A stretch of DNA of 64,000 nt from Eximiradius sp. GTDB taxonomy: Bacteria > Bacteroidota > Ignavibacteria > Kapaibacteriales > UBA2268. Below are positions 1 through 64,000 of the stretch, in pieces; within the stretch, counting starts at the first letter, position 1; each line of letters starts with the position of its first letter. The position numbers and the translations under genes are program-made. The notes under the pieces were generated by a model. The model saw nothing but the letters and a program-made list of their open reading frames with translations, was not told the origin of the DNA and searched no databases. The stretch lies in NCBI GenBank assembly GCA_937127445.1, contig CAKZLY010000007.1, forward strand, positions 1 through 64,000, given 5' to 3'.

Positions 1-2
1 CA

Positions 3-824
3 GCGCTGATGAATTCAATTGAAGGAAAACGCGGATATCCAAGAGTGAAACCACCATTCCCAGCTCAAAATGGGCTATGGGGTATGCCAACAACAATTAA
101 CAATGTTGAAACAATAGCAACAGTTCCAGCAATTTTCAAAATTGGAGCAGAAGAGTATTCGAAAATTGGAGCAGAAGGTCATCCTGGAACCTTGCTTTTT
201 GGAGTAAGCGGTCACGTCAATAAACCCGGTGTTTATGAACTTCCGACTGGAATATTACTAACTGAACTTATCTATGATATTTGCGGTGGTGTCCCAGGTG
301 GGAAAAAAGTTAAAGCTGTGATACCGGGTGGGTCTTCTATGCCACCATTACGAGGTGATGAAATCGAAGGTGTTCGAATGGACGAAGAATCGCTAAAAAA
401 ACTGGGAACGCACATAGGCACCGCTGGTGTAATGGTTATGGACGAAGATACAGATATTGTAGCAGTTACCTTGCGAATTGCTCACTTCTACCACCACGAA
501 TCTTGTGGGCAATGTACGCCGTGCCGTGAAGGTTGCGGTTGGATGGAGAAAATATTAAAACGAATAGCGAACGGAGAAGGAATAGTTCGCGATTTAGATT
601 TATTGGTAAATGTGGCGAATAATATCGAAGGTAACACAATTTGTGCACTTGGTGATGCAGCTGCTTGGCCTGTACGAGGTTTTGTTATCAAGTTCCGAGA
701 TGAATTCGAAAAAGTAGTTAAAGAAAAACGTATCTTTGTTGCACCTAATGTTGTTCACGGCAAGCGTGCAACAAAAACGAATCTGGTTTTCGACGAAAAT
801 TTGGAATATAAGCCTGCTATGTAA
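3..824 (+). CDS. nuoF: NADH-quinone oxidoreductase subunit F, 3' part (NuoF)
   Basis: This is the C-terminal two thirds of NuoF, the NADH- and FMN-binding subunit of complex I that passes electrons from NADH into the iron-sulfur chain. The reading frame is open to the window edge, so the Met at position 9 is internal and the true start, with the glycine-rich nucleotide-binding loop, lies upstream. The visible part has the conserved GKRGYPRVKPPFPA segment and the N3 [4Fe-4S] cluster ligands: three cysteines in ESCGQCTPCREG near 500-530 and a fourth in NTICALGD near 640. It ends in TAATG, overlapping the next start by one base, which suggests translational coupling to the BatD-like gene. No nuoG follows, which is unusual. 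Identity is secure from the motifs. Confidence 0.95.
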   Translation, partial: ALMNSIEGKRGYPRVKPPFPAQNGLWGMPTTINNVETIATVPAIFKIGAEEYSKIGAEGHPGTLLFGVSGHVNKPGVYELPTGILLTELIYDICGGVPGGKKVKAVIPGGSSMPPLRGDEIEGVRMDEESLKKLGTHIGTAGVMVMDEDTDIVAVTLRIAHFYHHESCGQCTPCREGCGWMEKILKRIANGEGIVRDLDLLVNVANNIEGNTICALGDAAAWPVRGFVIKFRDEFEKVVKEKRIFVAPNVVHGKRATKTNLVFDENLEYKPAM

Positions 825-2218
825 TGAGTTTGAAGAATACTTACATATATTTTTTTCTTTTGTTTCTGCCGATAGCGAGGATGCTTTCGGCAGATTGCTT
901 ATTTGCCTGTCAAAGCAGCGGACAAAGAAATATCTCAATTGATGATTACGCAAATAGAATTTTTTCCAGTAATATTTTTATTAAATCAAAAACTAACAAA
1001 AAAGAATGCTACGTTGGAGAACCGTTCACTGTTGAATTTGAGTTGTATGTAAATGATAAGATAATTTTGACAGAAGTATTAAACGAGAAAACGCCTGAAT
1101 TCAATAATGCCTTAGTTGAGGAAGAAGAAATTGGGACATTGCGATATACATACGAAAGCATACGAGGCGAAGTTTTCAGAAAAGCATTGATAAGAAAATA
1201 CGTTGTAATTAGTGTAAAAGAAGGTGTGTTGGAAATTCCGGAACTATCTTTGAAAATAAATGCTTCGTTGGAATACTCACCTGAATTCCCAACAGACGAG
1301 AGATATTATTCAAAAATAAATACATATTCATCTGAAAAAATTCAAATCAATGTAAAACCTATATTAGAAGCGGATGAAACCTATATTGGAGCAGTTGGGA
1401 ATTTCCAATTAAGTTCTATGATTGAAAAAGATACAGTGTTCGTTAATCGGAATTTTGAATTTGTTATAGAAATAATTGGTTCAGGGAACCTATATTTGAT
1501 TAATGCACCAAAGTTGAAATTACCGAATTATTTGCAAATAGTGGGCGAACCAAGTGTAATAGATAGCATTAAAATTAAAAATGGTATATTTGGCAAGAGA
1601 ACTTTTATTTACACATTAAAAGCTTTGAGAGAAGGCAATATTGTTATTCCAGAGCAGGTGTTGAGCTATTTTGACCCACAAAAGAAAAAATTCATTTCTT
1701 TGAGCACCCCACCTCATAGCATAAAAACTGTAAGCATAAAAAAAATCGAACAAACAGCTAACAACGAAAGCAAAGATAAAGATTATTTAAGTTGGTTTTT
1801 AATTTTTCTTGGATTATTGTCATTTGGGACACTGATTTATCTATTGAGAAAAATCAACATAAATAGTAATAAATCAGCGTTTAATCAGGAAATAAATATT
1901 AAAGATAACAGAAAAAAAATTATTGATGAAATAAGATATTTCAGTAATTTTAATCGTGAATTGCTTCTGGATTTTTTATTCAAGACTATTATGGAAGTTT
2001 TAGTTCTGCAATTGAAATTAAAAAATGATGAGTTATCTGTTGATAAAATAAGGGAAAAGATGAAAAATAAAAAATTTGACATAGAATTTACTGAACAGGT
2101 AATACATTATTTAAATGAGTTGAAAAGATTAAGATTTTACAAAATAGATGAGCAATTAGATATAGAAGAGTTGAAAGAAAGAGGAATAGAAATAATTGAA
2201 ATAATAAATAATAAATAA
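824..2218 (+). CDS. BatD-like membrane-anchored protein (oxygen-tolerance family)
   Basis: The 464-residue protein has an N-terminal hydrophobic signal segment, a long beta-rich extracytoplasmic region, one membrane span near residues 325-342 and a charged cytoplasmic tail of about 120 residues. The region around residues 55-75 (KKECYVGEPFTVEFELYV) and the later LIRKYVVI and EGVLEIPEL segments are the pattern of BatD (PF13584). This family is normally encoded with BatA/B/C vWA and TPR proteins and a MoxR ATPase in Bacteroidota; its molecular role is unsettled. Here it sits alone between nuoF and nuoL and shares the TAATG overlap with nuoF, so it is probably co-transcribed with complex I. The stop codon lies inside a 7-bp tandem repeat. 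Assignment rests on sequence pattern and topology, not a search. Confidence 0.72.
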   Translation: MSLKNTYIYFFLLFLPIARMLSADCLFACQSSGQRNISIDDYANRIFSSNIFIKSKTNKKECYVGEPFTVEFELYVNDKIILTEVLNEKTPEFNNALVEEEEIGTLRYTYESIRGEVFRKALIRKYVVISVKEGVLEIPELSLKINASLEYSPEFPTDERYYSKINTYSSEKIQINVKPILEADETYIGAVGNFQLSSMIEKDTVFVNRNFEFVIEIIGSGNLYLINAPKLKLPNYLQIVGEPSVIDSIKIKNGIFGKRTFIYTLKALREGNIVIPEQVLSYFDPQKKKFISLSTPPHSIKTVSIKKIEQTANNESKDKDYLSWFLIFLGLLSFGTLIYLLRKININSNKSAFNQEINIKDNRKKIIDEIRYFSNFNRELLLDFLFKTIMEVLVLQLKLKNDELSVDKIREKMKNKKFDIEFTEQVIHYLNELKRLRFYKIDEQLDIEELKERGIEIIEIINNK

Positions 2219-2263
2219 TAAATAATAAATAAGAAATAAGAAATAAGAAATAAGAAATAAAAA
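2201..2263. repeat. Heptanucleotide tandem repeat over the batD stop codon
   Basis: Nine back-to-back 7-bp units: four ATAATAA, four ATAAGAA and one ATAAAAA. The array begins in the last codons of the BatD-like gene, contains its TAA stop (2216-2218), and runs into the 165-bp gap before nuoL. A 7-bp unit shifts the reading frame when copies change, but TAA appears in every frame, so the protein would still stop within a few codons. The rest of the gap (2264-2383) is AT-rich with a run of T around 2330 and no recognisable gene. Confidence 0.9.
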
Positions 2264-2383
2264 AACAATTAATATTTATTCATCATACAGAATAAATTAA
2301 ATTTATCGATTTATTTAAAAACTATTATTATTTTTTTTTCGTTGTTACACAAATAAAATTATAACAAAACTCGGGTATAGATT

Positions 2384-4354
2384 ATGTTTGATTTAGTCCA
2401 GTTAATAATACTATTTCCATTACTTGGGTTTATTGGGATTGGGGTGCTCGGTAAATATTTAAAAAGTGAAAAGGTGATTGGAATAATTGGTTCGTCAACG
2501 GTTGGAATATCCTTCATAATTTCAGTAATATTATTTTTTCACATAATAAGCACAGGTCTTGCAAAACCATATATTGTAGATGTATTCACCTGGATTGCCA
2601 CGGGCGATTTTTCAGTAAAGGTCTCCTATCAGGTTGACCAACTTTCTATACTCTTTTCGCTTATTGTAACAGGCGTAGGTTTTTTGATACACGTCTATTC
2701 TATTGGCTATATGCACGGAGATAGAAGTTTTGCAAGATTTTTCTCTTATTTGAATTTATTCATTTTTATGATGCTAAATTTAGTATTAGCAAGCAACTAT
2801 TTATTGACCTTTTTGGGCTGGGAAGGCGTTGGTTTGGCTTCTTATCTACTTATCGGCTTTTGGTATGATAGAAAATTTCCCGGTGTTCGGATTACCTGGA
2901 CAGGAGACGCGGGAAATAAGGCGTTTATAGTCAATCGAATAGGTGATTTCGGATTTTTGATTGCAATGTTTCTGATATTTGCAAACTTCGGTACATTAAG
3001 TTACACAGAGGTTCAAGACATAGCTTATTTAGGGAAAAGCATATATTTTGATACGGGATTGATAACAGCAATTACATTGCTATTATTTTTAGGATGCACG
3101 GGAAAATCGGCGCAGCTTCCGTTGGCAGTGTGGTTGCCTGATGCAATGGCAGGTCCGACACCTGTGAGTGCACTTATTCACGCCGCAACAATGGTTACAG
3201 CAGGTATTTTCTTAATAGCTCGCAACTCTGTATTGTTTTCGCTTGCTCCGATAACTATGGAAGTCGTCTTAATTGTTGGTGTAATTACAGCATTTTGGGC
3301 AGCAACAATTGGTATCACGCAAAATGATATCAAAAAAGTGCTGGCTTATTCGACTGTAAGCCAGTTAGGATTTATGTTCGCTGCACTTGGTGCGGGGGCA
3401 TTTGTTGCAGGTGTATTTCACGTAATGACGCACGCATTTTTCAAAGGTCTGCTCTTTCTGGGAGCGGGTTCGGTTATTCACGGTATGCACGAGGAACAAA
3501 ACATAAAGAAAATGGGTAACCTCGCAAAATATATGCCTACTACATATAAAACTTTTCTACTCGCATCGCTTGCAATTGCAGGTGTGCCATTATTTAGCGG
3601 ATTTTTCTCGAAAGATGCTATACTGTGGGCTGTCTATAATGATGGTGGATTTATATGGTGGTTAATACTAACGATCGCAGCCTTTTTTACAGCTTTTTAT
3701 ATGTTTCGTCTTGTCTATCTCGTTTTCCACGGGAAAGAACGTTTTGACCATCATAAATTGCATCCCCACGAATCGCCTAAAGTAATTACAGTCCCACTTG
3801 CAGTGCTTGCATTTTTGTCTGTATTCGGTGGATTTTTAGGTATTCCTTATGTGTTTGGCTTTTGGTTCTCACATCATCCGAATGCACTCGAAAACTTCTT
3901 AATGCCAATTTTTGCAAAATCAAACAATATATTGGGTGTGCCACTTGAACACGAGTTGCACGCAATTGAATATTTATTTATTGCAATTGCAATTGCTGTG
4001 GCTTTGATAGGTATCAAAGTTGCAATAAATTATTATAGTGATGATAAATTATTGCGTCCTCGTCGAATTGCTGAGAAGTTCAAAGCTGCATTTGATTTAT
4101 CGCTGAACAAGTATTATCTTGATGAAATTTATTTTTATTTGATTGTTGACCCAATAGTTAATGGCTCTCGTAGCTTTCTGTGGAAAAAATTTGACGTAGG
4201 AGTAGTCGATGGAATTGTTAATGGTTCGGCAACAGTTGTTCAGAAAATTTCAGAGACATTGAGAAGGATACAAACAGGAATTGCACAAAATTATGCATTA
4301 CTGATGATTGCAGGCATTGCAGCAATTCTTGCGTGGGTTGTTTCAAGTTTTTAG
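2384..4354 (+). CDS. nuoL: NADH-quinone oxidoreductase subunit L (NuoL)
   Basis: At 656 residues this is a full-length antiporter-like proton-pumping subunit of complex I, with about 15-16 membrane spans and the long amphipathic lateral helix near the C terminus. Visible signatures are the acidic helix FLGWEGVGLASYLLIGFW (Glu used in proton transfer), the lysine-bearing CTGKSAQLPLAVWLPDAM followed by AGPTPVSALIHAATMVTAG, and the HAFFKGLLFLGAGS helix. It is followed after 29 bp by nuoM and then nuoN, the usual distal order of the nuo operon. It is separated from nuoF by the BatD-like gene instead of nuoGHIJK. Confidence 0.97.
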   Translation: MFDLVQLIILFPLLGFIGIGVLGKYLKSEKVIGIIGSSTVGISFIISVILFFHIISTGLAKPYIVDVFTWIATGDFSVKVSYQVDQLSILFSLIVTGVGFLIHVYSIGYMHGDRSFARFFSYLNLFIFMMLNLVLASNYLLTFLGWEGVGLASYLLIGFWYDRKFPGVRITWTGDAGNKAFIVNRIGDFGFLIAMFLIFANFGTLSYTEVQDIAYLGKSIYFDTGLITAITLLLFLGCTGKSAQLPLAVWLPDAMAGPTPVSALIHAATMVTAGIFLIARNSVLFSLAPITMEVVLIVGVITAFWAATIGITQNDIKKVLAYSTVSQLGFMFAALGAGAFVAGVFHVMTHAFFKGLLFLGAGSVIHGMHEEQNIKKMGNLAKYMPTTYKTFLLASLAIAGVPLFSGFFSKDAILWAVYNDGGFIWWLILTIAAFFTAFYMFRLVYLVFHGKERFDHHKLHPHESPKVITVPLAVLAFLSVFGGFLGIPYVFGFWFSHHPNALENFLMPIFAKSNNILGVPLEHELHAIEYLFIAIAIAVALIGIKVAINYYSDDKLLRPRRIAEKFKAAFDLSLNKYYLDEIYFYLIVDPIVNGSRSFLWKKFDVGVVDGIVNGSATVVQKISETLRRIQTGIAQNYALLMIAGIAAILAWVVSSF

Positions 4355-4383
4355 TTTTGTTTAAAAATTAATGAAAAATAAAT

Positions 4384-5973
4384 ATGACTGAGTTATTTCT
4401 TACATTGTTAATACCCCTAATTGGTTCATTTGCTCTATTATTCATCAAGAAAGAGCAGATGCAATTAATTAAGTATGTAGCATTTGGTTTTTCAGTAATT
4501 TCATTTATTTTTTCGATAGCCCTATTATTAAAATTTCATTCTGATAATCCAAATTTTCAACTTACTTATGAAAAAGTATGGATACCATCGCTTGACATTG
4601 GATTTAGAGTTGGCATAGATGGTATGTCGCTTTTGCTTGTATTGTTAACTACATTTATTTCGCCAATAGCGATATATTCATCGTTTGATGCAATCAAAAA
4701 ACGTGAAAAATCATATTATGCTCTGCTTTTATTGCTTCAATTTGCAATGACAGGTGTATTTATATCTCTTGATTTGTTCCTATTTTACATTTTCTGGGAA
4801 CTCATCTTAATTCCAATGTATTTTTTAATAGGTATCTGGGGTGGAAAAGATAGAATATACGCAACTGTTAAGTTTTTCTTATTTACAATGTTTGGTTCAT
4901 TGCCAATGCTGGTTGGAATAATCTGGCTTGGGCAATTTATAGGCACTCATCTTGTACACGTGCCTAATGGATTTACAACAAATTATGAATTAATAAGGCA
5001 ATACAGCCACTTTATTCCAATAGAATATCAAAAATTGTTATTCTGGGCATTTGCAATTTCGTTTTTGATAAAAGTTCCAGTTTTTCCATTGCATACCTGG
5101 TTACCTGATGCTCATACTGAAGCACCGACCGCAGGTTCGGTTATACTTGCTGGTGTATTGCTTAAAATGGGGACTTATGGCTTAATTCGTTTCAATTTGG
5201 AACTTTTCCCACAAGCAAGTTTTTTGTATACTTCACTAATTTCGTGGCTGGCAGTGTTTGGAATTGTATATGGTGCATTGGTTGCTATGGTGCAATCGGA
5301 CGTAAAACGTCTCGTTGCATACTCATCTGTTAGCCATTTAGGATTTGTTGTGCTTGGAATTTTCTCAATGACAGTGGAAGGCATACAGGGTGGGATAATA
5401 CAAATGGTAAACCATGGGCTTTCGACAGGGATGTTATTCCTTTGTGTGGGTGTTCTTTATGAGCGTCGGCATACTCGCGAAATAGAAGAATTTGGCGGGA
5501 TAGCCCGAATTATGCCGGCATTTACAGTATTTTTGGGGATTGCAATGCTTGCTTCTGTTGGTCTGCCTGGGCTTAATGGATTTGTAGGGGAATTTCTAAC
5601 ATTATTAGGCGCATTCAAATCGCCATTTCTTGGTTCAATCTGGTTTACTGTAATTGCAGCAACAGGTGTAATTTTTGCAGCAGTTTATTTGCTTTGGATG
5701 TTCAGACGGGTAATGTTTGGCACAATTACAAATCCAGCCAATCGCGGGCTTAAAGATATTAATAAGCGCGAGTGGGCAACTTTTCTTCCTATTGTATTAT
5801 TTATTGTTTGGATAGGTGTTTATCCTTCAACATTCTTGAAATTATCTGAAAATTCGACAAAAAAACTTGTAAATAAATTGGAAAGAATAAAATTCGGCAA
5901 AGAAAGGTATGAATTGCCGGTTATTCCAGAAATTTCTAAACCAAATAACACAAATATTAAAAACAATCAGTAA
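4384..5973 (+). CDS. nuoM: NADH-quinone oxidoreductase subunit M (NuoM)
   Basis: This is a second antiporter-like membrane subunit of complex I, 529 residues with about 14 spans. It carries the conserved glutamate helix FYIFWELILIPMYFLIGIWG and the channel helices KVPVFPLHTWLPDAHTEAPT and AGVLLKMGTYGLIR, where the lysine of LLKMG is part of the proton path. A further lysine/histidine helix VKRLVAYSSVSHLGFVVLG is intact. The gene lies 29 bp after nuoL and 6 bp before nuoN in the same direction, consistent with one transcript. No missing catalytic residue was seen. Confidence 0.97.
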   Translation: MTELFLTLLIPLIGSFALLFIKKEQMQLIKYVAFGFSVISFIFSIALLLKFHSDNPNFQLTYEKVWIPSLDIGFRVGIDGMSLLLVLLTTFISPIAIYSSFDAIKKREKSYYALLLLLQFAMTGVFISLDLFLFYIFWELILIPMYFLIGIWGGKDRIYATVKFFLFTMFGSLPMLVGIIWLGQFIGTHLVHVPNGFTTNYELIRQYSHFIPIEYQKLLFWAFAISFLIKVPVFPLHTWLPDAHTEAPTAGSVILAGVLLKMGTYGLIRFNLELFPQASFLYTSLISWLAVFGIVYGALVAMVQSDVKRLVAYSSVSHLGFVVLGIFSMTVEGIQGGIIQMVNHGLSTGMLFLCVGVLYERRHTREIEEFGGIARIMPAFTVFLGIAMLASVGLPGLNGFVGEFLTLLGAFKSPFLGSIWFTVIAATGVIFAAVYLLWMFRRVMFGTITNPANRGLKDINKREWATFLPIVLFIVWIGVYPSTFLKLSENSTKKLVNKLERIKFGKERYELPVIPEISKPNNTNIKNNQ

Positions 5974-5979
5974 AAAAAT

Positions 5980-7467
5980 ATGGCAAATGAAATAATAAAA
6001 GAGTTGTCGCTTGGATTCCCGATTTTTTTTATATCGGCAATGGGTATATTGCTGGTTATTTTTGATGCAATAACGGGAAAAAATAAGATCATTAATTATA
6101 TTTTTGCGATAGCAATATTATCCATAACAATTTGCTCAGCGGGTTGGATATTATTTAGTCAATATTATAATGAAGCCAATAATCTGGTAATTCATCCAAT
6201 TTCTATGGGAATGCTTGCATACAATGGGTATGCATATATTTTTGACGTGATTTTTGGAATTGCAGCACTGCTGACAATTATTGCGGCACGTGAATATAAT
6301 GAAAGAGCAGAGTTTGAATATAAAGAATTCTATTCGCTCGTTGTTTTAGCAACAAGCGGAATGATGATGATAGCGCATTCAGCTGATTTGCTTTTAATGT
6401 TCATTGGCATTGAATTTATGTCTATTACTTTCTATGTGCTTGCGGGATATTTCCGCAAGAGGGTAACTTCTGTAGAAGCCGCATTGAAATATTTTCTACT
6501 TGGGGCATTTGCGTCAGGATTTTTGTTATATGGAATAGCCTTGATTTATGGTGCAACTGGAACTTTGACTTTTCAGACAATCTCACAAAAAATAACAGCA
6601 CAAGATTATAATAATTTATATTTGATTTTGGGGATAACACTTGTATTTATTGGGCTTTCGTTCAAAATAGCAGCTTTCCCATTTCATCAGTGGGCACCTG
6701 ACGTTTATCACGGAGCACCAACAGTTATTTCTGGATTTTTAAGTACAGCTGGGAAAGCAGCAGCAATTTTCGCACTTATTTTAATTGGTAAAAACATAAT
6801 GTTTGTTGCAATAAGGACCTTAGATAGTAATCATATTATCACTTTACAGAATATATTAGCGGTGCTTTCCGCGGCAACAATGCTTGTTGGGAATATTACG
6901 GCAATTGCTCAGAACAATGTAAAAAGGATGCTTGCGTATTCATCGGTAGCTCATGCAGGATATATGCTGATGGGAATTGTTGCTAACACACCTGATGGCT
7001 GGGCTGGAGCTTCGTTCTATGCAGCAGTTTACGTTTTTATGCAAATTGGTTCATTTGCAATTGTTGCAAATCTCGAAGACAAAGATGGCGAATATCTTGA
7101 TTTTTCTCATTATTCAGGATTATATAAAACTCGTCCATTTATTGCAGCAATGATGGTTGTATTTCTTCTGTCGCTTGCTGGAATACCACCATTCGCAGGA
7201 TTTTTCGGGAAATATTATATTTTCAAGACGGCTATTGACGCTGGCTATCTCTGGCTTACGATTGTTGGGATTGTATCGTCGCTTATTTCTGTATATTTCT
7301 ATTTGCGGTTGCTTATTTACATATATTTTCGCGAAGCAACTGAGCAAATATTAGACACAAGCGAGCCGCGAGCAGCTGGTTTTACATTACTTATTTCAGC
7401 AGCTTTAACTGTTTTGCTTGGAATATTTCCCAGCTACTTGATAGAATTGTTGTTATATTTAAGGTAA
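5980..7467 (+). CDS. nuoN: NADH-quinone oxidoreductase subunit N (NuoN)
   Basis: The third antiporter-like complex I subunit, 495 residues and about 14 spans. Signatures include the glutamate helix FIGIEFMSITFYVLAGYFR, the segment FPFHQWAPDVYHGAPTVISG with the following STAGKAAA, and VKRMLAYSSVAHAGYMLMG. It ends the nuoLMN run. Its last 9 bases overlap the end of the convergent methyltransferase gene on the opposite strand, so no terminator fits between them and the transcripts must read into each other. Confidence 0.97.
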   Translation: MANEIIKELSLGFPIFFISAMGILLVIFDAITGKNKIINYIFAIAILSITICSAGWILFSQYYNEANNLVIHPISMGMLAYNGYAYIFDVIFGIAALLTIIAAREYNERAEFEYKEFYSLVVLATSGMMMIAHSADLLLMFIGIEFMSITFYVLAGYFRKRVTSVEAALKYFLLGAFASGFLLYGIALIYGATGTLTFQTISQKITAQDYNNLYLILGITLVFIGLSFKIAAFPFHQWAPDVYHGAPTVISGFLSTAGKAAAIFALILIGKNIMFVAIRTLDSNHIITLQNILAVLSAATMLVGNITAIAQNNVKRMLAYSSVAHAGYMLMGIVANTPDGWAGASFYAAVYVFMQIGSFAIVANLEDKDGEYLDFSHYSGLYKTRPFIAAMMVVFLLSLAGIPPFAGFFGKYYIFKTAIDAGYLWLTIVGIVSSLISVYFYLRLLIYIYFREATEQILDTSEPRAAGFTLLISAALTVLLGIFPSYLIELLLYLR

Positions 7468-8253
7468 ATTTGAATACTTCCAGAAAACTATTGCAGAGCA
7501 GGTCGCGACATTAAGCGAGCCTACTTTTTTATTTGTTTTAATTTCAATAATTTCGTCAGCAATTTCTAAAATAGAAGATCTTATGCCTTTACTTTCGTTG
7601 CCGAAAATAAAACAAGCCTTATCATAATTATTGCTCGAAGAAATATCTTTTGACTTATCTGATTGCTCTACTGCGATAATTGAATAGCCCAATTTTCTTA
7701 AATTTTCAAGTGTTTTTAATGGATTTGCAGAATGAGCAATTTTCATAGAAAACACACAACCGAGCGAAACACGAACAACTCTACGAAGATACGGAAAGCA
7801 ACTTTCAGTTGAATATATGAGCGAATCAATATCAAAAGCGGTTGCATTACGGATTATTGAACCAACATTTTCCTGTTTTGAGACGCCATCGAGAAAAACA
7901 ATTTTGTTCCCAAGAACCTCTGTATTTGAAAGAGGTGGAATTTTGACAATGGCGTAGATTGGTTCGTTAGGCGAAAAGCCAATAATATTTTCTATGAACT
8001 TTTTATCAGGGGCAATAAAAATTTTAGCATTAGAAAATCTGCAAGAGAATTCTTGAATTATATTTATATATTTATCAGTTGTGAGCACCGATATTATTTC
8101 AAGATTGCTTTCGAGCAATTTTCTGAATGAAACTATGCCCTCTGTAAGAAACACATTGTTTTTGATGTGAGATTTTGGAGTAAAACAAATATTACAGAAA
8201 AAATCCAGCTCAGTTGGAAGAAATTCAAAATTATCTAAATAATTGAAGTTCAT
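7459..8253 (-). CDS. TrmH/SpoU-family RNA 2'-O-methyltransferase
   Basis: A 264-residue SPOUT-class methyltransferase that should use S-adenosylmethionine to methylate a ribose 2'-OH in tRNA or rRNA. The C-terminal catalytic domain shows the three family motifs: motif 1 QENVGSIIRNATAFD (about residues 133-147), motif 2 CFIFGNESKGI (about 212-222), and motif 3 VGSLNVATCSAIVFW (near 245-260), which forms the knotted SAM site. The N-terminal part resembles the substrate-binding domain of RlmB/TsnR-like members. The RNA target cannot be told from sequence. The start ATG overlaps the stop of the upstream esterase gene (TAATG), suggesting coupled translation; the 3' end overlaps nuoN tail to tail. 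Confidence 0.85.
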   Translation of the reverse strand: MNFNYLDNFEFLPTELDFFCNICFTPKSHIKNNVFLTEGIVSFRKLLESNLEIISVLTTDKYINIIQEFSCRFSNAKIFIAPDKKFIENIIGFSPNEPIYAIVKIPPLSNTEVLGNKIVFLDGVSKQENVGSIIRNATAFDIDSLIYSTESCFPYLRRVVRVSLGCVFSMKIAHSANPLKTLENLRKLGYSIIAVEQSDKSKDISSSNNYDKACFIFGNESKGIRSSILEIADEIIEIKTNKKVGSLNVATCSAIVFWKYSNLP

Positions 8254-9368
8254 TACTTAATGAGAATAACTTTTCGAATACGTTTTTGATTAGGGACATC
8301 ATAGACCAAAATATACTTATCTTTTTTAAGATTACCGTTGAGTTGAATATCTTTTCTGAATTCACCGGATACTTCGAATTCATTGACAATATTCATAATT
8401 AGGTTGCCATCGGTATCGAACAAATCAATTTTTGTGCGTCCAACTTTTTCAAGAGAGTAATTAATAATTAGTATCGAATTTTGTGAATTGCGAAGCGGGG
8501 ACGACACAATTTTCGCATTAACATCGTTAGTTTTTGTAGTGGATTTAGAATAAAATTCAGCAATATTTAGCCATTCACGGTCGAGTAAGCAATCAATATC
8601 GTGCTTGCACAAGGTAGGAGAATAAACGAAAGGAATGCCATAATAAGAGAGACTATCGGCAAAAGTTTGATTGAGAGATTTGAAATCACCAACTGAAATG
8701 TAAAATAATGTATCAAGACTTAAAATATCAGAATTAGAGCTAATATATTTCCAGGGAGCAAACTCATAGAATAAATTTTCGTTGTTGTAAAAGACATCCC
8801 TTGCAATTTGAGGGCGTCCGCTAAGCAATGAAGCCCAAGTTCTCATCCCACCATCTAATGAGACGGCTTTTGCGAATAAATCAGGATATTTGGAAAGAAA
8901 TTTTACTGCACCAAATCCACCCATTGAAAAACCTTGAATAAAGCGAAACTCGCGATAAGGTACAGTCCTATAAAAATAATCAACAAATGGGATTATCTCG
9001 TCAATAAGATCGGATTCTGCAGTTTTTGATCCGTCGGCACTATTTCCCCACATGCTATTTTCATAGCCATCTGGAAATACGATAATGCAATCATCGATGA
9101 TACCTAAATTAACAGCATAGTTGATATATTTAATTACAAGTGGGCGCCATGTGCTCCGAAAATTATCACCTAAACTATGCAAGTGATAGATAACAGGATA
9201 AGCCTTGTTTGACTTTTCGTAATCGGAAGGTAAATACAAGCTAAACGAAATAGGTTTTCCGTTTTTCTGACTTATTATTGTAACATCGCGAAGCGAACCG
9301 TTTTGCGAGAATGTATTCTCAACCTGAAACAATAAAGCAATAAGAAAAACAAAAAATTTGTATTTCAT
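8253..9368 (-). CDS. Secreted alpha/beta-hydrolase esterase with T9SS-like tail
   Basis: The 371-residue protein starts with a signal peptide (about residues 1-21, ending TFSQ). It continues as a putative-esterase domain (esterase D / PF00756 type) with HLHSLGDN as oxyanion region and nucleophile serine in QGFSMGGFGA. A likely acid lies in YISVGDFKS and the catalytic histidine in CKHDIDC. The last ~80 residues form a small beta domain with KIDLFDTDGNLI and KYILVYDV ending in VILIK, the shape of a type IX secretion sorting domain, although the usual YPNP entry motif is absent. It probably acts on an ester substrate at or outside the outer membrane; the substrate is unknown. It is coupled to the downstream methyltransferase by a TAATG overlap. 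Confidence 0.78.
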   Translation of the reverse strand: MKYKFFVFLIALLFQVENTFSQNGSLRDVTIISQKNGKPISFSLYLPSDYEKSNKAYPVIYHLHSLGDNFRSTWRPLVIKYINYAVNLGIIDDCIIVFPDGYENSMWGNSADGSKTAESDLIDEIIPFVDYFYRTVPYREFRFIQGFSMGGFGAVKFLSKYPDLFAKAVSLDGGMRTWASLLSGRPQIARDVFYNNENLFYEFAPWKYISSNSDILSLDTLFYISVGDFKSLNQTFADSLSYYGIPFVYSPTLCKHDIDCLLDREWLNIAEFYSKSTTKTNDVNAKIVSSPLRNSQNSILIINYSLEKVGRTKIDLFDTDGNLIMNIVNEFEVSGEFRKDIQLNGNLKKDKYILVYDVPNQKRIRKVILIK

Positions 9369-9371
9369 AAA

Positions 9372-10376
9372 TTAAAAGCTCACAAGCCCAACTTTTTTAT
9401 AGACTTTACGCAATGTTTTCATCGCTACTTTATTAGCTTTTTCAGCACCGAAAGATAAAACATCCTGTAAATACTTTTTGTTACTGGAAATTTCAGCGAA
9501 ACGTTCGCTGATTGGACGAATATATTCTGCAACTTTATCTGCAACCTCTGCTTTGAAGTCGCCATAGCCGACGCCTTCGAATTGTTTTTCGATTTCGGTA
9601 ATAGATTTTCCGGTAGCAATGCAATAGAGTTGGATAAGATTTGAGACTCCCGGTTTGTTCTCTTCATCATAACGAACAACAGTATCGCTATCAGTAACAG
9701 CGCGTTTTATTTTATTTCGAATTTCTTCGGGCTTATCGTTTAAAAAGATTGTAGAATTTTTGTTTTCATCAGACTTGGACATTTTGGCAGTTGGGTTTTG
9801 CAAGCTCATTATACGCGCACCAACTTCTGGAATAAATGGTTCGGGCATTTTGAAAGTATCGGAATAATAATGATTGAAGCGTTGAGCAAGATTGCGAGTA
9901 AGTTCGAGATGTTGCTTTTGGTCTTCGCCGACTGGGACTAAATCTGCTTGATAGAGCAGAATATCTGCAGCCATTAAAATTGGATATGCAAAGAGTCCAA
10001 CATTTACATTTTCAGAATGCTTTTTTGATTTATCTTTGAATTGTGTCATTTTTGAGCATTCACCCATACCAGTAAAAGTATTTAACACCCAGGCAAGCTG
10101 ACTATGAGCAGATACATGAGATTGGATAAAAAGAGTGCTCGTTTCGGAAGAAATGCCACAAGCAAGGAACATAGCGGCAGTATCGAGAGTTCGCTGACGA
10201 AGTTCAGATGGATTTTGCCTCACAGTAATTGCGTGAAGGTCGGCTATCATAAAATAGCAATCGTATTCTGATTGAAGTTTCACCCAATTTATTAAAGCAC
10301 CTGTTAAATGACCAATTGTAAGAATTCCGGAGGGTGTAATTCCACTTAAAATAATTTTCTTGTTATCCGCATCCAT
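9372..10376 (-). CDS. trpS: Tryptophanyl-tRNA synthetase
   Basis: Class I aminoacyl-tRNA synthetase that charges tRNA-Trp, 334 residues from the chosen start. It begins with the adenylate-binding PSGILTIGHLTG motif (HIGH variant) and has AKMSKSDENKNS as the KMSKS loop, plus GEDQKQHLEL in the tryptophan pocket region. I place the start at the ATG at 10376 (MDADNKK). The frame extends upstream to 10415, but the extra 13 residues are hydrophobic, unlike the family, and would precede the conserved beginning. It lies 3 bp from the esterase gene in the same direction, so the downstream genes may be read from its transcript. Confidence 0.96.
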   Translation of the reverse strand: MDADNKKIILSGITPSGILTIGHLTGALINWVKLQSEYDCYFMIADLHAITVRQNPSELRQRTLDTAAMFLACGISSETSTLFIQSHVSAHSQLAWVLNTFTGMGECSKMTQFKDKSKKHSENVNVGLFAYPILMAADILLYQADLVPVGEDQKQHLELTRNLAQRFNHYYSDTFKMPEPFIPEVGARIMSLQNPTAKMSKSDENKNSTIFLNDKPEEIRNKIKRAVTDSDTVVRYDEENKPGVSNLIQLYCIATGKSITEIEKQFEGVGYGDFKAEVADKVAEYIRPISERFAEISSNKKYLQDVLSFGAEKANKVAMKTLRKVYKKVGLVSF

Positions 10377-10430
10377 ATACACAAATAGATAAATTAAAAC
10401 ATAACAAGCATGCAATTTACAAAAAGTTAG

Positions 10431-10458
10431 AAAAAAAAGTAAGAAGAAACGCTTACTT
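10431..10458 (-). terminator. Intrinsic terminator after trkH, overlapping its stop codon
   Basis: Read on the minus strand, the 7-bp stem AAGTAAG/CTTACTT (10452-10458 with 10437-10443) encloses an 8-base loop and is followed by eight T residues (complement of 10431-10438). The stop codon of trkH (10453-10455) lies inside the first arm. It should end the trkA-trkH-trkH transcript before trpS. Confidence 0.6.
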
Positions 10459-11910
10459 CTTCCAGAATGTAGGCGTAAACAAAACTAATATTGTGAAAAT
10501 TTCGAGACGTCCTAATAGCATACAACCGCAAAGAATCCATTTTGCAAAATCTGGGAGTACTGAATAGTTCTCTACTGGACCGACTAAACCAATACCTGGG
10601 CCAACACCATTCATTGTTGCGGCAACGGCTCCAATAGATGTTGGGATATCAACACTGTTAAGGCATAATATTATAACGGCAGCTGCTGAAATAAAAGCAT
10701 AGAAAAGTGTGAAAATTAAAATGTTAACTGCAATTTTTCTCTCAACAGGTTGTCCATTGATTTTTACAGGAATAACCGCTTGTGGATGTATATGTTTTTT
10801 AATTTCGGAGTAAATTAATTTAATAACGATAATGAAGCGAATTTGCTTGATACCACCGGAGGTAGAACCAGCCATACCACCTAAATACATTAGAGTAATT
10901 AATAACAGTTGAGCTCCGTAATTCCATTTTTCATAATCTTCTGTTCCAAATCCAGTTGTAGAAATTAATGAAACTACATAGAAAAGAGAACTTCGGAATG
11001 CATTTTCAATAGTTTTATTGCCGTCAAAAAAGAGAAAAATTGATATTAATAGTGAAGAAAATAGAATAATGAAAACAAACCATTTTAGTTCTTCGCTTTT
11101 TAAGTAAGCTTTAAAAGAACCTTTCAAAGCAGAATAGTGCAATGAAAAATTTACAGCAGAAATAAACATACAAAAAATTACGGCATACTCTACCAAAGGA
11201 CTATTGTAATAACCAATACTCGCATTTTTAGGAGAGAAACCACCGGTTGCAATAGTACCAAAAGCATGACAAACCGCATCATAAAAAGACATACCAACAA
11301 ACAAGTACAAAACCAGAATAAAAGCTGTAATAATTAAATAAACAAATCCGATAATTCTCGCTGTTTCTTTTATGCGTGGCGAAAGTTTATCAGTTGTAGG
11401 GCCAGGAGTTTCAGCTTTAAAAAGCTGCATACCTGCAACCCCTAATATTGGCATAACAGAAAGAGCAATAACAACAATTCCAACTCCACCAATCCAATGA
11501 GTAAGGCTTCGCCAAAGCAAAATGCTTTTCGGTAATTTTTCAATATCTGTTAATATGGAAGAACCTGTAGTAGTAAATCCAGAAGCACTTTCAAAAAAAG
11601 CATCAGTAAAATTAGGGATTGCACCACTTATCAGATAAGGTAAAGTACCTGAAATAATCGTTACTATCCAAGCAAAAGTAACAATAAAAAAACCATCTCG
11701 AATTGATAATTTCTTATCATTGTCTTTTTGTTGAGTTTTCAGGACGAAATAAAGAGAAAAACCTGTTCCGCAGAGCACTAAAAAAGAGATGAAGAAACTA
11801 AATGTTGTTTTTTCACCGCTAACAATAGAATAAAGCATAGGAAGCAACATAAATAATCCTATGCATCCAACAATAAGTGATAAAATTTGAATAATGGATT
11901 TAATTTTCAT
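10453..11910 (-). CDS. trkH: Potassium uptake protein TrkH, copy 1 (promoter-distal)
   Basis: A 485-residue potassium-translocating subunit of the Trk system, with about 10-12 spans and four P-loop repeats. The filter segments are visible as SGFTTTGSS, GTIATGGFS, SLISTTGFGT and AATMNGVGPGIG. I use the ATG at 11910 (MKIKSII); the longer frame upstream runs through the end of the neighbouring trkH in another frame. That ATG overlaps the TAA of the upstream copy (TAATG), so the two are translationally coupled. Both copies have the same length and almost the same C terminus (RLEIFTILVL-TP-FWKK). With trkA upstream this forms a trkA-trkH-trkH operon. Confidence 0.93.
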   Translation of the reverse strand: MKIKSIIQILSLIVGCIGLFMLLPMLYSIVSGEKTTFSFFISFLVLCGTGFSLYFVLKTQQKDNDKKLSIRDGFFIVTFAWIVTIISGTLPYLISGAIPNFTDAFFESASGFTTTGSSILTDIEKLPKSILLWRSLTHWIGGVGIVVIALSVMPILGVAGMQLFKAETPGPTTDKLSPRIKETARIIGFVYLIITAFILVLYLFVGMSFYDAVCHAFGTIATGGFSPKNASIGYYNSPLVEYAVIFCMFISAVNFSLHYSALKGSFKAYLKSEELKWFVFIILFSSLLISIFLFFDGNKTIENAFRSSLFYVVSLISTTGFGTEDYEKWNYGAQLLLITLMYLGGMAGSTSGGIKQIRFIIVIKLIYSEIKKHIHPQAVIPVKINGQPVERKIAVNILIFTLFYAFISAAAVIILCLNSVDIPTSIGAVAATMNGVGPGIGLVGPVENYSVLPDFAKWILCGCMLLGRLEIFTILVLFTPTFWKK

Positions 11911-13367
11911 TACTTTTTCCAGAAAGCAGGTGTAAGTAAAACTAATATTGTAAAAATTTCGAGACGTCCAAGCAACATAAGAAAAGAAAGGTACCATTTA
12001 ACAAATGGGTGAAAATGAGAATAATTATCTGTGGGACCGACATCAGCAAGTCCGGGACCAATATTATTAATACAAGCAGCAACTGCACCAATAGATGTTA
12101 CCATATCTACTCGAAGTAGAGTTATAAAAAATATTGAAAATATAGAAATGAGCAAGTATATTATGAAAAAAGCAGAAATATTAGATAAAATATTTTTCTC
12201 GATTGCTTTCCCCCCAAAGCGAACAGGAATAATTGCTTTTGGATGAATTAATCTTTTGATTTCAGTATAAACATATTTTGTAAGGATAATAGAGCGAATA
12301 ACTTTCAAACCTCCCCCTGTCGAACCAGCGCACCCCCCAATAAACATAAGTATTAATAATATAAAATGCGTTGTAGCACTGAGTTTTTCGTAATCGAAAG
12401 TCCCATATCCGGTAGTAGTCATTATAGAAACTACCTGAAATAATCCATATCTGATTGAATCTGATAAATTTGCATAATTAGTTTTAAAAATATCGAAAGC
12501 AACAAAAGCAGAGGCAAAAATAATAACAAGAAAATAATATTTTAATTCCTCGTTTTTGAACAATTCACGAAAGTTTCCTGATAAAGTTCTATAATGCAAA
12601 GCAAAATTTGCACCGGCAATAATCATAAACACAATAATGATATAATCGATCATAGGATTATTATATGCAGCAATACTAGCATTTTTTGTAGAGAAACCAC
12701 CTGTCGCCATAGTGCCAAAAGTATGGCATAAGGCATCAAAAAGGTTCATACCTGCAAATATTAATAGAACTGTTTCGATAATTGTAAAAAGGAAATAAAC
12801 GCCCCATAAAATTTTAGCTGTTTCAGTAATTCGAGGGGTTAGTTTGTCGGCAGTTGGGCCTGGAACTTCGGCTTTGAACAATTGCATACCTGCAACACCA
12901 AGGAAAGGTAGAATGGCTATTGAGAATAGAATAATACCCATACCACCTATCCAGTGAGTAAAACTTCTCCAAAAAAGAATACCTTTTGGCAAAGCCTCTA
13001 TGTTTGAGAGAATTGAAGCACCCGTAGTAGTAAAACCAGACATTGTTTCAAAAAACGCATCTGTGTAAGACGGTATCGCACCCGAAATATAAAAAGGCAA
13101 AGCACCGAACACAGACAATACCACCCAACCAAATCCTACAATAGCAAAGCCTTCTTTGGGATGGATATCTTTTTGGCTTACACCAAGATTCCTTTTCGAA
13201 GAAAAAAATGCTAAAATTCCAACTAAAAAGGTGATACTAAAAGAAAAGATAAAACTTGCTTGATCCTGGCTATTGTAGAAATACGAGAATGGTAAAGGAA
13301 GTAGCATTGTAAAGCTGAGAAAAATTAGTATCAAGCCAAGGATCTTTGTAACAATTTTAAAATTCAT
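11910..13367 (-). CDS. trkH: Potassium uptake protein TrkH, copy 2 (next to trkA)
   Basis: Also 485 residues, with the same fold and P-loop repeats: SGFTTTGAS, GTMATGGFS, MTTTGYGT and ACINNIGPGLADVG. It differs from copy 1 in the fourth filter, where INNIGPGL replaces MNGVGPGI, and through most loop regions, so the duplication is old. It lies 5 bp downstream of trkA and overlaps copy 1 by one base. The protein should conduct K+ across the cytoplasmic membrane under control of the TrkA gating ring. Whether the two copies form mixed dimers or have different ion affinity cannot be read from sequence. Confidence 0.93.
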   Translation of the reverse strand: MNFKIVTKILGLILIFLSFTMLLPLPFSYFYNSQDQASFIFSFSITFLVGILAFFSSKRNLGVSQKDIHPKEGFAIVGFGWVVLSVFGALPFYISGAIPSYTDAFFETMSGFTTTGASILSNIEALPKGILFWRSFTHWIGGMGIILFSIAILPFLGVAGMQLFKAEVPGPTADKLTPRITETAKILWGVYFLFTIIETVLLIFAGMNLFDALCHTFGTMATGGFSTKNASIAAYNNPMIDYIIIVFMIIAGANFALHYRTLSGNFRELFKNEELKYYFLVIIFASAFVAFDIFKTNYANLSDSIRYGLFQVVSIMTTTGYGTFDYEKLSATTHFILLILMFIGGCAGSTGGGLKVIRSIILTKYVYTEIKRLIHPKAIIPVRFGGKAIEKNILSNISAFFIIYLLISIFSIFFITLLRVDMVTSIGAVAACINNIGPGLADVGPTDNYSHFHPFVKWYLSFLMLLGRLEIFTILVLLTPAFWKK

Positions 13368-13372
13368 AGAGT

Positions 13373-14716
13373 TTAGTTGAATAATTTTTCAACAATTTTA
13401 ATTTGTTCAGTTGTGCATAGAATAAGTACTTTGTCGCCTTCGTTGATATGAGTATCACCAGTTGGAATTATTAAGTTATCATTGCGGTCAATAATTGCTC
13501 CAACAATAGCACCACGCGGGAAATCTAAATTTTTAAGAGGTTTAGTGGTAATTTTGGACTTTGGTTTAGCTATATACATTGTTATCTCCGCTTCAATACC
13601 CGGCAATTCAACTACATTAGCAATAGATTGGCGTTTGATGAAGCTCTCAATAACATTAACTGTAATTTGTTGCTTGCTTACAACAGCATCGAGTCCGAGA
13701 GTACCGGAAAGTGGCAAGTATTCGTTTTTGTTTATCAGAGTAATAGCTCGTGGCACTTTTAGATGTTTTGCGATAATGCTTGTAATAATATTTGTTTCGT
13801 CGTCGCCAGTAATAGCAATGAACTCGTCCATATCAGGTAGTCCCTCTAATGTAAGCAAGTCGAGATCACCCCCGTCGCCATGAATAATTAGAGTATCTCT
13901 CAATTGGTTAGCTATTTCAGTTGCTTTTTTCTCGTCTTTTTCAATAATTTTAATATTCAAGTCGTTTTGTAATCTTTCAGAAATGAAGTAAGCAATTTGT
14001 CCGCCTCCGATGATCATCACATCTTCTATTTTAACGTTTTTCTTGCCAAAAATTTCAAGAAGTTCTTCGAAATAATTAGGATCGCAAGTGAAGAAAATTT
14101 GATCTCCTTTCATTAGGAAATCGCTCCCACGGGGAATAATAGTTCGCAAATTACGTTTGATCGCGACAATTCTCATTGGGATATGCTCATATTTAGTCCC
14201 GAGTTCAGCAAGTGGTATTCTAAGAATATCCAAATGTGAGTCAATTCTGATACCTGTAAAATGAACTTTTCCATTTTCGAATTCAATAGAATCAGTAGAG
14301 GAAGCCAGATTAATTAAGCGTACAATTGCTTTGGCAGTTTCTTGTTCGGGATGAACCATAAGATCGACACCAAATTCCTCTTTTGGTACGATAAAATTAG
14401 GATTGAGGTATTGAGCATTTTTAATACGAGCAATAGTTGTCTGGACACCCATTTTTCTTGCTAATTTGCAAGCAAGAAGATTAATCTCATCATTTCTGGT
14501 AAGAGCAACAAAAGCATCCATTTTGTCGATCTGAGCAGATTTAAGAACTTCGTAATCAGTAGCATTGCCTTCGATAACCATTGCATCTAAGTGTTCGCGA
14601 GCATATTCAGCTCGTTCAGGATTTTGTTCGATAATTACAATGTCTCCTTCGAATAAAGTGAAGCGTTTTGCGAGTTGATACCCGATACTACCAACGCCAA
14701 CAATTGCAATATTCAT
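13373..14716 (-). CDS. trkA: Trk potassium system regulatory protein TrkA
   Basis: Cytoplasmic nucleotide-binding regulator that gates TrkH. The 447 residues hold two tandem RCK units, each a Rossmann RCK_N followed by an RCK_C domain. The first NAD-binding loop is VGVGSIGYQLAKRF at the N terminus; the second, IIGGGQIAYFISERL, is near residue 228. Acidic strand ends (VIIEQNPERA and IIEKDEKKA) fit ribose binding in both halves. It is the first gene of the trkA-trkH-trkH set and is divergent from the hutH-like gene, with about 160 bp between them for both promoters. Confidence 0.95.
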   Translation of the reverse strand: MNIAIVGVGSIGYQLAKRFTLFEGDIVIIEQNPERAEYAREHLDAMVIEGNATDYEVLKSAQIDKMDAFVALTRNDEINLLACKLARKMGVQTTIARIKNAQYLNPNFIVPKEEFGVDLMVHPEQETAKAIVRLINLASSTDSIEFENGKVHFTGIRIDSHLDILRIPLAELGTKYEHIPMRIVAIKRNLRTIIPRGSDFLMKGDQIFFTCDPNYFEELLEIFGKKNVKIEDVMIIGGGQIAYFISERLQNDLNIKIIEKDEKKATEIANQLRDTLIIHGDGGDLDLLTLEGLPDMDEFIAITGDDETNIITSIIAKHLKVPRAITLINKNEYLPLSGTLGLDAVVSKQQITVNVIESFIKRQSIANVVELPGIEAEITMYIAKPKSKITTKPLKNLDFPRGAIVGAIIDRNDNLIIPTGDTHINEGDKVLILCTTEQIKIVEKLFN

Positions 14717-14804
14717 TTTTCAATACCTTATTTAAAAAAAACAAAATTATCAAAAATTATCAATAAAGCGTAATGAAATTATAATAAGTAGTTTCTTATA
14801 CATA

Positions 14805-14835
14805 TTGCTTTTTAAAGTCATTTATAGTATTTTTG
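14805..14835 (+). promoter_or_regulatory. Predicted Bacteroidota-type promoter for the hutH-like gene
   Basis: TTG at 14805-14807, a 20-base spacer and TATTTTTG at 14828-14835 match the -33 TTG / -7 TAnnTTTG arrangement known for the Bacteroidota housekeeping sigma factor. The start codon is 41 bases past the -7 element, preceded by GAGGG. In AT-rich DNA such matches occur by chance, so this is a prediction only. Confidence 0.4.
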
Positions 14836-14875
14836 ATAAATATTTAAAGATTTATTTATTAAAAATGAGGGAATT

Positions 14876-16402
14876 ATGTCGTTTGTTATTGATGGTCATA
14901 GTTTGACAATTGAACAAGTTGTTAAAGTAGCCCGCAAAGGTGCCAAAATCACATTAGACGAAAAAGCAATTGAAAGAATTAAAATATGCCGTCAGATGTT
15001 GGAGAAAAAGATTGAAGCACGAGAAATAATGTATGGCGTTAACACTGGTATTGGTGAGTTTTCAGAAATAGTATTGACTGATGAACAGATCAAGGAATTT
15101 CAAAAGTATTTAATATATAATCACTCAGCAGGAATTGGCGAGCCGTTGCCGATTGAATATGTGCGTGGTGCAATGCTTGGGCGAGTAAATGTGCACGCGC
15201 ATGGAAATTCGGGATGCCGTCCTGAAATAACTCAAACGCTTGTCGAAATGCTAAATAAAGGCGTAACACCTGTCGTTTGTAACAAAGGTTCAGTAGGTGC
15301 TTGTGGCGACCTATCACCTATGTCTCAGATAGCATTGCTGATGATGGGTGAAGGCGAAGCTTTTTACCAGAGCGAACGCCTGCCTGGCAAAATAGCGTTC
15401 GAGCGTGCCGGCATACCGATACCGGGACTTAAAGCACGCGACGGACTTGCAACAATTAATGGCTCAAATGTATTAACAGCAATGAGTGCAATTCACATCT
15501 GGGAATTCAATCGCATTTTGAAAATGGCAGAAATTGCGGCTGCAATGTCGCTCGAAGCTTTGCTTGCTAATATGAAGCCTTACGACAAGCGTTTGCATGA
15601 ATTACGTGGCTTTCCCGGAGCAATAAGAAGTGCCAAAGCAATAAAAAAATGTTTAGAAGGTAGCGATTTGCTTTCTGGAAAAGTAAAAACTAAGGTTCAA
15701 GATGCTTATTCAATGCGTTCAACACCGCAAGTGATTGGAGCGGCACACGATGCACTGGCTTATGCTCGCAAGCAAGTTGAAACTGAGCTGAACGGAGTTG
15801 GCGATAATCCTATTTTCATTCCAGAGGATAATTTAACATTAACCGGCGCTAATTTTCAGGGAACACCTGTATCGCTTCCAATGGATATGGCAGGTGCGTC
15901 TATTACAATGGTATGCGTATTATCAGAACGCCGATTAAACAGATTGCTCAATCCCGCTTTGAGCCAGGGATTGCCAGCATTTTTGACAAAGGGAGCAGGT
16001 ATGTTCTCAGGAATGATGTTGAGCCAATACACTGCGGATATGTTAATTGTTGAACAAAGAATACTCTCAAACCCTGCATCGATTCAATCAATCCCAGCTG
16101 CTGCCGACCAAGAAGACTTTGTTTCGATGGGAATGAATACTGCACTCAAAAATCATCAAATTTTGGACAATGCTTATGGTATTCTTGGCATTGAGTTTAT
16201 GGCTGCTGCCCAAGCACTGGACTTCCGTAATTTCAAGAATGGTCGAGGTGTCGAAGTTGCTCGCAAAGTAATTCGTAAATATGTCGATTTCCTTGATGTT
16301 GATAGACCACTTTACAACGACCATAATAAGATGAAGGAATTGGTAAAATCTGGTGAAATTTTGGATGCAGTTGAAGCTGAAATTGGTAGTTTAGAAGAAT
16401 AA
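14876..16402 (+). CDS. MIO-type aromatic amino acid ammonia-lyase, HutH-like
   Basis: The 508-residue enzyme belongs to the histidine/phenylalanine/tyrosine ammonia-lyase family, which removes ammonia non-oxidatively using a self-made MIO cofactor. Visible motifs are YGVNTGIGEFSE with the catalytic-loop tyrosine, SAGIGEPLP, GSVGACGDLSP with the cofactor tripeptide, GDNPIF, and QEDFVSMGMNTA. The tripeptide is Ala142-Cys143-Gly144 where almost all members have Ala-Ser-Gly. The selectivity pair before SAGIGEP is Asn-His, compared with Ser-His in typical histidine lyases, so histidine is likely but tyrosine or an aminomutase role is possible. No hutU, hutI or hutG lies nearby. The gene has a Shine-Dalgarno GAGGG 5-6 bases before ATG and ends at a clear terminator, so it looks monocistronic. 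Confidence 0.85.
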   Translation: MSFVIDGHSLTIEQVVKVARKGAKITLDEKAIERIKICRQMLEKKIEAREIMYGVNTGIGEFSEIVLTDEQIKEFQKYLIYNHSAGIGEPLPIEYVRGAMLGRVNVHAHGNSGCRPEITQTLVEMLNKGVTPVVCNKGSVGACGDLSPMSQIALLMMGEGEAFYQSERLPGKIAFERAGIPIPGLKARDGLATINGSNVLTAMSAIHIWEFNRILKMAEIAAAMSLEALLANMKPYDKRLHELRGFPGAIRSAKAIKKCLEGSDLLSGKVKTKVQDAYSMRSTPQVIGAAHDALAYARKQVETELNGVGDNPIFIPEDNLTLTGANFQGTPVSLPMDMAGASITMVCVLSERRLNRLLNPALSQGLPAFLTKGAGMFSGMMLSQYTADMLIVEQRILSNPASIQSIPAAADQEDFVSMGMNTALKNHQILDNAYGILGIEFMAAAQALDFRNFKNGRGVEVARKVIRKYVDFLDVDRPLYNDHNKMKELVKSGEILDAVEAEIGSLEE

Positions 16403-16446
16403 ATTGTAAATAAGTCGTTTTTATCAAACATCTTTTAAATAATAAA

Positions 16447-16477
16447 GGGGCTGCATTTGTTGAGCCCCTTTTATTTT
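16447..16477 (+). terminator. Rho-independent terminator after the hutH-like gene
   Basis: GGGGCT (16447-16452) pairs with AGCCCC (16463-16468) across a 10-base loop and is followed by TTTTATTTT. Three A residues precede the stem opposite T residues, so it may also act on the convergent ccmF transcript. Confidence 0.85.
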
Positions 16478-16511
16478 CAAAGAACTGCTAAATATCAATA
16501 AATAAGAAAGA

Positions 16512-18797
16512 TTAGGAATTTACTTGCTTTCTTTCTTTTTTATGACGAAAAATAGCCCAGAAAAATCCAACTACTATTAAAATAGTGCCGAGCCATACAA
16601 AATTGATAAATGGTTTGATAGCGAAGTCAAAAGAGAAAAGTTGAACAGGCTCAGCAATTGGTTCACCCTCACGTTGAAAAACAAATGCAGCTTGCGAGCC
16701 ACCTTGCATCATCGCAATAAGTTCTGAAAAACCAACCATAATATTTGTTCCTGGGATTTGCCTCATTTCTGGGATGCCTTCCTTAGAATTAATGTCTATT
16801 GCTGAATATAGAGTATCGACATATTTTTCGTTTGACAAAGTAATTTCAACAGCAACGCCTAATCTTACTCTATTATCCGCCGACATTTCCATTGCGTGGT
16901 TCATATCAAACCCGAGCATCTTGATTTGCAAAGAAGTATCGAGTGGCACTTTTGACACTTCTTCGCGAGCAAGCAAAACCATTGGTAAATTTGACTTTCT
17001 TTCTGTTGATTTAGGTGAAATGTAAATATCATAACAAGGTTTTTCAATAATACCGGGCTCGAGAAAAGGCGCCATACGGTCGTTGAAATCGCTCCAATAG
17101 AAGATTGGTTTTAAAGTATGCGTGTTTTCACCTTTTTTTGCAGTAATGATAAATTCATATTTTTCTCTATCCTGAAAATGCTTTTCGATTTGGTTGATTT
17201 TTTCGAAAGTGATGTCGTAACCAAACACATTGGTTTTATCGCCGAGAGCAAGAGTAACGTGCTGAGTGGAAGAATATGCACCAGAAATCAATGCACCAAG
17301 CAGAAGGAAAGCCACCCCCATATGAGAAATATAAATCCCGAAGCTATATTTGTAAGATTTCCAGTTGCGAATAATAAATTCAAGATTAACAATAATAGTG
17401 TAAATTGCAGCAAAAGCAAGCATGAGGTAAGTAACAGAATTGATACCTAACCAAAAAACAATCAATGACAAAACAATTGAAATAGATAATGAAATAGAAA
17501 TTCTGTTTATTTTGCTTTTAAAATCCGTAGAATGCCAGTGTAAGTAAAGAGAAAAAGCACTTGTTAATAACATCAAGATAGCAAAAGGCAAATTCCATTT
17601 ATCGTAGAAAGAAATATCAACACTAGACTTTTGAGAACCCAAAATTTCTGTAAAAAGAGGCCAGTTAGTTCCAATAAAAACAATTATTGCAATAGCAAAA
17701 AGAATAATCGAACCAAGAGACAGGAAAAATTCACGCGAACTTCCTTTGAAATCAATTGCTCCGGAAATAGTAGAAATTTCATTTGAACGGATAATTAGCG
17801 AAATTATGCCAATTAAAAAGAAAACAGCAAGCGAGACCACCAATAAAGAATAAATAAACTTGCCAGGCTCACCAAAAGAATGAACAGAAATATCGCCTAA
17901 AACACCACTACGAGTTAAAAATGTTGCATAAAGCACCAAAGTGAAAGAAATAATAGCAATTACAAAATTAGTTCGGACAAGTCCTTTTGTACGTCTCTGA
18001 ACAAGCATGGTATGAACAAGAGCAACAGCGACGAGCCAAGGAAGAAGCGATGCGTTTTCGACTGGGTCCCACCCCCAAAAGCCACCCCAACCAAGCACCT
18101 CATATGCCCAAAAGCCACCGAGCATAATCCCAAGTCCAAGAATACCTGTAGCCGCAAGTGTCCAAGGTAAAGAGATCTCGATCCAGTTATGATATTCCCT
18201 CTTGATTAATCCTGCTACTGCAAATACAAAAGGGACGCTCATCATTGCATATCCAGCAAAAACAATTGGTGGATGAATAGCGTTCCAGTAATTTTGCAAA
18301 ATTGGATTTAGACCACGACCGTTTGGAGGAGTAAATCCAACGGGAGTTCCGCTATCAGTGAATGCTTCCCAAATGTACTGAAATGGGCTCTTTGAAACGA
18401 GCATCAAAGTCAGGAATACCAGTATTAGAGAATAAAACCCCATTACTAATTCCTGGTAACCGTGTTTTTTGGCATAAGGTTGCAAAAAGAAGCCAATAAG
18501 CACCATCATCAGTGCCCAAAGCAAAATAGAGCCTTCTTGCCCGGAATAGAAAGAGGTAATTAGCAATCCAAGTGGCAATTCTCTTGAAGAATAAGACCAG
18601 ATGTAGTAGTATTGAAAATTATATGAGAGAATATTCGACAAAAGAAACGCAGAAGCAAAAACAATTGCAGCAAAAAGTCCCCAATAGGAATATTCTGCAA
18701 TTTTTATATTCTTTCTGTTCTTTAAGGCTAAAAAGTAAAAAAGAGTAGATAATAAAGAGAAAATTAGAGAAACGTATATGGATAATTTACCGATCAT
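16512..18797 (-). CDS. ccmF: Cytochrome c maturation heme lyase CcmF
   Basis: A 761-residue polytopic membrane protein of System I cytochrome c biogenesis. With CcmH/CcmI it attaches heme from holo-CcmE to apocytochrome CXXCH motifs in the periplasm. The tryptophan-rich WWD motif is clear as GGFWGWDPVENASLLPWL near residues 228-245, and the preceding HPPIVFAGYAMM carries a conserved heme-ligand histidine. A later histidine lies in the GIYISHMGVAFLLLG helix, and a large periplasmic region lies near the C terminus before the last span. It follows ccmE by 35 bp on the same strand. The remaining ccm genes are not in the window. Confidence 0.94.
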   Translation of the reverse strand: MIGKLSIYVSLIFSLLSTLFYFLALKNRKNIKIAEYSYWGLFAAIVFASAFLLSNILSYNFQYYYIWSYSSRELPLGLLITSFYSGQEGSILLWALMMVLIGFFLQPYAKKHGYQELVMGFYSLILVFLTLMLVSKSPFQYIWEAFTDSGTPVGFTPPNGRGLNPILQNYWNAIHPPIVFAGYAMMSVPFVFAVAGLIKREYHNWIEISLPWTLAATGILGLGIMLGGFWAYEVLGWGGFWGWDPVENASLLPWLVAVALVHTMLVQRRTKGLVRTNFVIAIISFTLVLYATFLTRSGVLGDISVHSFGEPGKFIYSLLVVSLAVFFLIGIISLIIRSNEISTISGAIDFKGSSREFFLSLGSIILFAIAIIVFIGTNWPLFTEILGSQKSSVDISFYDKWNLPFAILMLLTSAFSLYLHWHSTDFKSKINRISISLSISIVLSLIVFWLGINSVTYLMLAFAAIYTIIVNLEFIIRNWKSYKYSFGIYISHMGVAFLLLGALISGAYSSTQHVTLALGDKTNVFGYDITFEKINQIEKHFQDREKYEFIITAKKGENTHTLKPIFYWSDFNDRMAPFLEPGIIEKPCYDIYISPKSTERKSNLPMVLLAREEVSKVPLDTSLQIKMLGFDMNHAMEMSADNRVRLGVAVEITLSNEKYVDTLYSAIDINSKEGIPEMRQIPGTNIMVGFSELIAMMQGGSQAAFVFQREGEPIAEPVQLFSFDFAIKPFINFVWLGTILIVVGFFWAIFRHKKERKQVNS

Positions 18798-18832
18798 AAA
18801 TAACCTAAAAAATGTTGATAATCATTTGTGAA

Positions 18833-19219
18833 TTATTTTTGCATTTTGCCTTCATATTTGCTGGGGCATTTAGTAAGAACTTCCGAAGCAATAAAAATAT
18901 CTCCTTCAAACTTCCCTTTAACAACAACCATCGGCGCAATATCGAAATTATTTGGTTTACCACCATTGTAGATAACTTCTGCTATTCCATTTTTTTCATC
19001 TTTCAAATGAAACTTAAATTGGTTTTTTTTGTTATCGTAGTTCGAGGGAAGTTCTTTAACCCAAGAACCAATAATTTGAACAGTTTTGAGTTCTTGGCGA
19101 GCAGTTGCAAAATCAGAATATTCAATTTTACTCGCATCGAATGAATAAATTGCTAAAATAATTAGGATAATCCCAGCAATAATTCCGATTAAATATTTTT
19201 TCTTCATAACTAAACTCAT
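18833..19219 (-). CDS. ccmE: Cytochrome c maturation heme chaperone CcmE, CxxxY type
   Basis: A 128-residue protein with an N-terminal membrane anchor (about residues 8-24) and an OB-fold periplasmic domain containing VQIIGSWVKELP, KFHLKDEKNGIAEVIYNGG and VVVKGKF. CcmE binds heme covalently and hands it to CcmF, the next gene. In most bacteria the heme is bound to the histidine of HxxxY; here the segment is LTKCPSKYEGK, giving Cys118-x-x-x-Tyr122. Cysteine-type CcmE is known from archaea and some bacteria such as Desulfovibrio. Two starts are possible, 19219 or 19207 (MKKKYLIG); neither has a strong ribosome site. Confidence 0.9.
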   Translation of the reverse strand: MSLVMKKKYLIGIIAGIILIILAIYSFDASKIEYSDFATARQELKTVQIIGSWVKELPSNYDNKKNQFKFHLKDEKNGIAEVIYNGGKPNNFDIAPMVVVKGKFEGDIFIASEVLTKCPSKYEGKMQK

Positions 19220-19295
19220 ATTTAATAATCAATTTTACCTAAAATAATAAAATTAATTTAAAAAAAGTAATTTTTTTGGGAAGCTTAATTCATTT

Positions 19296-22200
19296 TTAAG
19301 TGTGAATAAAATGAACTGGTAAAGAAAAAGTAAATGAAGTTCCAACACCAAGTTCGGAGTGAAAGCTAATTTCTCCACCTAATTTTTCGACAGCATTTTT
19401 AACAATATATAATCCAAGTCCGGTGCCTTGAATTGATTCGGAATTTTCACCACGATAGAATTGTTCGAAAATATGTTTTTTATCATTTTCAGGAATTCCA
19501 AATCCTTGGTCTTTAACTTGAACATAAATAACATTATCTTCGACAAGCCCGACAGAAATATTGACATCTGTATTCATTGGAGAATATTGGACAGCGTTTG
19601 TAACCAAATTCATCATAATAGTTTTAAATAAGTTTTCTTCTGTAACAATCATTGGATTTTGAAGCTCCACAGATATTTGGAAATTATGGTGATATTGGTC
19701 TATTGCTTTGATTTCATCAACCACATTTTCTATTAAGTTAGCAACATTAAATGGAGAAAAATGGATTTCGCTGAGGACATCTTCTTCGCTTAGATGACCA
19801 GTAACAAGAACGTTATCGAGCAAATGAGTCATTTGGCGAGCAGCTATACGAATTCTATCTACGTGCTTAGAAAGAGTGCCTAAGTCGTTTTTAACAATTG
19901 CAAGTTCCATAAGGAAAAGCGATGTAAGCATAACGGTGAGAGGAGAACGATATTCTTCCGAAATCATTTTTAGGAAACGCGCGCGAAGTTCGCTAAATTC
20001 TTTTTCTTTAAGATAGGCAGATTGGAGCTCATCTTTTGCAGAGCGAAGCTCTTCAAGAGCATCTTCGAGTTCAGCAGTCCGCAGTCGGACGCGTTCCTCG
20101 AGTTCGACATTCATTGATTTGAGTGCTTTTTCATTTTGTTCATTAATAATTGCAGCGGCAAAGATGCGAGAAGCAATTTCGAGAGCATCAATTTCTTGTC
20201 GGATCCATTGTTGTTTAGTTTCAACGTTTCTTATTAAGAAAAATCCCCAGAATTTGTTGTATGGAGTAATTGGAATAAAAGTAAGAGAAGTAAATTGAAA
20301 ATTTGCGGGGAAATTCAAATCGTTAGTAGGTAGTTCATCATAATGAATGACAACAATTTCACCGGCAAGCAGTTTATTTTTAATGTTGCGGTTTGCTGTT
20401 AGTATAAATTTGAATTCAGGACTGGTGCATAATTGTTCGTTAGTAATGTCAATTAAAGAAGAGTAATTCAAACATTTCAAATCAAACGTATCATCGTTTT
20501 CGCTGATATGCTCGAATAAATACACTATAGACGAATCGGTGATCGAAAGAAGTCTATCGAGGCTTACTTTAATTTTATTACGCCAATTTGGTTCAATAAG
20601 GAATTGTTCGGCTGCGTGACTTATGGTTTCTAATATTTCGTCTTTTCTTGAAATAATTTTATGCAGACGTTTTGTTGTGGTTAAATCATCAACAATTCCA
20701 ATAAAATAATGAAACTCACAAGGTTCATTAATTGATACTTCGCTCAGTAAAATATTACGAATTTCACCATTTTTTCTACGGACAGTTAGCTCAAAACTTG
20801 TTGGGAGTTTTTTTCCTTCAAGCGATTCAAGAGCACGTTTGCGAATGATTGAGCGGGAGTTTTCCTCGATTAAATTAAAGTAGTCGAATGCAGGAGATAA
20901 AAGTTCGTCTTTTGTGTATCCAGAGAACTCACAAAATTTTGGATTGATATAAAGGAATTTATGGTCCTTCATAATAAACATAGGATCGGTAGCATTTTCC
21001 AGCAGAGAATAATATTTTTTTTCACTTTCAATTAGTTTGGTCTGAATTACATGTCTATTCAATGCAAGTGATAAAACATTAAGAATCCTTAAAAGGATTT
21101 TAATATCTCCCTTGTTAAACTTTGAATCTTTGTTGGCGAGGAAAATATATCCAAAATTTTTTCCTTCAATATCTATGGGTGCATAAAGGTAATTTTCTAT
21201 CGCTAAGATATTGTCGTTTAATTTGATTTGAACGGGTTTATTGAAATTTTCATAGAGATAATTATCTTTTGCAAATTGCTCTCTAATAAAATTATCTAAT
21301 ATTGAAATTGCATTATTATCAAATTCAAAAATAGAGCTATGAATAATATTAATGTGTTCACCGATATTGTTTATTGTAAGGAAACTAAAATGATTAGCGA
21401 ATAAATTAGTAAAAGAGTAAAGCATCAGTTGACAAATTTTATGAAGTTCAGTTTCGTTGATAACATAATTTGAAATTGTAGCGACATTAACATTTATATT
21501 CACTTCACTTTGGAGCTGAATTTCTTTGCTAACTCTATCAATTGCAGATACTAATATATTAGAAAAGGTTCTTAGTAAAGCTGAATCCTCATTTCGCCAA
21601 GAGTTGTCGAGCATAGCATTAAAAATTGCAATGCCTCCGTACAAATCATTATCATAGATTACAGGAACGATGAAAATGTTTGATAATCCCAGTAATTTCA
21701 TATACTTCCGCACTTCAGGAAAAGTATTTTCAATTTCAATTAAAAAATTATCTGAAACATAGTTACTCTTTTTAAAGAATGAATAAATCCACTGATGAAT
21801 ATTGTCGATTCTTTCTTTGAATTTATTGACATTTACTTGCAATGTGTTAGCGAAAAATGCATATTCGGGGGTGACAATCCCATCGCTAACCATGTAAAGA
21901 ACAATTCCATCAGCGTTAGCAAAGTAACAGAATCTTTTGAGTGCATTTAGAGTCTTGTCTTCAAGTTCATAAGTTTCTAAACTTGTGAAATCTTGGGCTA
22001 TTTCGCTGAGAAGCTTTTCGAAATTTTTTCTATATTCAAGGTTTAATCGAAGAAGTTTATTGCTCTTGTCTTCTTTGATAATAATGCCAATATATTGGTT
22101 CTCATCTTCAATAACAGGATAATAAATGACATAAATATTCTTCGTTTTGTTATCTCCAAAGAATAAAGTATATTCAGATGTTGAGGGTTTTTCGTTTGTG

Positions 22201-22460
22201 TAAGCAATGTTATATAAGTTTTTATATAGGCTTTCTATAAAGTTTTCGTTCAGATAATCCTTGCTACTTTGATTAACATATTTGACAAAAAGTTCATTGA
22301 TTTTTAAGCTTTTAATAGTATCAATAGGTATTTCAAAGATATTTTCAGCAAAATTATTGCAGTAGATAATATTGCACTCTTTGTCAACAATCAGAAGTGC
22401 TTCTTTAGATAGTTCGAAGAGCTGTTCGAATATACTAATTGATATAGAATTGTTATTCAT
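19296..22460 (-). CDS. Multi-sensor histidine-kinase-like protein lacking the H-box histidine
   Basis: A 1054-residue soluble sensor with no membrane span. Domains in order are: PAS (about 8-130), GAF-like (about 150-310), a second GAF-like region (about 330-480), PAS (about 485-610, with LYINPKFCEFSGYTKDEL), a third GAF-like region (about 620-790), a coiled coil, HisKA (about 825-895) and HATPase_c (about 930-1050). The ATPase boxes look intact: N box MNLVTNAVQYSP, G1 VKDQGFGIPE, F EQFYRG, G2 GTGLGLYIVK. In the dimerisation helix the canonical SHE-x-R-x-P reads S-E-E-Y-R-S-P, placing Glu835 (19956-19958) where the phospho-acceptor histidine should be. Ordinary His-to-Asp phosphotransfer is therefore not expected. 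It lies upstream of ccmE in the same direction, 76 bp away; no response regulator is adjacent. Confidence 0.88.
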   Translation of the reverse strand: MNNNSISISIFEQLFELSKEALLIVDKECNIIYCNNFAENIFEIPIDTIKSLKINELFVKYVNQSSKDYLNENFIESLYKNLYNIAYTNEKPSTSEYTLFFGDNKTKNIYVIYYPVIEDENQYIGIIIKEDKSNKLLRLNLEYRKNFEKLLSEIAQDFTSLETYELEDKTLNALKRFCYFANADGIVLYMVSDGIVTPEYAFFANTLQVNVNKFKERIDNIHQWIYSFFKKSNYVSDNFLIEIENTFPEVRKYMKLLGLSNIFIVPVIYDNDLYGGIAIFNAMLDNSWRNEDSALLRTFSNILVSAIDRVSKEIQLQSEVNINVNVATISNYVINETELHKICQLMLYSFTNLFANHFSFLTINNIGEHINIIHSSIFEFDNNAISILDNFIREQFAKDNYLYENFNKPVQIKLNDNILAIENYLYAPIDIEGKNFGYIFLANKDSKFNKGDIKILLRILNVLSLALNRHVIQTKLIESEKKYYSLLENATDPMFIMKDHKFLYINPKFCEFSGYTKDELLSPAFDYFNLIEENSRSIIRKRALESLEGKKLPTSFELTVRRKNGEIRNILLSEVSINEPCEFHYFIGIVDDLTTTKRLHKIISRKDEILETISHAAEQFLIEPNWRNKIKVSLDRLLSITDSSIVYLFEHISENDDTFDLKCLNYSSLIDITNEQLCTSPEFKFILTANRNIKNKLLAGEIVVIHYDELPTNDLNFPANFQFTSLTFIPITPYNKFWGFFLIRNVETKQQWIRQEIDALEIASRIFAAAIINEQNEKALKSMNVELEERVRLRTAELEDALEELRSAKDELQSAYLKEKEFSELRARFLKMISEEYRSPLTVMLTSLFLMELAIVKNDLGTLSKHVDRIRIAARQMTHLLDNVLVTGHLSEEDVLSEIHFSPFNVANLIENVVDEIKAIDQYHHNFQISVELQNPMIVTEENLFKTIMMNLVTNAVQYSPMNTDVNISVGLVEDNVIYVQVKDQGFGIPENDKKHIFEQFYRGENSESIQGTGLGLYIVKNAVEKLGGEISFHSELGVGTSFTFSLPVHFIHT

Positions 22461-22525
22461 TTTGCAAAAAAATAATCATCACTCAGAAAATAAAAATAAG
22501 AAACTAAAATAAGTAAATCAAAAAA

Positions 22526-24139
22526 TTATTTTTTTTGTGCGTTAATTCGTAACCAAGCATCGTAAAAAGGTAAAGATTCTTTCCATTTTGGTTGATTAGA
22601 ACTATTGGCGAAGGCAAACACAATATCGAATAGTAAATTAGCGTGTTGCAATGCAGCATCATAATTAACTGAAAACTTAAAGTCGTCGTTGGGTGTATGG
22701 TAAATATGATGGGCATAATGATAGTATTTTTCGGAAGCTTCCTCTGAAGTATAATTTTCTAAATCAAGCCCATCCATAACAAGCAAAGCAGGTACGCCAT
22801 TTCTTGCAAAAGAATAATTATCTGAATAAACAAAGGAATTATCCAATGCAAAGGAAGGCAGTTCCGATAAATATAGATTATTTGTTTTTAAGATACTATC
22901 TAAAACATTTAAACTATCTAAAAACTCTGCACCAATTGCAACCACTGATTTAAATTTATCCAAAAAAGCAATTCCGTCGATATTAATATTCAGAATAGTT
23001 TTGTAGAGCGGGCGTGCGGGATAATCACAATAATAGGCTGAACCGAGCAAGCCTTGTTCTTCTGCCGTTGTGAAAAGGAAAATAATAGAACGTTTGGGTT
23101 TGCGATTGGCTCCCATAATTGTGCGAGCAATTTCAAGTGTGGCAGCACATCCGAGAGCATTATCGGTAAGCCCATTGTAAATACTGTCGTTGCCAAAAGG
23201 GATACCAATACCAAGATGGTCATAATGGGCAGAAACTAAGACGTAGCTGTCGCGTAATTTTTCATCAGAGCCTTGAATAAGGCCAACAACATTAACAGCG
23301 AGGAAATCGTGACGTTCAACTTGAGGTTTGAATTCAAAAAAAGTGTTTAGCGGGAAACTTGATAATTTATTATTATTAGCAAGCTCCAAAATCTGATTTA
23401 GAGAGTAACCAGATTGGGCAAAGATAAAATCAGAAGCGATTGGGTTAAGAACAATACACAAATTTTTATTTAAATTGTAAGCGAGTGAGAAATCATCGAA
23501 TTGGTAATTAAGTTTCATTTTATCCCAATGATTCTGATTTGAAATGCTTTTGGTTGAGACGATTATTAATGCAGCAGCACCACGAGAGAGAGCAATGATT
23601 TGTTTAGTTTCGAAGCTTGAATAAGTAGTAGGTCGTTCGCCTGCAAAAAAATCGGGTGAAGAAGAATGTGGTTCGCCATCCAAAACTACAATAACTTTTC
23701 CACGAACATCAATATTTAAGTAATCGTTGTAATCAAATTCGGGAGCAACGATGCCAAATCCTGCAAATACCATTTCTGTGCGGCGAGAAAGAAAAATCTG
23801 GTGAGAAATTTTGTAAACTAAATAGTCATCGTTTAGAGAGTACTCGCGAAAATTGTTTTCGGAATAAATAGTTAGTTTTGTTTCAGGGAGTAGTTTAGTG
23901 GAGTGCATAGGAATATATTGATAGAAAGTGCCTTCGTTGCCAAGAGGTTTCACGCCGTATTTATGTAATTCTGAGGCTAAATATTTAGCAGCAATTTCAC
24001 TACCGAACGAACCCGTTAGTCGACCTGCCAAAAAATCACTTGCAAGAAAATTAACGTGACTGATAATCTGATTTTTATTAATCTCTGCAATCAGGCAAGA
24101 AGCAAACAGCAAGGTTATTATCTTTAGATATACTCTCAT
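22526..24139 (-). CDS. Secreted M28-family zinc aminopeptidase
   Basis: A 537-residue exported metallopeptidase with an N-terminal signal peptide (cleavage near LIAEI) and a PA-like insert in the N-terminal half. The M28 dizinc site follows: SAHYDHLG (His and the acid two residues on), LTDNALG (bridging Asp), TTAEEQGLLG (general base Glu and zinc Glu), NINIDGI (Asp) and HTPNDD (last His). It should release N-terminal amino acids from peptides outside the cytoplasm. I start at ATG 24139; the frame extends three codons further to a TTG, which would put nothing conserved in front. It stands alone, divergent from flhA. Confidence 0.9.
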   Translation of the reverse strand: MRVYLKIITLLFASCLIAEINKNQIISHVNFLASDFLAGRLTGSFGSEIAAKYLASELHKYGVKPLGNEGTFYQYIPMHSTKLLPETKLTIYSENNFREYSLNDDYLVYKISHQIFLSRRTEMVFAGFGIVAPEFDYNDYLNIDVRGKVIVVLDGEPHSSSPDFFAGERPTTYSSFETKQIIALSRGAAALIIVSTKSISNQNHWDKMKLNYQFDDFSLAYNLNKNLCIVLNPIASDFIFAQSGYSLNQILELANNNKLSSFPLNTFFEFKPQVERHDFLAVNVVGLIQGSDEKLRDSYVLVSAHYDHLGIGIPFGNDSIYNGLTDNALGCAATLEIARTIMGANRKPKRSIIFLFTTAEEQGLLGSAYYCDYPARPLYKTILNINIDGIAFLDKFKSVVAIGAEFLDSLNVLDSILKTNNLYLSELPSFALDNSFVYSDNYSFARNGVPALLVMDGLDLENYTSEEASEKYYHYAHHIYHTPNDDFKFSVNYDAALQHANLLFDIVFAFANSSNQPKWKESLPFYDAWLRINAQKK

Positions 24140-24288
24140 AAAAAACAATTTACTTAATAATGAAAAATAAAAAAAATTTGAATGAAAAAAATTTATTGTT
24201 CAATAAATGGCAAGGAAATTGACGATAATCAGAATGATATAATAGAAATAGCATAAATACTATGTTTTTTGAATGATGAAGAAAAAAA

Positions 24289-26412
24289 ATGGCTAAAAAT
24301 ACACAAATAGATGTATTAAATTCACCTGCTATGAGCAAAATTCGCAATAATGTACTTCCGCAATTGAGCAGGAACAGGGATTTATTATTAGCGATGGGCG
24401 TTTTGCTCATATTGGGGTTATTAATTATACCATTGCCACCAAAACTATTAGATATATTTTTAGCGACAAATATTACTTTGTCTGTGTTAATCTTGATGAT
24501 TGCGATTTACATAAGAACGCCGCTGGAATTTTCTTCGTTTCCAGCAGTGTTGCTTATGACAACATTGTTTCGATTAGGATTGAATGTGGCAACTACGCGT
24601 TTAATTTTAGGCGAGGCTTCGGCAGGGGATATTATTCAAGCATTTGGATCATTTGTAATCAAGGGAAATTATGTAGTTGGCGTTATAATATTTCTTATCT
24701 TACTTGTAATCAATTTTATTGTAGTAATCAAGGGTTCTACACGTATTGCAGAAGTAAGTGCTCGTTTTACTTTGGATGCATTACCCGGCAAGCAGATGAG
24801 TATTGATGCAGATTTGAATGCAGGATATATAGATGAGGCAACTGCAAAAAAACGACGCGAAGACCTAACTCGCGAGGCAGACTTCTTTGGTGCAATGGAC
24901 GGTGCTGCAAAGTTTATCAAAGGAGATGCGATAGCAGGACTTGTAATAACGGGAGTTAATATTCTTGGAGGACTTGCCGTAGGGATGTTGCAATTCGATA
25001 TGGATTTTGCAACTGCTGCTTCTACATATACAATTTTGACAATTGGTGATGGACTTGTAGCACAGATACCTTCGCTTCTTATTTCTGTTTCGGGTGGCTT
25101 GGTTGTTACACGTTCGAGCGGCTCAGATTACCTGGATACGGAGCTATCGTTTCAAATAGGTAGTCGTCCTAAACCTCTCGCGATTACTTCAATAGTATTA
25201 TTAGTAATGGGAACCATACCAGGTTTCCCATTTATCCCATTTTTTATTCTCTCGGTTATAACCGGAGCATTTGCTTATTACCGGCACAAACAAATGAGAC
25301 AAGAATCAGAAAAGAAACTGAAAGAAGAAATTGAAAAAGCAGAAGAAATTAGTGCCCCGCCTGAACAGCCGGTAGAGGAACTACTTAAAATAGATCCGGT
25401 AGAAATAGAATTAGGCTATGCCTTGATACAATTAGTTGACGAAACACAGGGAGGCGATGTATTCAAAAGAATAACAAATGTTCGGCGTCAATTAGCTCAG
25501 GAACTCGGTATAATTCTACCACCAGTAAGAGTAAGAGATAATTTGCAACTTGAACCAGAAGAATACGTTGTAAAAATTCGCAATAACGAGATTGCAAGAA
25601 ACAAGTTGTATCCTAATATGTTGCTTGCAATGAATCCTGGAAATGCCGAGGGCACTCTTGACGGAATTAATGTAACAGAACCGGTATTCGGATTGCCAGC
25701 TGTTTGGATAAATCAAAACTTACGAGAAAATGCAGAAGTAATGGGCTATACAGTTGTCGAAGCAGCTACTGTACTAACAACACATTTGACAGAATTGCTG
25801 CGGCGAAATGCCGATAAACTTCTAACGCGTCAAGAGGTGAAGCGATTAATTGACAACTTGAAAGACGATTATCCCGCACTTTTAGAAGAAATACAACAGG
25901 AACAATTACCACTTGTACTTGTTCAGAAAGTGTTACAAAATCTACTTTCTGAGGGAATACCAATTAGAGATTTGCCTATAGTTCTGGAATCAATTCTTGA
26001 ATATTCAAAAGTAACAAAAAATACTGATGTTTTGACAGAATACGTACGTCATAATTTATCTGAAACCATAAAAAAATTATATCAAGATAGATTCGGAGTA
26101 ATTCACGCAATTGCATTAGATCCGCAAATCGAAGAGAAAATCACGAATGCACTTCAAATGCATGGGACAACTGCAATAGCACCATCGATGGGATTACCAC
26201 CCGATTTTATCGAAGCAATGAAAAATAGTTTAAATGAGGCAATCGAGGAAATTTCTCTTGCGGGATATTTGCCGTTAATAATTTGTTCTGCACAAATACG
26301 TCCTTATCTTTATAGAATGATTCACAATACTTATCCACTTGTAAGTGTTGTCAGTTTCACCGAGCTTCCTGCAGATACTGACATAGAAATACACGGGCAA
26401 GTGCGTGTATAA
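24289..26412 (+). CDS. flhA: Flagellar export gate protein FlhA
   Basis: A 707-residue integral membrane component of the flagellar type III export gate. The N-terminal half has about eight spans and the FHIPEP-family signature FRLGLNVATTRLIL near residue 95. The cytoplasmic loop GKQMSIDADLNAGYIDE is strongly conserved and needed for proton-driven export. The C-terminal cytoplasmic domain begins near residue 340 and includes GYTVVEAATVLTTHL. I favour FlhA over a virulence-type homologue because the loop and length match the flagellar branch. No other flagellar gene is in the window; the neighbours are an M28 peptidase (divergent) and fbp, which starts 12 bp downstream in the same direction. 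Confidence 0.93.
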   Translation: MAKNTQIDVLNSPAMSKIRNNVLPQLSRNRDLLLAMGVLLILGLLIIPLPPKLLDIFLATNITLSVLILMIAIYIRTPLEFSSFPAVLLMTTLFRLGLNVATTRLILGEASAGDIIQAFGSFVIKGNYVVGVIIFLILLVINFIVVIKGSTRIAEVSARFTLDALPGKQMSIDADLNAGYIDEATAKKRREDLTREADFFGAMDGAAKFIKGDAIAGLVITGVNILGGLAVGMLQFDMDFATAASTYTILTIGDGLVAQIPSLLISVSGGLVVTRSSGSDYLDTELSFQIGSRPKPLAITSIVLLVMGTIPGFPFIPFFILSVITGAFAYYRHKQMRQESEKKLKEEIEKAEEISAPPEQPVEELLKIDPVEIELGYALIQLVDETQGGDVFKRITNVRRQLAQELGIILPPVRVRDNLQLEPEEYVVKIRNNEIARNKLYPNMLLAMNPGNAEGTLDGINVTEPVFGLPAVWINQNLRENAEVMGYTVVEAATVLTTHLTELLRRNADKLLTRQEVKRLIDNLKDDYPALLEEIQQEQLPLVLVQKVLQNLLSEGIPIRDLPIVLESILEYSKVTKNTDVLTEYVRHNLSETIKKLYQDRFGVIHAIALDPQIEEKITNALQMHGTTAIAPSMGLPPDFIEAMKNSLNEAIEEISLAGYLPLIICSAQIRPYLYRMIHNTYPLVSVVSFTELPADTDIEIHGQVRV

Positions 26413-26424
26413 AAAAGATAAGAT

Positions 26425-27435
26425 ATGAAAACGAGTAAATTAGTTACAATTGACCACCATATAGCAAACGAAAAGTCTTTACATCCCTATTCCACGGGAG
26501 AATTTTCAGCTTTGCTTCACGATATTGCTCTTGCTATTAGGATTATTTCGCGGGAAGTGCGTCGTGCTGGGCTTAATGAAATGTTTGGACTAACAGGAGA
26601 AGAAAATCCGAACGGTGATAAAGTAAGAAAACTGGATAAATTTGCAAATGAAATAATTAAGAACTTAATTCTGCAAAATGGAAATGTATGTTGCATAGCA
26701 AGCGAAGAAGAAAAAGATTTAGTCTATGCAATAAACGGCGAAAATGCAAAATATATTTTAGTATACGACCCGCTCGATGGCTCGACAAATATTGATGTGA
26801 ATGTCACTATTGGCAGTATTTTCTCAATTTATCGCAGGCTCGATGACACTATTCCGGTAAATATTAATAATGATGTTTTGCAGTGTGGGATGAAACAAGT
26901 TGCCGCAGGATATGCTCTCTACGGTTCTTCTACTATTTTTGTATATACAACTGGAAATGGAGTAAATGTATTTACTTACGATCCAACTTTGGGTGAATTC
27001 TTTCTTACACAAAAGAACTTGAAAATTCCTTCATCAGGCAATATTTATAGTTGTAACGAAGGAAATTACTACAATTGGAAGCCTAATGTGCGAAAATTCG
27101 TTGATTACCTTAAAGGAGCAAATGGAAATGAGCGTTCATATATGTTGCGGTACATTGCAAGCGGAGTAGCAGATATACATCGAACTTTACTATATGGCGG
27201 AATTTATCTATATCCCGAAGACACATCGCATCCAACTGGGAAATTCAGGCTTGTTTATGAGGCAAATGCTCTTGCAATGATTGCCGAGCAAGCAGGTGGC
27301 AAAGCAACCGATGGCAAGCAAAGAATTTTAGAGATCAAACCTACTTCTATTCATCAAACAACACCACTAATTATTGGAAGCATAGACGAAGTTAACCTTT
27401 ATGAAAAGTATTATCGTAATGAGATAAATTTGTAA
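26425..27435 (+). CDS. fbp: Fructose-1,6-bisphosphatase, class I
   Basis: A 336-residue cytoplasmic phosphatase that converts fructose 1,6-bisphosphate to fructose 6-phosphate, the committing step of gluconeogenesis. It carries the metal-binding signature VYDPLDGSTNIDVNV (about residues 112-126), the upstream SEEEKD acidic cluster, the active-site region RYIASGVADIHRTLLYGGI, and AMIAEQAGGKATDG near the C terminus. It lies 12 bp after flhA and is probably co-transcribed with it, a pairing without clear functional logic. The 247-bp gap after it holds an inverted repeat close to the PerR-like gene. Confidence 0.95.
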   Translation: MKTSKLVTIDHHIANEKSLHPYSTGEFSALLHDIALAIRIISREVRRAGLNEMFGLTGEENPNGDKVRKLDKFANEIIKNLILQNGNVCCIASEEEKDLVYAINGENAKYILVYDPLDGSTNIDVNVTIGSIFSIYRRLDDTIPVNINNDVLQCGMKQVAAGYALYGSSTIFVYTTGNGVNVFTYDPTLGEFFLTQKNLKIPSSGNIYSCNEGNYYNWKPNVRKFVDYLKGANGNERSYMLRYIASGVADIHRTLLYGGIYLYPEDTSHPTGKFRLVYEANALAMIAEQAGGKATDGKQRILEIKPTSIHQTTPLIIGSIDEVNLYEKYYRNEINL

Positions 27436-27582
27436 TCATTATTAAACATTTCAATTCCTAAAAGGCCTTATTCCTATCAATTTCAGGCTAAGATAGTTCA
27501 ATTATTATCAATACCTGATAACATATTACTTCAATAAACTTTGATGAAGTAATTGTCTATTTCTTAACAAATTTCAAAAATT

Positions 27583-27615
27583 TAAATTATTTTAAAAAAT
27601 TTTTAAAATAATTTA
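27583..27615. promoter_or_regulatory. Perfect 16-bp-arm palindrome upstream of the PerR-like gene
   Basis: The arm TAAATTATTTTAAAAA (27583-27598) is followed by one A and then its exact reverse complement (27600-27615), 67 bp before the start codon. The sequence is pure A/T with one central base, the form of a dimer-binding operator for Fur/PerR proteins, and there is no T-run as expected for a terminator. The likely ligand is the adjacent regulator, which would make the peroxide cluster autoregulated. That role is inference. Confidence 0.5.
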
Positions 27616-27682
27616 CAATAATTATTATTTACATACGACTATAAAATAGAAATTATTATTAAATAAGAATAATTATAAATTA

Positions 27683-28111
27683 ATGGATAAATTAAAAGAA
27701 AGATTAGCAAGCAGAGGATTAAAAACAACCGTTCAGAGACTCTATGTTTACGAAGTGCTACTTAACAGTCGCCAGCATCCAACTGCAGAAGAAGTTTATC
27801 GAAAAGTATCAAAAGTACTGCCGAGCGTTTCGTTAAGTACAATATATAACACACTTGAAACGTTTGTTGAGCATAAGCTCGTCAATAAGTTTCAAAGCGA
27901 ATATGGAATATCTCGATATGACGCTTTTGTAGAAACACATCATCATATATATTCTGAGAATGGAGAAATACTAGCGGATTATTACGATGAAGAGCTTGTT
28001 CAACTACTTAACGACTATTTTTCGAAGAAAAAAATAAATGATTATGAAATAAAAGAAATACGCCTTCAAATTATTTGTTCAACCAAAGAAAAGGAAACAA
28101 ACAATGAGTAA
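27683..28111 (+). CDS. Fur-family regulator, PerR-like
   Basis: A 142-residue metal-dependent repressor. The N-terminal winged helix includes GLKTTVQRLYVYEVL and the recognition-helix region SLSTIYNTLETFVEHKLV. The C-terminal dimer domain has the metal ligand cluster HHH at residues 86-88. The usual CxxC structural zinc motif just after it is absent (IYSENGEI instead), and the only cysteine is Cys132. Atypical Fur/PerR proteins without CxxC are known in Bacteroidota. The next two genes are dps and a peroxiredoxin, classic PerR targets, which supports peroxide sensing over iron regulation. The stop overlaps dps by 8 bp. Confidence 0.82.
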   Translation: MDKLKERLASRGLKTTVQRLYVYEVLLNSRQHPTAEEVYRKVSKVLPSVSLSTIYNTLETFVEHKLVNKFQSEYGISRYDAFVETHHHIYSENGEILADYYDEELVQLLNDYFSKKKINDYEIKEIRLQIICSTKEKETNNE

Positions 28112-28580
28112 CCTTAATCAAATTGGGCTCGACGCTCAAAAGTCAGCAGAATTAGCAGAAAAATTAAATGATCTGTTAGCTAATTATCACGTTTTTTATA
28201 TGAATGTTCGTGGATTTCATTGGAACATTCGCGGCGAGAAGTTTTTTGAATTGCATTTAAAATTCGAGGAATTATACGACAACTTAATTTTGAAAATTGA
28301 CGAAATAGCTGAACGCATTTTAACAATTGGAAGCACGCCATTGCATACATTTAGCGATTATTTGGCAAAATCGGAAATCAAAGAAGCAAAGAATTTATCT
28401 TCGGCGAAAGATACTGTTGCTTCGATACTTGATAGTTTTAGGATATTGCTTCTAAAACAACGCTATATCTTAGACCTTTCTGACGAAGTCGGTGATGAAG
28501 GAACAAATACACTAATGAGCGATTATATTCGCGAACAAGAAAAGTTAGTCTGGATGTATTCAGCATATTTAAATAATTAA
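28104..28580 (+). CDS. dps: Dps ferritin-like DNA-protection protein
   Basis: A 158-residue subunit of the 12-mer mini-ferritin that oxidises Fe(II) with peroxide and stores iron, protecting DNA. Ferroxidase ligands sit at the subunit interface: the histidine in RGFHWNIRG, a second in FFELHLKFEELYDNL with the following acidic residues, and the DEIAERI helix. There is no long lysine-rich N-terminal tail, so direct DNA binding is doubtful. It overlaps the PerR-like gene by 8 bp, with an AAGGAAA ribosome site inside that gene, and precedes a peroxiredoxin by about 40 bp. Confidence 0.94.
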   Translation: MSNLNQIGLDAQKSAELAEKLNDLLANYHVFYMNVRGFHWNIRGEKFFELHLKFEELYDNLILKIDEIAERILTIGSTPLHTFSDYLAKSEIKEAKNLSSAKDTVASILDSFRILLLKQRYILDLSDEVGDEGTNTLMSDYIREQEKLVWMYSAYLNN

Positions 28581-28608
28581 TTTATATCAACTATTTTTAA
28601 TATTTAAT

Positions 28609-28613
28609 GGAGG
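28609..28613 (+). promoter_or_regulatory. Shine-Dalgarno site fixing the peroxiredoxin start
   Basis: GGAGG lies five bases before the ATG at 28619. It overlaps the ATG at 28607, which is in the same frame, and so decides for the downstream start. Confidence 0.75.
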
Positions 28614-28618
28614 TTCAA

Positions 28619-29269
28619 ATGTCAGATTACAAATTTCCATCAATTGGAGAGAAATTCCCCGAGATCGAAGTGCAAACAACTTTGGGAAAAATGAATTTAC
28701 CAAAAGATCTGGAAGGCAAGTGGTTTATTCTTTTTAGCCATCCGGCAGATTTTACACCTGTGTGCACAACTGAATTTGTTGCATTCCAGAAAAGATACGA
28801 GGAATTTAAAAAATTAAATTGCGAGTTAGTAGGGCTCTCGATTGATCAAGTATTCTCTCATATTAAATGGGTAGAATGGATAAAAGACAATTTGCAAGTA
28901 GAAATTCAATTCCCGATCATTGCAGATGATGGGACAATTGCAAAAATGCTTGGCATGCTTCATCCGGGGAAAGGGAAGAATACAGTTCGTGCAGTATTTT
29001 TCGTAGATCCAACAGGAACAATTAGAGCAATATTGTATTATCCGCAAGAGCTGGGACGCAATTTTGATGAATTATTGAGAATGATAAAAGCATTCCAGGT
29101 ATCTGACACAGAAAAAGTAGCAATACCTGCAAATTGGCCAAACAATGAATTAATTGGCAATAAAGTAATTATTCCACCTGCAACTGACTATAAAGCAGCG
29201 ATGTATAAGAAAGACCGCTACGAAAACTACGATTGGTGGTTTTTGTATAGAGATATTGAGCAGAAATAA
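28619..29269 (+). CDS. Peroxiredoxin, Prx6 (1-Cys) type
   Basis: A 216-residue thiol peroxidase that reduces hydrogen peroxide, organic peroxides or peroxynitrite. The peroxidatic cysteine is in [13 protein letters not shown] near residue 46, with the catalytic Pro and Thr in place and a conserved Arg downstream. The length and C-terminal extension ([12 protein letters not shown] through YDWWF) match the Prx6/archaeal class, not the shorter AhpC. The gene follows dps in the likely PerR-controlled cluster and ends at a strong terminator. The reducing partner is not evident. Confidence 0.92.
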
Positions 29270-29286
29270 TGTAAAATGATAAAGAG

Positions 29287-29315
29287 ATGGCGGGTAGCAA
29301 ACCCGCCATTTTTAT
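29287..29315 (+). terminator. Rho-independent terminator after the peroxiredoxin gene
   Basis: ATGGCGGGT (29287-29295) pairs perfectly with ACCCGCCAT (29301-29309) around a 5-base loop and is followed by TTTTTA. It closes the regulator-dps-peroxiredoxin transcript and lies directly at the end of convergent glnA. Confidence 0.88.
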
Positions 29316-30859
29316 TAGTTTTTGTGAATATCTCTATGCATAATACGGCGTGATTCTTTGAGTTTCTCGTCGTCGGGAAGAGACAACAAACGTTGGTTGA
29401 GGTCTTTGTCATTTTCATTTTGGAGTTGTGAAGCAACAAACGAAATAACCTGCGGTGGGAAAACATCGTCGCGTTCATAAAGTTCACGATGTTGGAGCAA
29501 TTTTTCACTTGATTCGACGCAGCTTGTAGCAAGTTCAGAAAGTTCATTCTCGATGGAAGACTTATGGATATTAGTGCTGACGTAGCTATTTTTAGCAATA
29601 TCGAGTGATTTTTCTTTGTTCGAAAGTCCCCATTCAGCAGCCATAGTAATCCCTGAAAGCAATAGATGAGCATTTGCACTTCCATCAGGACTGCGAATTT
29701 CAACTGTTTGGCGATAGAGACGCTTTTCAAGCGGTTCGACAGGGCAATCATTAACAACAGAAGCAAGATTTGAAAGGTTATTCCAGCCGAGTGGGACACG
29801 GATTAAAGCACTTCGGTTCATTTCGCTCCAACAAACACGAGTAGGTGCTTCCTGATGAGGGACTAACCTTAGATAAGATGCAGTAACCATATTACCGAAA
29901 CCAGTTAGGCTTGGGGCGTAATTGCATAGTCCGCCTATTAGCATTTTAGCGTGGTCGGTAAGAACACCGTTTTCGTCGGTCATAATATTTTTGCCATCTT
30001 TCATAAGTTGAAGATGGAAGTGCATTCCATTTCCAGCGTGTCCGATTTCCAATTTTGGGACAAAAGTGGCAGTAAAATTATTTCTATATGCAACATTTCT
30101 AATAATCCAGCGCGATAGGACAATAATATCACCCGTATCTTCAATTGGTGTTGGCAAAAATTCAACTTCAACTTGTTCGGCACTTTTTCCATTCAGTTCA
30201 GGATAGTCACTTTCGATACGTTCAAGGTAACCCACTTCGAAGTGAGCATATTTTACATTGCCAGAAATTTGAGTGATATAGCGGACCATTTCGCTCAGCA
30301 CGGAGGCACTTTTGACGAACGGCTCGGAAGCGTGATAGCCACGTTGCTTAGGCATCGGGAAAAGTTGATTGTTAGTATGTCCGATAAGGTAGAATTCTAA
30401 TTCACCTAAGGCCCAAAGTTCTAAACCAGTTCGTTCTTTAAGCAAAGAATGAGCTTTATGGAGAATATTGTCGGGAGCAAATGCGGCACGTTCGCCATTC
30501 TTGTTCAAGAAGCGGCAAACAAAATCAATACTCTTATTATCAAAAGGATTAAGAAAAGCACTTTTATAAACCGGAAGAACATACATATCAGAAGAACCTG
30601 CATCAACAATACCTTTGAAAAGGGACGAGCCGTCTACACGTTCACCTTCGGTAAGTATCATCTCAGCCTGCCGTGTGCTACAAATTGGAATTCTAAGCTC
30701 TTTAATTTTTCCATCAATACCGGTATAATGGAATGTAATGCGTTCTAACTCTTTTTCTTTAATAATTCTAACTAAATCATCACGAGTAAAATCTTTTGGT
30801 TCCTTACCTAAAATAACAGAAATAGGATTACTTAAAGCAAAATTTTCAAGTTTAGTCAT
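29315..30859 (-). CDS. glnA: Glutamine synthetase, type I-like, without adenylylation loop
   Basis: A 514-residue enzyme that makes glutamine from glutamate, ammonia and ATP. Active-site elements are present: VDGSS, GELEFYL, the EVEF metal pair, GHAGNGMHFH, YLRLVP followed by RVCWSEMNRSALIRVP, and VEIRSPDGSANAH. The tyrosine loop NLYDLPPEE, target of adenylylation in proteobacterial enzymes, is absent, and the ~110-residue C-terminal part is rich in charged helices. Regulation is therefore probably by feedback or protein partners. The gene stands alone between a convergent terminator and a divergent methyltransferase. Identity as a GlnA-family ligase is firm; exact subclass is less so. Confidence 0.88.
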   Translation of the reverse strand: MTKLENFALSNPISVILGKEPKDFTRDDLVRIIKEKELERITFHYTGIDGKIKELRIPICSTRQAEMILTEGERVDGSSLFKGIVDAGSSDMYVLPVYKSAFLNPFDNKSIDFVCRFLNKNGERAAFAPDNILHKAHSLLKERTGLELWALGELEFYLIGHTNNQLFPMPKQRGYHASEPFVKSASVLSEMVRYITQISGNVKYAHFEVGYLERIESDYPELNGKSAEQVEVEFLPTPIEDTGDIIVLSRWIIRNVAYRNNFTATFVPKLEIGHAGNGMHFHLQLMKDGKNIMTDENGVLTDHAKMLIGGLCNYAPSLTGFGNMVTASYLRLVPHQEAPTRVCWSEMNRSALIRVPLGWNNLSNLASVVNDCPVEPLEKRLYRQTVEIRSPDGSANAHLLLSGITMAAEWGLSNKEKSLDIAKNSYVSTNIHKSSIENELSELATSCVESSEKLLQHRELYERDDVFPPQVISFVASQLQNENDKDLNQRLLSLPDDEKLKESRRIMHRDIHKN

Positions 30860-30978
30860 AAAGCACCATCAAAAAATTATAAAATATATAGTATCAGAAA
30901 TTTAATATAATAAATGTTCATAAATTTTTCATATTTTTATTTTGAGAAAAAGTGAAACAAGCTGAAAAAGTAATATAA

Positions 30979-31716
30979 ATGGAAGCAATAGTATATCATA
31001 TAAATTATAAATTAGAGAATAAATATTGGTGGTTTGTTGCCAGAAATGAAATAGTAAAAACGCTAATATTACAAAAAACCGACATACCACAAGGAAGCTA
31101 CGTGTTAGATATTGGCTGCGGGACTGGTGGTTTTTCAGAAAAAATATCGCATTTGTATAATCCAGTTTGCCTGGACACCTCGAATTTGGCTATTGAATAT
31201 TGTCAGAAGCGTGGGTTGAAGTATATTTTTCAATCGACTGTGGAAGAATTTGATTTCGAGCAATTTCCAATAAAAGCAGCAATCATGCTGGACGTAATAG
31301 AGCATATTGAAAATGATCTTGAAATAGTGAAGCAAGTGTATGATAAATTACCAAATGGGGCGTGGTTTATTACAACTGTTCCAGCATATCAGTCGCTTTG
31401 GAGCCGACACGATGAAATTCACCAGCACTATCGCCGATATAACAGGTTCGATTTTAATAACTTACTTAGACAAGCAGGGTTCAATATTGTATATTCTTCT
31501 TACTTTAATACATTGCTTTTTGTTCCTGCAGTGCTGAAAAGATACGTGGATAAGCTCACTGGTGCGGAGAAAAAGAACAATGAACCAGTTGAAAATGTTC
31601 CACCATTAGTAAATAAACTATTTAAAGGCGTATTTTTATTAGAAAAATATTTGTTAGGGAAGATTATTTTCCCATTTGGGTTATCAATAATTACAATTGC
31701 AAGAAAGTATAAGTAA
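30979..31716 (+). CDS. Class I SAM-dependent methyltransferase
   Basis: A 245-residue protein with a seven-beta-strand methyltransferase fold. SAM-binding motif I is VLDIGCGTGGFSEKI (about residues 42-56), the acidic end of strand 2 is in PVCLDTSNLA, and motif II/III are IMLDVIEHIEND and LPNGAWFITTVPA. The segment SRHDEIHQHYRRYNR following these is typical of small-molecule or lipid/sugar methyltransferases of the Methyltransf_11/UbiE-like group. A hydrophobic patch at 175-190 and again near the C terminus suggests membrane association. The target is unknown. Its TAA overlaps the ATG of the purine nucleoside phosphorylase gene. Confidence 0.85.
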   Translation: MEAIVYHINYKLENKYWWFVARNEIVKTLILQKTDIPQGSYVLDIGCGTGGFSEKISHLYNPVCLDTSNLAIEYCQKRGLKYIFQSTVEEFDFEQFPIKAAIMLDVIEHIENDLEIVKQVYDKLPNGAWFITTVPAYQSLWSRHDEIHQHYRRYNRFDFNNLLRQAGFNIVYSSYFNTLLFVPAVLKRYVDKLTGAEKKNNEPVENVPPLVNKLFKGVFLLEKYLLGKIIFPFGLSIITIARKYK

Positions 31717-32573
31717 TGTTCAAAAATGAGAAATATAATATGGAGAAAAAACAACAATTATTTGACAAAGTTCAAGAAAGCATTAGCTACTTAAAGCAAA
31801 GATTAGAAATAACCCCGAAAACAGGGATAATATTAGGCACAGGCTTGGGCGAATTAGCCACTAAAATTCAAATCAATAGAGTTTTTGATTATATAGATAT
31901 ACCCCACTTCCCTACTTCTACGGTGGAAAGCCATAAAGGAAAATTAATTTTTGGGAAGCTGGAGGGCAAAGAAGTCGTTGCAATGCAAGGACGTTTTCAT
32001 TATTACGAAGGCTACTCGATGGAACAAATAACGTTTCCAGTTAGAGTAATGAAATATTTGGGTGTAGAAAGATTGATAATAACTAATGCTTGTGGTTCAT
32101 TGAACCCTTATATTCCAATAACAAGTATTGTTGTAATTGATGACCACATTAATTTGATAGGCGATAATCCACTAATTGGTGAATACGACCCAAGATTTGG
32201 GGTTCGCTTTGTTGACATGAGCGAACCATACAGCAAACAAATGATTAAATTGGCAGAAGAATTAGCACTGGAATTAGGGATAAGACTACACAAAGGGGTA
32301 TATGCTGCAATGAGCGGCCCAAGCCTGGAAACGCGTGCCGAATATCGCTTTTTACGGTTGATTGGGGCGGATTTGATTGGAATGAGCACCATTCCTGAAT
32401 GCATTGTTGCCAATCAAATGGGAATAAAAGTGCTTGGATTTTCTATTGTAACAGATGAATGCTACCCTGATGCACTAAAACCTGTATCTTTGGATGAAAT
32501 AATCAAAGCCGCACAAGTTGCCGAGCCTAAATTAACCAGGTTAGTAATTAAGATAATTAGTAAATTAGGTTAA
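31716..32573 (+). CDS. Purine nucleoside phosphorylase, trimeric class
   Basis: A 285-residue enzyme that splits inosine/guanosine with phosphate to base and ribose 1-phosphate for purine salvage. Signatures are GIILGTGLGEL (phosphate-binding), VESHKGKL, QGRFHYYEGY, ITNACGSLN, and SGPSLETRAEYRFLRLIGADLIGMSTIPE with the purine-binding residues, all in the PNP/MTAP trimeric family. I keep the start at 31716 because it forms a TAATG overlap like those elsewhere in this window; ATG 31740 (MEKKQQL) is a possible alternative. Confidence 0.93.
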   Translation: MFKNEKYNMEKKQQLFDKVQESISYLKQRLEITPKTGIILGTGLGELATKIQINRVFDYIDIPHFPTSTVESHKGKLIFGKLEGKEVVAMQGRFHYYEGYSMEQITFPVRVMKYLGVERLIITNACGSLNPYIPITSIVVIDDHINLIGDNPLIGEYDPRFGVRFVDMSEPYSKQMIKLAEELALELGIRLHKGVYAAMSGPSLETRAEYRFLRLIGADLIGMSTIPECIVANQMGIKVLGFSIVTDECYPDALKPVSLDEIIKAAQVAEPKLTRLVIKIISKLG

Positions 32574-32589
32574 ATATTCTGGCAAAAGA

Positions 32590-32991
32590 ATGATTGTTCC
32601 AGATGAAATATTGAATTTTACTTATAAGGATATGTATCACGGATTTGCTGAATGTCACGGGAATTTACTTATAGATGAGAACTCTCTCACGATAGAGTAT
32701 TTTGTCAAGGATAGCATAATTGGAGTGTTAAAATCGAACATTAAGAGAGTAAAAATAAATTACTCTGAAATTATCAATACAGAGATAAAGAAAAAGTTTT
32801 ATAAAAGATTCTTTTTAATTATTCGTATAAAATCACTTAGAAACTTAATTGATCTTCCATTTATTGATGAGAACGCTGAGTTGAGAATAAAGATAAACAA
32901 ATCGTCATTGCTAACAGCAGAGGCAATATCATCTTACATTAATTACAGAATAGCCGAAAATAAACTTTCTAAAATAGATAATAATTATTAA
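32590..32991 (+). CDS. Small conserved-looking protein, possible PH-like domain
   Basis: I do not recognise this 133-residue protein. It has no signal peptide or membrane span. The order is a beta-rich region with alternating strands and turns (GNLLIDENSLTIEYFV, KSNIKRVKINYSEI, FFLIIRIKSLRNL, AELRIKINKS), then one C-terminal helix (LLTAEAISSYINYRIAE). That strand-strand-helix layout is like bacterial pleckstrin-homology-like domains, but this is only a topology match. It sits 16 bp after the purine nucleoside phosphorylase gene and 38 bp before the response-regulator gene, all in one direction, so it may share their transcript. Confidence 0.6.
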   Translation: MIVPDEILNFTYKDMYHGFAECHGNLLIDENSLTIEYFVKDSIIGVLKSNIKRVKINYSEIINTEIKKKFYKRFFLIIRIKSLRNLIDLPFIDENAELRIKINKSSLLTAEAISSYINYRIAENKLSKIDNNY

Positions 32992-33029
32992 ATTAAAAGA
33001 ATAAATACTGAATTTGGTGTATAAGAGAT

Positions 33030-34466
33030 ATGGAAAACAAGGGAAAATTATTAATAGTTGACGACGAAACAGCATTTTTAAAAATACTGAGTATAATGTT
33101 TTCCAAGTATTATGATGTAAGGATAGCAGAAAGTGGCGAAGAAGCTTTGGAAATATTGAAGAATGGCTTTAAAGCAGAGGTAATATTATCCGACCAAAGG
33201 ATGCCCGGGATGAGTGGAGCAGAATTTTTAGAAAAGAGTATGAGCATGGTTCCGGACGCAACGCGGGTAATACTTACAGGATATACAACCCCCAAAGATA
33301 TAATACCAGCTATAAACCAGGCACACGCCTATATGTATTTGATAAAGCCAGCTGATGAATTAGCATTGGTTCAATCGATAAAAATTGCATTTGATAACTA
33401 CAACAAAAGCAAAAAAGTAAAAAAACAAGCAATCGAACTGAAGAAAACAATCGAACAGCTGAAAGAAAAGAATGAAGAGCTTCAGCGTTCTATTAGCGAA
33501 AATACAGAAATACTTAATCAAACAATACAAGCAATTTCAGGAATAGCAAGTTACGCCGAAAGATTTTACTTTACGAACCACACTAAATTTGTAGCAGTTA
33601 CAGCAAAACTATTTGCAGAAGAATTGGGATTATCAAAAGAGAGAATAAATAACATTGTTTTAGCATCTTTACTTCATTCCAGCATATTGAACGGGATGCC
33701 AATTAATTTCATATTAACAGACCCTCACGATTTGGCTGACGATAAGAAAATGGAGTATTTGAAATATTTCAGAACTGCTCTTGACACAGTTGTAAAAGTA
33801 AAAAAAATAAAAAAATATGCAGATATTATCGCAAATATATGGGAACACCATGATGGAAGTGGTTTCCCTGCGATGCTTTCGGGACCGGCTGTATCTTATG
33901 AATCTCAGATAATTTCAATAGTAAACTTCTACCATAATAATGTTTATAGAATGCAACTACACGAATTATCTCATTTTTATGAAGTAGGATATGTACTGCA
34001 AGGACCGGAACGCACAAAAAAAAGACACGAAGAAGCAATAAAATCACTATATCGTCATGCAACGTGGTTCGATTATGATCTCTTTCACCATTTTCAAGAT
34101 ATAATAAGAAAAAAATCAATACCAACATTAGTTCCAGAACAAGGAGAACTGCGCATTGTAAATATTGATGATTCTATTGCTGATTTAATTCAACCAAAAA
34201 GGAACTCAAAAGAGGAAGCAAAAGAAGAAGTTGATGAACCAATCGAAGCAATTGAAACCTCGAGTGGACAAAAAATGCGAGAAAAAAGTGTTTTTGTCTC
34301 ACAGCTCGAACCTGGAATGATGATGGGACAGACTTTATTTACTAAAAACAGTATGCTTGTAGTGAAAAATGAAACAATCCTTGATGAGGCTACGATAAAA
34401 AATATAAAACAACTCGAAAGCACAGAAATGATACCTTCGAAAGTAACAATCTTGGTTCCGCTATAA
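33030..34466 (+). CDS. Response regulator with degenerate HD-GYP-like output domain
   Basis: A 478-residue protein. An N-terminal receiver domain (about 1-120) has an intact phosphorylation site: acidic pair VDDE, acceptor Asp in LSDQRMPGMSG, ILTGYT and LIKPAD. A coiled coil (about 128-165) leads to an HD-GYP-like domain (about 170-340). HD-GYP enzymes hydrolyse cyclic di-GMP with a bimetal site, but here the HD pair reads HS (ASLLHSSILNG), the HHExxDGxGYP motif is altered to IWEHHDGSGFP, and the later metal Asp reads Asn (IVNFYHN). Catalysis is therefore doubtful; it may bind a nucleotide or a partner. A ~100-residue C-terminal domain is unassigned. It lies 3 bp before lysC. Confidence 0.8.
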   Translation: MENKGKLLIVDDETAFLKILSIMFSKYYDVRIAESGEEALEILKNGFKAEVILSDQRMPGMSGAEFLEKSMSMVPDATRVILTGYTTPKDIIPAINQAHAYMYLIKPADELALVQSIKIAFDNYNKSKKVKKQAIELKKTIEQLKEKNEELQRSISENTEILNQTIQAISGIASYAERFYFTNHTKFVAVTAKLFAEELGLSKERINNIVLASLLHSSILNGMPINFILTDPHDLADDKKMEYLKYFRTALDTVVKVKKIKKYADIIANIWEHHDGSGFPAMLSGPAVSYESQIISIVNFYHNNVYRMQLHELSHFYEVGYVLQGPERTKKRHEEAIKSLYRHATWFDYDLFHHFQDIIRKKSIPTLVPEQGELRIVNIDDSIADLIQPKRNSKEEAKEEVDEPIEAIETSSGQKMREKSVFVSQLEPGMMMGQTLFTKNSMLVVKNETILDEATIKNIKQLESTEMIPSKVTILVPL

Positions 34467-34469
34467 TTT

Positions 34470-35816
34470 ATGAGTAATATCATTGTAATGAAATTTGGCG
34501 GGAGCTCAGTAGCAAATGCTTCCGCAATGCTAAATGTATATCAAATAATTTCTTCACAAAAGTGTAAAAAATTGGTTGTTTTATCTGCTTGCAAAGGTGT
34601 AACCGACTTATTAATTGAAGCGGCCAACTTATCTTTGCAAAGTCTTGCGAAATCGATTGAAATTATTAATATCATTTCTGAACATCATAAGCAAATTATT
34701 GAAAACGCAATAAAAACTGAACTAAGATGGAACGCAATGGATGAGATTGGGAAGCTTATCAGACAAATCAGAGAGTATAGCGAAGGAATCTTTTTATTAC
34801 AAGAGTTAACACCAAAGATGCTCGATTATTATGTGTCATTTGGAGAGAAATTATCAACTACAGTTTTTTATTATATATTGCTTGAAAATAAGATTAATGC
34901 TGCTTTAATTAACTCAGAAAATTATATAATAACAAATAGTAAATTCGGCGAAGCAGAACCTAATTACCCAATTATACAATCGAAAGTTCAAAAAGAGTTG
35001 AAACCACAATTTGATGCACACGATACGATAATAGCACAGGGGTTCATAGGCTCAGATTTAGAATGTAGAACAACTACATTAGGAAGGGGTGGTTCGGATT
35101 TTAGTGCATCGATTTATGGGCTAGCTCTTGATGCAAAGGAAATTCAAATATGGACAGATGTTTCCGGGATAAAATCGGCAGACCCGAGGCTTGTCGAGCA
35201 AGCAATTACACTAGATGAAATGACAATTGATGAAATTCGCGAGCTTTCATTTTATGGAGCAAAAGTTCTGCACCCCGACACTATAAAACCAGCTATCGAA
35301 GCAGGTATTCCTATCAAAGTATTAAACACTTTTTCACCACTGGAACAAGGAACAATAATCAAAGAAAACAACCAAGCCTCAGAACCCAAATTGCATTCGA
35401 TAAGTGTATTGAGCGAAGTTACAAAACTGCATTTCCATCTTGATGCAAAACGAAACAATAATTTGCAAATAGTCGATATATTGAATTATTTAATCAGAAG
35501 GAATATAAAGATCTTATCTTCTTCGCAATCAGAAACCTCATTTGTATTGTTTGCAAAATTGGAAAATCAGCAAATTAATAATATAATAGCAACATATACA
35601 GATTTTCAAGTCGAAGCAATCAAAGGAGATTTGATTTGCTTAGTTGGGAATAATATTTTGCTTGACAAAGAATTATTAGCTAAACTAATAAAGAAAATAG
35701 AAAGCTATCAAATAGATTATATACAATTTGGGATAAATAAACAATTATCTCTCTTGTTTTCGAAAGAAAATACAAGAGAGATAATAGAGAGAATACACTC
35801 AGTTATAGGTAATTAG
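34470..35816 (+). CDS. lysC: Aspartate kinase (monofunctional)
   Basis: A 448-residue enzyme that phosphorylates aspartate, the first step to lysine, threonine and methionine. The N terminus IVMKFGGSSVANA is the ATP/aspartate-binding signature; the substrate site continues with GFIGSDLECRTTTLGRGGSDFSA split across residues 190-212, then VSGIKSADPR. The last 150 residues form a tandem ACT regulatory region, so feedback by lysine or threonine is expected. No homoserine dehydrogenase domain is fused. The stop codon overlaps the stop of the convergent DUF4175 gene by 3 bases. Confidence 0.94.
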   Translation: MSNIIVMKFGGSSVANASAMLNVYQIISSQKCKKLVVLSACKGVTDLLIEAANLSLQSLAKSIEIINIISEHHKQIIENAIKTELRWNAMDEIGKLIRQIREYSEGIFLLQELTPKMLDYYVSFGEKLSTTVFYYILLENKINAALINSENYIITNSKFGEAEPNYPIIQSKVQKELKPQFDAHDTIIAQGFIGSDLECRTTTLGRGGSDFSASIYGLALDAKEIQIWTDVSGIKSADPRLVEQAITLDEMTIDEIRELSFYGAKVLHPDTIKPAIEAGIPIKVLNTFSPLEQGTIIKENNQASEPKLHSISVLSEVTKLHFHLDAKRNNNLQIVDILNYLIRRNIKILSSSQSETSFVLFAKLENQQINNIIATYTDFQVEAIKGDLICLVGNNILLDKELLAKLIKKIESYQIDYIQFGINKQLSLLFSKENTREIIERIHSVIGN

Positions 35817-38800
35817 TTTTTAATTTCTTTTAAGTTTTCAAAGTATTTTCTTATAAGTTGCTCATAATCTTTTGTATAAGTGCGACGAGCATTATTTATC
35901 ATTTCCTGGATGTATTGGTTCTGACGGATAAATTGCTCGAAATCGGCAGAATTAGGACTATCACGGAAGATGTCCTGAGCGGTGTGCCCTTGACGGCGTT
36001 CTTCGAAGTCCCTATCATAAATAGATTTAGTAGCATCGAGCAGACGCGAAAGAATTCTTTCTTGTTTGCGACGTGTTTCGGGAGAAACATTTCCGCTTTG
36101 AATATCGCGAGCAACTTCTTCCATTTCACGAGCGATTCTATTTAAATCACCTAAAGCTAATTTATTTCCATCGGGAGTATTTCTTTGTTCTTCTGCAAGT
36201 TCTTGAAGAGATTTTTGCGCTTTACCTTGGCGGTCAGCAAGACGTGCCATTTGAGCTCGTTGTTCCTGGGAAAGGCTTCCGGGGTTGTTTCCTTCGCCGA
36301 GTTGCTGCATTGCTTGATTAATTGCTTGCTGTTCGGCAGCTAATTGTTGTAAGCGTTGCTGGAAAGCCATCCCCTGACCACCACTTTTGCTTTGTCCCTG
36401 TCCCATACCGCCACCAGCGTCGCAAGAACTTTGCTTGTTTTGCATTTGGCTAAGCATAGATTGCATTTGTCCGATTGTAGAGTTCAGCGATTTCATAGCT
36501 TCAATTTGTGATTTCGCAGCCTGAGACATTTGACGATTAGCAAGATATTCGACAGTTGCCCGCATCTGTATCAGAGCATTTGTCATTTCATTGCCCATTT
36601 GTGGTGTAACTGCGAATGATTTTTCAGCAAGTTGAGCCATAGAATTGGCCACATTGGAAACACTTTCAAATAAATCAGCTTGCTCTTTGGCATATTCGGG
36701 AATTTTGGTAGAGTTAAAATCTGCTTTTTGAGTCTTATCTTTCAATTTTTCTTGTTTATTAGATGTTGTGAGCAAATCTTGAAGTGCTTTTTGCATTTTT
36801 CGTTGAGCTTCGCGACTAACTTTATCATTCATTTTATCTTTTAATTCATTCATTTTCTGGGAGAAATTTTTAATTTTTTGAGAGGCTGTTTGCTGTTTCG
36901 AAGCAGACTTTTTGAAATCACCTTTTTCTATTGAAGAAGATGCTTCCTGCATATCCTGCGAAGTTTCTTCATAATTGAGTTCATCAGCGGCTTCGTTAAG
37001 TTCGCTTAAAGGCATTTCGTTTTCGCCGATTTCTTTCATAAGATTACGGAGTTCGTCGAGTTCTTTATTGATAGATTTGAGCTCGTTGAGAAGTTCCTGT
37101 TGTTTGCGAGCAAGTTCTTTTCTTTTGTCCTCGTCGTTTGGATTAGTATTTTTCAGTTGATTTTCAAGTTGATTTTGTTGATTTTTAAGTTCCTCGGCAC
37201 GTTTTGCAATAGCATCGGCTTTTTGTTCAGCTTGAACACGTTTAAGAATTTTCATAGTGCGTTCTATACTGCGTCGGAATTTTTCCTCATCAAATTGAAT
37301 TGACTGCATAGCTTTTTGTAATTGCTCGGGAGTCATATTCTGGAGAGCATTTTCCATCTGGCGTTGCAAACGTTCGAGTTCGGGCGAGCGAACTTCTTGC
37401 ATTAATTTTTGGAGTTCAAGATATTTTTGCAAAGTTTCGGGCGACAACAAATTATTTTGTTGGAGTTTATCAGTTGTTTGAAACAATTCTTGCGATAAAT
37501 TTTCAACTTTCTTTTGTAATTCTGATTGTTTTTTCAGTATATCTTCGACTTTTTTCTTTTCTTCCCAGGTAAGTTCTTTTTTGTCTTTTTTCAGCAATTC
37601 ACGGTTAATTGCTTCCATTTCTTTTTTTAAATTATCAGATTCCTTAGCAATTTTTTGTAGTTCTTTTTCGACTTTTTCGTGAACAAAATCGTTGCGTTTC
37701 ATTAATTCTTCAGCAGAAGGGAGCCTTACGGTAATCGTTTGAGTACGTGCAGATTTGGGACCATTGACTATGTCGTTATCGAAAACTTCAACAAAGAATT
37801 CGTATTTATCTTCGGGAGTAATATTGACTTTTTTCAAGTCCCAGACATATGGCAAATCCTGAATTGTGGAGTTGCTTGCGGACAATGGAATTGAAATCTG
37901 CTTGTAATTTTTTTCGGGCGATGAATATTTTGATTCGATTAGTTTATAATGCAATTTGACAGAACTAAAGCCATAATCATCGCTAATTGCAATTCTTATA
38001 GGAAGAATAGCATTTTTATCGAGTTCCACATTCATAGTTGGAGATTGGAGAGAGATTGTTGGATATTCATCTTTTCCAGAGACCACAGAATAGCGAATAG
38101 GTTCGTGATTAGTTTGGCCATCGGTGTCGATAATTTTAATATGATAGAAACCGTTAAAATTGCAGATAAATCTCCCTGTTGCTATGTTATCTTTAACTGA
38201 CATTGGAACGAAAGTTGTGTCGAAATAAGCGATTGTATCTCTATCGTTAAACCGATTTTTTTCAATTACTAACTGAGCAGATTTGATTTGTTTGTTGGAA
38301 AGCACAGAGATATTTACGGAAGAACCGTTAAGAGCAGAGATATCAGCATTTTGCTCATCGAAATCTTTTGGAGCGAGACCTGTATAAGCTGGATAGACAA
38401 CCCTACCACTTAAAGAACGAATTTGGGGCAAATCAACAACTTTAATCGAGCCTAATTTTGTAATGATGTTGGTTGTCAGCCATTCAGCAGAAGCATAAAA
38501 TTGAAGATTAGATTTAACAGCAGTAATAGAGTAAATATAGATGTCTCCCGTATCAAGACGAAGGATGTACTCATCATAATTCTTTTGTTTTTCTTCTTTA
38601 ATAAGTAATTTAATAGTTTCAGGTGCTTTTCCGGTGGCTTTAAATACTATTTGAGCAGGTTTTCCACGGAGAATTATTTGCTGCTCATTGACTAATGTCA
38701 AACTAAATGGTGGAGGTGGCAGATAAGACTTATTCCAGTTAATAACACGTTCGAAAGCAAAACCAAATGAGGATTGAAAGATAAAGAATGACAATAAGAA

Positions 38801-39307
38801 AATCATCAAAGAAATAGTGAAGCTAATAATAGAATTTTTGAGTTTTTTTGTATCTAAAATTACGTTGTAATCTTTGTCTTTCGAATAGGAAGTAATTTGG
38901 TCGAAGGCTGCTTCGATGAGTTCGGCAGACATACCATTGGGCTTATTACGTTCCTGATAAATCTGAACTGCATTGCTTAATCTATCTTTAACATCTGGGT
39001 ATTGATCGCCAACCCTAAGCGCTATTAGGTGCAGTGGAGGACGACTTTTTGGTAACAGAAACCGGGCTAAGCCATCTTTCAAAAAGAAGGACAATAGCAT
39101 TATTGATGAAAAGACTATAAAACCAAACAAAATGCCACGGAAGAAAACATCTCCCTGGGCAAAAAATTCAATTAAGGTAACCCCAAAAAGAACCGAAATG
39201 ATAAAAGTGAGGGCATTGAAAAGCCCTGAAAATAGGATGATGAAGCTTTCTTTTCTGCGAGTAATGCGAAGTTTCTGAATTATCGCTTTATATGTATCTT
39301 TTTTCAT
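35813..39307 (-). CDS. DUF4175-family large membrane/coiled-coil protein
   Basis: A 1164-residue protein with three N-terminal spans (within about residues 22-75 and again 160-182), an extracytoplasmic beta-rich region with Ig-like or beta-sandwich units (about 200-540), and a very long charged coiled coil (about 540-1000). A Gly/Gln/Met-rich stretch (GGGMGQGQSKSGGQGM) follows, then more helix. The opening RPPLHLIALRVGDQYPDVKDRLSNAVQ fits DUF4175 proteins of Bacteroidota and Alphaproteobacteria, which have no settled function. The next gene downstream encodes no partner, but the DUF4159 gene lies 5 bp upstream in the same direction. These two families recur together with MoxR/DUF58/BatA clusters, so a role in envelope protein assembly is a guess. 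Confidence 0.78.
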   Translation of the reverse strand: MKKDTYKAIIQKLRITRRKESFIILFSGLFNALTFIISVLFGVTLIEFFAQGDVFFRGILFGFIVFSSIMLLSFFLKDGLARFLLPKSRPPLHLIALRVGDQYPDVKDRLSNAVQIYQERNKPNGMSAELIEAAFDQITSYSKDKDYNVILDTKKLKNSIISFTISLMIFLLSFFIFQSSFGFAFERVINWNKSYLPPPPFSLTLVNEQQIILRGKPAQIVFKATGKAPETIKLLIKEEKQKNYDEYILRLDTGDIYIYSITAVKSNLQFYASAEWLTTNIITKLGSIKVVDLPQIRSLSGRVVYPAYTGLAPKDFDEQNADISALNGSSVNISVLSNKQIKSAQLVIEKNRFNDRDTIAYFDTTFVPMSVKDNIATGRFICNFNGFYHIKIIDTDGQTNHEPIRYSVVSGKDEYPTISLQSPTMNVELDKNAILPIRIAISDDYGFSSVKLHYKLIESKYSSPEKNYKQISIPLSASNSTIQDLPYVWDLKKVNITPEDKYEFFVEVFDNDIVNGPKSARTQTITVRLPSAEELMKRNDFVHEKVEKELQKIAKESDNLKKEMEAINRELLKKDKKELTWEEKKKVEDILKKQSELQKKVENLSQELFQTTDKLQQNNLLSPETLQKYLELQKLMQEVRSPELERLQRQMENALQNMTPEQLQKAMQSIQFDEEKFRRSIERTMKILKRVQAEQKADAIAKRAEELKNQQNQLENQLKNTNPNDEDKRKELARKQQELLNELKSINKELDELRNLMKEIGENEMPLSELNEAADELNYEETSQDMQEASSSIEKGDFKKSASKQQTASQKIKNFSQKMNELKDKMNDKVSREAQRKMQKALQDLLTTSNKQEKLKDKTQKADFNSTKIPEYAKEQADLFESVSNVANSMAQLAEKSFAVTPQMGNEMTNALIQMRATVEYLANRQMSQAAKSQIEAMKSLNSTIGQMQSMLSQMQNKQSSCDAGGGMGQGQSKSGGQGMAFQQRLQQLAAEQQAINQAMQQLGEGNNPGSLSQEQRAQMARLADRQGKAQKSLQELAEEQRNTPDGNKLALGDLNRIAREMEEVARDIQSGNVSPETRRKQERILSRLLDATKSIYDRDFEERRQGHTAQDIFRDSPNSADFEQFIRQNQYIQEMINNARRTYTKDYEQLIRKYFENLKEIKN

Positions 39308-39312
39308 ATCAA

Positions 39313-39990
39313 TTAATTAGTTAGTGCATAAACAATAATATTAGTACCAATTTTCAAGGCAGCCTCCCTTTTTTCAGGCGGGTTGTTATGAACTTCTGGG
39401 TCAGCCCAGCCGTCTCCTGGATTGGATTCATAAGTATAGAAAACACACATCCGTCCATTATGGAACATACCAAATCCTTGCGAAGCTTTATTATCGTGTT
39501 CGTGAATTTTGGGAAGACCGTTTGGAAAAACAAAATGACAGTTATATATTTTATGATTAAAAGGCAGTTCGACAAAATCTTTATCGGGAAACACTTTTTT
39601 CATTTCTCTGCGAATATGTTCGTCTAAACCGTAATCATCATCAATATAGAGAAAACCACCATTTTCTAAATATGACCGTAAATTTTTTACTTCTCGCTCT
39701 GTAAAATTAACGTTACCGTGACCAGTGATAAACATCACAGGATAAAGAAACAAATTGTCATTAGCTAAGTCAACGTAAAAGAAAGTAGGTTCAACGTTTA
39801 TGTTAGTATTTTCACGAATAAATTTAAGCAAATTTATCTCTGCGGATTGGTCGTTGTACCAGTCTCCCCCACCGGAATATTTGACACGTGCAATTTTGAA
39901 TGCACTTTTTTCCTGTGAAAGCACGAATAAATTGGTTGATAATACTAATATTATCGATAAAAGAATAAGTTTTATATTTACATTAAACAT
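39313..39990 (-). CDS. DUF4159-domain exported protein
   Basis: A 225-residue protein with an N-terminal signal peptide followed by one compact domain. The pattern KYSGGGDWYND, PVMFITGHG, LRSYLENGGFLYIDDDYG, and a Cys/His segment KIYNCHFVFPNGLPKIHEHD matches DUF4159, a flavodoxin/GATase-like fold seen as a stand-alone secreted domain. Function unknown. I start at ATG 39990, which yields a normal signal peptide; the frame continues to 40020 but that adds charged residues before it. It is the first gene of a DUF4159-DUF4175 pair, divergent from a TonB-dependent receptor. Confidence 0.82.
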   Translation of the reverse strand: MFNVNIKLILLSIILVLSTNLFVLSQEKSAFKIARVKYSGGGDWYNDQSAEINLLKFIRENTNINVEPTFFYVDLANDNLFLYPVMFITGHGNVNFTEREVKNLRSYLENGGFLYIDDDYGLDEHIRREMKKVFPDKDFVELPFNHKIYNCHFVFPNGLPKIHEHDNKASQGFGMFHNGRMCVFYTYESNPGDGWADPEVHNNPPEKREAALKIGTNIIVYALTN

Positions 39991-40110
39991 ATTGTATAAT
40001 ATCTTACTAATATACTTCAATAAAATAAAGACGTTTCAATAGTAGAAATGTTACAAAGTTAATAAATAATTGTGATGAATTCATAAAATATAAGTTTTAT
40101 TCATTGAATA

Positions 40111-40142
40111 TTAGCAATGATTGCTTAATAAATCTATTTTTG
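40111..40142 (+). promoter_or_regulatory. Possible Bacteroidota-type promoter of the TonB-dependent receptor
   Basis: TATTTTTG at 40135-40142 matches the -7 element TAnnTTTG. A TTA (40111-40113) lies 21 bases upstream in place of the TTG of the -33 element. The start codon is 34 bases downstream, with AAGGGG before it. Weak but well placed. Confidence 0.35.
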
Positions 40143-40175
40143 TATGATTTTAGTTTAATATTAAGGGGACAAAAA

Positions 40176-42587
40176 ATGAAAAATGCTTTATTCGCAATAA
40201 TTATTTTATTTGCAACAATTTTAATTGCGAAATCTGAAACATTGATAAAAGGCAAAGTTGTAAATTTCGACACAAAGCAACCTATAGAAAATGTAACTAT
40301 CGAAACAAGCGATGGATTAATAAAAACATCGACAGACAGTCAGGGCGATTATCAAATTAATATACCCAAAAGCGGAGAATACCGAATTGTTTTCACTTCT
40401 CCAACAGGCAGCCAACTCACAAAAAAAGTAAAAGTAGGGAATGAAAACGAGATACTTCTCAACATCGAGATATTATCGAAAAATTACAATTTAGGTGAAG
40501 TTGTGGTATATGGCGCATCTCGAAGAGCCGAAAAGATAATGTATTCGCCATCTGCAGTATCTGTGGTTTTCAGCGAGGAATTGGAAAGGAAATCCCGCCA
40601 GGGACAAGTAGCTTATTCAGTTGCAGGAAATGCCGGGATAGATGTTTTGCGAAATGGAGCAAATGATTTTATTGTAAATGCACGTGGTTTCAATTCTGGA
40701 TTAAATCGTAGAGTTTTAGTGTTGCAAGATGGGCGCGATGTCGCGATGCCACTGCTAGGTGCATTGGAATGGAACTCTTTTTCTGTTCCGATGGAAGAAT
40801 TCGAAAGCGTTGAATTTGTAAGAGGGCCATCGGCAGCACTATATGGAGCGAATGCTTATAATGGAGTATTGCTTTTGAAAAGTCAGTCACCTCGTTACAA
40901 TCAAGGTGGCAAAATTTCTATTTTGGGCGGAGACTACAACACGTATAAATTTGACTTGCGTTACGCGGGAGGCTTCGATAATCTATTTTTCAAAGTAAAC
41001 GCGGGGCGTTCGCATACGTTGAATTTTGCGAACCGACGCGATTCCGTGAGATTTTTAGAATATTCTGGACTGCCGTTAGAGAAGCGAGCTCTTCGTCCTG
41101 AGGATAGAAACACTTATTCGAATTATGGGGCTTTGCGTTTGGATTATTATTTTGACGATACTAAATCAATCACGGGTGAATTTGGCTACTCTCACAATGG
41201 TAATGAAGCATTTGTATTTGGACTTGGAAGAACGTTTGTTAAAGAAACAGAACGTCCATATTTTCGGTTGGTATATAACTCGGAACGAATAAATATTCAT
41301 TCTCATTATATGAGTAGATTTACACCCGACACGATGTGGTTGCTTGTGCCAAATGCACCGCTATTAGATAATTCGAAAGATGTAATGTTTGATGTGCAGC
41401 ACAATTTTTATTTGAGAAACAATTTACATTTTATTTGGGGTGTAACCGAACAACTTCAATACATTAGAACATACGGGACAAGCATACCTAATAATGTAGA
41501 TGCCGATTTCACAGGTGTGTATTCACAGATTGAATGGCAGGCACAAGAAAATTTGAAATTTGTGGGTTCAGCAAGATACGATTATGCAAGTATTCATCCA
41601 TCATATTTTTCACCAAGATTTTCAGTTGTATATTCGCCAATAGCAGGCAACCAATTTAGAGTGTCGATAAATAAAGGTTTCCAAAGACCTAATTATTCTG
41701 AATTATATCGCTTAACACCTGATGCACCAGCATTTTCAACTAAAACAAATGCACCTGTCAACTTCAAAAATATTGAGAAGATAATTGCAGATAGTATAGC
41801 AATATTGAGTGGGTCGCGTCCAGAAATAAACTTAAATTTAAGTCCAACACGTGCGTTTGCAGTTGGGAACGACAAACTCGAAGTAGAGAAAATCACTTCG
41901 TTTGAATTTGGATATAAAAATACAATTTCGGATAATTTCTATGTCTCAGTAGATTTATTTTATAATAGACTTACAGATTTTATTACAAATTTTCTGCCTG
42001 GGGTCAATCCAAATATTCAAAAATGGGTACCTCAATTACCAGATAGTTTAAGTCAGTATGCTGAATTAGTAAAAAATATTATATATTCTGAGCTTTCTGC
42101 AAGAGATAGAGCAAGATTATCAATATTCAATGGTCAGCCTACGTTTATTGTATCCAACACAAATATAGGCAAAGTTGATGAATATGGTGTAGAAATAACT
42201 GCATTTTACAAAATAACCAATAATTTAAGTGCAAAGATTGATTACAGTTACTTTGGGTATGACGTAGTTGAAAATAAATCAGCCCAGCCTTTGCTACCGA
42301 ATACAGCACCACATAAAGCAAATCTATCTTTAAATTACATCCAACCGAATTCATATGATGTAACATTGGATGTATATTATTCTCACAAATTCGATTGGCT
42401 TGCAGGGACGTTTCAGGGTAAAGTGCCAAGCTACACAATTTTGAATTTGAATGCTGGATATGAATTAACAAACAATTTAAGTCTTGGTATAAACGTTTAT
42501 AATTTGTTAAACAAAAAGCATTATCAAATATTTGGCGGAACTTTCATACCGCGAATAGCAACAGCAAAGATTAATTATAAGTTTTGA
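40176..42587 (+). CDS. TonB-dependent outer membrane receptor
   Basis: An 803-residue outer-membrane importer. It has a signal peptide (MKNALFAIIILFATILIAKS), a carboxypeptidase-regulatory-like domain (about 23-105, with IKGKVVNFDTKQPIENVTI), a plug domain (about 115-235, with FVRGPSAALYGANAYNGVL), and a 22-strand barrel ending in KINYKF, with the terminal aromatic residue used for barrel insertion. No SusD partner is adjacent, so a siderophore, cobalamin or metal ligand is as likely as glycan; the substrate is unknown. I start at ATG 40176, behind AAGGGG; the frame extends 24 codons upstream without conserved content. The TGA overlaps the ATG of radA. Confidence 0.92.
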   Translation: MKNALFAIIILFATILIAKSETLIKGKVVNFDTKQPIENVTIETSDGLIKTSTDSQGDYQINIPKSGEYRIVFTSPTGSQLTKKVKVGNENEILLNIEILSKNYNLGEVVVYGASRRAEKIMYSPSAVSVVFSEELERKSRQGQVAYSVAGNAGIDVLRNGANDFIVNARGFNSGLNRRVLVLQDGRDVAMPLLGALEWNSFSVPMEEFESVEFVRGPSAALYGANAYNGVLLLKSQSPRYNQGGKISILGGDYNTYKFDLRYAGGFDNLFFKVNAGRSHTLNFANRRDSVRFLEYSGLPLEKRALRPEDRNTYSNYGALRLDYYFDDTKSITGEFGYSHNGNEAFVFGLGRTFVKETERPYFRLVYNSERINIHSHYMSRFTPDTMWLLVPNAPLLDNSKDVMFDVQHNFYLRNNLHFIWGVTEQLQYIRTYGTSIPNNVDADFTGVYSQIEWQAQENLKFVGSARYDYASIHPSYFSPRFSVVYSPIAGNQFRVSINKGFQRPNYSELYRLTPDAPAFSTKTNAPVNFKNIEKIIADSIAILSGSRPEINLNLSPTRAFAVGNDKLEVEKITSFEFGYKNTISDNFYVSVDLFYNRLTDFITNFLPGVNPNIQKWVPQLPDSLSQYAELVKNIIYSELSARDRARLSIFNGQPTFIVSNTNIGKVDEYGVEITAFYKITNNLSAKIDYSYFGYDVVENKSAQPLLPNTAPHKANLSLNYIQPNSYDVTLDVYYSHKFDWLAGTFQGKVPSYTILNLNAGYELTNNLSLGINVYNLLNKKHYQIFGGTFIPRIATAKINYKF

Positions 42588-43939
42588 TGAAAAAAAAAGT
42601 AGTTTATATTTGCAGAGAGTGTAGTTATAAATCGCCGCGATGGCTTGGCAAATGCCCTAATTGCAATGCTTGGAATTCATTCGATGAAACAATAGACGAT
42701 GCCGGTGTCCGCAAAGGTAGCACCGGCAAGTCTATTAATTTGGCGTCTGTTGTGAAATTAAGTGAAATTTCAACAGATAAGCAATATCGCATACACACAA
42801 CTATTAAAGAACTTGATAGAGTGCTGGGTGGAGGAATAGTTCCGGGCTCAATTGTGCTTGTAGGTGGCGACCCCGGAATAGGCAAAAGCACACTTATGTT
42901 GCAAATGTGTTTTGGCATAGCAGGACAAAATCCGCTTTATATAACAGGAGAAGAATCATTGCAACAAATTAAATATAGAGCTCTGCGAATTAAAGATATT
43001 TATGAAGAATTAGCTATTCTTGCAGAAACGAATTTAGAAACAATTGTTAATGCGATTAAATTATCTGATACGAATGTTATCGTTATTGATTCGATTCAGT
43101 CTATATTTTCAGAATTGATAGATGCGACGCCAGGTTCGATTACTCAGGTAAGGGAATGTGCAGCTCATTTGCAACAAGTTGCCAAAAAATACAACAAAGC
43201 GATTTTATTAATTGGACACGTAAATAAAGATGGTGCCATTGCAGGGCCGAAAATATTGGAACATCTTGTAGATACAGTAATTCAGTTCGAGGGTGAAAAA
43301 ACATATTCGTACAGGATTTTGCGAGCATTAAAAAATCGCTATGGTTCTACAAATGAAATTGGCATTTTTGAGATGAGCGAAAATGGGCTAATAGAGGTAA
43401 GCAATCCGTCGGAAGTATTTCTTACAGGACGAAATGACCTCGCATCTGGGATAACAATTGCCTCGATAATGGAAGGGAGTCGTCCTATTTTGCTTGAAGT
43501 GCAGTCGCTTGTAACACCTACAAGCTACGGTATGCCACAGCGTGTATTAAATGGGTTTGATAATCGCCGATTGCAAATGATACTTGCAGTACTGGAAAAA
43601 AGATTAGGTATTCCATTCAGCCATAATGATGTGTTTGTCAATATTGCGGGTGGAGTATATTTAAATGATGCGTCAGCTGATTTAGCTGTGGCAATTGCAC
43701 TGGTAAGTTCGTTCAAAGACATTGCAATAGATACAAAAACAGTGTTTATTGGTGAAATTGGTCTGACAGGAGAGGTTCGTTCAGTTACTTCGATTGAACA
43801 AAGAATAGCCGAAGCTGATAAGCTTGGTTTTGAAAGAGTATTTTTTCCTATGGGAAGCACAAGCAAAATTTTGAGGAAATTTTCTGTTAAGTTAGAGCCA
43901 ATAGAAAGAATTTCTGCATTGTTTCATCATCTTTTCTAA
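42587..43939 (+). CDS. radA: DNA repair protein RadA/Sms
   Basis: A 450-residue RecA-like ATPase that helps branch migration in recombinational repair. It has an N-terminal four-cysteine zinc finger (CRECSYKSPRWLGKCPNC), Walker A GGDPGIGKSTL near residue 93, Walker B-like VIVIDSIQS, the RadA-specific KNRYGSTNEIG motif near 250, and a C-terminal Lon-like domain (about 280-450) with GVYLNDASADLAVAI. The ATG at 42587 overlaps the receptor TGA (TGATG). A TTG one codon earlier is possible but less likely. Confidence 0.95.
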   Translation: MKKKVVYICRECSYKSPRWLGKCPNCNAWNSFDETIDDAGVRKGSTGKSINLASVVKLSEISTDKQYRIHTTIKELDRVLGGGIVPGSIVLVGGDPGIGKSTLMLQMCFGIAGQNPLYITGEESLQQIKYRALRIKDIYEELAILAETNLETIVNAIKLSDTNVIVIDSIQSIFSELIDATPGSITQVRECAAHLQQVAKKYNKAILLIGHVNKDGAIAGPKILEHLVDTVIQFEGEKTYSYRILRALKNRYGSTNEIGIFEMSENGLIEVSNPSEVFLTGRNDLASGITIASIMEGSRPILLEVQSLVTPTSYGMPQRVLNGFDNRRLQMILAVLEKRLGIPFSHNDVFVNIAGGVYLNDASADLAVAIALVSSFKDIAIDTKTVFIGEIGLTGEVRSVTSIEQRIAEADKLGFERVFFPMGSTSKILRKFSVKLEPIERISALFHHLF

Positions 43940-43999
43940 AAACAAAATCATATTTTTCTACTTTGTTCGTTTATCTTTTTTTAAATTTAGTTGAATAGT

Positions 44000-45025
44000 A
44001 TGGATAAGATAAACGAACTGAGAGCAAAAATCGATGAATTTGATAGGCAATTAATAAGTATTTTTGCCGAAAGACTGAAAACGGCAAAAGAAATATTGAG
44101 TTTAAAGGTAAATAACCAGCTTAACGCTGATGATTTCAAAAGAGAGAACGATATTATTGACAGGTTACACAAGGAATTTGGAGATAAAATTTCTAAATAT
44201 ACAATCGAGAGATTATACAAAACAATTTTTTCTATCTCCAAAGAAAGCTTCAAAAACGAACACCAAAATTTAACAGCAATAGAACTGCTAAAATTAAGAC
44301 CTATTATTATTGCAGGACCTTGCGTAGTAGAATCGCGGGAGCAAATATTTACAATTGCTGAGGAATTGTCAGGAATTGGTGTAAAATTACTGCGTGGTGG
44401 AGCGTTCAAACCGCGAACACGCCCAAATAGTTTTCAGGGACTTGGTGACGAAGGACTGGATTATTTGCTTGATGCTGCTTGTAAATACCAGATGTATACT
44501 GTAACCGAAATTTTAGATAGTGAGCAGCTGGAAAGGAATTATGAGAAAATTGATATTATTCAAATTGGTAGCAGAAGTATGTCAAGTTATGGTTTTTTAA
44601 AGCAAGTAGGGAAGTTATCCTCGCAGGATGGGAAACCTGTAATATTAAAGAGAGGATTTGCTGCTACAATTGAAGAATTCGTCAATGCCGCTGAATATAT
44701 AAGGCAGGAAGGCAATCCAAATGTAATATTATGCTTGCGTGGTATAAGGACGTTCGAACAAATTGACTCAAAACTGAGGTTCACACCTGATATTGGAACA
44801 ATTATGGATTTGAAAGAGCGAACAGATATGCCGGTAATTTTCGATCCATCTCATTCGACGGGTGTTTCAAGATACGTTATTCCAATTGCAAGGGCTGCAC
44901 TTGCTGCTGGTGCTGATGGGCTTATGGTGGAAACACACTATAATCCAGAAGAAGCCTTGATTGATGGTTTTCAAGCAATATTTCCCAAAGATTTAAAGGT
45001 GATAATTGATGAAACGCTTAATTGA
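44000..45025 (+). CDS. aroF: Chorismate mutase-DAHP synthase fusion (type I-beta)
   Basis: A 341-residue bifunctional enzyme. The N-terminal ~90 residues are an AroQ-type chorismate mutase (LRAKIDEFDRQLISIFAERL), and the rest is a KDO8PS-like DAHP synthase that condenses phosphoenolpyruvate with erythrose 4-phosphate. Synthase motifs are IIAGPCVVES, LRGGAFKPRTRPNSFQG, QIGSRSM, LKRGF, and FDPSHSTG with the metal-binding residues. The fused mutase is known to confer feedback by prephenate. ATG 44000 is used; the frame reaches a TTG at 43991. It overlaps aroB by 17 bp, giving the first two shikimate-pathway steps in tandem. Confidence 0.95.
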   Translation: MDKINELRAKIDEFDRQLISIFAERLKTAKEILSLKVNNQLNADDFKRENDIIDRLHKEFGDKISKYTIERLYKTIFSISKESFKNEHQNLTAIELLKLRPIIIAGPCVVESREQIFTIAEELSGIGVKLLRGGAFKPRTRPNSFQGLGDEGLDYLLDAACKYQMYTVTEILDSEQLERNYEKIDIIQIGSRSMSSYGFLKQVGKLSSQDGKPVILKRGFAATIEEFVNAAEYIRQEGNPNVILCLRGIRTFEQIDSKLRFTPDIGTIMDLKERTDMPVIFDPSHSTGVSRYVIPIARAALAAGADGLMVETHYNPEEALIDGFQAIFPKDLKVIIDETLN

Positions 45026-46037
45026 GATATATTTTAAAAGTCAGAAATCTACTATTTTTTTCGAGCCATTCGACGATGTTGCTCAAATTTATCCAAATAC
45101 AAATGTAGTGCTGCTAACAGATGAAAAAGTATATTCCCTTTATAGAAATAAATTTGAGCAGTGCAATACAGTTGTTGTTCCCGAAGGTGAAAAATGCAAA
45201 AATCTTGAAATTGTTGTTAATGTCATTAATCAATTATTAAAATACAAAGCAGATAGAGATACAGCATTAATTGGAGTTGGCGGAGGTTCCGTTTGTGATT
45301 TAGCAGGGTTTGTTGCAAGTGTATATATGAGGGGATTGCGCCACTCGTTTGTGCCAACGACGTTGTTATCGATGGTTGACGCAAGCATAGGTGGTAAAAC
45401 TGCCATAAATTTTAATAAAATTAAGAATTTAGTTGGGACATTCAAGCATCCAGAATTTGTCGTTATCGACATATCTTTTTTGGATACATTAAGCGACCGA
45501 GATTATCTTTCGGGTATTGGAGAACTAATAAAAATTGCAATAATTACTGATGAAAAATTTTTTGATGTGTTGGAAAATACTGATTTAACAGATAGGAAAA
45601 ATATAAATTATAATATTATGTTCGAATCATTACGGAAAAAATCTGAAATAGTAATTCGCGACGAAGAAGATAGAGGAATAAGGCATCTTCTGAACTTTGG
45701 TCATACATTCGGACACGTAATAGAACGTCAATATCAATTACCCCACGGACAGTCCGTGATTTTGGGTATGCTAATAGCAATGAAAATATCTATAGAAATG
45801 AATGAACTAAATGAAGACGTTTATAACAGAATTTATAAAACACTTGGTAAATATCTATATTACAAGCCAAAGTTAGAAATTTGTAAATTATCTCACGAAA
45901 TTAGTTTAGATAAAAAAAGAAGAAAAAACACAATAGATTATATTCTGCTCAAAGAAATAGGTTTCCCCAAAATTGTTAATATGAAATTGGAAGATATTCA
46001 TCAGATATGCAATAAAATAACATTGGAATTGACATAG
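45009..46037 (+). CDS. aroB: 3-dehydroquinate synthase
   Basis: A 342-residue NAD- and metal-dependent enzyme for the second step of the shikimate pathway, turning DAHP into 3-dehydroquinate. Motifs: VPEGEKCKNLE, GVGGGSVCDLAGFVAS (NAD site), PTTLLSMVDASIGGKTAINF, and the metal ligands in ELIKIAI, LNFGHTFGH and PHGQSV. The ATG at 45009 is chosen over a TTG one codon earlier. Its final codons and stop sit inside a long hairpin that best fits a terminator for the convergent adk gene. Confidence 0.95.
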   Translation: MKRLIEIYFKSQKSTIFFEPFDDVAQIYPNTNVVLLTDEKVYSLYRNKFEQCNTVVVPEGEKCKNLEIVVNVINQLLKYKADRDTALIGVGGGSVCDLAGFVASVYMRGLRHSFVPTTLLSMVDASIGGKTAINFNKIKNLVGTFKHPEFVVIDISFLDTLSDRDYLSGIGELIKIAIITDEKFFDVLENTDLTDRKNINYNIMFESLRKKSEIVIRDEEDRGIRHLLNFGHTFGHVIERQYQLPHGQSVILGMLIAMKISIEMNELNEDVYNRIYKTLGKYLYYKPKLEICKLSHEISLDKKRRKNTIDYILLKEIGFPKIVNMKLEDIHQICNKITLELT

Positions 46038-46051
46038 TCAACTCCAACGTT
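46010..46051 (-). terminator. Terminator for adk embedded in the aroB 3' end
   Basis: On the minus strand 46051-46019 folds into a 15-bp stem (two G-U pairs) with a 3-base loop, followed by ATTTTATT. On the plus strand the same two positions become A-C mismatches, so the structure is better as a minus-strand RNA. The aroB stop codon lies at the loop. Confidence 0.5.
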
Positions 46052-46076
46052 ATTATTAGGGAAAATAATAAAAAAG

Positions 46077-46718
46077 TTATATTTCTAACCTACTATCAAG
46101 AACTTTTACAATGCGTTCATACACTTCTTTGAAATCGCCTACACCATTGATTTTAAATGCTAGTCCCATAGAGGAATAATACTTTATCAGTGGTTTAGTC
46201 TGAGATTCGTAAACCATAAGTCTTCTGCGAATTGTTTCCTCTTTATCATCTTCTCGCTGGTATAATTCAACGTTTTCTTCCGGAAGAGGTGGATTAAACA
46301 AAAGGTGGTAAATTTTACCTGTTTTTTTGTCAACACGGCGAAGACTAATTCTCTGAATAATTTCCTCGTGTGGCACTTCAAGAACAAGAACGCAATTAAG
46401 TTTGAGCCCCATTTTAGACATCATCCCGTCAAGCGCTTCGGCTTGTGGAATAGTTCTTGGAAAACCATCAAGCAAAAAGCCTTTGATATAGTCAGTTTTT
46501 TTGAGCTCACTTGCAATAATATCTATCATAATTTTATCTGGAACAAGTTCACCTTTGTTCATATATTCAGCAGCAATTTTGCCAAGATCAGTTTGGTCTT
46601 TAACATTTTTCCGCAAAATATCACCCGTGGAAATTTGCTTAATTCCGTAGTCTTTGCAAATATTCTGCGATTGCGTTCCTTTTCCAGAACCAGGAGGCCC
46701 TAAAAAAATTAATCTCAT
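46077..46718 (-). CDS. adk: Adenylate kinase
   Basis: A 213-residue enzyme interconverting ATP + AMP and 2 ADP. It begins with the P-loop FLGPPGSGKGTQ, then STGDILR (AMP site), GFLLDGFPRTIPQAEAL, and the LID region starting LRRVDKKTGKIYH. The LID has no four-cysteine zinc site; it is the long, non-zinc type with REDDKEETIRRRL closing it. It is a single gene on the minus strand, convergent with aroB. Only a short AT-rich gap separates it from the next minus-strand gene upstream. Confidence 0.96.
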   Translation of the reverse strand: MRLIFLGPPGSGKGTQSQNICKDYGIKQISTGDILRKNVKDQTDLGKIAAEYMNKGELVPDKIMIDIIASELKKTDYIKGFLLDGFPRTIPQAEALDGMMSKMGLKLNCVLVLEVPHEEIIQRISLRRVDKKTGKIYHLLFNPPLPEENVELYQREDDKEETIRRRLMVYESQTKPLIKYYSSMGLAFKINGVGDFKEVYERIVKVLDSRLEI

Positions 46719-46801
46719 AAAATGTTCCTATTTTGAAGATATAAACAATGAACAGTATTGTTACTAATTTAATTAAAAATTTAAATATTCAAAATATATT
46801 T

Positions 46802-48130
46802 TTAACTTTTATTCAGAACTAAATTAATATCTTGCAAAAGTTTATCGAATTTATAGAGAACCACGCCATTTTCGTTCATTTCGATTTCACCGCGATAATC
46901 GATAAGCATATCGTTTAATATACTCTTAGCTTCTTCTGATTCGTTTTTGTCAAGTCGAGCATCATTTAATATTTCATTTTCAGTCGCAGGTTTGTTGATT
47001 TTGAGAATAGCACGGAATAATTTTTTTCGAATAATATTTTTCTCTCGTTTTTTATTTAATGCGTAATTAACCGGAATTCTAATAAGAGGTATCAAGAAAA
47101 ACAAGAGAGAGAAAGCGAACGGGAATACACCTAAAGATATAAGAATAGCAATACTATCAATATGGGCGTTTAATACTGCAAAAGAAACGAATAAATTAAA
47201 TAAGTTCATAAAGAATATAGCGATATTTTTTCCCGTGGTATTTCCATTGAGGACATATGGTTCTTCGATTTCATCAAAATAGTAAATAATTTTTCCTTCA
47301 AGAAGTTCTTTGCTAACTTTTTGTAAGTTAGGGAATTCAGCATAGACTGAACCATCGCTATTGATATACAAATCGCCTTTGAATTTCCCGACATATTCAG
47401 CTAATTTGCTTTCAGCCAAATCCATAGAAACGCCCGACAAAAGCGATATAGAACCAGCTGTAAGTCTGCCATTTGAAACTTTTTGCAAATATGCCATTAC
47501 TTCGCGAGCATCTGATAAGTCGTCGGTTTTAACACGTTCAGGACCAAAAACGAAGTCGTAAACTGAATTTATAAAACTTTTTTTAGGTTCTCTTCTCTGG
47601 CTCCTGTAGTATAACCCCGAGCTATCTTCATAATAGCCAGCCATTTCACTTGTAATATAAGAAATTTGCATACCACGGATAATAGCATATATTATGTCAA
47701 CAATAAATCCAAGGTTAATGTTGCTACGACGATCTCTATCGCCCGAGGAAGCAGCCACCATTGCAGCTAAGACAAGCAATGCAAAAATGATTGTATAGAC
47801 AATCAGAATAACACCAATAGAAATTTTATAGATTTTCTTGAAAATTTGGTAGGATTTATCAGCAATAACAGCTAAAACTTCTTTGAAAGTTTTTTTACCA
47901 CGTTTGACAAGGGGGTAGGTAAAAACGAACTCGACCGAACCTGTTTGCAAATCTGCCTGAATTTTGGACTCATAGATTTCGAGCAATCGTTTAAGAGTAT
48001 CGTTTATATCATCAATGGAATAGCCTGTTTCTAAAGCAATTTCGTAGGGATTAATTTTGCCTTTCTTCTGTTTGATAATTTCTGTAATTCGATTTACTAA
48101 TTGGCTTTCTGAAATTTCATTTTTTTTCAC
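46802..48130 (-). CDS. Unknown membrane protein with three winged-helix-like repeats
   Basis: I do not recognise this 442-residue protein. It has three similar modules of about 65 residues, each a helical bundle followed by a beta hairpin: about 5-74 (ends GSVEFVFTYPL), 205-268 (ends GSVYAEFPNL) and 364-430 (ends NGVVLYKFDKL). The middle helices of each (GYSIDDINDTLKRL, GVSMDLAESKLAEY, KNESEEAKSILNDM) look like winged-helix recognition parts. Spans lie at about 103-127, possibly 140-152, and 303-350. The start is GTG 48130, with GAGG six bases upstream; there is no ATG near the 5' end and a stop lies in frame just above. The upstream minus-strand gene is an NtrC-type regulator, 120 bp away. 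Confidence 0.65.
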   Translation of the reverse strand: MKKNEISESQLVNRITEIIKQKKGKINPYEIALETGYSIDDINDTLKRLLEIYESKIQADLQTGSVEFVFTYPLVKRGKKTFKEVLAVIADKSYQIFKKIYKISIGVILIVYTIIFALLVLAAMVAASSGDRDRRSNINLGFIVDIIYAIIRGMQISYITSEMAGYYEDSSGLYYRSQRREPKKSFINSVYDFVFGPERVKTDDLSDAREVMAYLQKVSNGRLTAGSISLLSGVSMDLAESKLAEYVGKFKGDLYINSDGSVYAEFPNLQKVSKELLEGKIIYYFDEIEEPYVLNGNTTGKNIAIFFMNLFNLFVSFAVLNAHIDSIAILISLGVFPFAFSLLFFLIPLIRIPVNYALNKKREKNIIRKKLFRAILKINKPATENEILNDARLDKNESEEAKSILNDMLIDYRGEIEMNENGVVLYKFDKLLQDINLVLNKS

Positions 48131-48250
48131 AATTATCCTCAAAACTCTTTAAAAAGTATGTTTTTGCAAGTGTTTTTAACGCACAAATAGCGTTTTTATT
48201 TAACTATCGAGATTAAAATGTTGGCTCAAATCAAAAGAATAGTTAAAATG

Positions 48251-49633
48251 CTACATTCTACTTCTTAAAGCACTACGCGTAAGCCCCAGAAATTCAGCAG
48301 TTTTTGTTTTGTTGCCTCTAAATTTTTTTAGTGTTCGGCGAACGATTTCACGTTCGAGTTCTTCAAGATTAAGCCCATCTTCTGGAAGCTGGAAATCTGC
48401 GGTTGGGGTGAGCACAAATGAAGAATTTAAATAGTAGTTCTCATCAAGAAAACTTAAATGACGAACTGTAAGTTCAGTATCGTTATTATGAAGAACTGCT
48501 CTATCGATAGCATTGGCAAGTTCGCGCACATTGCCTTCCCATTCATAATTGAGCAGCAAATCAATTGCAGCGGGTGAAATTTTTTGAAAATGTTTACTGC
48601 GTTTGAGAGAAAATTCTTCTAAAAACATTTTAGCTAATGGTATGATTGCTTCTTTTTGCTGATTTAGAGGTTTGAGTTGAATATAACCAACTTTAATTCT
48701 ATGATAAAGGTCAGCTCGGAATTTTCCTTGACTGACCAATTCATCTAAATTACGGTTTGTTGCACAGATAATGCGAACATCAATACTTATAGGCTTTTGC
48801 CCACCAATACGATAAATTTCACGTTCTTGAATAGAGCGAAGAAGCTTAGGTTGCATTTCGAGTGGCATTTCGCCAATTTCGTCCAAAAATAGAGTACCTC
48901 CGTTGGCTAATTCAAATTTGCCAGCAAGACCAGAGGAGCGAGCACCAGTGAAAGCACCTCCAACATATCCAAAAAGCTCACTTTCGAACAAATTTTGGGA
49001 AATCGCAGAGCAATTAATCGTAACAAGCGGCTTTGTATTGTCTATACCATGAATGAGGTTAGCGATAATTTCCTTTCCAGTTCCACTTTCACCTTCGATA
49101 AGCACATTAACGCTTCTATCTTCATGATAGATGTTAGCAAATTTGATTGCTTGTCTGAAACTTTCAGAGAAAACACCTATTTTCCCGATTTTTGGGACGT
49201 AAATAAAATTGCCAATTTGGTTGCTATTATTTTCAATTTTATCTGATTGATTTTCATTATTATTGCCAAACAGTTTACCAATTATTTCGTTTAATTGAGA
49301 TATATCAACAGGTTTAATGAGATAATCGGTTGCGTGGTATTTAAGTGCGTCTATAGCAGTTTTAACATCGGCGAAAGCAGTCATAAGAATAAACGGACAG
49401 TTTTTCCCTTTCTCTGATTGACGAACATTTTTGAGCAGTTCAATACCGTTCATTTTAGGCATTTTAATATCGGCGAGGATTAAATCGAATTTACCATCGT
49501 TGAAAGCACGAAGAGCCTCTTCCCCATTTGGAAAAGCCTCGACTTCGAACTGCATAATTCCTTTTAGGAAATCTTTCATTACTTCACGGCTATCTTCGTC
49601 ATCATCAACAAGAAGAACGCTGATTGAATTCAT
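48251..49633 (-). CDS. NtrC-family sigma-54-dependent response regulator
   Basis: A 460-residue activator. The receiver domain (about 1-122) has the acidic LVDDDED, acceptor Asp in [11 protein letters not shown], and LIKPVD. The AAA+ domain (about 150-375) has Walker [10 protein letters not shown], the sigma-54-contact loop GAFTGA, Walker [13 protein letters not shown] and the sensor region [10 protein letters not shown]. The C terminus has a Fis-type helix-turn-helix ([31 protein letters not shown]). The protein stops right after SRM, about half a dozen residues shorter than usual. No kinase is adjacent, so it is an orphan. It implies RpoN promoters in this genome. Confidence 0.93.
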
Positions 49634-49738
49634 CTTGCCAAACTCAATTGATTTGACAAATTCGATTTGTAAAATAATAAAATTATTTTAACTTTGAATA
49701 ATTTTTCAGTAAAATTTTGAATTATTTATAGGTGAAAA

Positions 49739-51400
49739 ATGAAATATTTAAAAAGTTTTTTGTTAGTCATAATAACCATTTTAATTACTTCGTGCGAGAA
49801 AAAGATGGGACCCCAGCCAGAACTATCCGAACAAGCAAAAAAGATAAAGCAATTGAGCGAGCAGTTTGCAAAAATTGAGATAACAGCAGATGTTTCTCAT
49901 TTGTCGCAAAGAGAACAGGCATTGCTTGAAAAGTTAATTGAGGCAGGCAAATTATGTGATGCAATTTTCTGGAAGCAATCTTCACACGATGCAATAGCAG
50001 TAAGAGATTCTTTAATCAAGCTCAACACAGAAGAGGCAAAGATTTATCTTGAATATGTAAATATAAACTATGGGCCATATGATGTGTTGAATGAAAACGT
50101 ACGTTTTGTGGGTATAGGACCTGAGAAAAGACCACCTTGTGGCGGTTTCTATCCAGAAGATATGACAAAAGAGGAATTTGAGAACCATATAAAAAATAAT
50201 CCACAAGATAAGGAAGCTTTTGAAAGCCAATATAATGTAATAGTTAGAGAAAACGGTGGATTAAAGGCAATCCCATATCATCAATATTATCCAGAGACTG
50301 AAAAATTAGCAAAGCTTCTTGAAGAAGCTGCAGAATTAGCGGACAATGCTACTTTGAAGAATTATTTACTTTTGAGAGCGAAAGCAATTCGCACAGATGA
50401 TTATTATGAAAGCGATATGGCTTGGATGGATATTGAAAACAGCAATATCGACGTTATTATTGGTCCAATTGAGAATTATCAAGATGCACTCTATAATTAT
50501 AAAACTGCATATGAAGCAGTGGTAATGGTCAAAGACATTGAAGCTTCGAAAGAACTTGAAATGTTCCAGAAGCATATACCAGACTTTCAGAACAACCTGC
50601 CTTACGACAAAAAGTATATTGAACCAGTAAAAACTGAAAAGGAAATTTTGCAGATTGTAAATGTAGTGTATTTTGGTGGCGATTGCCAAAAAGGGACAAA
50701 AACTATTGCAGCAGCATTGCCAAACGATCCGAGGGTACACGAGACAAAGGGCGGCAAAAAGTCGATGTTCAAAAATATGATGGAAGCAAAATTCAAGACA
50801 ATAGTAGTGCCAATTGCTAATGAAATTATTTCACCAGAATTCAGAAAATATGTTGATAGCAAGGCATTTACAAGCTTTGTTACTTTACACGAAGTTTCAC
50901 ACACATTAGGGCGTGGTTTTGTGTATGGAAGTAAAGAATTAACTGTTCGCAAAGCATTAAAAGAGAGATATTCTGCGATAGAAGAAACTAAAGCAGATAT
51001 TTTGAGTATGTATAATCACCAAACATTGCTGAAGCTTGGGAAATTAGATAACGAGTACATAAGGAAAGCAATAGTTACTTATATTGCAGGTTTATACCGT
51101 TCATTGCGTTTCGGGACGAACTCTGCTCACGGGCAAGCAAACTTAATTCAGTTGAATTATTTACGAGAAAAAGGTGCAATTGTGAGAAATCAAGATGGCA
51201 CATTTAGCTACGACGAGCAAAAGTTTTTCGATGGAGTTGCGGGACTTGCTAACTTGATATTAACAACACAAGCACAAGGTGATTACAATAAAGCAGGTGA
51301 AATAATTGAAAAATATGGCAAGGTAAATGATGAAATACGTTCAACTGTTGAAAGATTGAAAGACATTCCAAGAGACATAAATACAACATATAAATTTTAA
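49739..51400 (+). CDS. M49-like dipeptidyl-peptidase III lipoprotein with HEVSH site
   Basis: A 553-residue predicted lipoprotein: signal peptide with lipobox ITSC, cysteine near residue 19. The fold matches M49 dipeptidyl peptidase III, which removes dipeptides from peptide N termini. The zinc motif is the pentapeptide H384-E-V-S-H388, where most M49 enzymes have the hexapeptide HExxGH. The third ligand region is E415-E-T-K-A-D420, matching the family EECRAE motif. Pentapeptide M49 enzymes have been described from Caldithrix abyssi. GGFYPEDMTKEEFE near 135 and NVVYFGGDCQKGTKTIAAALP are further family-like segments. It is followed 34 bp later by ilvE. Confidence 0.8.
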   Translation: MKYLKSFLLVIITILITSCEKKMGPQPELSEQAKKIKQLSEQFAKIEITADVSHLSQREQALLEKLIEAGKLCDAIFWKQSSHDAIAVRDSLIKLNTEEAKIYLEYVNINYGPYDVLNENVRFVGIGPEKRPPCGGFYPEDMTKEEFENHIKNNPQDKEAFESQYNVIVRENGGLKAIPYHQYYPETEKLAKLLEEAAELADNATLKNYLLLRAKAIRTDDYYESDMAWMDIENSNIDVIIGPIENYQDALYNYKTAYEAVVMVKDIEASKELEMFQKHIPDFQNNLPYDKKYIEPVKTEKEILQIVNVVYFGGDCQKGTKTIAAALPNDPRVHETKGGKKSMFKNMMEAKFKTIVVPIANEIISPEFRKYVDSKAFTSFVTLHEVSHTLGRGFVYGSKELTVRKALKERYSAIEETKADILSMYNHQTLLKLGKLDNEYIRKAIVTYIAGLYRSLRFGTNSAHGQANLIQLNYLREKGAIVRNQDGTFSYDEQKFFDGVAGLANLILTTQAQGDYNKAGEIIEKYGKVNDEIRSTVERLKDIPRDINTTYKF

Positions 51401-51434
51401 TTATTAGATATTATTGATTTTATTGAGGTTTGAT

Positions 51435-52511
51435 ATGGGAAATTTCAAGATTGAAAAAGCAACAACGACAAGAATTAACAATGTAGACTGGGATAATTTA
51501 GGTTTTGGAGTATTTTTTTCTGACCATATTTTTGTTTCGGACTATGAGGATGGGAAATGGGACGAGGGAAAGATTATTCCATATGGGCCTATGCCAATAG
51601 AACCAGCTATGTGCACATTGCATTATGGTCAGTCAATTTTCGAAGGCTTGAAAGCATTTCGAGATGTAAAAGGTGGTATAAATATATTTCGTCCAGACAA
51701 AAATGCAGCTCGTTTAAATCACTCGGGTTCAAGGGTTTGCATTCCACCATTCGATGAAAAGACATTTGTAGAAGCAATTAAAGAGCTTGTAAAAATTGAT
51801 ATTAACTGGGTGCCCCAAAAACGTGGTCAATCGTTGTATATTAGGCCAGTAGAGTTTGGAACTGGGAACTTTTTAGGTGTGCATGCATCTTCTACATATC
51901 GTTTAATAATTATGACATCACCAGTTGCATCATATTATCCGGAAGGGCTAAATCCTGTTAAAATACTTGTATCGAGCGAGTATGTGCGTGCTGTTCGCGG
52001 TGGATTAGGTTCAGCAAAGACAGCTGCAAATTATGCAGCATCAATATTAGCAGGAACACTTGCCAAGAAGAATGGATTTTCACAAGTATTGTGGCTTGAT
52101 GGAGTTACACGTCATTTTATTGATGAAGTTGGTGCAATGAATATTATGTTTGTAATAAACGATGAATTAATAACGCCATCATTAGAACAAGGAACAATTT
52201 TAGCAGGTGTAACTCGCGATAGCGTATTGACTCTTGCACGTGAATGGGGAATGAAAGTGTCTGAACGTCAAATTACTATCGATGAATTAATAGAAGCATA
52301 CGAAACAGGCAAGCTTCAAGAAGTATTTGGAACTGGCACTGCTGCTGTAATTTCTCCTGTTGGACTTATTCAATACAATGATAAGTCAATGATAATAAAT
52401 AATATGGAAATTGGTCCGATAGCTCAAAAGATGTATGATACAATAACTGGTATTCAATACGGTGAGTTGGAAGATGTTCATGGCTGGAATGTGCATATTG
52501 ATATTGATTAA
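51435..52511 (+). CDS. ilvE: Branched-chain amino acid aminotransferase
   Basis: A 358-residue PLP enzyme that interconverts leucine, isoleucine and valine with their 2-keto acids. Fold-type IV features: LHYGQSIFEGLKAFR near residue 65, IRPVEFGTG, the PLP-lysine region GLGSAKTAANYAAS, DEVGAMNIMF, and the phosphate-binding GTGTAAVISPVG. The length and motifs fit the class II (BCAT2-like) subgroup. The start is ATG 51435, with GAGG six bases upstream; the frame runs further to a TTG. A strong terminator follows 22 bp after the stop. Confidence 0.95.
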   Translation: MGNFKIEKATTTRINNVDWDNLGFGVFFSDHIFVSDYEDGKWDEGKIIPYGPMPIEPAMCTLHYGQSIFEGLKAFRDVKGGINIFRPDKNAARLNHSGSRVCIPPFDEKTFVEAIKELVKIDINWVPQKRGQSLYIRPVEFGTGNFLGVHASSTYRLIIMTSPVASYYPEGLNPVKILVSSEYVRAVRGGLGSAKTAANYAASILAGTLAKKNGFSQVLWLDGVTRHFIDEVGAMNIMFVINDELITPSLEQGTILAGVTRDSVLTLAREWGMKVSERQITIDELIEAYETGKLQEVFGTGTAAVISPVGLIQYNDKSMIINNMEIGPIAQKMYDTITGIQYGELEDVHGWNVHIDID

Positions 52512-52532
52512 TGGTTAGATAATTTCAACAAC

Positions 52533-52566
52533 CCCCCTGATATTTCAATAATATCAGGGGGTTTTT
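52533..52566 (+). terminator. Rho-independent terminator after ilvE
   Basis: CCCCCTGATAT (52533-52543) pairs perfectly with ATATCAGGGGG (52551-52561) around a 7-base loop, followed by TTTTT. The opposite strand has no T-run, so it serves ilvE only. Confidence 0.93.
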
Positions 52567-52580
52567 CATATTGATAGCAA

Positions 52581-53663
52581 CTAACCGTGTCTAACATTAA
52601 TAATATCACCATCCTGAACGATATATTCCTTACCTTCGAGGCGGAATAAGCCTTTTTCCTTACATTTAGCAAATGAACCTTCGCGAATAAAGTCTTCGTA
52701 GCTAACAACTTCGGCACGAATAAACTTATTGTAGAAATCAGTATGAATTACTCCAGCAGCTTCTTGAGCAGTATAACCTTTTTTAATTGTCCAAGCTCGG
52801 CATTCGTCCTCACCAACAGTGAAGAAACTTTGCAGTCCAAGTAATTCATAAGCGTTACGAATCATTTTTTCTAATGGGGATTCAGTAAGTCCGTATTCTT
52901 CCATAAAAATTGCTCTTTCATCGTCGGATAAAGAGGACAGTTCAAGTTCAATTTTCGCAAAAAATGGTTCAATACGAATTTTATTTCCTTTGAATGTATT
53001 ACGAATCTTCGAAATAATACTGTCGGAATTTTTAATTTCATTTTCGGAAAAATTAACTGCAATCATAAGAGGTTTAGCAGTAAGAGGCTGGTAGTTTTTG
53101 ATATATTTTAAATCATCATCGGTAAGTTCAATTTCTCTCAGAGGCAAACCACTTTCCAAAGTAGAATGCCATTTTTTCATTATTTCAAGTTCTTTTTTTA
53201 CTTCATCTTTATTTTTTTGTTTCATCATATCTTTTTCGAGTTTTTCAAATCTGGATTCAAGAAATGCCATATCGTTTAGGAAAAATTCATCTTCGATCAG
53301 GCGAATATCGCGCTCGACGTCTATGCTCAAATTTGGATGAGGCACAGCAGGGTCGTCGAAGGCACGCACAACGTGTAGAAAAGCATCATTTGTTCGAACT
53401 TTTGAGATGAACTGGCTATTAAACATAGAGCTGGTTTTATCAGTTTTCTGCACACCTACAAGGTCGACAAATTCAATTGTAGCATTTACTTTCTTTTTGG
53501 GATTGAAAATTGAGGTAAGTTTATCGAGACGACTATCGGGCACTTTTACAATTGCTTGATTTGTTTCTTTTCTGAATGAGAACTGATCAATTTGCGTTTG
53601 GGTAATAGTTTGAAATAGAGTGGTTTTTCCTGAATAGGGCAATCCAATAATTCCAATTTGCAT
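52581..53663 (-). CDS. ychF: Redox-regulated ATPase/GTPase YchF
   Basis: A 360-residue Obg-like P-loop NTPase that prefers ATP and binds ribosomes. G1 is GIIGLPYSGKTTLF at the N terminus, G3 is FVDLVGVQ, and the variant G4 lies in MIAVNFSENE, as expected for YchF. A coiled-coil insert (about 130-200) and a C-terminal TGS domain (WTIKKGYTAQEAAGVIHTDF, EGKEYIVQDGDIINVRHG) complete it. The ATG at 53663 begins the conserved MQIGIIG; the frame extends 29 codons upstream with non-conserved sequence. Confidence 0.95.
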   Translation of the reverse strand: MQIGIIGLPYSGKTTLFQTITQTQIDQFSFRKETNQAIVKVPDSRLDKLTSIFNPKKKVNATIEFVDLVGVQKTDKTSSMFNSQFISKVRTNDAFLHVVRAFDDPAVPHPNLSIDVERDIRLIEDEFFLNDMAFLESRFEKLEKDMMKQKNKDEVKKELEIMKKWHSTLESGLPLREIELTDDDLKYIKNYQPLTAKPLMIAVNFSENEIKNSDSIISKIRNTFKGNKIRIEPFFAKIELELSSLSDDERAIFMEEYGLTESPLEKMIRNAYELLGLQSFFTVGEDECRAWTIKKGYTAQEAAGVIHTDFYNKFIRAEVVSYEDFIREGSFAKCKEKGLFRLEGKEYIVQDGDIINVRHG

Positions 53664-53797
53664 TTTTTCACCGAGACTATAAATAAATGCAAAATTAATG
53701 AATTTAGAAATAGCATCTAAAAAATTAATTCTATTAGAAACAAATTTCATAATTTATACGTATAAAAGAACAACGAATTAACATTTTTGGAGTATTT

Positions 53798-55714
53798 ATG
53801 TCTCAAACACAATTACCAAATCAAGGGAATTATCCGTATCCGCCATATTATGGGCGTCAAAAACGTCGTTCAAATTGGTGGATTGTTCTACTTGTAATAG
53901 GTATAATATTAGTAGTTGGCTTTGGAATTTTCGCAACTATTGTTGGGGTGATAGGATCGGCATTCGAAAAAGAACAAGTTGAAGTAAAAGACAATAGCGT
54001 TCTTGTAATTCGGCTTAGTAATAATCCAGAATATACACCAAGCGACCCATTTTCCTTGTTTTCAGGTATCAAGCAACAAATTGATTTTATTGAATTACTT
54101 ACGTCAGTTCGAAGAGCAAAAGATGACTCTAAAATTAAAGGAATATTATATTTAGTCAAAGGTGAAAGTGGGTTATCGGGTGCAAAAGCAGAGGAGTTTC
54201 AGAAAATCTTAGAAGAATTTAAATCAAGTGGAAAATTTATCTATTCATACATAGAAACAGGAACAGAAAGAAATTACTATAATGCCTTGCCATCAGACAA
54301 AATATTTATGTTACGCGAGGGTTTGCTCGAAATGAACGGATTTGGTGCAACATCCCTGTTTTTTAAGAACGCACTGGATAAAATTGGAGTTGATGTGTAT
54401 GTGCAGCAATACGAAGATTTTAAGTCGGCTGGTGAAAACTTAAGCCGCACAAAATTTAGCGACTCTGCACGTTATCAATTAAGAGTATTACTTGACCAGA
54501 TTAATGATAATTTTATCAACGAGGTGGTAAAGTATAGGAAAATAAGTAAAGAAAAAGTGTTGGAAGCTCTGAAAAATGGCCTTTATACTGCTGATGAGTT
54601 GCAAAAATACGGATTTATTGATGAAATAGCATTCGAAGAAGAAGTAAAAAACATTATCAAGAAAAAAGTGTTTGGAGAGAAGAGCAAGGATAAAAAATTA
54701 AATTTGATAAACATTAATAGGTATGCAGCAAGCGAAGAGAATGTCCCGAAAGAAAAAATGGCAGATATAAACAAACAAATTGCAATTATTTATGCAGTTG
54801 GTGCAATTAATCATCAGCCGGAAGAAGGGTGGAGCAATGAAGCGAGTGTACGTTCGAGCGAATTTATTAACTACTTGAAAAAAGCTCGTGAGAATAAAAA
54901 AGTGAAGGCGATAATTATTAGAATTGATAGCCCGGGAGGTTCGGTAATAGCATCGGATGAGATATATAATGAAATTATAAAAACAAGAAAAATTAAACCA
55001 GTATATGCTTCAATGGGAAATGTTGCGGCATCGGGCGGATATTATATAGCAATGGCTTGCGATACAATTTTTGCTCAACCTCAAACAATTACAGGTTCGG
55101 TTGGGGTGATATTCTTGCTTACAAACTTTAACAAGCTTGTTGGGAAACTGGATATTTCAGTGGATACAATTTCAACATCGCCAGCATCGAATTTTCTTTC
55201 TCCATTTTTACCGATGAGTAACCAAGATAAATTACAATTAGAAAGTCTTTCGAGAAATGTATATTACAGATTTGTTTCGAAAGCAGCAGAAAGACGCAAC
55301 AAATCATTCGATGAAATGCGTAGTTTAGCCAAAGGCAGAGTATGGAGTGGAAAAGATGCTCTCGAAAAAGGGCTTGTTGACATAGAAGGCGGTTTACTTG
55401 AAGCTATTGACTTTGCTAAAAAACGAATAGGAGTTGAAGCAAATAAAAAAGTATTGCTCGACATTTATCCTCGTCCACAGGACGAACTCTCATCAATACT
55501 TAAATTATTTGGTATTGAAAAGCAAGAAGATCAAACCGTAAATTTAAAATCACTATCTCGTGAATTGAAAATCTCATATCAAGATTTAATTTCAATGTGG
55601 ACAATATTACCAGAACAGCTAAGAAAGGAATTAATTTATAATTATCAATTAATAGAAATGTCGAAGAATGAAAAAGTGTTGATGGCAATGCCTGAAAAAT
55701 TCGAAATAAAGTAA
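53798..55714 (+). CDS. sppA: Signal peptide peptidase SppA, 67-kDa type
   Basis: A 638-residue membrane-anchored serine protease that digests cleaved signal peptides. After a proline/tyrosine-rich start and one span (about 26-50) there are two ClpP-like domains. The catalytic lysine lies in the first (YEDFKSAGENLSR) and the nucleophile serine in the second (NVAASGGYYIAM), with IIRIDSPGGSVIASDEI before it and TITGSVGVI after. The two-domain form is like E. coli SppA. A GGAG ribosome site precedes the ATG. It ends at its own terminator and is divergent from ychF. Confidence 0.94.
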   Translation: MSQTQLPNQGNYPYPPYYGRQKRRSNWWIVLLVIGIILVVGFGIFATIVGVIGSAFEKEQVEVKDNSVLVIRLSNNPEYTPSDPFSLFSGIKQQIDFIELLTSVRRAKDDSKIKGILYLVKGESGLSGAKAEEFQKILEEFKSSGKFIYSYIETGTERNYYNALPSDKIFMLREGLLEMNGFGATSLFFKNALDKIGVDVYVQQYEDFKSAGENLSRTKFSDSARYQLRVLLDQINDNFINEVVKYRKISKEKVLEALKNGLYTADELQKYGFIDEIAFEEEVKNIIKKKVFGEKSKDKKLNLININRYAASEENVPKEKMADINKQIAIIYAVGAINHQPEEGWSNEASVRSSEFINYLKKARENKKVKAIIIRIDSPGGSVIASDEIYNEIIKTRKIKPVYASMGNVAASGGYYIAMACDTIFAQPQTITGSVGVIFLLTNFNKLVGKLDISVDTISTSPASNFLSPFLPMSNQDKLQLESLSRNVYYRFVSKAAERRNKSFDEMRSLAKGRVWSGKDALEKGLVDIEGGLLEAIDFAKKRIGVEANKKVLLDIYPRPQDELSSILKLFGIEKQEDQTVNLKSLSRELKISYQDLISMWTILPEQLRKELIYNYQLIEMSKNEKVLMAMPEKFEIK

Positions 55715-55734
55715 GTAACAAATTAGATTAAAGG

Positions 55735-55764
55735 GCTGCCTTACAACTAAGGTAGCTTTTTTAT
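55735..55764 (+). terminator. Rho-independent terminator after sppA
   Basis: GCTGCCTTA (55735-55743) pairs with TAAGGTAGC (55748-55756), with one G-U pair, around a 4-base loop, followed by TTTTTTATTTT. Confidence 0.88.
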
Positions 55765-55907
55765 TTTATAATAAAGATCAATTTTATAACAATGCGAATA
55801 TTTCCAGAAGAAATACCAATCGATTGTGAAAATGTTCTTTTTTTCTTAACATTTTTTAATTAATTTTAACAAACAAAGTTTCTATTACTCATTATTAAAG
55901 GTGTATT

Positions 55908-57830
55908 ATGAAATTATTCAAAAACTTAATTACAATTTTTGCATTGTTTTTAATTGGAGTTTTAAATTCCTCAAAGGCTGAGCAGGGAATTTTTTTCCAA
56001 GAAGATTTTGCAAATGGGATAGGCAACTGGAAAACAGTAGATGTTGATGGGAAAACAGTACATTCAGAAATGCTCCAAGCATTAAATAGCATTGGCATAA
56101 CTTTACAAAATAACAAAATGTCCTGGGTAGTTGGAAAAGTATCAAGCAATCCAGATCAATATATGGCATTGAGCACTTCATACTATAATCCAGCTGGACG
56201 AGCAGATGATTGGCTCATTTCGCCTAAAATTACAATTGGAGAAAATGCTTATCTTGAATGGAGCGCAATTGCTTTTAACTCTTCTTATCCAGATGGTTAT
56301 GAAGTATATATTTCAACAACAGATAATGAGATTTCAAGTTTTACAACAAAAATCTTTTCAATTCAAGCAGAGCCGAATGGTTCTTTAAATAGACGCTTTG
56401 TGAATTTATCCAAATTGGGTTACCAAAATCAAGACATCTACATTGCTTTCCGCAACAATTCGAATGATAAGTATCTGCTTGGCTTAGACGACATTATTGT
56501 ATGGCAACCTTTTGCATACGACCTTTCGGCAGTGTTGATCGACTTGAAGAAATACGTTAAAGTGCCAGAAAATGGTATTTCTATACCGTTCTACGTAGGT
56601 TCAGTGGGAGTTGATAGTATTTATTCATTTGTAGCAAATTTCCAGCCAGATGGCGAAGAAGTAGTTTCCGTTACAATGAACCTGAGTAAATCAATTCCTT
56701 ACTACTCATATCAAAGGTTCATTCTTCCTTTCCAATGGGTACCATCAAAATTAGGTTATAGAACTATAAAATTGTGGGTGTCGAATATTAATGGGAACAG
56801 TAAAAATGATGTAAATCCAGCGAATGATACCACAACAATTGATGTTTATGTTTGGAACAATACAATAGCAAGTAATATTTTCCCATTATTCGAGGAATTT
56901 ACAAGCTCTACTTGCGCACCTTGTGCAAGCGTTAATAAGTATCTAAATCCTTTGCTTGCACAGTTTGAAGACAAAGTGGCAATTGTAAAATATCAGATGA
57001 ATTGGCCCGGAAATGGCGACCCGTACTATACGGCCGAAGGTGGCGTTCGCCGCACATATTATGGAGTAAATGGAGTACCTTCTGCATTTGCTAACGGAGA
57101 ACCATATTCCTTTACTCAGGAAAATTTATCAGCAGTAGGTATGAACAACTTGATTGAGCAGCCTGGATTCTTTGAAATTATTAACCCAGAATACAAAGTT
57201 GATGGAAGAACTGTTACAGTAGAAGCGGATATTAAGCCATTGCAACCATTTGTTGGTTCGAATATCGTTGCACATATTGCAGTTATTGAAATGAAAACTT
57301 ATAACAACAGAGCTACAAACGGAGAAACTGAATTCCATTATGTAATGAAAAAGATGTTACCAAATGCAAGCGGAACAGCTATAACTCAGCTAAATAAAGA
57401 TGCTATTCAGAAATTGTATTATACTTATGAATTTCCATCAAATTCAACAGTAGAAGAATATGAAGATTTGGCCGTTGTTCTTTGGGTGCAAGATGTGAAT
57501 TCGAAACGCGTATATCAATCAGCCTGGGCAGTAAAGAAAACAATTCTTGATGTTCCTTATGAAAATGATGGCTGTGGGATAGTTTCGATTTATCCAAATC
57601 CAGCGAATGAATTTGCAACAGTGAAATTTGCTGTTAAGAACGAAAAATCAATTTCTTATGAATTATATACACTTGATGGTAAATTGCTCAATGCAGTTGA
57701 ATTAGGTTTATTGCACAATGGATATTTCAACGAAAGGATTAATACTTCGAACTTATCACATGGTCAGTATATTTTAAAATTTAAAATTGGTGATCGTGTA
57801 TATACAGATAAAATTATCGTGAAGAGATAG
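55908..57830 (+). CDS. T9SS-exported protein with adhesin-like and thioredoxin-like domains
   Basis: A 640-residue secreted protein. It has a signal peptide (about 1-24), then a choice-of-anchor-J/cleaved-adhesin beta-sandwich (about 28-205, with DWLISPKITIG and LGLDDIIVW), a linker beta domain (about 210-320), and an Omp28-like thioredoxin-fold region (about 325-540). That region has a CxxC motif in STCAPCASVN and a cis-proline loop NGVPSAFANG. The C-terminal ~85 residues form a type A T9SS sorting domain starting SIYPNPANEFATVKF and ending KIIVKR. It should be exported across the outer membrane and perhaps bound at the cell surface. The CxxC suggests disulfide exchange, but the substrate is unknown. 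It is a single gene between two terminators. Confidence 0.85.
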   Translation: MKLFKNLITIFALFLIGVLNSSKAEQGIFFQEDFANGIGNWKTVDVDGKTVHSEMLQALNSIGITLQNNKMSWVVGKVSSNPDQYMALSTSYYNPAGRADDWLISPKITIGENAYLEWSAIAFNSSYPDGYEVYISTTDNEISSFTTKIFSIQAEPNGSLNRRFVNLSKLGYQNQDIYIAFRNNSNDKYLLGLDDIIVWQPFAYDLSAVLIDLKKYVKVPENGISIPFYVGSVGVDSIYSFVANFQPDGEEVVSVTMNLSKSIPYYSYQRFILPFQWVPSKLGYRTIKLWVSNINGNSKNDVNPANDTTTIDVYVWNNTIASNIFPLFEEFTSSTCAPCASVNKYLNPLLAQFEDKVAIVKYQMNWPGNGDPYYTAEGGVRRTYYGVNGVPSAFANGEPYSFTQENLSAVGMNNLIEQPGFFEIINPEYKVDGRTVTVEADIKPLQPFVGSNIVAHIAVIEMKTYNNRATNGETEFHYVMKKMLPNASGTAITQLNKDAIQKLYYTYEFPSNSTVEEYEDLAVVLWVQDVNSKRVYQSAWAVKKTILDVPYENDGCGIVSIYPNPANEFATVKFAVKNEKSISYELYTLDGKLLNAVELGLLHNGYFNERINTSNLSHGQYILKFKIGDRVYTDKIIVKR

Positions 57831-57846
57831 TTTTATTAAGATAGAA

Positions 57847-57881
57847 ATAAAGAAGGGGCTTAGATAAAGCCCCTTCTTTAT
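57847..57881. terminator. Bidirectional terminator between the T9SS protein and the acetyl-CoA synthetase
   Basis: ATAAAGAAGGGGCT (57847-57860) and AGCCCCTTCTTTAT (57868-57881) form a perfect 14-bp stem around a 7-base loop. The GC core is flanked by A-rich and T-rich arms on each side, so it can end transcripts from either direction, as needed between these convergent genes. Confidence 0.9.
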
Positions 57882-57896
57882 AATAAGAGTGAGATG

Positions 57897-59948
57897 TTAT
57901 TTTTCAATTTTAATTCTTGCATCAACGGCAATAAGTGCTTTTGGAGAACCAAGCAATGGATTTATATCCATTTCGGAAATTTCAGGTGCTACTTGAAGTA
58001 AAGCAGAAACACGTTGTATGTAGTTCGCAAATAGATATTCGTTTATCCCTTCTTTTCCACGAATGCCTTGAATTAATCTATAGGAACGCAGAGAGTGTAT
58101 CATAGAAAGAGCCTCTTCTTCTGCAATAGGCGTCAACCCATAAGAAAAATCTTTAAGCACCTCGATAAAAATTCCACCGATACCGCAAAGCACAAGGTGA
58201 CCAAATTTATCTTCTTTCTTTGCACCTATAAAAATTTCAGTCCCAGAAACCATTTGTTGAATTAGTACTGCTTTTGCTTCACCAATTTTCATTAATTTTT
58301 CGAATGCAACAGACAATTCATTTTCGCTTTTAATTCCAACAATTACTCCGCCCACATCTGATTTATGAACCGGTCCGACTACTTTTACAACAAGTGGATA
58401 ACCAATTTGGTTCGCAAATTTAATAATATCAGACAAATTATTTGAAGAGAATTCCATAGGGTGAGTTATGCCAATAGCATCTAATATTTTTGTTACTTTT
58501 TCGGGTTCGAGATAGCCATTCCCAGAATTATTTATTATACTGCGAATTGTGTTTTTGTCGACATCTGAGAAATAATTAGCTGATATAGGTTTTGCTGTAT
58601 GATAGATTTTAGCTAAAGCGTTACCGGCAGAAACTTCATCAACAAAGATGCAATTTCCTTTTTCAATGAATCTATCAGCTGCTTCTTTGGCTAACACAAC
58701 AGATGGCAGAACGGGAAAAATAGGTTTTCTGTTAGTACGAATTTTTTCGTGAAGTACTTCATAAACGGGATATGAGTCAAACATACCGGTTGTGCCGAAG
58801 ATAACAACAGAAGCATCAATATTATTGAAATGATTATCGCAATAGTCGAGTATAATACCGAGCTGCTCAGCAGTGCCGGTAGCAAGGAAGTCAATAGGAT
58901 TTGCAACAGAAGAGCCTGGAAAGAGTTTGGACATTAGTTCATCAGCTTTTTCGCCAGCAATGTGTGGCACCTGCATATTATTTTTGTCGAGAGTATCGGT
59001 AAGCATTACTCCTGGACCTCCAGCGTGCGTAATTACAGCAATTCGGTTGCCCAAAAGAGGTTTTTGTTGAAGTGCAATTGCTACGTCAACAAGTTCGCTG
59101 CGGCTGTGGCAGCGGATAATTCCAGCTTTGCGGAAAAGTGCATCGACTGGTAAATCAGAACCGGCGAGAGCTCCAGTATGGGAGGACACTGCACGAGAGC
59201 CTGCTTCTGTTGTTCCTGCTTTTATAGCAGCAATACGGCAACCTTTTTCAATAAGTGAACGCGAATGCTTTAAAAAGAGTTCAGGATTATTAATTTTTTC
59301 AAGATACATAATTTTGACTTTGGAACTTGTCGAAGCATCGAATGTTTCGTCCCAGTGGCGCAGGACATCTTCTACACCTGTTTGAGCACTATTGCCGACT
59401 GAATAGACACTCGCAAAAGTTAAGCCTCTTGGTATAGCAAGTTCAAGAATAAAGCAAGCAGTTGCACCTGACCCGGAAACGAAATCCACACCTTTTGGTT
59501 CAAGTTTCGGAAGTGGGCCGGCAAACACACCCTGATATGTAGGCGTCAGAACACCGATGCAGTTTGGACCGATAAGAGTACCTTGATGTTGATTAATAAC
59601 TTCGACAATTTCTTGCTCAAGTTTTTTACCTTCTTCTCCGACCTCACTAAACCCAGCCGATAAAATAATAAAACCTTTTGTTCCTCTCCGTTCTGCAAGA
59701 ATGCGGATAGTATCCGGACAAAACTTAGCAGCAATAGCCAGAATAGCGAGTTCAACATCTGGTAGTTCTTCGGTGGATTTGTAGCATTTCAAGTTCTGAA
59801 CTTGTTCTTCTTTTGGATTTACTGCATAGAGAGCACCTTCGAATTTTCCGTCAATAATATTTTTTAATATTCTACCGCCGGGCTTACTAATATCGTTTGA
59901 AGCACCAATAATCGCAATACTTTTGGGAGCAAAAATTTCTCGAACCAT
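57897..59948 (-). CDS. Acetyl-CoA synthetase (ADP-forming), fused alpha-beta type
   Basis: A 683-residue NDP-forming acyl-CoA synthetase that turns acyl-CoA, ADP and phosphate into acid, ATP and CoA, giving ATP at substrate level. It has a CoA-binding Rossmann domain (SIAIIGASNDISKPGGRI at the N terminus), two succinyl-CoA-synthetase-like CoA-ligase domains with the phosphohistidine in VSSHTGALAGSD near residue 257, and a C-terminal ATP-grasp domain (about 465-683, with YPLVVKVVGPVHKSDVGGV and LVLCGIGGIF). The fused order is the ACD/Pat-like arrangement. No acetyltransferase domain is attached, so a protein-acetylase role is unlikely. Acetate is the probable product, but other acyl-CoAs are possible. 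Confidence 0.88.
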   Translation of the reverse strand: MVREIFAPKSIAIIGASNDISKPGGRILKNIIDGKFEGALYAVNPKEEQVQNLKCYKSTEELPDVELAILAIAAKFCPDTIRILAERRGTKGFIILSAGFSEVGEEGKKLEQEIVEVINQHQGTLIGPNCIGVLTPTYQGVFAGPLPKLEPKGVDFVSGSGATACFILELAIPRGLTFASVYSVGNSAQTGVEDVLRHWDETFDASTSSKVKIMYLEKINNPELFLKHSRSLIEKGCRIAAIKAGTTEAGSRAVSSHTGALAGSDLPVDALFRKAGIIRCHSRSELVDVAIALQQKPLLGNRIAVITHAGGPGVMLTDTLDKNNMQVPHIAGEKADELMSKLFPGSSVANPIDFLATGTAEQLGIILDYCDNHFNNIDASVVIFGTTGMFDSYPVYEVLHEKIRTNRKPIFPVLPSVVLAKEAADRFIEKGNCIFVDEVSAGNALAKIYHTAKPISANYFSDVDKNTIRSIINNSGNGYLEPEKVTKILDAIGITHPMEFSSNNLSDIIKFANQIGYPLVVKVVGPVHKSDVGGVIVGIKSENELSVAFEKLMKIGEAKAVLIQQMVSGTEIFIGAKKEDKFGHLVLCGIGGIFIEVLKDFSYGLTPIAEEEALSMIHSLRSYRLIQGIRGKEGINEYLFANYIQRVSALLQVAPEISEMDINPLLGSPKALIAVDARIKIEK

Positions 59949-60037
59949 TTTTTTCTCTCATAAAACAACAAATAAGTTCAATAAAATTACTAATTTTTTC
60001 ATAAAATTGCAGAATTGAATTAATTAAAGGAGAAAAA

Positions 60038-61393
60038 ATGTTTTCAACAGTCAAAAGATTGCACTTTGTCGGAATTGGTGGAATTGGGATGAGCGGAATT
60101 GCTGAAATATTATTAAACGAAGGATTCGATGTGAGTGGTTCGGATATTGCGAAATCAGAGAACACCGAATATTTAGAAAAGTTAGGGATAAAAATATATA
60201 TTGGACATAATGAAAATAATATCGAGGGAGCTGAGGTAGTTGTTTATTCGAGTGCAGTACATCCCAGTGAAAACCCAGAAACTATTGCAGCAACACAAAA
60301 AAATATTCCTTTATTAAGACGTGCAGAAATGTTGGCAGAAGTATCACGATTAAAGTATAATATTGCTATTTCTGGGACGCACGGCAAAACAACCACGACT
60401 TCTATGATTGGGCTTATTCTCATAAAAGGTGGATTAGAGCCAACTGTAATAGTTGGCGGTAGGCTACGTGATTTTGGCGGAACGAACGCAAGATTGGGCA
60501 AAGGAGAATGGACAGTGGTCGAAGCAGATGAATTTGACCGTTCATTTTTGCAACTTTTTCCTACAATAGCAGTGATAAATAATATTGAGGCGGAACATCT
60601 TGATATTTACAGAGATATGAACGATTTAACTGAAACATTTGCTCAATTTGCGAACAAAGTACCTTTTTACGGATTTATTGCACTTGGAATTGATGATCCA
60701 GGAGTTAAATCAATATACTCGAAAGTGAACAAAAAGATTAGGACTTTTGGATTTTCAAGGAACTGTGATATTAGAGCAGAAAGAATTACTTACGAAAACA
60801 GGCAAATCAAAGCAATTATAGTCGAAGACAACAAAGAATTAGGCGAAGTCATAATAAATGTACCGGGCGAGCATAACTTAAAAAATGCCTTGGCTGCAAT
60901 TACAGTTGCGCGCGGACTAAATATAGAATTTGAAATAATTAACGCTGCTTTGCAAGAATTCAAGGGGGTTTTTCGTAGGTTTGATATTAGAGGCGAAAAG
61001 AATGGTGTATTATACGTAGATGATTATGCCCATCACCCAACGGAAGTGAGAGCAGTTCTGAAAGCAGCACGAAACAGCTGGAATAGAAGAATAGTTGCGG
61101 CATTTCAGCCACATACATATACAAGGACTATGCATCTTCACGAGCAATTTGCTGCTTCTTTTGATGATGCTGATGTAATTATTATTACAGATGTTTATCC
61201 TGCGCGTGAACAGCCAATTGAGGGCATAACCGGGAAGTTGATTGCCGATGGAGCAATGAAATATGGGCACAAAAATGTTTTATATATTCCAACCTTAGAT
61301 GAATTAAAAAAACAACTGCCACAGATATTAAAAGAAGGAGATGTATTTATTACAATCGGGGCAGGAAATATTTGCAATCTAAGCCAGATTTAG
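60038..61393 (+). CDS. murC: UDP-N-acetylmuramate--L-alanine ligase
   Basis: A 451-residue cytoplasmic Mur ligase that adds the first amino acid of the peptidoglycan stem. It begins with HFVGIGGIGMSGIAEILL, the UDP-binding glycine-rich motif. The ATP site is AISGTHGKTTTTSM near residue 115, then VVEADEFDRSFL, NIEAEHLDIY, and FRRFDIRGEKNGVLYVDDYAHHPTEV in two pieces around residues 310-335. I favour MurC over the recycling enzyme Mpl because of the HHPTEV motif and overall length. It is outside any dcw cluster. An AAAGGAG site lies before the ATG. Confidence 0.94.
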   Translation: MFSTVKRLHFVGIGGIGMSGIAEILLNEGFDVSGSDIAKSENTEYLEKLGIKIYIGHNENNIEGAEVVVYSSAVHPSENPETIAATQKNIPLLRRAEMLAEVSRLKYNIAISGTHGKTTTTSMIGLILIKGGLEPTVIVGGRLRDFGGTNARLGKGEWTVVEADEFDRSFLQLFPTIAVINNIEAEHLDIYRDMNDLTETFAQFANKVPFYGFIALGIDDPGVKSIYSKVNKKIRTFGFSRNCDIRAERITYENRQIKAIIVEDNKELGEVIINVPGEHNLKNALAAITVARGLNIEFEIINAALQEFKGVFRRFDIRGEKNGVLYVDDYAHHPTEVRAVLKAARNSWNRRIVAAFQPHTYTRTMHLHEQFAASFDDADVIIITDVYPAREQPIEGITGKLIADGAMKYGHKNVLYIPTLDELKKQLPQILKEGDVFITIGAGNICNLSQI

Positions 61394-61418
61394 AGACGTA
61401 TAAACAACAAAAGCTAAA

Positions 61419-62000
61419 TTAAACGAAGGAATTTTCCTGCGAAACAGCTTTATTAAGTAATTTTAAATATTTACTACTGCTAATTTCAATTGCACCGAGT
61501 TGAGATGTAAAATGATTTATATATTGAGAATCAATAAAATGATAATGACGACTTTTAAGATGATTTACAAGAAAACAAAAAGCAGCTTTCGAAGCATTGC
61601 TTACTTTATTAAACATTGATTCGCCAAAGAAAGCAGAACCAATGGACACACCATAAAGCCCACCGCAGATTTCATTTTTAAGCCAAACTTCCACAGAATG
61701 AGCATAGCCAAGACGGTGAAGTTCAAAGTAAGCTTCAATAATTTCGTCGGAAATCCAAGTGTCTTCTCTATTGGAGCATTGCTCAATGACAAATTCAAAA
61801 TTTGAATTAATAGTAAACTGAAAATTACTATTTCTAATACTTTTAATAATTTTACGTGGTATCTGATAATTATCCAATAAAAATACGGCTCGCATTTCCG
61901 GAAAGTGCCAATAAACGGGACCATAACGAGATTGAGCCATCGGGAAATAGCCGGAGCAATACGCTTTAATTAATATCTCGGGTAAAAGCAGACCTAACAT
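61419..62000 (-). CDS. aat: Leucyl/phenylalanyl-tRNA-protein transferase
   Basis: A 193-residue enzyme that transfers Leu or Phe from tRNA to proteins with N-terminal Lys or Arg, marking them for ClpS/ClpAP. Family motifs: LIKAYCSGYFPM near the N terminus, YWHFPEMRAVF, DTWISDEIIEAYFELHRLG, HSVEVW, GGLYGVSIGSAFFGESMF, and FIDSQYINHFTSQLGA. It is the last gene of a set pth-trmB-aat with 1 bp to trmB. Shorter than the E. coli enzyme mainly at the N terminus. Confidence 0.94.
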   Translation of the reverse strand: MLGLLLPEILIKAYCSGYFPMAQSRYGPVYWHFPEMRAVFLLDNYQIPRKIIKSIRNSNFQFTINSNFEFVIEQCSNREDTWISDEIIEAYFELHRLGYAHSVEVWLKNEICGGLYGVSIGSAFFGESMFNKVSNASKAAFCFLVNHLKSRHYHFIDSQYINHFTSQLGAIEISSSKYLKLLNKAVSQENSFV

Positions 62001-62001
62001 T

Positions 62002-62670
62002 TTATTTTATGCAAATAATACGATAAAATGGTATCCCAATGCGTCTACAAAAATCTTCTTTATTTGTAATAGGATAGTCCCATCCTTCATCGTTTTCAAT
62101 TATTTGGATATCGAACAAATTGAATTCTTTTAATATTTCTAAATGATAAGCGTGGACTTCGGGTACATCTGTTGCAAGCAGAAGTTTACCCTGTTTTTTT
62201 AAAATTCTATGAATTTCGCAAACAAAATCAAGGTTGAAGGCACGTCGTTTAATATGCTTTTTTTTGGGCCAAGGATCTGGAAATAAATAGAAGACTTCCT
62301 CGACACTATCATCTTCGATAAAAGGCAATCCATTAACAACAGAATAGCGAATAATAGAGACATTATGCAGACTTTCGCTTTTTATTACATTTTGCAACCA
62401 TTCAACAGGCAAAGGACGGACTTCAATCCCCAAAATATTTTTATTTGGGAAACGGAATGACATATCTAATAAGAATTTGCCACGCCCACAGCCAATATCG
62501 AGCAAATCAGGTGGTTGCAAATTTGCAAAGTGAGCAGACCATTCAATTTTATCAATCAAGGGAGGGTAGCCCTTTGGAATAATTTGCAATTCGCTTGCAG
62601 GAAGATAAAAATTTGGAGAAGTGTGGTGGCGCATTCTATTTGGTAGTGGATATTTAGAGAAATCAATCAT
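62002..62670 (-). CDS. trmB: tRNA (guanine-N7-)-methyltransferase
   Basis: A 222-residue class I methyltransferase making m7G46 in tRNA. SAM motif DIGCGRGKFLLDM near residue 58, NILGIEVRPLPVEW, and the signature FYLFPDPWPKKKHIKRR that binds tRNA, followed by ATDVPEVHAY. I choose ATG 62670, with GAGGTG four bases upstream; the frame offers a second ATG at 62682. It overlaps pth by 8 bp and precedes aat by 1 bp. Confidence 0.93.
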   Translation of the reverse strand: MIDFSKYPLPNRMRHHTSPNFYLPASELQIIPKGYPPLIDKIEWSAHFANLQPPDLLDIGCGRGKFLLDMSFRFPNKNILGIEVRPLPVEWLQNVIKSESLHNVSIIRYSVVNGLPFIEDDSVEEVFYLFPDPWPKKKHIKRRAFNLDFVCEIHRILKKQGKLLLATDVPEVHAYHLEILKEFNLFDIQIIENDEGWDYPITNKEDFCRRIGIPFYRIICIK

Positions 62671-63280
62671 CGAGCACCTCATGATTACTGCTTTTGGACT
62701 TCCATAACCGTTCAGAATTAATCAATGTCATAGCTCGGGCAGCCCCAAATTCAATAATAGTTTCGATAGATTGCAGAGCTTTTTGAATCATTAAGTTGAG
62801 TGTGTCTGTTTCATCATCTCTGAAATTAGATAGAACATACTCCACCAGCATTCCTTTAGGAAAATCATTCCCAATTCCACAACGTAATCGGTAGAAATTT
62901 TTATCGTTAATTTCCTGAATAATCGAAGAAATCCCATTATGTCCAGCATCGCTACCACCGAATTTTAGGTGAAGTTTTCCGAGCGGGAGATTGTAATCGT
63001 CAACAATAGCGATAATTCTCTCATTTGGAATTTTGTATTTAATTTTAAGAGTTTGCACGGCTTTGCCTGAAAGGTTCATATAGGTAGTTGGCTTAGCAAG
63101 AACTACATTTTTTCTTTTATAATTTAGCTTTGCGGTGTGGGATTTTTTTTCGTCTGAAAGCGAAAGATTGTATTTTTCAATGAGGTTGTCGATGATCATC
63201 CAGCCGATATTATGTCTGCTTCTTTCATATTTAGTTCCTGGATTGCCAAGACCAACAACCAACCACTCGAAACTACTCAT
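62663..63280 (-). CDS. pth: Peptidyl-tRNA hydrolase
   Basis: A 205-residue enzyme that frees tRNA from peptidyl-tRNAs dropped by ribosomes. Catalytic residues are visible: Asn in VVGLGNPGTKYERSRHNIGW, His in the same segment, Asp in IVDDYNLPLG, and KPTTYMNLSG and GGSDAGHNGISSI for tRNA binding. ATG 63280 is used; the frame reaches a TTG at 63289. It overlaps the SDR gene upstream by 8 bp and trmB downstream by 8 bp, a tightly packed set. Confidence 0.94.
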   Translation of the reverse strand: MSSFEWLVVGLGNPGTKYERSRHNIGWMIIDNLIEKYNLSLSDEKKSHTAKLNYKRKNVVLAKPTTYMNLSGKAVQTLKIKYKIPNERIIAIVDDYNLPLGKLHLKFGGSDAGHNGISSIIQEINDKNFYRLRCGIGNDFPKGMLVEYVLSNFRDDETDTLNLMIQKALQSIETIIEFGAARAMTLINSERLWKSKSSNHEVLDD

Positions 63281-64000
63281 CAATTGCAACCTTATAAAAT
63301 TTCATAACAAAGTCGAATAGTACATTGGGCATCATTTGCAGAAGATTTGTAATCAAGTAGGTTGGTAAAGGGAAATTAATTCTTGATTTGCCTGCTTCGA
63401 GTGCATTGAAAATTATTTCAGCAGCCTGATCGACATCAATCATAAATGGCATCGGGAAGCGATTTTTTGCTGTCATATCGGTGCGAACAAAGCCTGGTCG
63501 GATTGTAACAATTTTAATATTATGACGATGAAGTTCGGCACGAGCTGCTTCTAATGTTCGGGTAAGAGCAGCTTTACTACTGGAATAAGCAGCACTACCG
63601 GCAAAACCCCGCACATCAGCCAAAGAACTTGTTACAGCGATAGTTCCGCTATTATTTTTTTTCATCAAAGGGATTAAATATTCAAAAAAGTGCAAAACAC
63701 CAAAAAGATTGGTGTTAAAAATATCTTTATATTTATCAGAAGAGAAATTTTCAAAGCTTTCAGAGCCGCTAATACCGGCATTGAGAATAGCTAAATCAAT
63801 ATTATTTAGAAAATTAAGAGCATTTTGAACAGCGATATCGACTTCAGGTTTATTGGCAACATTGCACGTGGTATAATCGAAAGTGTTCGGGTACTGTTCT
63901 TTGAGAGCGGCGAAGGTAGATGTATTTCGCGAAAGAGCAAAGACACAATGACCATTCTGCAAATATTTTTGTAGAAGTGCCCCCCCCATACCTCTTGAAG
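63273..64000 (-). CDS. Short-chain dehydrogenase/reductase, 5' end cut by the window
   Basis: The C-terminal ~240 residues of a classical SDR oxidoreductase. Visible: the end of the glycine-rich cofactor loop (RGMGGALLQKYLQNG), NAG motif LAILNAGISGS, catalytic Ser in VTSSLADVRG, and the YxxxK pair in AAYSSSKAALTRTL. RPGFVRTDM follows as usual. The start lies beyond the window edge; the Met at 63989 is inside the loop. A run of eight G residues on the coding strand encodes part of this loop. Substrate unknown; the C-terminal hydrophobic helix (about 200-230) suggests a membrane or lipid link. Confidence 0.9.
   Translation of the reverse strand, partial: SRGMGGALLQKYLQNGHCVFALSRNTSTFAALKEQYPNTFDYTTCNVANKPEVDIAVQNALNFLNNIDLAILNAGISGSESFENFSSDKYKDIFNTNLFGVLHFFEYLIPLMKKNNSGTIAVTSSLADVRGFAGSAAYSSSKAALTRTLEAARAELHRHNIKIVTIRPGFVRTDMTAKNRFPMPFMIDVDQAAEIIFNALEAGKSRINFPLPTYLITNLLQMMPNVLFDFVMKFYKVAIDE
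63980..63987 (-). repeat. G8 homopolymer inside the SDR cofactor loop
   Basis: Eight consecutive C residues on the plus strand read as ATG GGG GGG GC on the coding strand, encoding Gly-Gly-Ala of the nucleotide-binding loop. Such a tract stands out in AT-rich DNA and is prone to slippage or sequencing error. Confidence 0.85.

Follow-up and report, generated by a model that had tools for sequence, protein, structure and literature searches.

A candidate pseudo-histidine kinase with glutamate at the phospho-acceptor position, conserved throughout a genus of Kapabacteria-type bacteria

To our knowledge, few bacterial pseudo-histidine kinases are understood. Among the systems considered here, RetS keeps a His, and the plant receptor ETR2 has a Glu at the acceptor-His position. 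Histidine-kinase-like proteins that lack the acceptor are already known from both bacteria and plants (PMC4211667, PMC7402358). DivL of Caulobacter, with Tyr in place of His, acts neither as a kinase nor as a phosphatase, and its DHp domain mediates the binding of DivK~P (PMC4211667). The plant subfamily II ethylene receptors ETR2, ERS2 and EIN4 share with the protein studied here a histidine-kinase-like domain and are described as lacking the conserved His (PMC7402358); however, they are plant membrane receptors with reported Ser/Thr kinase activity, and they are likened here by description. In RetS/GacS and ChrS/HrrS one kinase modulates another by direct contact, as proposed below for the Glu kinase (PMC12189002, PMC9491836), but the ChrS pseudokinase arose through a laboratory frameshift in the CA domain and not through loss of the His (PMC9491836).

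In this study, we analysed a gene at 19296..22460 on the minus strand of a 64,000-nucleotide stretch of DNA (the window), which encodes a protein of 1054 aa. The first-pass annotation had described a frame open across 1054 codons and a soluble product, and both descriptions hold: over the whole protein, hydrophobicity (KD) never exceeded the threshold of 1.5 in any 19-residue window, and no membrane segment was suggested. By Pfam, a multi-PAS/GAF sensor part is followed by HisKA and HATPase_c; the HATPase_c match has an E value of 2.7e-26, while the HisKA match, with 25.3 bits, lies just under the cut-off of 26.9. The sensor part, on the minus strand like all features of the gene, begins with a PAS-like domain (22116..22448; weak PAS matches and a low-confidence model), followed by a first GAF-like domain (21516..22058; weak Pfam match and predicted secondary structure only), a second one (21051..21455; a GAF_2 match at residues 418-467, under the cut-off), a second PAS domain (residues 482-592, 20685..21017; E 3.7e-14) and a third GAF domain (residues 602-771, 20148..20657; match at 666-771). 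The bounds of the PAS-like and the three GAF domains are approximate, since the full-length AlphaFold model (mean pLDDT 53) is too poor for the sensor domains. A helical linker (19995..20135), an unbroken helix in the structure model, leads into helix 1 of the HisKA-like DHp domain (residues 823-895, 19776..19994), and the CA (HATPase_c) domain with its N, G1, F and G2 motifs (19299..19775) forms the C-terminal part. The model of the catalytic half (mean pLDDT 75.7) shows a standard DHp helical pair and a CA domain, and it matches HK853 and DivL (4q20; TM 0.85 by target length), which are among the nearest solved folds.

The H-box reads RFLKMISEEYRSPLT, and Glu835 (19956..19958) occupies the place of the phospho-acceptor His, with residue and coordinates as first annotated. 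Misalignment had been considered unlikely, and rightly so: MISEEYRSPL aligns without gaps to NISHELRTPL of HK853 (2c2a), and in this PDB sequence search alignment Glu835 falls on His260. The acceptor His was present in 59/59 compared homologous catalytic halves, a set made up of halves without the Glu motif, while all four orthologues of the genus have Glu where an active kinase carries His in its H-box. Judged from the PDB alignment and the model, the DHp/CA fold is retained and the acceptor replaced, as expected of a pseudo-histidine kinase. An exact fit of the neighbouring residues to the canonical H-box, as stated earlier, was too strong a claim. Glu836 (19953..19955), acidic like the residue that follows the acceptor in 59/59 homologues (E or D), is kept and, mapped by motif, would correspond to Glu249 of CpxA, the general base (PMC3904827). 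But Ser839 stands where Thr is usual, a replacement seen in only 3/59 homologues at this HK853-type Thr position, and Lys831 (19968..19970), one helical turn before Glu835, is unique to the clade, being found in none of the 59 His-bearing homologues, which mostly have S, A or T there. Four residues ahead of Glu835 on one helix, Lys831 could pair with it, as far as the geometry suggests.

In HK853, both His260 and Thr264 have been proposed to position the catalytic water (PMC5727384). For this reason the main rival explanation is a dedicated phosphatase, in which Glu835 would orient or activate water, Ser839 would stand in for the Thr, and the only reaction would be dephosphorylation of a response regulator. 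A carboxylate together with the Ser hydroxyl could hold such a water, and the CA motifs are largely kept; against this, the H260A exchange diminishes the phosphatase activity of HK853 (PMC5727384), Ser is rare at the Thr position, and Lys831 may engage Glu835. On balance, we regard a Glu-assisted phosphatase as unlikely, if worth serious consideration. That Glu835 is catalytic in any form, either in a Glu-based response-regulator phosphatase or in a kinase forming a glutamyl acyl-phosphate, appears doubtful, and we know of no description of such chemistry for HisKA proteins.

An orthologue was found in all four species of the genus examined (separately assembled Ignavibacteria/Kapabacteria-type MAGs), the other three being 84-87% identical. 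The codons of Glu835 are GAA, GAG, GAA and GAA, and Glu in four separate assemblies with synonymous codon variation is neither chance nor error. The first-pass annotation had proposed to look for Glu in close relatives, and its presence in 4/4 orthologues favours a true pseudokinase; a Glu private to this genome is not what the genus shows, and beyond the genus all homologues examined have His. By NG86, a rough simple counting method applied here to four species with dS near saturation, the DHp domain has the lowest dN/dS of the protein (0.011; mean dN 0.017, dS 1.6; 93% invariant columns), compared with 0.039 for CA and 0.05-0.13 for the sensor domains. Two groups of His-bearing paralogues from the genus give DHp values of 0.024 and 0.029, so that selection on the DHp domain of the Glu kinase is not relaxed, this domain being at least as constrained as theirs. 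With a DHp dN/dS of 0.011, the gene is maintained by selection and not decaying. Gene decay, sequencing error and misalignment were thus ruled out by Glu in four assemblies, strong purifying selection and the gapless HK853 alignment; moreover, the frames are open over the full length wherever the contig is complete. The acceptor His has been lost, and strong purifying selection keeps the Glu that was fixed instead, along with Lys831 and, in the N-box, Gln958. Selection on both DHp and CA argues for the importance of the fold and its surfaces; as DHp domains are conserved in all cases, conservation alone does not reveal which surface is used.

In a maximum-likelihood tree, the four Glu kinases group as a single clade (100/99) whose long stem arises from within the His kinases of their own family, with L005 as sister of the clade at moderate support. 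In this tree, computed without DivL, such nesting would speak against descent from the alphaproteobacterial DivL. This topology points to a single loss of the His, and the simplest reading of the sequences is one event at the base of the genus; with only four closely related species, the case counts as one evolutionary event. By sequence and tree, the same subfamily includes the His-bearing SHEYRTPL kinases L005-L011 and the paralogues L039, L047, L053 and L056. Unlike the Glu kinase, the SHEYRTPL kinases have His at the acceptor position without exception, and the N-box Lys is present in nearly all of them. A search of 391 genomes of the class with the pattern [DE]-E-[YF]-R-x-P-L gave 47 matches, and read in frame the only kinases among them were the genes of this genus; a second pattern gave 12 matches in 395 genomes of the phylum, with the Glu835 gene as the sole kinase. 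Both were strict degenerate DNA patterns, which His-less kinases with other motifs would escape. In the same genome, 50 of the 52 HATPase loci were scanned for DHp, and all recognisable H-boxes have His except that of the Glu835 gene and one with Arg.

A second His-less kinase of the genus was observed in three species (L203 at G000:C27:92441-94200, L229 and L230; 448-454 aa), with Arg in the H-box (VAREMDSPI) and a HATPase_c domain without a normal G2 box. The 52 HATPase_c matches in the 2.45 Mb genome G000 represent many signalling ATPases for its size.

The ATP-binding boxes had been called intact, which is true for most of their residues: both N-box Asn (Asn951, Asn955), the G1 residues Asp984, Gly986 and Gly988, the F-box, and Gly1012, Gly1014 and Gly1016 of G2 are present. 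The exceptions are the N-box Lys and Asp941. Gln958 (19587..19589) replaces the Lys, which is present in 58/59 homologues, in 4/4 orthologues, and the HATPase_c domain otherwise has the N, G1, F and G2 boxes of an active kinase; at position 941 Glu is fixed in the clade (Asp in 56/59 homologues). Position 826, where Arg is fixed in the clade, is Lys in 53/59 homologues. By motif, Gln958 would correspond to Arg363, through which CpxA contacts the phosphates of ATP (PMC3904827). The replacement of both the acceptor His and the N-box Lys argues against autophosphorylation. Of the roles first suggested, an allosteric or partner function fits these data, while use of another acceptor gains no support, because the N-box Lys that helps to hold the ATP phosphates is replaced. 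An active kinase of this kind would form an acyl phosphate on Glu835, a residue for which we know of no precedent as phospho-acceptor, or modify another His or Ser/Thr. The largely kept ATP motifs, His866 and His879, which all four orthologues share in their DHp domain, and the Ser/Thr kinase activity in vitro of subfamily II ethylene receptors, described as His-less (PMC7402358, PMC3485614), speak for it, but both His residues lie outside the H-box and the N-box Lys is lost; we consider it very unlikely.

The kept G1, F and G2 motifs and N-box Asn residues would also suit a half-active partner that, within a heterodimer, uses bound ATP to phosphorylate the DHp His of a paralogue that has kept this residue. 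Heterodimers are known from ChrS/HrrS (PMC9491836) and RetS/GacS (PMC12189002), and four related His kinases are encoded in the same genome. With the N-box Lys replaced in 4/4 species and the nearest paralogues only about 36-39% identical, none of them close, such trans-phosphorylation seems improbable.

On the minus strand, the kinase gene is followed downstream by ccmE (18833..19219; PF03100) and ccmF (16512..18797; PF16327 and PF01578) and preceded upstream by a gene for an M28-family peptidase (22526..24148; PF04389). The position just upstream of ccmE and ccmF noted in the first pass was confirmed, the synteny with ccmE being conserved in the four species and in this genus only. The peptidase gene adjoins the kinase gene in G000, G002 and G003; in G001 the kinase gene is split over two contigs, and the peptidase gene lies by its 5′ end across the contig break. 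Being kept within the genus in this order, on one strand and with short gaps, the peptidase, kinase, ccmE and ccmF genes probably form one transcription unit; a promoter and terminator scan gave nothing above chance. The peptidase-kinase-ccmE order was not found in other genera, where other genes lie upstream of ccmE wherever enough sequence is available, and a His-bearing positional orthologue there was rejected on this ground. No response regulator is encoded among the immediate neighbours of the kinase gene, which counts against the docking reading favoured below; a regular-expression search around 39 loci yielded just two leads (L022 and L024), so that by this simple pattern the relatives mostly lack an adjoining response regulator.

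Two further observations concern the neighbouring genes. CcmE ends C-terminally in LTKCPSKYEGKMQK, in which CxxxY replaces the HxxxY motif of the classical protein, a known variant. A gene of the FHIPEP family (FlhA-type export apparatus) is located beside the kinase unit at 24289-26412.

Taken together, we favour, with a probability of roughly 60%, the reading that the protein is a pseudo-histidine kinase that binds nucleotide but is catalytically dead, and acts as a non-catalytic docking or allosteric regulator. The closest counterpart is DivL, which likewise has a PAS-containing sensor part, a HisKA/HATPase_c fold and a replaced acceptor His, and whose structure 4q20 matches by sequence and fold. 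It differs in having Tyr550 at the acceptor position, where the tyrosine typical of the DivL family is Glu in 4/4 orthologues, and in belonging to a different lineage; the N-box Lys-to-Gln exchange and Lys831 are features of the Glu clade set against DivL, and the analysis gave no evidence of a DivK/CckA-like circuit. As a pseudo-histidine kinase, the protein would still dimerise and, judging from its motifs, bind nucleotide, without autophosphorylation. Signals received by the PAS and GAF domains would rearrange DHp and CA relative to each other, and the DHp surface, which is preserved, may dock either a response regulator or a partner kinase that carries His. Docking would then alter the phosphorylation of the partner, either by sequestering it or through allostery, in the manner of DivL and RetS. 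Because the gene lies in the probable peptidase-kinase-ccmE-ccmF unit, the signal could be redox- or cytochrome-related.

In the literature searched, we found no description of an H-to-E histidine kinase or of a genus-wide Glu version. What is new here is such a lineage-specific, genus-wide version with coordinated changes. With the Glu version fixed throughout the genus, both halves of its active site altered, and family members that still carry His, the steps from a working kinase to what would be a non-catalytic regulator become traceable and testable.
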